This document shows positions 1-6,964 of a stretch of 6,964 nucleotides of DNA, in pieces. The notes under the pieces were generated by a model. That model was not told the DNA's origin. It worked only from the letters and a program-made list of their open reading frames with translations, and ran no database searches. A program made the position numbers and the translations under genes. Source of the stretch: a bacterium (lineage in GTDB: Bacteria; UBA9089; CG2-30-40-21; SBAY01); assembly GCA_040757115.1 (NCBI GenBank), contig JBFLYA010000195.1, forward strand, positions 1 to 6,964, in the 5' to 3' direction. The first letter of the stretch is position 1. Each line of letters begins with the position of its first letter.

Positions 1-1
1 A

Positions 2-190
2 ATTGGGAAACACAGATTGGATATTCTTGTAGAAAGCAAGGTAATAGTAGAACTAAAAACGGTGGAGGAATTAAGCAAAGCTCATTATGCTCAGGTTCGC
101 TCATATTTAAAAGCTACAGGTGTAAAGATGGCTATTCTTGTAAACTTTGCTAAAGAAAAGGCAGATTTTAGAAGAGTGGAATTAGAATAA
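2..190 (+). CDS. GxxExxR-family protein, C-terminal part (gene begins before the window)
   Basis: An open frame runs from the window edge to TAA at 188-190 and gives 62 residues. The visible part reads LDILVESKVIVELKTVEEL, then a segment with H, AQ and SYLKATG, then a closing MAILVNFAKEKADFRRVELE. This is the usual C-terminal half of GxxExxR proteins (about 120-130 residues), a PD-(D/E)XK-fold group. The Asp of LDILV and the E-L-K triplet match the nuclease-like D...ExK signature. The GxxExxR motif itself lies upstream, outside the window. The biological role of the family is not well defined; nuclease activity is inferred from the fold only. The stop codon directly abuts a copy of the GGAGAT repeat. 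The gene points towards the minus-strand sugar genes and seems unrelated to them. Confidence 0.85.
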   Translation: MGKHRLDILVESKVIVELKTVEELSKAHYAQVRSYLKATGVKMAILVNFAKEKADFRRVELE

Positions 191-233
191 TATCCCCTTA
201 TCTCCTTAATCTCCCTATCTCCTTTTCTTACAC
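191..233 (-). repeat. GGAGAT dispersed repeat, copy D
   Basis: On the minus strand this reads GTGTAAGA, then units AAAGGAGAT, AGGGAGAT, TAAGGAGAT and AAGGGGAT, giving unit lengths of 9, 8, 9 and 8. The same order and spacing recur at 6445-6501 and 6843-6899 and, less exactly, at 6264-6330. This copy lacks the outer GTAAGCGTTCAGGT end and is followed instead by CAGGCAGTGG. It begins at the base after the GxxExxR stop codon. Confidence 0.85.
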
Positions 234-265
234 CAGGCAGTGGAGTATAATTTTGTTTTCCCATG

Positions 266-286
266 TCGACCTATTTCACAGGTCGA
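266..286. other. Perfect 7-bp inverted repeat (hairpin)
   Basis: TCGACCT at 266-272 and AGGTCGA at 280-286 are exact complements around a 7-base loop. No T-run follows on the plus strand, so it is not a classical intrinsic terminator. It lies between a plus-strand gene and the insertion sequence and could be an operator, a processing site or part of another repeat family. The function is unknown. Confidence 0.55.
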
Positions 287-309
287 AACTAAGGTAAAAA
301 TAAATAATA

Positions 310-318
310 ATATCTTTT
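310..318. repeat. Target-site duplication, left copy
   Basis: ATATCTTTT directly precedes the left end of the insertion sequence and is repeated exactly at 1983-1991 after the right end. A 9-bp duplication agrees with what I recall for ISKra4-type elements. Confidence 0.9.
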
Positions 319-341
319 GGGTGTGGCTATTTTTAAACGAC
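319..341 (+). repeat. Left terminal inverted repeat of the IS
   Basis: The sequence starts GGGTGTGGCTA and continues to ACGAC at 337-341. It pairs with the complement of 1960-1982 at 20 of 23 positions; the mismatches are at positions 12, 17 and 18 of the repeat. Confidence 0.9.
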
Positions 342-402
342 AGGGAAATTGCTGTGATTACTAACCCCCTACAAAATAAAGTATTAAAGAAAAAGTCTCT
401 TT

Positions 403-453
403 TTGACGAGATATAGAGTAGGAACACTAATATCTCTATGAAAAGGGAGGGGG
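403..453 (+). promoter_or_regulatory. Candidate transposase promoter, hairpin and ribosome binding site
   Basis: TTGACG at 403-408 resembles a -35 box, and ACTAAT at 426-431 is a weak -10 box after 17 bases. GAGATAT at 408-414 and ATATCTC at 430-436 form a perfect 7-bp inverted repeat overlapping that stretch, which could expose or hide the start. A strong purine-rich ribosome binding site, GGGAGGGGG, sits at 445-453, five bases before ATG 459. This favours 459 over the in-frame ATG at 438, which has no such site. The promoter call is tentative; the ribosome binding site is clear. Confidence 0.4.
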
Positions 454-458
454 TTAAA

Positions 459-1974
459 ATGAATCCAGCAGTTGCTATTTTGCAGAAAGAATCGGCTGAA
501 TCCGTTGGGAAAATATTTGTCTTTCAGGCAAGGAAAGAATTCAGAAACCTGGAGAAATGGATGTTTGAAGAAGAAACATTAAACATGCCTTTACATGAAG
601 TAGAACAGGGTCAAATCCAAAAGATGTATGAGGTAATGCGTCTTCTGCTACAGGCACATATTGACGCCAGAGGCGATGGAGATGTAGGGAGAGCGGTAGA
701 GGTAGTAACAAGAGAAGGTGAAAGGATAGAATCTTATACCCATAAACGACTTCATACCCATCATCATCAGACAGTGTTTGGAGAAGTGTGTATTAAGCGA
801 ATGGGTTATGGTGGTCGAGGCAAGGAAAGTATCCACCCAAAGGATGAATTTCTCCAACTACCTCAAAAATCTTTTTCTTATGAACTCCAAAGGCAATTAG
901 TTAAGGCAAGTGTCCAGGGTCCTTTTGATGAGGCAAAAGAAAGGATAGAGGAGAGTACAAGTGCAAGAATTTCAAAAAGGAGCGTAGGAGATATACTAAA
1001 AGAGGCATCTGCTGATTTTGATAATTTCTATAAACAGCGGATTCCACCTTCTGATGCAAAGACAGGGTCAATATTAGTAGGGGCTATAGATTGCAAAGGT
1101 ATCCCAATGGTCAAAGAGGGGAAAGCTGAAGTAAAGGTAAGACAAAAGAAGGGAGAGAAAGCTAACAAAAAGAAGATGGCAACAGTAGCTGCTGTTTTCA
1201 CTCAAAGACCTTACTATAGAACACCTGAGGAGGTAGTAAAAAGCCTTTTTGAGCCTAAACTTAGGATAGTAGGGAAAGAAGAAGAGAGACACAAACCGGA
1301 ATATAAACGTGTTTTGGGCAAGTCTTAATAAAGGTAAAGAGGAGGTAATATCGGAGGTTGCAGAAGAGATAGAGAGGCGTGATCCGTCCAAAGAAAAGAT
1401 CAGAGCAGTAGTAACAGATGGGGAGAAGGCATTGCAGAAAGGAGTCCAAGCTCAAATTCCTCATGTCTGCTTGATTTTAGACTTATTTCATGTTTTAGAA
1501 AGGCTATGGCAGGTTTGCTATGTATTTCATGAGGAAGGGAACAAAGAAGGGGCGGAATGGGTAAAGAAACAGATTTTTCGTATCTTAGAGGGGAAGGTTA
1601 GTCAAGTGATAAAAGGTATCCGTCAGAGTGCTACTAAGAGAAGGATTCATGGGAACAACCGGAAGACAGTTGATGATGCTACCAGATATTTCTATCGTAA
1701 CCGTTCCTATATGAGATATAATGAGTATCTCACGCAAGGATTACCAATTGCAAGTGGTTCTGTGGAGGGAGCATGTAGAAATCTTGTCAAGGATAGAATG
1801 GAACGATGTGGTATGAGATGGACAAGAGATATGGCTGAGGCTATGCTAAAAATGAGGGCGATATACCTAAGTGGAGACTTTGGAGATTATTGGTCTTTTC
1901 ATATCCAAAGGGAGCAAGAAAGGTTACATCCAAAAGGGAAGTGGAAACCTGTTCTTGGCGTCGTCCAAAAGTAG
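459..1974 (+). pseudogene. ISKra4-family transposase, split by a single-base frameshift
   Basis: This is the DDE-type transposase of the insertion sequence. The first frame runs from ATG 459 to a stop at 1326-1328. The second is open from before 1309 to TAG 1972-1974. Leaving out one T of the run at 1312-1315 joins them as KRV-WASLNKGKEEVI, which matches the family's conserved KRVWASL passage and gives a 504-residue protein of normal length. Family landmarks are VFGEV with RMGYGGRG (about residues 107-121), FDEAKERIE, ISKRSVGDIL, and AIDCKGI with the likely first catalytic Asp (about 211). LDLFHVLERLW has the likely second Asp (about 341), and SGSVEGACRNLVKDRME has the likely Glu (about 436). 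The shift may be recent decay, an assembly error in a short homopolymer, or less likely programmed +1 frameshifting. All catalytic residues remain. Confidence 0.9.
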
Positions 1975-1982
1975 CCACACCC
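1960..1982 (-). repeat. Right terminal inverted repeat of the IS
   Basis: Read on the minus strand it begins GGGTGTGGCTAC and matches the left end at 20 of 23 positions. The TAG stop of the transposase (1972-1974) falls within it, so the coding region uses the terminus itself. Confidence 0.9.
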
Positions 1983-1991
1983 ATATCTTTT
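1983..1991. repeat. Target-site duplication, right copy
   Basis: ATATCTTTT follows the right end of the IS and is identical to 310-318. Confidence 0.9.
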
Positions 1992-2045
1992 TCATCATTG
2001 TCTTAAATTTTGCTTTCGTGGTTTAATCCTAATTATTTCTTCAGA

Positions 2046-3344
2046 TTATTTCCTTGATGGTTGAAATATCCAATATAACCTATAAATACCAATACTTGCA
2101 AATATGAGTAAATATGGGTCAAGTGGCGTTCGGAATCTTGTACTACCATAGAATAATATGGTATTTAAGGTGAATTGTAATATTAATAAATAAATAATAG
2201 CGAATTTTTTAAATTCTTTAAAAGAGAAAAATAATCCTATCACCATAAAAGGAAGTAAAATGGCATAACTTAATAAATTTATTAACTTATATTTTTGGGC
2301 AATGGGAGCAGCTGATTGGGTTTCCCATTCCCAGAATCTAATGAGTTTCTTTCCGCATAACTTAATAAATTCTTGGGGATGATTTTTTATCCAATTTATT
2401 GCTAACCGATAATGTTTTTTCTCATTTTCTACTTCGGATAAATCTTTCCACCACCATAGGGGAGCGCCAAAATCAGTTGAGATATATGGAGATGGGGGAC
2501 GAGTAGCCATGTTAGGAGGTTTCTCACCCATTTGTCTCCATTCTGCCTCGTTTGGCATATACCATATCCCATTTTTTTCAAATGGATTATTACATACAAA
2601 AAAACTAGGCCCTCCCAAAGTAGCAATAGGAACAAATCGATGATGGACTATGTAATTTCTTATTGTCCACGGAGATAGTGTTAATAAAATGAAGAGAGTT
2701 ATAATTGAAAAATTCATTATCGCTACTTTCTTTTGCTTAAATATTAAAATACACCAAATGAAAATAAATGGTAAAAAAGGAAGTAATATTGGCCTTGTAA
2801 GTATTGATAGACCAATTAAAATACCACATATAATTTGATTTTTCAGAGATGGTTTTTTATAGACTTTGATCGCATAAAACATACTTATAGTCAGTAAAAA
2901 GATAAAAATACCTTCTGTATATATTTGCCCACAAAAGTATATAGCACTTGGATAGAAGACTAAAAGCAATGATGACAACATCCCTATATTTTTATTAAAT
3001 AATTCTTTCCCCATAAAATAAGTTATAAGACAGGTTAATGCCCCAATTAATGACTGGATGATTCTTACTACGGCATAACTATGCCCAAAACAAAAATAAA
3101 TCCCGGCTAAAAAGAATTGGTATAAAGGTGGTCTATAAGAGGTCGGTACCCCTGGATAAAGAGAATAGCCATAGCCATTAATTATATTCATACCAATCAT
3201 ATCATAGTCTACACCATCCCCTGTTGGAGGTGCCTGGAGGGTAGATATAAAAATTACATATAATAATCTGATTATAAAAGCCACAGTTAAAAGAATAATA
3301 AGAAAGATTTGTTCATTTTTAAATATATTTTTTATTGTTTTCAT
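2046..3344 (-). CDS. GT39/ArnT-like polytopic glycosyltransferase
   Basis: This 432-residue membrane protein probably transfers a sugar from a polyprenyl-phosphate donor to an acceptor on the outer face of the cytoplasmic membrane. A first membrane helix (about 13-35) leads into a loop with acidic residues D43, D46 and D48, the usual catalytic region of the GT39/ArnT/PMT_2 group. RPPLY follows at 71-75, then a TE pair at 143-144, TRP at 183-185, PWTIRN at 225-230 and STRFRTPLDP near 401-410, typical of RgtA/B/C/D-like enzymes. A hydrophilic loop at about 250-325, rich in W and P, lies before the last helices. ATG at 3342-3344 has GGAGG (3354-3358) nine bases upstream. It lies 151 bp downstream of the GT2 gene, the likely maker of its donor. 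Acceptor and sugar cannot be read from sequence. The end is intact although the IS lies close by. Confidence 0.82.
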   Translation of the reverse strand: MKTIKNIFKNEQIFLIILLTVAFIIRLLYVIFISTLQAPPTGDGVDYDMIGMNIINGYGYSLYPGVPTSYRPPLYQFFLAGIYFCFGHSYAVVRIIQSLIGALTCLITYFMGKELFNKNIGMLSSLLLVFYPSAIYFCGQIYTEGIFIFLLTISMFYAIKVYKKPSLKNQIICGILIGLSILTRPILLPFLPFIFIWCILIFKQKKVAIMNFSIITLFILLTLSPWTIRNYIVHHRFVPIATLGGPSFFVCNNPFEKNGIWYMPNEAEWRQMGEKPPNMATRPPSPYISTDFGAPLWWWKDLSEVENEKKHYRLAINWIKNHPQEFIKLCGKKLIRFWEWETQSAAPIAQKYKLINLLSYAILLPFMVIGLFFSFKEFKKFAIIYLLILQFTLNTILFYGSTRFRTPLDPYLLIFASIGIYRLYWIFQPSRK

Positions 3345-3378
3345 TTATTTCATCCTCCGTTATAAATTGTCGATCCAT
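3319..3378 (-). CDS. Possible 19-residue upstream ORF overlapping the GT39-like start
   Basis: ATG at 3376-3378 is preceded by AGGAGAA (3383-3389) at good spacing. It opens a short frame, MDRQFITEDEINENNKKYI, ending at TAA 3319-3321, which is 26 bases inside the GT39-like gene in another frame. Translation of it would bring ribosomes past the GGAGG of the main gene and could couple or dampen its expression. The peptide resembles nothing I recognise. It may be a relic of a start region rather than a real peptide. Confidence 0.25.
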   Translation of the reverse strand: MDRQFITEDEINENNKKYI

Positions 3379-3400
3379 ATGATTCTCCTAAAAATGCCTC

Positions 3401-3465
3401 ACGCAAAGGACGCAAAGAATATTTAACCACGAATGAACACGAATGAAACGAATACCACGAATGAA
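3401..3465. repeat. ACGCAAAG / CACGAATGAA intergenic repeats
   Basis: ACGCAAAG occurs at 3401-3408 and 3410-3417. CACGAATGAA occurs at 3428-3437, 3438-3447 and 3456-3465, with a partial ACGAAT unit between. These fill most of the gap between the GT2 stop and the GT39-like leader. From memory, this motif pair is seen in gaps of many unrelated uncultured bacteria. No coding content is seen. Confidence 0.8.
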
Positions 3466-3495
3466 AAAAATAGACAATGAAGACACTGAAACAAA

Positions 3496-4176
3496 TTATT
3501 CCATAAAGCGATATTTGAATAAAGTCCATAAGGCTACAATGCCATCTCGCCAGGTAATCTTTTTTCCCTCTTCATAGGTTCTTCCTGTATAAGTTATTGG
3601 TACTTGTTGAATTTTAAATTTGCGTTTTAGAAGTTTAGCCGTAATCTCTGGTTCAAAATTAAACCTATTTGACTTGATATTGATACTTTTTATAACTTCA
3701 GTTTTAAATACCTTATAACCCGTCTCCATATCACTAATGAGCGTATTATACAGGATATTAGTAACTAAGGTTAAAAGTTTATTACCCATATAGTGCCAAA
3801 AAAACATAGCACTTTGAACACCCAAAAATCGAGAACCATAAACTACATCACATCTGTCTTCGACTATTGGTTGAATTAATTTAGGATAATCCCTTGGGTC
3901 ATATTCTCTATCTGCATCTTGAATAATAACTATATCTCCCCTGACTGCGGTTATACCTGTTCTTATCGCTGCTCCTTTACCCAAATTTTTAGAATGATAA
4001 AGCTTAATGATATTATCTCCATTGATTTCTTCTTCAATAATCTTGGGAGTATTATCAGTAGAACCGTCATCAACGATAATGATTTCTTTATTAATATCAA
4101 CAGCCAAAATTTCTTTAACAATCTGTTTTATTGAATTTTCTTCATTGTAAGCAGGTATAATAATTGAAATCTTCAT
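3496..4176 (-). CDS. Family 2 glycosyltransferase, DPM1-like (polyprenyl-phosphate sugar synthase type)
   Basis: This 226-residue GT-A enzyme likely transfers a sugar from a nucleotide donor to polyprenyl phosphate at the inner face of the membrane. It opens with SIIIPAYNEE (residues 4-13), followed by IIIVDDGSTDNT (32-43), NLGKGAAIRTG (64-74) and the metal-binding region QDADREYDP (86-94). Next come VVYGSRF and SDMETGYKVF, all typical of the DPM1-like GT2 subfamily. The C-terminal membrane helices found in some relatives are absent, so it should be peripheral. ATG at 4174-4176 is chosen because AGGAGAA (4181-4187) precedes it at good spacing; a start 20 codons upstream would translate a 7-base repeat. 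The radical SAM gene lies upstream and the GT39-like gene, its probable partner, downstream. The sugar is unknown. Confidence 0.88.
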   Translation of the reverse strand: MKISIIIPAYNEENSIKQIVKEILAVDINKEIIIVDDGSTDNTPKIIEEEINGDNIIKLYHSKNLGKGAAIRTGITAVRGDIVIIQDADREYDPRDYPKLIQPIVEDRCDVVYGSRFLGVQSAMFFWHYMGNKLLTLVTNILYNTLISDMETGYKVFKTEVIKSINIKSNRFNFEPEITAKLLKRKFKIQQVPITYTGRTYEEGKKITWRDGIVALWTLFKYRFME

Positions 4177-4198
4177 TTTATTCTCCTGAAAATAAGGA

Positions 4199-4226
4199 AG
4201 TAGAAAGTAGAGAGTAGAAAGTAAAG
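4199..4226. repeat. Four 7-base tandem units (AGTAGAA type)
   Basis: The units are AGTAGAA, AGTAGAG, AGTAGAA and AGTAAAG, in exact 7-base register. They lie just upstream of the GT2 ribosome binding site on the minus strand and are not coding. Confidence 0.8.
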
Positions 4227-4300
4227 AAAACATCACTCCTTACGCCTATCTGCTTACCTCCCACCTTACTATCTCCTACCACTATTTTCATCCTCCTTTG

Positions 4301-4318
4301 TGTCCATCCCTGTGGACA
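4301..4318. other. Short hairpin downstream of the radical SAM gene
   Basis: TGTCCA (4301-4306) and TGGACA (4313-4318) are exact complements around a 6-base loop. No T-run follows on either strand, so it is a weak terminator candidate at best. It may be part of the inserted intergenic segment. Confidence 0.4.
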
Positions 4319-4345
4319 TGAGCGTTTCTCCTGAAAAATAGTTAA

Positions 4346-5776
4346 TTAGTTAACGGGATGCTTTGGTTTCATAAACGATACTACCGCACCAAATCCTTCT
4401 AAGAGAATTTTTAAATCGTCAAATGACCGTATGCAAACTAATTTTTTTAAGATATATTTTGGTCTAAAATAAAAACTTCTATACATAAGTTTATATAGGT
4501 ATTTTATTTCATCAACAGAGAGATTTTCCAACTTCATAATTGGGTGACCGAAATTATAATCATCCCAATCATAAGTTAAGATTAAATTCTTGTTTTTAGC
4601 CCATTCAAACATAGATGTTCCTGGAAAAGGGGTGGTTATATTTACAATTAGATAGTCTGGCTCTATTTTGTTTATAAAAGTAATGTTTTTCCTTATAATT
4701 TCTTCGTTATCACCTGGATTTCCAACCATAAATGCCAGTCGACACTCTATCTTTGCCTTTTTGGTCCACTTAACAGCATTAATTACCTGGTTGGGATTTA
4801 TCTTTTTATTTACATTTTTCAATACATTCTCATCAATACTTTCAACGCCATACATTATCTGGTGACAACCTGCTTTCTTCATCTTTTTCAACATCTCAAA
4901 ATCAATGCAATCGACCCTAGCAAAGCATGTCCATGAAATAACTTTCTTGTTTTTTATCAACAAATCGCACAAGTTAATAATGTTCTTTTTAAAGACTGTA
5001 AAAGTATCATCGTAAAAAAGAATTTGCTTGATACCATAATTATTAATAAGGTAGCGTATCTCGTTGAATATAGTCACAGCAGACTTAGAGATCAGTTTTG
5101 AGCCAAGGGTTTTATTACAAAAGGTGCATCTTCCAGGACAGCCTCTTGATGTCATCATACTCATAGCAGGCAACCTTTTATAGGAACCTTTTGCAGGTCT
5201 ATATTTGAGGATAGGGAGCAGATCATAGGCAGGCATAGCCATTGAATCCAAATTAACTATCCTTTCCCTTTCAGGAGTTTTTATTACCTTGTTATCTCGT
5301 TTAAAAACAATACCCTTTATCTCCTCCAAATTCATATTTGAAAGTATCTCTTCAAGAGTTATCTCACCCTCGCCAATCACCACTATATCTACAAAATCTT
5401 TGCTTATAACCTCTTCTGTTACAAAACTAGCATGAACTCCTCCAAAAATAATCTTTGCCTCGGGATAATGCTTTTTGCATATTTCTGCAATCTTATAAGC
5501 CTTTTTTATGGTGCATGTCATTGCCGTTAATCCAATTATCCTGATAGATCTTATCTTATCCTTTATATTTTCTTGAAAGTATGAATTAAATGATTCTACT
5601 GAAGGTGAAACAACATTACAGTCTATTATCCTCACAGAATATCCTTTGCTTCTTATATGTCCGGCAATGGATGCTAATCCCAGTGGCGGAAAATTTGAGT
5701 TAATCTCTTTCCAAATATTGTCTCTATTCTCATAGAAAATAGAAGGTGAGATTAATAAACAATCCAATTTTTCCAT
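4346..5776 (-). CDS. B12-binding-domain radical SAM protein
   Basis: This 476-residue protein has two modules. Residues about 1-200 are a cobalamin-binding-like Rossmann domain, with PPLGLASIAGHI (30-41), GLTAMT, FGGVHASF (111-118), IGEGEITL (134-141) and the linker MPAYDLLP (181-188). The DxHxxG cobalt-ligating motif is not seen, as in other BchE-like enzymes. Residues about 205-400 are a radical SAM barrel with CPGRCTFC, whose cysteines 213, 217 and 220 (CxxxCxxC) bind the 4Fe-4S cluster. FYDDTF, MYGVES and PFPGTSMF follow. The C-terminal tail with FYFRPKYILKKL is usual in this group. Such enzymes do methylations or other radical changes on unactivated carbons of lipids, sugars or antibiotics; the substrate here is unknown. 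ATG 5774-5776 lies 8 bases after the upstream gene's stop, and its weak site AAGGTG overlaps that stop, implying translational coupling. Confidence 0.9.
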   Translation of the reverse strand: MEKLDCLLISPSIFYENRDNIWKEINSNFPPLGLASIAGHIRSKGYSVRIIDCNVVSPSVESFNSYFQENIKDKIRSIRIIGLTAMTCTIKKAYKIAEICKKHYPEAKIIFGGVHASFVTEEVISKDFVDIVVIGEGEITLEEILSNMNLEEIKGIVFKRDNKVIKTPERERIVNLDSMAMPAYDLLPILKYRPAKGSYKRLPAMSMMTSRGCPGRCTFCNKTLGSKLISKSAVTIFNEIRYLINNYGIKQILFYDDTFTVFKKNIINLCDLLIKNKKVISWTCFARVDCIDFEMLKKMKKAGCHQIMYGVESIDENVLKNVNKKINPNQVINAVKWTKKAKIECRLAFMVGNPGDNEEIIRKNITFINKIEPDYLIVNITTPFPGTSMFEWAKNKNLILTYDWDDYNFGHPIMKLENLSVDEIKYLYKLMYRSFYFRPKYILKKLVCIRSFDDLKILLEGFGAVVSFMKPKHPVN

Positions 5777-5784
5777 TTTACACC

Positions 5785-6263
5785 TTATTCCCTAATCTTA
5801 TACAAATAACAAACTCCATTGGTATATAAAAGATTAAAATACTTATTCAATATTTCCTCATTCCAGAGAATAGTAGGATATCTATGCAGAGTAAAGTACT
5901 CATTCCTATTGATAAATATATAATGGATGTTATTCCTTTTTAGACTATTCAATATTTCATCTATATCTGATGAGGTATGGATAATTGTTCCTTCTACACT
6001 TACAGAGGAGTGGACAAATTGGACTTTAAAATAATAGCTTCTGGTTTCATTGATCGAAAGCATCTTATCTGAAATAGAGAGATGGGTATTGATATAATCA
6101 GCCATACTATAGAAATCTAAGTTTTTCCTCAGATAAGCATCCTGTGATTCAAGACCAAAGATAACAGGCAAAGCACGATGTGCCAATCCTTTAGTAATTA
6201 AAAAGGCATTGGCATAAGCCCACCATCCACAAATTAATCCTATCAAAATAATAACGCATATTT
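5785..6263 (-). pseudogene. C-terminal remnant of a large membrane glycosyltransferase
   Basis: The frame is open from TAA at 5785-5787 up to a stop inside a repeat at 6277-6279, but has no ATG or ribosome binding site at its beginning. A TTG at 6244-6246 lies inside a membrane helix and is an unlikely start. The sequence opens with a hydrophobic helix (VIILIGLICGWWAYANAFLI). It continues FGLESQDAYLRKNLDFYSMADYIN, split by recognisable features: a conserved ESxDxYL box, a YIN box, then a soluble tail with INETRSYYF, HYIFINRNEY and a closing YLYKIRE. This is the pattern of the last helix and extracytoplasmic tail of GT39/RgtABCD-like proteins of about 500-700 residues, so most of the gene is missing. 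The break coincides with the GTAACCGTTCAGGT end of repeat copy A. It overlaps the ribosome binding site of the radical SAM gene, so it was the preceding gene of that operon. Confidence 0.65.
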
Positions 6264-6330
6264 GTAACCGTTCAGGTTATACATTAGAAGTGTAAGAAGG
6301 GAGATAACGGGATCGGGGAGAGGTGGAGAT
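6264..6330 (+). repeat. GGAGAT dispersed repeat, copy A
   Basis: Outer end GTAACCGTTCAGGT at 6264-6277, a 12-base insertion relative to the other copies, GTGTAAGA at 6290-6297, then GGAGAT-like units AGGGAGAT, AACGGGAT, CGGGGAGAG and GTGGAGAT. It is the most diverged copy. It abuts the broken glycosyltransferase gene. Confidence 0.75.
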
Positions 6331-6444
6331 TATAAATTTCCTGGATAATTGGGCAAAATGGTTATGCAAAAAGACTAACTTTCATAACCCCTAAACCAAA
6401 CCAGTCTCCTAACTCTAATCCTTTCACCAAAAACTCCTAAATAT

Positions 6445-6501
6445 ATCCCCTTCTCTCCTTTATCTCCATATCTCCTTTTCTTACACTACCTGAACGCTTA
6501 C
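6445..6501 (-). repeat. GGAGAT dispersed repeat, copy B
   Basis: On the minus strand it reads GTAAGCGTTCAGGT (6488-6501), GTGTAAGA, then AAAGGAGAT, ATGGAGAT, AAAGGAGAG and AAGGGGAT, with 9-8-9-8 spacing. It is inverted relative to copies A and C, so A and B bound a segment of about 238 bp with inverted ends. Confidence 0.85.
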
Positions 6502-6510
6502 GAAAATACA

Positions 6511-6564
6511 TTCGTAATTCGTTTATTTCTGCTTCCTGACGAACTACTAATTACGAATTACGAA
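6511..6564. repeat. 12-bp perfect inverted repeat with tandem TTACGAA units
   Basis: TTCGTAATTCGT (6511-6522) is complementary to ACGAATTACGAA (6553-6564) over a 30-base loop. Related units ATTACGA and AACTACGA repeat near the second arm. It could fold as a stem in RNA or a cruciform in DNA. The function is unknown. Confidence 0.7.
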
Positions 6565-6600
6565 CTACGATTTCCCCCTGAAAATAGATGTAAGAATAGA

Positions 6601-6723
6601 ACACGGATAACACGGATTTAACAGATTTTCGGTGATTTTTCTCTTTCATTTTTCTGTCTTCTGTCCTCTGCCTTCTATCTTCTGACCTCTGTATTTATCC
6701 GTGCTAATCCGTGTTAATCAGTG
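6601..6723. repeat. CACGGAT inverted arms enclosing a 7-base TCTGTCT array
   Basis: The left arm has ACACGGATA and ACACGGATT (6601-6618). The right arm has ATCCGTG twice (6697-6703, 6707-6713), the reverse orientation of the same motif. Between them, 6653-6694 is six units in 7-base register: TCTGTCT, TCTGTCC, TCTGCCT, TCTATCT, TCTGACC and TCTGTAT. It is not coding. Confidence 0.8.
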
Positions 6724-6760
6724 GCTGAATAGTTACCTACCTTGAAGAAATCATATCTTT

Positions 6761-6842
6761 TCATTGTTTCCCTTTGATATACTTTTCATACCATAACTCA
6801 AACACCAAGAGAGTCCAGAGTAATTTTCGGTTATCTTTTTTA
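6761..6842 (-). pseudogene. asnB: C-terminal fragment of asparagine synthetase (glutamine-hydrolysing)
   Basis: On the minus strand the frame reads KKDNRKLLWTLLVFELWYEK, then YIKGKQ and TGA at 6761-6763. The segment DNRKLLWTLLVFELWYEKY is the characteristic last helix of AsnB-type enzymes, which amidate aspartate using glutamine and ATP and often appear in capsule and O-antigen loci. Only about 26 of an expected 550-650 residues remain. Reading upstream, the frame reaches a stop at 6851-6853 inside repeat copy C; the coding match ends at the GTAAGCGTTCAGGT boundary. There is no start, so it cannot make an enzyme. It is collinear with the sugar genes and was probably part of the same locus. 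The identification rests on a short segment. Confidence 0.7.
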
Positions 6843-6899
6843 GTAAGCGTTCAGGTGGTGTAACAAAAGGAGATGTGGAGATTAAGGAGATAGGGAGAT
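6843..6899 (+). repeat. GGAGAT dispersed repeat, copy C
   Basis: GTAAGCGTTCAGGT at 6843-6856, GTGTAACA, then AAAGGAGAT, GTGGAGAT, TAAGGAGAT and AGGGAGAT (9-8-9-8). It has the same orientation as copy A and abuts the asparagine synthetase fragment. Confidence 0.85.
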
Positions 6900-6914
6900 A
6901 TTATTAAAAAAATT

Positions 6915-6954
6915 GAAATTAATAGAAACTAATAGAAATTTATGGAAATTTGTT
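6915..6954. repeat. Four 10-base tandem units (GAAATTAATA type)
   Basis: GAAATTAATA, GAAACTAATA, GAAATTTATG and GAAATTTGTT follow in exact 10-base register directly after repeat copy C. The unit length equals about one helical turn, so the A/T tracts are phased and may bend the DNA. No coding is seen to the window end. Confidence 0.75.
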
Positions 6955-6964
6955 GTTTTCCACA

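Follow-up and report, generated by a model that had tools for sequence, protein, structure and literature searches.

The window, that is, the whole stretch of DNA that was analysed, is the entire contig C195 (6964 bp). The contig ends 122 bp inside a short repeated element, designated copy B, and the 5′ part of the adjoining asparagine synthetase gene asnB is therefore not visible in the window. A related element, copy A, lies beside the remnant of a glycosyltransferase (GT) gene. The features of this region are as follows.

5785 to 6263, minus strand: 3′ remnant (about 158 codons) of the gene for a 627-aa membrane glycosyltransferase; the N-terminal part, about 465 residues, is missing.
6264 to 6501, plus strand: MITE copy A, complete, 238 bp, with terminal inverted repeats (TIRs) at 6264–6277 and 6488–6501.
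6577 to 6662, no strand assigned: fragment of a dispersed repeat, about 89% identical to a copy on contig C12 (L149).
6653 to 6736, minus strand: 84-bp end of a second MITE type, with the TIR variant GTAACTATTCAGCC at 6736–6723; the other end is missing.
6737 to 6764, minus strand: start (9 codons) of an MNT-type nucleotidyltransferase gene, which overlaps the asnB stop and is cut by a TIR.
6761 to 6842, minus strand: 3′ end of asnB; the remainder lies at C348:1221–3052.
6835 to 6842, plus strand: 8-bp target site duplication (TSD) of copy B, CTTTTTTA; the second copy is on contig C348, and the intact gene of G001 has a single one.
6843 to 6964, minus strand: MITE copy B, first 122 bp of a 237-bp type (GTAAGCG end), cut by the contig end.

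Two further mobile features are found towards the start of the contig. An ISKra4-family transposase element occupies 318–1983, with inverted ends at 318–341 and 1960–1983. Its transposase gene is probably frameshifted, as it is split into two overlapping frames (438–1328 and 1309–1974). At 2–235, the end of a GxxExxY gene (TIGR04256, PD-(D/E)XK) abuts a MITE-like tail (190–233) that has no TIR. On contig C7 (L035:14892–15402), a 511-bp element bounded by the TIRs of the MITEs described here and flanked by a perfect 8-bp TSD contains a GxxExxY ORF, which shows that this gene can ride as a passenger of such TIR elements.

A sequence-only reading of this DNA had noted two genes cut at the same end of one repeat. 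The repeat, GTAA(C/G)CGTTCAGGT, indeed adjoins both the GT remnant at 6263/6264 and the asnB fragment at 6842/6843; GTAACCGTTCAGGT begins at 6264 and GTAAGCGTTCAGGT at 6843, and in each case the immediate neighbour is the remnant of a minus-strand gene that lacks its 5′ part. However, the genes meet opposite ends of two related copies: copy A faces the GT gene with its GTAACCG/TATACAT end, and copy B faces asnB with the opposite GTAAGCG/GGTGTAAC end. The shared orientation relative to the genes, which had also been pointed out, is uninformative, because the TIR reads inward from both ends and every flank shows it. That reading did not include a third place where a TIR cuts off a gene, at 6736/6737.

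An inverted copy of the 14-mer TIR at 6488–6501 closes the copy at 6264 into the 238-bp element. The 14-mer, of which about 1e-4 copies would be expected by chance in 6964 bases, has 298 exact copies (145 + 153) in the 4.3-Mb genome; the reversed pattern, used as a control, gave 1 + 0 exact matches genome-wide. The comparison of copies took in 1.4 Mb of the 4.3 Mb. In this sample the TIRs pair in inverted orientation (127 pairs), most commonly at a spacing of 230–259 bp, and 45 of the 127 pairs are flanked by perfect 8-bp TSDs, as against 0.43 expected from shuffled flanks. The duplication is constant in length, and clean empty sites are present in G001, a genome of the same genus, for the insertions at asnB and at C16:397. 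The elements in the window are short (237–238 bp, well within the limit of about 600 bp for a MITE), lack a transposase and occur in many copies, and many of their 122-bp stretches are 100% identical between copies. One and the same TIR precedes several unrelated element bodies. Searches against Rfam and for tRNAs gave no matches. GTAA(C/G)CGTTCAGGT is thus the terminal inverted repeat of a high-copy non-autonomous MITE family. The family is new, and the kind of element is well known. In two genomes of the same phylum, G008 and G013, the 13-bp TIR occurs in 104 and 57 copies, respectively, with no match to an IS66 transposase in either; the mover is absent from these assemblies or unrecognised.

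The ends of the elements point to the IS66 family. An element on contig C277 between GTAACCGTTCAGG ends encodes DUF6444 and DDE_Tnp_IS66 (PF03050) in a frame with 2 in-frame stops. In G005, a genome of the same order, a single-ORF IS66 element has an open frame and GTAACTACTCAGG ends. In both elements DDE_Tnp_IS66 is the sole ORF between such ends. An intact transposase gene with exactly GTAASCGTTCAGG ends was found neither in the source genome nor in the other genomes searched. IS66 elements generally have GTAAGCG ends and 8-bp duplications (PMC11946415), and ISDge4 of the ISBst12 group has the GTAA-type ends GTGACTACTCAGCA / GTAACTGCTCAGCA, 8-bp direct repeats and a single ORF (PMC12898284). 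The window elements likewise start with GTAA and are flanked by 8-bp duplications. On the inverted pairing, the 8-bp TSDs, the ends shared with transposase-bearing elements in the source genome (decayed) and in a relative (open), and the published ends, we regard them as MITEs of the IS66-family, ISBst12-group (single-ORF) type, with such a transposase as the presumed mover. They share with ISDge4 the GTAAC-type ends, the 8-bp direct repeats and the single transposase ORF of their presumed partners. They differ from it in that they carry no transposase, and in that the presumed C277 partner, which has the same ends, has in-frame stops. Like MITEAba12 of Acinetobacter (PMC6382973) and the Coxiella MITEs (PMC5896051), they are short, non-coding, TIR-bounded and of high copy number with many identical copies. 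The window MITEs appear to differ from those elements in their IS66-type ends, in the several unrelated bodies per TIR and in a much higher copy number, with about 500 13-mer TIRs per genome.

The suggestion that the repeat inserts into genes is borne out at asnB. The MITE end together with CTTTTTTA is present at three exact places in the genome, one of which is on C348. There the opposite MITE end and the same 8 bp lead directly into the remainder of the asparagine synthetase gene, as identified by Pfam. G001 has an intact asnB with the empty site. In the alignment with G001, C348 matches up to the insertion point and the window fragment matches from there on; TAAAAAAG occurs once in G001 and on both sides of the MITE in the source genome. 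Copy B lies about 24 codons before the asnB stop, and the interrupted frame now stops about 10 codons into the MITE. The asnB case is a simple MITE insertion, a clean transposition that duplicated 8 bp of target. No deletion took place there, since the gene continues on C348 and G001 shows the empty site. Copy B is 100% identical to many other copies, and asnB is split over two contigs because the assembly broke in this identical repeat.

For each of the 45 clean insertions, the two flanks were joined to model the empty site. Of these modelled sites, 40% are crossed by an open frame of at least 120 codons, compared with 83% of random genomic positions, and nearly all of the frame-crossing insertions are close to a frame end. 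Most of the clean insertions in the sample are thus intergenic or sit no more than a few codons from the end of a gene. The MITE accordingly has no preference for cutting genes; its distribution is the one that selection would leave, and asnB is among the more damaging of the clean insertions seen. Copies without a TSD were also considered as genome-wide rearrangement junctions. Most of the approximately 7 that have both flanks placed in G001 are collinear there, a small sample; a TIR edge without a TSD is usually no sign of a large rearrangement.

The situation at the GT gene is different from that at asnB. The orthologues in G002 and G003, which lie beside truA in both genomes, are full length (627 aa). 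The remnant gave nothing in Pfam and no convincing match in NCBIfam. DNA identity to the orthologues is about 81–83% up to the MITE and at background level beyond it. The homology reaches the repeat border within about 1 bp, in agreement with the earlier placement of the breakpoint at the repeat end. An apparent match extending into the MITE as far as 6345 proved spurious, the DNA identity there being background. The two flanks of copy A, GCATATTT on one side and GAAAATAC on the other, match at 4 of their 8 positions and form no TSD. The partner junction predicted by a simple insertion into the GT gene, TTACGCATATTT, is absent from the genome; inexact matches to it are too many to interpret. 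Continuation of the gene across the repeat, which would have spoken against the sequence-only reading, was observed for asnB. For the GT gene, the missing 5′ portion (three quarters of its length, about 465 N-terminal residues) was not found in the assembly, which is rated 99.87% complete. The bin may lack the contig that carries this portion. G001 yielded no GT orthologue.

On its far side, copy A is followed by unrelated sequence, the dispersed repeat and then the second MITE type with its end GTAACTATTCAGCC. The start of the MNT gene overlaps the asnB stop, and the gene is cut after 9 codons at 6736/6737 by the third TIR. The MNT remnant is 94% identical to contig C264 of G001, and this identity ends exactly at the TIR at 6737. 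The intact MNT gene of G001 matches Pfam Polbeta/NTP_transf_2 and is paired with a HepT-like gene. The nest of elements measures 473 bp, and each of its outer edges thus cuts a different gene, the arrangement that a deletion joining mobile elements would leave. The missing duplication, the missing 5′ part, the far-side TIR and the MNT remnant support the proposal that the repeat marks a recombination or deletion junction, here for the GT gene.

We propose that the elements are IS66-type MITEs, that copy B is a simple insertion in asnB and that copy A stands at the edge of a deletion beside the GT gene, a reading that we consider highly probable. An IS66-family transposase of the ISBst12 group would move the MITEs, duplicating 8 bp of target at each insertion. 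Copy B jumped into asnB near its stop, and the gene continues across it on C348. Copy A (95.4% identical to its nearest sampled copy) is an older, diverged MITE. The deletion would have taken away three quarters of the GT gene from its 5′ side, the remainder of the MNT gene, which lies downstream of asnB, and everything in between, leaving the GT 3′ remnant, the nest of truncated elements and the 9-codon MNT remnant. The junctions are seen directly at the GT and MNT edges of the nest. The deletion itself would most likely have come about by recombination between like-oriented elements or TIRs, or by a transposase-adjacent deletion.

Tentatively, the short shared TIR itself may be the recombination point, by deletion between like-oriented TIRs of nested elements. 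Nested insertions would bring such TIRs close together, and a deletion between them would swap the body and keep the insertion edge; the products would be copies without a TSD and gene remnants that end precisely at a TIR. In the comparison of G000 with G001, two or three sites, a small sample, have a common insertion edge and a different TIR-bounded body: C10:15028, C6:10747 and C88:9162 (L146:15028, L142:10747 and L159:9162 versus L218, L232 and L244). They fit recombination at the TIR, since a deletion of this kind would explain the shared edge and the different body.

It is also possible, though rather unlikely, that copy A is merely a simple insertion in the GT gene whose 5′ part and TSD were lost or mutated by unrelated events, with the MITE uninvolved in the deletion. 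In favour of this view, the divergence of copy A indicates age, a TSD is absent from many copies, and most such sites with both flanks placed are collinear in G001. However, the GT edge falls exactly at one TIR, and on the other side of the nest the MNT gene is cut exactly at another; unrelated deletions would not favour both edges falling there. An assembly misjoin at copy A in this repeat-rich metagenome bin, whose contigs commonly end in these repeats as the window does, is improbable: copy A is about 5% off its nearest sampled copy, which is enough for it to be placed by reads, the contig contains the flanks on both sides, and the search for the GT 5′ part elsewhere found nothing. That the repeat is a site-specific recombination or REP-like site that breaks genes, and no transposon end, might be read from the several unrelated bodies behind one short sequence and from the sites with a common edge and a different body, but is very improbable given the inverted pairing, the 8-bp TSDs far above chance and the true empty sites, all of them marks of transposition, and the IS66 transposase gene bounded by the same ends.

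Insertion of copy B in asnB together with a deletion at copy A is therefore retained as the explanation of the locus, and the whole picture is one of ordinary transposon damage in an uncultured bacterium. The MITEs explain the break points of contig C195, and they show that the asnB fragment belongs to a single gene which a MITE has divided between two contigs. In bins of this kind, annotation will yield false gene fragments wherever a contig breaks off at one of these MITEs. With its very high copy number in an uncultured lineage and several bodies per TIR, the family is a usable natural system in which to study gene erosion by small transposons.
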